A stretch of DNA of 12,468 nt from assembly GCA_023249955.1 (NCBI GenBank), contig JAHFBR010000017.1, positions 1 through 12,468 on the forward strand. The letters run 5' to 3'. Position numbers and translations under genes: made by a program. This DNA comes from a bacterium. GTDB taxonomy: Bacteria > Babelota > Babeliae > Babelales > RVW-14. The notes under the pieces are model-generated. The model did no database searches. It saw nothing but the letters and a program-made list of their open reading frames with translations, and was not told where the DNA came from. Below are positions 1 through 12,468 of this stretch, piece by piece (within the stretch, counting starts at the first letter, position 1; each line of letters begins with the position of its first letter).

Positions 1-678
1 TTTTTACTGACCGGTGCGGTATTTTTTCACACGTTGCCAGGGCACCATTTTTTGCAATACTCTGCGGCCTACGTGATTATGGAACGTGATCACTGCTCGT
101 ATGGCGCAGTGCGTCCGGTGCTTTTGAAATCTTGGGATGATGCAATACGTGTTCAAGAAAAAAAAGAACATCGACCGCTCAACGATTATGAACGCTGCGT
201 GATTGCCGAAAAGATTGCGTTTGGGCATCTGAAGCAGCATCCGTTGGTTACCATTAAAACGTCGGTGGTTCAGATTGTTAAAACGTGCTGTGCGCTGTAT
301 TCGTCACAAGTTTTGCTTTCTGATTCCGGTGTCTGGCCTGGCTATACCGCCACCACAACGCTCTGGACTAAAATAAAACGTTTTTTGATGCCGGCAGTGC
401 AGCATAACGTGCTAATATTTTTTATTTATTGGGAGGTGTTGTGTGCGCTTTTTATCGCGTTGGGCATGCTTTGTTTTATGCTTCGTGTGGTACAAGATCG
501 CGTAGTGCGTGGCACATTTTTTGATCTGTTGCCATATCTGGTGATGTTTCTGGTTATCACCATGGCGTATGGATGCGCGCGGTTGCGCTTTCCGGTTGAA
601 CCATTTTTTATTATCTTTGCAAGCGTAGGGTGGCAGTGGTTTTACGTAAAATTATGGCGCAAGAAAAGTTATTTTTAG
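1..678 (+). CDS. GT39/ArnT-like membrane glycosyltransferase, C-terminal part (5' end outside window)
   Basis: The reading frame is open from base 1 to a TAG at 676-678, so about 225 C-terminal residues of a larger membrane protein are visible. It aligns along its whole visible length with the next gene (654-1997) and less closely with the one at 8620-9972. Shared landmarks are FHTLPG, YERC/YERF with AEK, VQIVKTCC, IYWE, and a closing YGCARLRFPVEPFFII stretch. GT-C glycosyltransferases of the GT39/ArnT type transfer sugars from a polyprenyl-phosphate donor on the outer face of the inner membrane. The catalytic acidic N-terminal loop lies outside the window, so activity cannot be judged. The visible part has a soluble stretch rich in charged residues followed by several hydrophobic helices. 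It overlaps the next gene by 25 nt, which implies co-transcription and probably translational coupling. The family call is firm through the paralogs; donor and acceptor are unknown. Confidence 0.85.
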   Translation, partial: FLLTGAVFFHTLPGHHFLQYSAAYVIMERDHCSYGAVRPVLLKSWDDAIRVQEKKEHRPLNDYERCVIAEKIAFGHLKQHPLVTIKTSVVQIVKTCCALYSSQVLLSDSGVWPGYTATTTLWTKIKRFLMPAVQHNVLIFFIYWEVLCALFIALGMLCFMLRVVQDRVVRGTFFDLLPYLVMFLVITMAYGCARLRFPVEPFFIIFASVGWQWFYVKLWRKKSYF

Positions 679-1997
679 TCGCACTTTTTCTTGGCTCATT
701 TTTGGTGCGGGCACTTTTTTTTGGTTTGTATCAACGTTACGACGATCGCGCTTGGCTTGCTTTTGATTCAGAGCAGTATCACCAGGTTGCGCTTCAGATT
801 GCCCTGGGCAACGGGATCTCTACCGCCGACTGCCAGCCTAATTTTTATCGTCTGCCGGGCTATCCTGCTTTTCTGGCAGCTGGTTATAAACTGTTTAATT
901 TCAGCGTTGAAAAAACGTTGTGGTTGCAACTTGTGCTTGCCAGTTTTATTCCCGTGTTAATTTTTGTCTTAGCCCAAATACTGCTTGGATCGATGCTGCT
1001 TGCAAAAATTGCAGCCGGCATTGCCATGCTGCATCCCGGCTTTATCATGTACGCCGGAACCGTGTCGACCGAGTCGCTGTTCTTGCTCTTTTTCTTATTG
1101 TTTCTGTGCTGCTTTTTTACGGCGCCATCGTATCGCATACTGCTTGTTGCCAGCCTTTTTTTGGGGGTCGCATCGTTGATTCGTGCCGTAGGCCACTACA
1201 TTTTAGTGCTAGCACTGATATACTTTCTATTCATGCGCAGTCAGCGCATAAAAAAAATAGCCGCTGCAGGGGTGCTGAGCGGCGGCTGGCTTGCGGTTGT
1301 GAGCTGGTGGTTGTTGCGCAACTATCTATTGGCTGGGGCAATCTTTTTTCACACGCTTCCCGGGTTGCACTTTTTGCAGTACTCGGCCACGTACGTGGTT
1401 CAGGATCTTGAGCATTGTGATTATTTTGTAGCAAAGAAAAAGATTTTTGCTGAATGGGATAGGCGTGTTGAGCATGCTGAACAGAAGCTCAAGCGACCTG
1501 TTACGGAATATGAACGTTTTGCATGTGCAGAAAAACTGGCCTACGCGTATCTGTTTGGCCATCCAATTGTTGCTTTGAAGCATGCGGTTGTGCAGATTAT
1601 GCGTACGTGTTGTACGCTTTACTCGACCATTTTGTTGTACGTGCCACTTGGAACGGTTTACGGTGACGCATCACTGTGGTTCAAAGCAAAGTTATATTTA
1701 TTGCCCAATGCAATTCATCAGGGCTTGATCCCACTGATTTATTGGGAGCTGATATTGTTTGGAGTGATGGCAATGGGGTGGATGCTTTTGATGTTCAGGG
1801 CAGTACGCGACAAACATGCGCGCATGCTTCTGTTCAAAATCCTGCCATTCATGTTTTTATTGATCGGCATAACGCTTGCTTATGGCTGTGCGCGTTTACG
1901 CTTTGCCGTTGAGCCGTTTATGATTATCGGCGTCGTGTACGGGTTGTTTTATAGGCTGTCGTCGTCATCTGCCTGTTGTATTGCCAATGTTTTTTGA
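654..1997 (+). CDS. GT39/ArnT-like polytopic membrane glycosyltransferase with altered C-terminus
   Basis: A 447-residue polytopic membrane protein with roughly ten hydrophobic segments. The N-terminal helix is followed by an external loop with FDSEQYH (D38, E40), the position of the catalytic acidic residue in GT-C enzymes. RLPGYP at about 66-71 and HPGFIMYAGTVSTESLF further on are typical of the PMT_2/GT39 group. Such enzymes use polyprenyl-phosphate sugars to glycosylate a lipid, glycan or protein. The ATG at 654 is chosen because the product then begins at the same point as the paralog at 8620; a GTG at 630 in the same frame would add eight residues. It is a tandem paralog of the partial gene upstream. 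The C-terminus is odd. After the conserved LRFAVEPFMII segment, the paralogs end in short basic tails, whereas this one ends in a Ser/Cys-rich tail. Its last codons and stop lie inside a 35-bp sequence repeated at 8320-8354. The native 3' end has probably been replaced. Confidence 0.88.
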   Translation: MAQEKLFLVALFLGSFLVRALFFGLYQRYDDRAWLAFDSEQYHQVALQIALGNGISTADCQPNFYRLPGYPAFLAAGYKLFNFSVEKTLWLQLVLASFIPVLIFVLAQILLGSMLLAKIAAGIAMLHPGFIMYAGTVSTESLFLLFFLLFLCCFFTAPSYRILLVASLFLGVASLIRAVGHYILVLALIYFLFMRSQRIKKIAAAGVLSGGWLAVVSWWLLRNYLLAGAIFFHTLPGLHFLQYSATYVVQDLEHCDYFVAKKKIFAEWDRRVEHAEQKLKRPVTEYERFACAEKLAYAYLFGHPIVALKHAVVQIMRTCCTLYSTILLYVPLGTVYGDASLWFKAKLYLLPNAIHQGLIPLIYWELILFGVMAMGWMLLMFRAVRDKHARMLLFKILPFMFLLIGITLAYGCARLRFAVEPFMIIGVVYGLFYRLSSSSACCIANVF

Positions 1998-2147
1998 ACC
2001 GAAAATGTTCCGGTTTGCTTTCGGATCAGTGCATTTCGTGCCATTAACAACTGCTGTGATAGCTTCTGCAATGCCGCGACCTGTAGGAACGACTGCCAGG
2101 AGAATCTCTAGCACAAGTATTTGTTGATTAGCATCATTGCTTTGCAT
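1965..2147 (-). pseudogene. Out-of-frame 3' tail of the PPDK-like gene (fourth helical repeat)
   Basis: Read on the minus strand from 2147, this stretch starts MQSNDANQQIL and continues with EILLAVVPTGRGIAEAITAV. This is clearly homologous to MQSNDANQHIL and the repeats inside the preceding gene (2108-6025), but it lies in another frame. The preceding gene reads out of frame from 2148 and stops at 2108. Deleting one 8-bp copy at 2148-2163 joins the two frames and gives AFAGMQSNDANQ, which aligns without gaps to ATACMQSNDANQ in an earlier repeat. It is therefore best read as the detached C-terminus (about 60 residues) of that gene, not as a separate protein. Its last 15 or so codons run through the 35-bp repeat at 1980-2014, so the original end is probably already lost. 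Confidence 0.8.
1980..2014 (+). repeat. 35-bp direct repeat, copy A
   Basis: The 35 bases beginning ATTGCCAATGTTTTTTGAAC and ending GTTCCGGT are identical to 8320-8354 in the same orientation; identity stops sharply on the right and fades on the left. Copy B encodes TGTFSVQKTLA on the minus strand, the end of a signal peptide. Copy A in the same frame reads TGTFSVQKTLAIQQADDDD and soon hits a stop, with no hydrophobic core upstream. It is therefore a remnant without function of its own. It covers the last codons and stop of the glycosyltransferase at 654-1997. Confidence 0.9.
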
Positions 2148-2456
2148 GCCAGCAACCCAGCAAAAGCTACCGCGATAACTTGGTTAATACCGCTGCCTTT
2201 ATCAACGAGTGCTATGATGAGCTCTAGTGCATTCCATTGTACGCGCCACCTCATGCTTTTCATGCCGACAATAGTTGCTTCGATAGCTTGGTTAATACCG
2301 TGGCCTTTATAAACGAGTGCATTGAGAATCTGTAGCGCAAGTATGTGTTGATTAGCATCATTGCTTTGCATGCAGGCAGTAGCTGTTGTCATAGCTTGGT
2401 CAATACCGTGGCCTTTGGTAACAAGCCAATTCAAAATGGCTACAATAGTGAGATTT
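2033..2456 (-). repeat. Four 36-residue helical (HEAT-like) repeats, 108-bp period
   Basis: The minus strand encodes units with the pattern (I/L)LxxLVxKGxGIxQAI followed by a helix and a linker (MQSNDANQ in some units). The plus-strand landmark GCTTGGTNAATACCG recurs at 2394, 2286 and 2178, exactly 108 bp apart. A fourth, diverged landmark lies at 2062, which is 116 bp away, i.e. 108 plus 8. A DNA segment of about 35-40 bp around GATTAGCATCATTGCTTTGC is almost identical at about 2113-2150 and 2337-2374, 224 bp apart (2x108+8). The spacing implies recent internal duplication and locates an 8-bp insertion between units three and four. The two-helix pattern resembles HEAT/armadillo-type protein-interaction repeats; the exact family is uncertain. 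Confidence 0.8.
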
Positions 2457-5400
2457 ACCGGATGTTCAGATATGCCATCAATAATGTCTGTAATTTTCAC
2501 GTGATCGTTATCGGTGCAAAAGTCTAAAAAATTCATTATCGTGGTTCGGTAATTGGGGCTATATGTAAGCGCAAGAGCTTGGGTCAAAAAATGCTTGAGC
2601 ATTGCGACGAATCGGATGTCGTTGATTGTTATAGCAAATGACAATTCTAAACCCTTAAGCGTTATGTTACTAATTGGCAGATCGAAGATAAGAGCAACTG
2701 TTTGAGCAAAAGCACGAATATTTGACCAGCGATTGTTGTTATTGAAGCCATAAGATTTCAAGCCATAAAATTTGAACCCAAGCGCAACAGTGTACTGTTT
2801 CTTGTTGTAGGTTATATCAAGCGCGGCGCTGTGGTTAAGCAATGGAATGTTAAATGAGTAAGTAAAAGATCCTTTTGTAAAATGTATACCCGTTAATGAA
2901 TGACCAGCTGCTATCTCAACGAGCGACTTTTGTAAGAGTTCTGGCTTTTCAAATGCAGCGTCTGAACACTGTTTGTTGAGCGCACTGACGGTTATCAGTA
3001 AGCTTTGATGGATGGTAGTAAAAATATCCTCAAGCGTTTTGGGCCTATGGTAATGAAAGTGGGCTACGCTCCCCAGCGCTGCCGCTTGAACACCAAATCC
3101 ATCTGATGGTAGCAGTTGAGATTCTTCTGTTGAGGTTAACCCCTGCAAGCTTGTACGCAGTTCTTTAAGGTAGTGCTTCAGAGGCCAGGATGGATTATAC
3201 TTTAGCGTTCCATCTGGAATTATAGGAGCCCAGTGTTCAAGTAGAGACAAGTATGGTTCAAGCATGCGTTTAAACAAAGTAACCTTTTGTTCGGTTGGGT
3301 ACTGGGTGCTACTCTTAAGTGCTTTAATAGATTGGTCAAACAGTTCAACAAAGTCTTTCATGACTGGGAGTGTGGCAACGAAAGTAAATTGATTGTCATT
3401 GATGTTTTTTAACGTGGCCTCAAAGTCTTGGCTTGTGAAGTAAGTGAGGTAGTTATTGAGTTGGGCAAATGCGGTCTCAAATTTTGTAGGGTGTGCAAAT
3501 TGTTCAAGATCAAAGGAATCAAGAGCCTTTTTTTGCTGAACAAGAGATTCGATGAATTGCTGATTTTTTACGAAAGCCTGGTGCAGTGCTTGATAAGATT
3601 CTTGAGGGTTGGCGTGCCCTTTTTCAGCAGGAGCAAAGATGAAGTGCAACCATGTAGGCATCATGCCGATTTCTTCAATGGTTTGCATCATCACTTTAAA
3701 TTCAGCTTGCCCTGCAGGGTCAAGCGTAGGAACAAGATTATTCACAAAAGAGACCCAGCGTTGTTCAAGTTCTGGTGAAATTGCAGCGGTAGCGCCGTGG
3801 TAGGCAATATCAAAGAGTTGGATATCATGCATGATTTGCTTAGAAAGAGTGTGTTGTTGCATGAATTGCATTTTGTTAGAGAGGGTCTCTTTTTCTGCGG
3901 TGTAAGAGTGCGCATCAACAACGGTTTTTGATGGCTGCTGGAAGAGTAAGGCTTCCACAAAACGGATAGGCAGCAATCGTCTGATGTCACGGGCAGGCAG
4001 GGTGAAGCCTTGTTGGAGCGTGGGAACCAAAGTGTTTACGTGTTCAATTATTTTTTCAAAACGGCTAAGTGCTTGCTGTTCAGGGGCTGTTGGAGGATCC
4101 TTATGGACGATTTCCTGCGCAGCGTGCTGCAGTTCGGCAAGCAGTGTTTCCAGAGCTTGTTGGGCAACAGCAGGTTTAGCAACTTTTAAGTTTTCAATCA
4201 ATGTATCAAGATTGTGTAAGGGTAAGTGTAGCTGCCCTTTAGCGCAAGTGTCCGTTGATGTCATCAGATGGCCGACCGATATTTCTTGTGGCAGCGGATG
4301 GTTGAACCAACCCTGCGTAACAGCAGGCAGCTTGTGATCTCCAAGATTGATAATCACGCCACGCTGAGGATCGATGGCGAGGTGCAATGACTGTTGTTGT
4401 GCCCAATCATGAACGATATTTTTGTTATCAGTACGTATAATAATTTTGCCATCACCACGAAAAACGGCTGCGGCGTGGGATGTTGACTCTGCTTCGTCTT
4501 GTACAACGACAGCAATAATGGCAGAACGTTGATTTTTATTTTTCAAATAAATGTTAAGGGCATCATCGAGTTTTTGGGCTACGATAATGTGGGTAGGGTC
4601 TATAATTTCGCGTACGGCGCCGCCAGCAACGCTGACGCTGGAGCCGTATATGATATCTTCTGATTTGAGTGCGTCCAGGTTAGCGATATAACTAGGTTGT
4701 GACAAGTTTTTTGCGCCAACGATAGGTCGAGCTTGCACAATGTAAATTGTTTTGGTGTCTGGTTGATATGCCAGCTCCAAATCCATAGGTTTGCCGTAAT
4801 AATCATGAACGGCTTGGACAACGGTATTGATAGCGGTGACTGCATTAGGTGAAAGAACTGGTGAGGTTCTTGCATGGTTTGAGTTATTCATTGGGAGTAA
4901 GCCAAGTTTGCCATCAGTGTCAATAGGTACCAAGCGTTTGTGTTTATCTTTGATGACAGCGTAAATATTGTTGTCTCCATCAACGTAGAATGTGTCAACG
5001 GGTACAGAACTTTCCACAACGCCTTCTGGATGGCCGTAACCGCATTGCAAGGCAGCAACATGTTCAGTGTCGCCTTCAGCTTCTTGCGAGTATGCTACGC
5101 AACCAACCGGAATACGTGTGGCATCGATTGCACCACCCGTTTGTTCACCAATCATGCGTTGTAAAAGAGCCGGTGTTAAAGGCATGTTAAATAATGTTGG
5201 ATCCCCAGCGCTCAAACGCTGGGAGATGGATTTAGTACGGAAATAAGAAGCAACAACGATACCAACAGCTCTCAAGACGTCAGCGTTCGTTGGTATAACG
5301 TTAGAAACACTGGTGTTACCGCCAGCGTTTGCAAGGTCCTCGGTGTCCTCTTTACCGGTACTGCGGGCCATCAGGCGCCAATCATTATCTTTTGCTGTAT

Positions 5401-6025
5401 TGATCAATGTTTGAGCTTCGTGATTGCCGAGCATGTTATCTGCTTGGCTAAACATTGAAGCAAGTGTTGAGTAGGCCCAAGAAACTGCTCGTTGGGCAAA
5501 CCAAGCTGGCTTGGTTATGACCTCAGGACAGATTTCAAGCTCTTGCGCCTTACGATTAAACGTTTGTTGAATGTCATTAGCAAGTTCTTCAAGATCGGCA
5601 AAAAACGGCGCTGGAAGTTTTTTATCTTCCAAAGCCTCTCCGATCTCTGGTTCGCCGATGTATCTTTCGAGAATTTGTTCCCAGCGTGTGGCGATATCAA
5701 TGCGATTTAGCTTCAAAAAGGTTTGTACTTGGCTACTGGTCAGACCTGCAAATTCTGGAACGGTGACGGTGTAACCACCAAGTGAATTTTTGAGCGCTGG
5801 AGAGCTAAAAATTTTATTCAGTTCCACGAGGTTGGATGTTTTGTATCCAAAGCCTACGCTTTCAGCGTTGTTCTTAAGCAGCAATGGATCAAAGTGCAAC
5901 GTAGGTGGTGTAGCAACAATAGGATTTTTTGTTGTATTGTGTTGACGCACCTGCATCATGGGTTGAGCATAAGTTATGCTGAGCGCAATGCTGAGCACCC
6001 ATAAACAGTAATTTTTGAACTTCAT
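2108..6025 (-). CDS. Exported PEP-synthase/PPDK-like protein with C-terminal helical repeats, frameshifted 3' end
   Basis: About 1305 residues. The signal peptide is MKFKNYCLWVLSIALSITYA followed by QP. This ATG (6025) is preferred over one at 6040 because it gives a normal signal peptide and has GGGG nine bases upstream. Near residues 217-243, RLMARSTGKEDTED and NAGGNTSVSNV match the ATP-binding motif of pyruvate-phosphate dikinase and PEP synthase (RSSxxxED and AGxxxT). QARPIVG at about 431 is the typical end of that ATP-grasp-like domain. TSHAAAVF at about 515-522 matches the phosphohistidine swivelling domain, with the histidine kept. The C-terminal PEP/pyruvate-binding barrel is not recognisable. 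Instead there are about 600 residues of mostly helical sequence, a beta-rich stretch near 1055-1120, then 36-residue helical repeats. A complete enzyme would normally be cytosolic; an exported one without the barrel is odd. It is the last gene of the three-gene unit, 24 nt after the J-domain gene. The 3' end is shifted by an 8-bp duplication at 2148-2163, so the final residues after AFAG are out of frame. Confidence 0.85.
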   Translation of the reverse strand: MKFKNYCLWVLSIALSITYAQPMMQVRQHNTTKNPIVATPPTLHFDPLLLKNNAESVGFGYKTSNLVELNKIFSSPALKNSLGGYTVTVPEFAGLTSSQVQTFLKLNRIDIATRWEQILERYIGEPEIGEALEDKKLPAPFFADLEELANDIQQTFNRKAQELEICPEVITKPAWFAQRAVSWAYSTLASMFSQADNMLGNHEAQTLINTAKDNDWRLMARSTGKEDTEDLANAGGNTSVSNVIPTNADVLRAVGIVVASYFRTKSISQRLSAGDPTLFNMPLTPALLQRMIGEQTGGAIDATRIPVGCVAYSQEAEGDTEHVAALQCGYGHPEGVVESSVPVDTFYVDGDNNIYAVIKDKHKRLVPIDTDGKLGLLPMNNSNHARTSPVLSPNAVTAINTVVQAVHDYYGKPMDLELAYQPDTKTIYIVQARPIVGAKNLSQPSYIANLDALKSEDIIYGSSVSVAGGAVREIIDPTHIIVAQKLDDALNIYLKNKNQRSAIIAVVVQDEAESTSHAAAVFRGDGKIIIRTDNKNIVHDWAQQQSLHLAIDPQRGVIINLGDHKLPAVTQGWFNHPLPQEISVGHLMTSTDTCAKGQLHLPLHNLDTLIENLKVAKPAVAQQALETLLAELQHAAQEIVHKDPPTAPEQQALSRFEKIIEHVNTLVPTLQQGFTLPARDIRRLLPIRFVEALLFQQPSKTVVDAHSYTAEKETLSNKMQFMQQHTLSKQIMHDIQLFDIAYHGATAAISPELEQRWVSFVNNLVPTLDPAGQAEFKVMMQTIEEIGMMPTWLHFIFAPAEKGHANPQESYQALHQAFVKNQQFIESLVQQKKALDSFDLEQFAHPTKFETAFAQLNNYLTYFTSQDFEATLKNINDNQFTFVATLPVMKDFVELFDQSIKALKSSTQYPTEQKVTLFKRMLEPYLSLLEHWAPIIPDGTLKYNPSWPLKHYLKELRTSLQGLTSTEESQLLPSDGFGVQAAALGSVAHFHYHRPKTLEDIFTTIHQSLLITVSALNKQCSDAAFEKPELLQKSLVEIAAGHSLTGIHFTKGSFTYSFNIPLLNHSAALDITYNKKQYTVALGFKFYGLKSYGFNNNNRWSNIRAFAQTVALIFDLPISNITLKGLELSFAITINDIRFVAMLKHFLTQALALTYSPNYRTTIMNFLDFCTDNDHVKITDIIDGISEHPVNLTIVAILNWLVTKGHGIDQAMTTATACMQSNDANQHILALQILNALVYKGHGINQAIEATIVGMKSMRWRVQWNALELIIALVDKGSGINQVIAVAFAGLLACKAMMLINKYLC
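2148..2163 (-). repeat. 8-bp tandem duplication causing a frameshift
   Basis: The plus strand reads GCCAGCAA then CCCAGCAA, two 8-bp units sharing the 7-mer CCAGCAA. Removing one unit restores the 108-bp repeat spacing and joins the frame of the PPDK-like gene to its tail at 1965-2147. Eight bases is not a multiple of three, so this duplication explains the premature stop at 2108. Confidence 0.85.
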
Positions 6026-6049
6026 AAACATAAACCCCATAAAATTATT

Positions 6050-7288
6050 CTAAGTTTTATTAATCTTCGATCTGAGGAGTTGATACGCTCCATTAATTTT
6101 TTGCATGGTATCGCCGCAGTCGGTGCATTTGTCTGGGTGGTACTGGCGAGCGAAAGCCCTGAAAGTCTGTTTGACCAGATCAATTGTTGCCGTCGTTGGA
6201 AGGCCAAGCGTAGCAAAGGCCTGTGCAATTTCAGCCTGATTGCCACCACGTGCAGGCACTAATTGGTTGCGTGTTGGTTGATTGATGCGTTGTGCAAAAT
6301 TTATGTAATCTGCCGAAAGCAGTAAAAAAGCGAACAAGCCTCTCAAGAATGCCATTTTTTTTGTAACTTGAGGCTCTTCCTCTTCCGGTTCAAGTTGAAA
6401 AAGTTTATCTTGTAGAGCTCCAGGAAAGCCTGTGATTCTGATTTGCCCATTGCGCAGCTTCTGCAAAGTGATAGGTGTGTAAGGTTCGCCTAAAATATCT
6501 TGATCATCAGCTTCTCGACGCATGTGTAAAAAATGTGCATCAAAATACTTATCAATAACGGTGCTGATGCCATCGATAATGGTGTCGATATTTGAATCGA
6601 CATCAATCTCGTATTTTTGATCCTGAGGTATGATTGCTATTTGTTTTCTCTGAAAGAGGGCTGATGTATGTACTTTGCCAGCTGATTTTAGTTTCAATTT
6701 TTCTAACTGTGTGCTCAGAAGGCCGTTAGTATCCCAGATGATTTTTTGAGAAGTTATTGTTGTTTTTGTTACTTGGAAAATTGCTTTAATGCGCTTGCGG
6801 ATGTGCCCAAGTACAGTACGGCAAGCTTCCAGGTCCTCTGATGCTCCGTACCATTCGTCCTGTATATCCAGGCCATACTCTTGAAAAAAGGCTTCTAAAT
6901 CGCCTTGCTCAACAATGCACATGCCGCCTTGAATGAGCGTTGCATCGAGTGGTTGTGCAATGTCTGGCTCGTCTAATTTTCCCAATACGCGATCGTTGAG
7001 AGTATCTATGGGCGTATATATGGGCTCATAGTAGATATCGTCTGATTTTTTGACGACCTGCGTTGCATAGTCTTGTAGTCCAGCGCAGAATCTTGTCCAG
7101 GGGCCGGAATCAGCGATGCTTGTAAAAAATCTTTCAAATGCGTGCTCTGCCTTATCTTTACCCGCAACCAACAAAGAGATAACCCTTTGTGTGGTGCCTT
7201 GGGGGGGCGGCAATTCCATGCCAAGTAGGCTGCGTGAAAGCCCATACAACGTAGATAAGAGCACGAAAATCGCTATTTTTACGTTCAT
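6050..7288 (-). CDS. Exported protein with C-terminal J-domain
   Basis: A 412-residue protein. The start at 7288 gives a signal peptide (MNVKIAIFVLLSTLYGLSRS and on to LLGMELPPPQ). Upstream in-frame codons would overlap the previous gene and read its acidic tail out of frame as a His/Thr-rich stretch, so they are rejected. The ribosome site is weak (GAGCGG close to the ATG), which fits translational coupling to the gene ending 16 nt upstream. Residues 30-320 resemble nothing I recognise; they are charged and mainly helical. A hydrophobic stretch near 310-330 could be a membrane anchor. The last 60 or so residues form a J-domain: LVKQTFRAFARQYHPDK with HPDK at about 384-387, a CTDC loop and INGAYQLL. 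J-domains stimulate Hsp70 ATPases. With no Gly/Phe-rich or zinc region, it is a type III-like co-chaperone. Because it carries a signal peptide, the partner is either outside the cytoplasm or in a host; which is not known. Confidence 0.85.
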   Translation of the reverse strand: MNVKIAIFVLLSTLYGLSRSLLGMELPPPQGTTQRVISLLVAGKDKAEHAFERFFTSIADSGPWTRFCAGLQDYATQVVKKSDDIYYEPIYTPIDTLNDRVLGKLDEPDIAQPLDATLIQGGMCIVEQGDLEAFFQEYGLDIQDEWYGASEDLEACRTVLGHIRKRIKAIFQVTKTTITSQKIIWDTNGLLSTQLEKLKLKSAGKVHTSALFQRKQIAIIPQDQKYEIDVDSNIDTIIDGISTVIDKYFDAHFLHMRREADDQDILGEPYTPITLQKLRNGQIRITGFPGALQDKLFQLEPEEEEPQVTKKMAFLRGLFAFLLLSADYINFAQRINQPTRNQLVPARGGNQAEIAQAFATLGLPTTATIDLVKQTFRAFARQYHPDKCTDCGDTMQKINGAYQLLRSKINKT

Positions 7289-7304
7289 TTTACCGCTCGG
7301 ATAC

Positions 7305-8405
7305 CTAGGCGTCGTCGTCACGGGATTCTGACATATCGTTGTCATAAGATTCTTCCATGTCATCGTCATCGTAGTGAGATGGTGGTGGAATAGGACCTTG
7401 AGATGGGACGAGGACAAAATGCCTTGGGGCGCCTTGTAAAGGGTGAGAAATTTTGCAAAGTGGACAAATCATCCCTTGTGCATTGAGTACGTAAGCGTCA
7501 AAACACGTTGTGTGAAGTATGCCACCAGGGCTGCCCTGACAGCATATTTGTGCTGGAATATGTGTAATTTTTTTACCAAGATCGCAGGCTGCAATTTGGA
7601 CATTGCACCACGCGCATTTGTGGTCACCAAAGGTGGCTTGAAGCCAGTGACATTCAACAAAGACTTCTTCTTGTGATGGTAATGAGATAAAAAGTTCATG
7701 TTCTGACGACGAAGCAAGCGGTAAGTATCGCGGCGCATCTTGATGCTTGGCTTGTTCTGGTTTGTGGGTGTGCTGTTTCTGATCGCGATGCATGGTGTTT
7801 ATAAACTCTCTTAAAAGTATATCAAAGTTAGTCAGGAGATTGTTGAGAGAGCGCAGGAGGTCGAGTTTTAAGGCTGGCTGAGTACGTGTGGATAGCATAA
7901 CAAGCTTGTGGATGTCTTCAATTATACACCTTATCGGTTGCAAAAATCTTCCAGATTGGTGGAGCGTTTTGTCGAACTTCTGTAGGCTATCGAGACGCTG
8001 CTCAATTGCGTCAAATTTTGTGGTGATTTCTCGGCAGAGGCACTCAGTTGGATCTTGTTCTTCCGGAGTTAGTTGTTTCCCTGCGGGAGTTAGTTCTATC
8101 TCTGCGGGAGTTGGTTCTATCTCTGTGGGAGTTGGTCCTATCTCTGACTGATTGAAAAATTTCTTTGTGATAAAGCTTTTTTGAATGGTGCTCTCGAAGC
8201 TTGATTTGAAGTAGTTGAAATCAATTTTAAGGAGTCTCCATATCTCACCAAAAAACTCGTGCACCCCCAGCATTGCAACCGTTTTTTGAATCGTACCACA
8301 GAACTCGCGCGCCCTCTGCATTGCCAATGTTTTTTGAACCGAAAATGTTCCGGTCAACATGACAGATGCTATCAGGATTATAATAATTTTCTTAGAAAGC
8401 TTCAT
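7305..8405 (-). CDS. Exported protein with RING-like zinc finger and acidic tail
   Basis: A 366-residue protein. The signal peptide is MKLSKKIIIILIASVMLTGT followed by FSVQKTLA. The ATG at 8405 has GGAGG seven bases upstream and a TTGACA/TATCAT promoter about 73-100 bp upstream. After the signal come a 16-residue tandem duplication (about 23-54), four 7-residue Thr-Pro repeats (about 88-115), and a helical, possibly coiled-coil segment (about 120-205). A cysteine-rich domain follows: C264-x2-C267, C288/C289, H298-x2-C301 and C314-P-L-C317. HTTCFDAY followed by CPLC closely resembles the second half of RING or RING-variant fingers, which in eukaryotes recruit ubiquitin-conjugating enzymes. The C3/C4 spacing is not canonical, so a PHD or other treble-clef finger remains possible. 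The last 22 residues are Asp/Glu-rich. It is the first gene of the three-gene minus-strand unit. An exported RING-like protein suggests a host-directed role, but a second secretion step would be needed and none is visible. Confidence 0.82.
   Translation of the reverse strand: MKLSKKIIIILIASVMLTGTFSVQKTLAMQRAREFCGTIQKTVAMLGVHEFFGEIWRLLKIDFNYFKSSFESTIQKSFITKKFFNQSEIGPTPTEIEPTPAEIELTPAGKQLTPEEQDPTECLCREITTKFDAIEQRLDSLQKFDKTLHQSGRFLQPIRCIIEDIHKLVMLSTRTQPALKLDLLRSLNNLLTNFDILLREFINTMHRDQKQHTHKPEQAKHQDAPRYLPLASSSEHELFISLPSQEEVFVECHWLQATFGDHKCAWCNVQIAACDLGKKITHIPAQICCQGSPGGILHTTCFDAYVLNAQGMICPLCKISHPLQGAPRHFVLVPSQGPIPPPSHYDDDDMEESYDNDMSESRDDDA
8065..8148 (-). repeat. Four 21-bp tandem units encoding a Thr-Pro heptad repeat
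   Basis: Plus-strand units start at 8065, 8086, 8107 and 8128, each beginning GGAGTT(A/G)GTT or GGAGTTGGTC and 21 bp long. On the minus strand they encode EIGPTPT, EIEPTPA, EIELTPA and GKQLTPE. The result is a short acidic, proline-containing linker between the helical N-terminal region and the predicted coil. Unit differences are mostly single bases, so the array is fairly young and copy number may vary between strains. Confidence 0.92.
8244..8339 (-). repeat. Two 48-bp tandem units after the signal peptide
   Basis: Positions 8244-8291 and 8292-8339 align without gaps. On the minus strand they encode VQKTLAMQRAREFCGT and IQKTVAMLGVHEFFGE. The first unit includes the signal peptidase region, so the duplication copied the end of the signal peptide into the mature protein. 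The unit's core, TTGCNANNGTTTTTTGAA, is also present in the distant repeat copy at 1980-2014. Confidence 0.88.
8320..8354 (+). repeat. 35-bp direct repeat, copy B
   Basis: Identical over 35 bp to 1980-2014 in the same orientation, 6340 bp apart. Here it lies in frame inside a real signal peptide (minus-strand TGTFSVQKTLA), so this is the copy in its native setting. The two copies bracket nearly all of the three-gene minus-strand unit. Confidence 0.9.
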
Positions 8406-8477
8406 AAAAGAACCTCCATTTTTTGCAATAAACCATTTTACCTGATTCTACCATATTAATTTCTAATATAAAAATAA

Positions 8478-8505
8478 ATGATAAAAATGTGGGAAAAGCT
8501 GTCAA
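8478..8505 (-). promoter_or_regulatory. Sigma-70-type promoter of the three-gene minus-strand unit
   Basis: The minus strand has TTGACA (8505-8500), a 16-bp spacer, and TATCAT (8483-8478). The -35 box is a perfect consensus and the -10 box differs at one base. The region downstream is very AT-rich and reaches the GGAGG ribosome site at 8417-8413. The expected 5' leader is about 65 nt. No other convincing promoter is seen between the three genes, which supports a single transcript. Confidence 0.65.
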
Positions 8506-8578
8506 TTTTGTGGTTTTGAACAGCCATTTTGGATAAAAGTGGCGTTTTTTGAGGCTGGCTATGCCGCTCGAAGGGCGC

Positions 8579-8584
8579 TATAGT
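8579..8584 (+). promoter_or_regulatory. Possible -10 box for the downstream glycan genes
   Basis: TATAGT lies about 35 bp upstream of the ATG at 8620, in the 214-bp region between divergent genes. No good -35 box sits at 16-18 bp; TTGAGG at 8549-8554 is 24 bp away, too far. The call rests on position and one hexamer only. If correct, the glycan genes after 8620 have their own promoter and do not depend on read-through. Confidence 0.25.
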
Positions 8585-8619
8585 TTAAAGGCAACCCAGG
8601 AGTATCAGAAGGGAGTCTT

Positions 8620-9972
8620 ATGGTTCATAAGAAACAGGTTTTAAAGCTTCTCTGCCTTTTTCTAGCCTCTCTCATTATAAGAGTCCTATTTTACAACGCT
8701 TTTTTACGTGATAACCCAGTGCAGCTGGCATTTGATGCGGGGCATTATCACACGGTCGCGGCTAACGTTGCAGCAGGCAAAGGGCTAGTGAACGACGACG
8801 GCACGCCTCATTTTTATCGCCTGCCAGGGTACCCACTGTCTTTGGCCGGGTGTTATAAAATCTTTGGCGTTGATGCATCGCGAGCGTTGTGGGTTCAGCT
8901 GCTGCTGGCAAGCCTGGTCCCCGTGCTTGTTTTTTTACTGGCGTTACAGATGTTTACTTCAAATACAATTGTTGCGATGTTTGCAGCAATGGTTACTGCG
9001 CTTCATCCAGGCTTTTTGATTTTTTCCGGTCTGGTGATGTCCGAAACACTGTTCATGCTTTTTTTTCTTGGATTTTTACTGTTGTTTTTTGGTGTGCTGT
9101 ACAATCAATGTGCGATAAAAAAAGCGCTGGCCGCAGGCATTTTTTTGGGGGTTGCGTCATTGATTCGTCCCATCGAGCCGGTGATTGTGCTTCTGGCGAT
9201 TGCTCTTTTAGTTTGCCTGATGCCGTCGCGCAAGCAGGCGTTGTGTGCCAGTGCTACTCTTTTTACTGGATGGTGTGCGGTGGTTGGCGTTTGGCTACTA
9301 CGCAATTTTTTACTGACCGGATCGCTGTTTTTGCACACGCTTTCCGGCCCACATCTGCTCAATCATGGTGCCGTGCGCGTCGTGATGCGTGCTCAAAAAA
9401 TATCGTATGAGCAGGCCAAGCGCGATGTTGATGTCTGGCTTAAACAGGCTGAGCAGCAGGCACGAATGCTGACGGGAGGGCAGCTGCACGAAATCGATGC
9501 GTCGCGTTGTGCCCAGCGTCTGGCTGTCACTGTTTTTATTGCTCACCCCGTGCAAACATTCAAGCTCTGCTTAGTGAATGCACTTAAAACAGTATTTTCG
9601 TTGTACTCATCCGAGCTTTTGTTCATCGATTCTGGCGGCCAGTTACCGCCGTATCAACCCAATCGTGGCATCAAAGAGATGGTTCTGCGCTTTTTGAATC
9701 CTGATGTGCATAACCGTTGGATCATCTGGATCATTTATGCCGAGATCATGCTCAATATCATGCTGCTGTTCGGCTTTTGTGGTTTTATCATCGACGCGCT
9801 GATTCGGCACAAAGATTTATCTGTTGTAGTGATGGCGGCAAGCTTTTTTTTACTGTTCATCGCACTTTCATCTATTTGTGGCTTTGCGCGTTTACGTTTG
9901 CCAATTGAACCATTTTTCATTATGTTATCACTAATGTTTTGGAGACGCGTGTGCAAGAAGAGGGTAGTATGA
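8620..9972 (+). CDS. GT39/ArnT-like polytopic membrane glycosyltransferase
   Basis: A 450-residue polytopic membrane protein and third paralog of the genes at 1-678 and 654-1997. The ATG is preceded by AAGGGAG with a four-base gap. The N-terminal helix is followed by FDAGHYH (D39), the acidic site expected for GT-C catalysis. RLPGYP at 67-72 is conserved, as are HPGFLIFSGLVMSETLF and SLIRPIEP in the membrane core. FLLTGSLFLHTLSGPH opens the C-terminal soluble part, and FARLRLPIEPFFIM ends it. The soluble part has diverged more than in the two upstream paralogs (for example it lacks the TCC motif), suggesting a different acceptor. Family members move sugars from polyprenyl-phosphate carriers at the outer face of the inner membrane. 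Its stop overlaps the start of the next gene by four bases (ATGA), so it is coupled to the FAD protein. It follows the minus-strand unit in divergent orientation. Confidence 0.88.
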   Translation: MVHKKQVLKLLCLFLASLIIRVLFYNAFLRDNPVQLAFDAGHYHTVAANVAAGKGLVNDDGTPHFYRLPGYPLSLAGCYKIFGVDASRALWVQLLLASLVPVLVFLLALQMFTSNTIVAMFAAMVTALHPGFLIFSGLVMSETLFMLFFLGFLLLFFGVLYNQCAIKKALAAGIFLGVASLIRPIEPVIVLLAIALLVCLMPSRKQALCASATLFTGWCAVVGVWLLRNFLLTGSLFLHTLSGPHLLNHGAVRVVMRAQKISYEQAKRDVDVWLKQAEQQARMLTGGQLHEIDASRCAQRLAVTVFIAHPVQTFKLCLVNALKTVFSLYSSELLFIDSGGQLPPYQPNRGIKEMVLRFLNPDVHNRWIIWIIYAEIMLNIMLLFGFCGFIIDALIRHKDLSVVVMAASFFLLFIALSSICGFARLRLPIEPFFIMLSLMFWRRVCKKRVV

Positions 9973-11414
9973 AAAATGCGAAAAAAAAGGCGTTTATCAT
10001 TGGTGCTGGACCTGCCGGATTAACGGCTGGCATGGAGCTTTTGAAAGCAGGTAACTTTGCCGTCACCGTCATTGAAAAAGAGCGTGTGGTTGGCGGGCTT
10101 GCCAGGACGACTGAGTATAAAAACTGTCGCTATGATATTGGTCCCCATCACTTTATCACCGAGTCTGAAAAGGTTTTGGCCTGGTGGAACGAGATCATGG
10201 CGGGGGACTTTCATCAACACAAGCGCTACACGCGCATCTATTACAAAAAACATTTCTTTCATTATCCGCTCGAGCCCATGAACGTCGTGCGAGGCCTAAG
10301 CATTATGGAGTGCGTTAAAAGTGTGCTTAGTTACGTGTGGATTCGCATATTCCCCATCAAAGAGGTTCGTTCATTTCAGGATTGGGTAACCAACAAATTT
10401 GGCCGCCGGCTCTTTTCTATTTTCTTCAAAACTTACACCGAAAAGGTCTGGGGCATTGAGTGCAATAAAATTTCAGCCGATTGGTCGGCGCAACGCATCA
10501 AAGGTTTTTCGCTTTCCAAAGCGATATTTTACGCCTTCTTTGGTGGTTGGTTTAAAAAGAATAAACCACGTACCATCAATGATGTTTTTTACTACCCATC
10601 ACGAGGCGCTGGTACCTTGTGGGAGCGGGCTGCAGAAAAAATTATGCAAAACGATAACGCCATGCTTCATCTGAATACCGGCGTTGTTTCACTTGAACAT
10701 GACGGCAAAAAAATTGTTGCCGTTTCCACCGCTCAGCAAGGCTCAGAACAAGGTGCGCGCCAGATCACGCGTCACGAGGCAGATTACTTTTTCTCGACCA
10801 TGCCGCTGCGTAGTCTTATTTTATCACTGACCCCGGCCGCACCGGCACATGTTATCAAAGCCGCTCAGTCGCTTTGTTATCGTGGCCTGATCACCGTCAA
10901 TTTAATTATTCAAAAAACACATGTTTGCCCCGATCACTGGCTTTATATCCACGAAAAAGACGTACGCATGGGGCGCATTGGCAACATGAATAACTTTTCA
11001 CCACTCATGGTTGATGACGCCGGCAAACACACCGCATTGAGCCTTGAATATTTTACGTTTGTTGATGAACCGTTCTGGTTTAAATCTGATTACGAGCTGG
11101 TTGAACTGGGCAAAAAAGAGTTAGAAAAAATAGGGCTTGTCAAAGCAGCCGCCGTTGTTGACGGCATGGTCATGCGTACCCCCGAGGCCTATCCGGTCTA
11201 CGATGAGCACTACAAAGAGTATCTTTCTGTGGTACTGAATTATTTGGCAACATTTCCAAATCTGCAGCTGATGGGGCGCAATGGTTTGCATCGCTATAAC
11301 AACATGGATATTGCCATGTTATCGGCAATGGCATCGGTAGACAAGGTGCTTGAACAGGAACGCCAACGTCCAGCAGCAAAAACACCATCAGCTGAGTCGG
11401 TTTTTTTAACATAA
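9969..11414 (+). CDS. FAD-dependent oxidoreductase, UDP-galactopyranose mutase / HemY-like
   Basis: A 481-residue protein. The ATG at 9969 overlaps the previous stop and has AGAAGAGGG just upstream; an in-frame TTG at 9939 is less likely. The N-terminus carries a dinucleotide-binding fold, AFIIGAGPAGLTAG, then VIEKERVVGGLART, the GG motif of the amine-oxidase/protoporphyrinogen-oxidase superfamily. YDIGPHHF follows, as in UDP-galactopyranose-mutase-like proteins. YTEKVWGI in the middle and a C-terminal stretch LMGRNGLHRYNNMDIAML, which would contact FAD, complete the family pattern. This group is common in polysaccharide loci, where members are thought to oxidise or isomerise activated sugars; the exact reaction is unknown. 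The neighbours (a GT-C transferase and an AsnB-like amidotransferase) favour glycan metabolism over heme synthesis. No signal peptide is seen, so it acts in the cytoplasm. Confidence 0.85.
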   Translation: MKNAKKKAFIIGAGPAGLTAGMELLKAGNFAVTVIEKERVVGGLARTTEYKNCRYDIGPHHFITESEKVLAWWNEIMAGDFHQHKRYTRIYYKKHFFHYPLEPMNVVRGLSIMECVKSVLSYVWIRIFPIKEVRSFQDWVTNKFGRRLFSIFFKTYTEKVWGIECNKISADWSAQRIKGFSLSKAIFYAFFGGWFKKNKPRTINDVFYYPSRGAGTLWERAAEKIMQNDNAMLHLNTGVVSLEHDGKKIVAVSTAQQGSEQGARQITRHEADYFFSTMPLRSLILSLTPAAPAHVIKAAQSLCYRGLITVNLIIQKTHVCPDHWLYIHEKDVRMGRIGNMNNFSPLMVDDAGKHTALSLEYFTFVDEPFWFKSDYELVELGKKELEKIGLVKAAAVVDGMVMRTPEAYPVYDEHYKEYLSVVLNYLATFPNLQLMGRNGLHRYNNMDIAMLSAMASVDKVLEQERQRPAAKTPSAESVFLT

Positions 11415-11450
11415 CGCAGACGCCTCACTAAAAAAAAGGAGTAAGGCTTT

Positions 11451-12468
11451 ATGTGTGGATTTGCAGGTTTTTATAACCTTCAGCGGGGTCGTTTTTCTGT
11501 CAGTGAACAACTGCTCAATGCCATGCAGCAGCGCATTGCACATCGCGGTCCTGATGCAATGGGGATATGGAAATCTGACGAGCATCACCTGGGCCTGACG
11601 GCGCGGCGTCTTAAAATTATCGATCTTTCCGATGCGGCTAATCAGCCGATGTACAACCAAGAACATAACGTCGTGGTGTGCCTGAATGGTGAAATTTATA
11701 ATCATGCAGCGTTGCGCAAAGAGCTTGAAAATCTAGGCTATTGCTACACCACCACATCAGACACTGAAACGATCATTTACGCCTACAAAGCGTGGGGCAT
11801 TGATTGCTTAAAGCGCTTTGAAGGGATGTTTGCTATTGCACTTTTTGACTTTAACAAACAGGTTTTTTATTTGGTGCGCGATCGCATTGGCGTTAAACCG
11901 CTCTATTTTTCACTGCAGGGTGGCGTTTTGAGCTTTGCATCAGAGATCAAAGCCTTGTGGCCGTTGCCATGGATTGAAAAGCGCATGAGCGCGCGTGCCT
12001 GGTACCATTATCTAACCTTTATGGTTGCGCCGGCGCCGCTGACGATTTTTGATGGGGTGTACAAACTGCCAGCCGGATTTTATGCCATGGTTGATGCGCA
12101 AAAACGTGTGAGCTTTCACGAGTGGTATAATCCGGTCAAGCCGTTAAGCGAACAGGAAAAAAAACAGTTTCAATCGGAAGAGTTTTGTATTCAAACAATC
12201 CGCGAATTGCTGATCGATTCAACCAAGAAGCGTATGATTGCCGATGTGCCGGTAGGTGCATATCTTTCCGGCGGGCTTGACTCTAGCCTGAATGTTGCCC
12301 TGATGGCCCAGCAGCAGGCAAATATCAAAACGTTTACCATCGCCTTTGCTGACGATGTTGCAAACAACGAACTTGCATGGGCGCGGCGCGTTGCACAACA
12401 GTTTGGGACTCAGCATCACGAGCTGATTATCTCTGAAAAAGAGGCGTTCGATTTTTATGAACGTATGG
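11451..12468 (+). CDS. asnB: Asparagine synthase (glutamine-hydrolysing)-like amidotransferase, N-terminal part
   Basis: The frame opens at ATG 11451, with AAGGAG nine bases upstream, and runs off the window; about 339 residues are visible of some 600-650 usual. Residues 1-200 form a class II glutamine amidotransferase domain. Cys2 (MCGFAGFY) is the nucleophile released by Met removal, with HRGPDAMG, LNGEIYNH and SDTET for glutamine binding. FEGMFAIALFD and RDRIGVKPLYF are family hallmarks. The synthetase domain follows, with the ATP pyrophosphatase loop SGGLDSS at 273-279. The family releases ammonia from glutamine and attaches it to an adenylated carboxylate, classically aspartate. In polysaccharide loci such homologs often amidate uronic acids or other sugar carboxylates, which the neighbours here suggest. 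It starts 36 nt after the FAD gene, with no terminator seen, so it is likely in the same operon. Confidence 0.9.
   Translation, partial: MCGFAGFYNLQRGRFSVSEQLLNAMQQRIAHRGPDAMGIWKSDEHHLGLTARRLKIIDLSDAANQPMYNQEHNVVVCLNGEIYNHAALRKELENLGYCYTTTSDTETIIYAYKAWGIDCLKRFEGMFAIALFDFNKQVFYLVRDRIGVKPLYFSLQGGVLSFASEIKALWPLPWIEKRMSARAWYHYLTFMVAPAPLTIFDGVYKLPAGFYAMVDAQKRVSFHEWYNPVKPLSEQEKKQFQSEEFCIQTIRELLIDSTKKRMIADVPVGAYLSGGLDSSLNVALMAQQQANIKTFTIAFADDVANNELAWARRVAQQFGTQHHELIISEKEAFDFYERM

Follow-up and report, generated by a model that had tools for sequence, protein, structure and literature searches.

Exported RING-like, J-domain and dikinase-like proteins in a lineage-specific gene block of a Dependentiae genome, and the dikinase family to which one of them belongs

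Three neighboring genes raise the question of whether a RING-like, a J-domain and a phosphotransferase protein act together as one host-directed system, as the initial annotation had proposed, or whether they are exported separately and only share a place in the genome. The window, i.e., the whole stretch of DNA that was analyzed (12,468 nt), is contig 96 in a draft assembly of 1.06 Mb with 86% completeness (G000), a genome that belongs with the Dependentiae/Babelota (TM6). In G057, a genome of the same family, one ORF is identical to a protein of candidate division TM6 bacterium GW2011_GWF2_37_49. The cultured members of this phylum are intracellular parasites of protists: Babela massiliensis lives in Acanthamoeba (PMC4378268), while Chromulinavorax lives in Spumella and has signal sequences in 44% of its inferred proteins (PMC6561590). 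The block and its recognizable modules are as follows, with genes taken from the ORF list:

8505-8478, minus strand: sigma-70-like promoter candidate, TTGACA-16-TATCAT (11/12 matches)
8405-7305, minus strand: gene of the RING-like exported protein, 366 aa
7455-7616, minus strand: C4HC3 zinc-ligand-like motif in this protein, residues 264-317 (CxxC ... CC ... HxxC ... CPLC), no family above cut-off
7288-6050, minus strand: gene of the J-domain exported protein, 412 aa from ATG
6065-6217, minus strand: J-domain with HPD motif (PF00226, E 4.5e-9, 36.7 bits vs. cut-off 27.8)
6040-2108, minus strand: gene of the PEP-synthase/PPDK-like phosphotransferase (hereafter dikinase gene), 1310 aa

The genes are adjacent on one strand with gaps of 16 and then 9 nt, no terminator-like sites are listed between them on the minus strand, and a crude rule based on hydrophobicity assigns a signal-like N-terminus to each of the three proteins, in agreement with the tight spacing and separate export signals described initially. 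The ATG at 8405 of the RING-like gene is preceded by GGAGG; for the J-domain gene, an alternative 455-aa ORF from TTG 7417 would run into the preceding gene. The "one good promoter" that had been reported is the best site of the window, though promoter-like sites as a class occur at chance level (20 found vs. 19.5 ± 5.2 expected). Judging from the sequence, one transcript for the three genes is plausible. PMT-like membrane protein genes flank the block, all on the plus strand (1-678, 630-1997, and 8620-9972), with pairwise identities of 46%, 35%, and 31% and a Pfam match to PMT_2 slightly under the cut-off in one of them; the block seems to have been inserted into this tandem array. On either side of the three genes there is a copy of a 38-nt direct repeat with 97% identity (1977-2014 and 8317-8354). 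The left copy makes up the last part of ORF 630-1997, which is PMT-like, the right one falls within the beginning of the RING-like gene, and the pair looks like a recombination scar.

Two of the three modules named initially, the J-domain and the PPDK-type module, exceeded curated cut-offs, while the RING-like motif stayed below those of all families. The PPDK-type module is certain, as PPDK_N (PF01326) was detected in the 1310-aa protein with E 2.1e-24 (86.9 bits vs. cut-off 27), and by sequence comparison the same can be said of the J-domain in the middle protein, which is situated at the C-terminus and passes the curated Pfam cut-off. This C-terminal position rules out DnaJ proper, in which the J-domain is N-terminal; the DnaJ-like gene of the genome was found on contig 125. 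In the RING-like protein, the candidate ligands (C264, C267, C288, C289, H298, C301, C314, and C317) follow an order that fits C4HC3. The whole protein matched no relevant Pfam family, and a 101-aa segment of it reached zf-RING-like (PF08746) with E 0.013 and 16 bits (cut-off 26.6). A profile built from canonical RINGs in genomes of the same order (20 sequences) gave 4.2 bits for the whole protein and 6.3 for the cut-out segment, the best of 200 shuffles scoring 3.8, and a generalized RING/PHD spacing pattern, written post hoc when the sequence was already known, was matched by 0 of 20000 shuffles. A canonical RING E3 (C3HC4 or C3H2C3) was rejected, since its pattern is absent, Pfam scores are below cut-off and our own profile scored near shuffle level; as regards a variant C4HC3 cross-brace (RING-CH or Nse1 type), eight potential ligands stand in order and the zf-RING-like match stays below its cut-off. 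The name "RING-like" is thus fair for what the sequence presents as a C4HC3 pattern below family cut-offs. At best, the protein would be a candidate zinc-binding, ubiquitin-directed one, probably acting independently. Recruitment of an Hsp70 to a client is the probable role of the J-domain protein, which likewise would act by itself.

If the trio were a conserved unit, its members would be expected together in relatives, and the initial annotation had suggested such a co-occurrence search. Homologues were scattered without linkage, the outcome that had been named there as refuting a joint system. The RING-like protein found only itself in 101 genomes of the order, and again only itself in a search of 5.8 billion proteins that scores only candidates with common short words; the J protein had no relatives outside its J-domain in the 101 genomes and retrieved only itself in the same large search. 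The dikinase family was present in 22 of the 101 genomes (E ≤ 1e-30), several of them with paralogues, and with so restricted a distribution it is not essential to the lifestyle. Neighborhoods were compared at 29 loci with a dikinase-family gene, window excluded, a set that covers part of the family matches and in which several contigs end nearby. A J-domain neighbor was found at 0 of these 29 (phmmer with the J protein as query, E < 1e-3), and no cluster of neighbors spanned more than three loci. Canonical RING genes adjoin the dikinase gene at two loci (in G066 and G053), both on the opposite strand, and a convergent DnaK (Hsp70) gene does so at another two (L065 2917-4812 and L069 2795-4696), in genomes of different families (G071 and G058). 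We take the DnaK adjacency for housekeeping synteny, yet it is the sole neighbor relevant to the Hsp70 idea. That the three proteins are one host-directed system, with a RING-like E3, a J-domain recruiter, and a phosphotransferase co-delivered onto one target, agrees with the shared strand, the short terminator-free gaps, the promoter candidate and the three signal-like N-termini, as well as with the RING and DnaK adjacencies; it is improbable given that two of the three proteins are orphans, that the J-domain neighbor is missing elsewhere, and that both adjacent RING genes are of canonical type and oppositely oriented. The joint system proposed at the outset is therefore not supported, and the trio is best described as a lineage-specific directon of separately exported proteins, which is one part of an overall explanation that we hold with moderate confidence. 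The main interest consequently lies in the dikinase family rather than in the trio. As to the two adjoining RING genes themselves (L060 4365-5369 and L076 6076-6771), one encodes pentapeptide repeats and the other shows weak ankyrin matches.

As classes, exported RING and J-domain proteins are common in the phylum. RING domains were detected in 59 of the 101 genomes of the order and in none of 14 control genomes, with two further domains elsewhere in the genome of the window. A pattern search of the 20 fetched loci with the best scores gave 20 RING ORFs; signal-like N-termini were present in all 17 whose start is inside the locus and in one of the remaining three. J-domains were found in 97 of the 101 genomes, 65 of which had at least two matches, and the crude rule assigned a signal-like N-terminus to 7 of 8 non-DnaJ J-domain ORFs and to 0 of 3 DnaJ. 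For Babela massiliensis, a RING protein, an F-box protein, ubiquitin hydrolases and ankyrin proteins have been reported together with three lineage-specific DnaJ-domain proteins, many of them exported (PMC4378268). These eukaryote-like proteins resemble the trio in phylum, in frequent export and in the RING and DnaJ-domain classes; the RING-like motif of the window differs in being C4HC3 and only a candidate. A host-directed role thus receives indirect backing for the protein classes, from their frequent export in a phylum with intracellular parasites of protists, and is not borne out for the three proteins as a joint system.

The dikinase gene encodes, by sequence, a member of a distinct and sharply bounded family. 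In the best 120 of 667 matches of a profile search, 68 proteins scored at E ≤ 2.3e-110, followed by ordinary PEP synthases from 2.2e-34, and the PEP/pyruvate barrel (PF02896) was annotated in 0 of the 68 family rows vs. 51 of the 52 further ones. Outside the phylum, relatives were found in Chlamydiales 38-26, a Parachlamydiaceae, an Oligoflexia, two Deltaproteobacteria and a Planctomycetes MAG, and further ones among the same best 120 of 667 matches are database entries named Myxococcota, Myxococcaceae and Chlamydiia. The Planctomycetes contig may be misbinned, as it has a length of 5.1 kb, is nearly filled by the family gene and groups among Dependentiae sequences. The Chlamydiales gene is located on a 369-kb contig, where its neighbors look like respiratory-chain genes. 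The genome of the window has two tandem paralogues on contig 9 (L054) and a paralogous piece on contig 97 (L055), and a gene on contig 98 resembles a normal PEP synthase. The parts of the 1310-aa protein are:

4706-5893, minus strand: ATP-grasp domain, approximately residues 50-445 (K67, R226, E422, Q436), from Pfam and structure
4301-4654, minus strand: swivelling phosphohistidine domain, approximately residues 463-580, with the H522 codon at 4475-4477, from alignment and structure
2906-4213, minus strand: mostly helical domain, approximately residues 610-1045 (D902, K906, F1007, H1011, Q1012), in place of the PEP/pyruvate domain
2561-2899, minus strand: alpha/beta module, approximately residues 1048-1160 (N1064, H1070), common to an exported phosphatase of another genome
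2108-2437, minus strand: C-terminal tandem repeats with a spacing of 108-116 nt, HEAT-like in one relative

All five catalytic residues examined in the ATP-grasp and phosphohistidine domains are kept, and the barrel is replaced by a helical plus an alpha/beta part. Within the phosphohistidine domain, TSHAA could be aligned to 8a8e, and all 94 rows that have a letter at this position carry H522; together with K67, R226, E422, and Q436, this residue shows no substitution in 88 to 94 non-redundant rows. The PEP/pyruvate barrel is absent from the window's protein by Pfam and from the families detected in 30 C-terminal segments, which rules out a full PEP synthase or PPDK. The part of about 600 residues that stands in its place has strongly conserved D/K/H/H positions of its own, with few rows substituted at K906 (2), F1007 (3), H1011 (4), Q1012 (5) and H1070 (1) and 13 at N1064, and was modelled as helices followed by the alpha/beta module. 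Among relatives, HEAT_2 exceeded its cut-off in P0028, and weaker HEAT matches were obtained in P0033. One could read the protein as a degenerate or regulatory PEP synthase paralogue that performs no phosphotransfer and serves as a scaffold for its C-terminal repeats, in line with the loss of the PEP/pyruvate domain and with repeats suited to protein binding; we consider this highly improbable, as a dead enzyme would hardly keep all five catalytic positions unsubstituted. At 1965-2147 (minus strand), the last C-terminal repeat continues past the stop of the dikinase gene in another frame, the frame change being either in the genome or in the assembly.

The family can be set against several enzymes of known function. 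From PEP synthase and PPDK it retains the PPDK_N ATP-grasp and phosphohistidine domains, while it differs by the missing PEP/pyruvate barrel, frequent export, a different C-terminal part and repeats in some members. In plants, glucan water dikinase and the glucan phosphatases of the SEX4 and laforin type combine an ATP/His dikinase with a dual-specificity phosphatase on one acceptor, and it is this pairing that recurs in some lineages of the family; the domain order of the plant enzyme is different, and no Pfam carbohydrate-binding domain was detected in the family members scanned. Rifampin phosphotransferase modifies a drug and is not known to have an export signal. The order in RPH-Lm is ATP, acceptor, His (PMC4844700), whereas in the family the His domain is central, between the ATP domain and the new part, so that a rifampin phosphotransferase was ruled out by domain order. 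HpeI (9goj) is reported to belong to a two-component catabolic hydroxyphenylethanone kinase (PMC12167813). No description of the family was found in literature on Dependentiae and dikinases, within a coverage that excludes most subscription papers: neither "dikinase" nor "phosphoenolpyruvate synthase" occurs in the main text on Babela massiliensis (PMC4378268), and the dikinase of PMC10579323 is a metabolic enzyme of Clostridia.

Where such a protein would act depends on its export. By the crude rule, a signal-like N-terminus was present in 35 of the 65 family rows starting with Met, compared to 1 of 51 PEP synthases. Several of the 30 signal-less rows look like over-long starts, and others seem to be truly without a signal. 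Of the chlamydial rows (P0069, L167, and L165), P0069 by the rule and L167 by eye lack a Sec-like N-terminus, which would suit type III secretion. An exported protein that requires ATP and keeps its catalytic residues should act at an external site that supplies ATP, and an intracellular parasite would find this in its host. Because the directon is located within a row of PMT-like genes, action in the periplasm or at the surface is the main rival: the protein would then have a surface glycan or lipid of the bacterium's own envelope as its target. Envelopes commonly contain phosphorylated glycans, and the surrounding genes are of the membrane glycosyltransferase kind, one of them with the near-cut-off PMT_2 match. 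Nevertheless, we find an envelope role unlikely, since the flanking genes differ at other loci, two of the three chlamydial rows have no Sec-like N-terminus, and, to our knowledge, the periplasm has no usable ATP. The relatives in Myxococcota and in the Planctomycetes MAG, for which a link to protists would be conjectural, count against a host-directed role.

A further hint at function is given by dual-specificity phosphatases, which in relatives, and not beside the window's gene, are fused or adjacent to the dikinase as a PTP-SAK domain with HCxxGxxR. Four of the 68 members are fusions, with the phosphatase C-terminal in P0024, P0030, and P0041 and N-terminal in P0040; all four have HCxxGxGRTG, and the two arrangements fall at different places in the tree. 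On contig 10 of G060, an exported 184-aa phosphatase is encoded divergently about 200 nt from a tandem pair of dikinase genes. At 3.8 kb beyond this pair, with two genes between, follows the gene of a 751-aa exported protein that includes a phosphatase domain (L181 4628-6883). The dikinase family's alpha/beta module recurs in this protein (E 3.8e-13), which gave the sole non-family match in a set of 3087 frames from fetched loci; in a direct search, its module matched a dikinase-family frame of G055 (E 6.9e-4, 26% identity). Nine genomes have both genes (G000, G055-G058, G060, G063, G066, and G092), and they are close together in one; the remaining eight have them on separate contigs or, in the case of G057, at a distance of about 315 kb. 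In the genome of the window, a PTP-SAK gene is located on a different contig (C102). Such a pairing of enzymes hints at a reversible mark.

The explanation that we favor, again with moderate confidence for the whole, is a lineage-specific trio in which the exported member of the dikinase family acts outside the bacterium, likely in the host. The protein would leave the bacterium via its signal peptide and work where ATP is available, most likely in the host cell. There, as PEP synthase and rifampin phosphotransferase do, it would accept the beta-phosphate from ATP on His522 and leave AMP + Pi, whereupon the His domain would swivel to the new part and pass the phosphate to an acceptor bound near D902/K906/H1011/H1070. 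The predicted net reaction is ATP + acceptor + H2O -> AMP + Pi + phospho-acceptor via phospho-H522, and in some lineages the phosphate is probably taken off again by the dual-specificity phosphatase that is fused to the enzyme or encoded close to it. More speculatively, and as a tentative proposal, Dependentiae, some Chlamydiae and other bacteria may deliver an ATP-driven phosphohistidine dikinase into eukaryotic hosts, its novel acceptor domain phosphorylating a host macromolecule and dedicated dual-specificity phosphatases with the same targeting module reversing the mark. Kinase and phosphatase would then form a secreted switch that uses PEP-synthase chemistry. Dikinase mechanisms are known in central metabolism, antibiotic inactivation, pigment ligation and plant starch, and an exported branch in unrelated lineages, several of them inside protists, that retains the catalytic residues and has an unfamiliar acceptor part would add a chemistry to the means by which intracellular bacteria modify their hosts. 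It also offers a definite enzyme for testing, in a phylum where the exported proteins largely lack a known function.

Two other neighbors of dikinase-family genes deserve mention. At L062 (11366-12295), the protein of the adjoining gene has a signal-like N-terminus and sub-threshold matches of C2H2 zinc-finger type. At L068 (1-8046), adjacent exported ankyrin and dikinase-family proteins share a very similar signal-peptide leader while the remainder is apparently unrelated, possibly as a result of leader shuffling.
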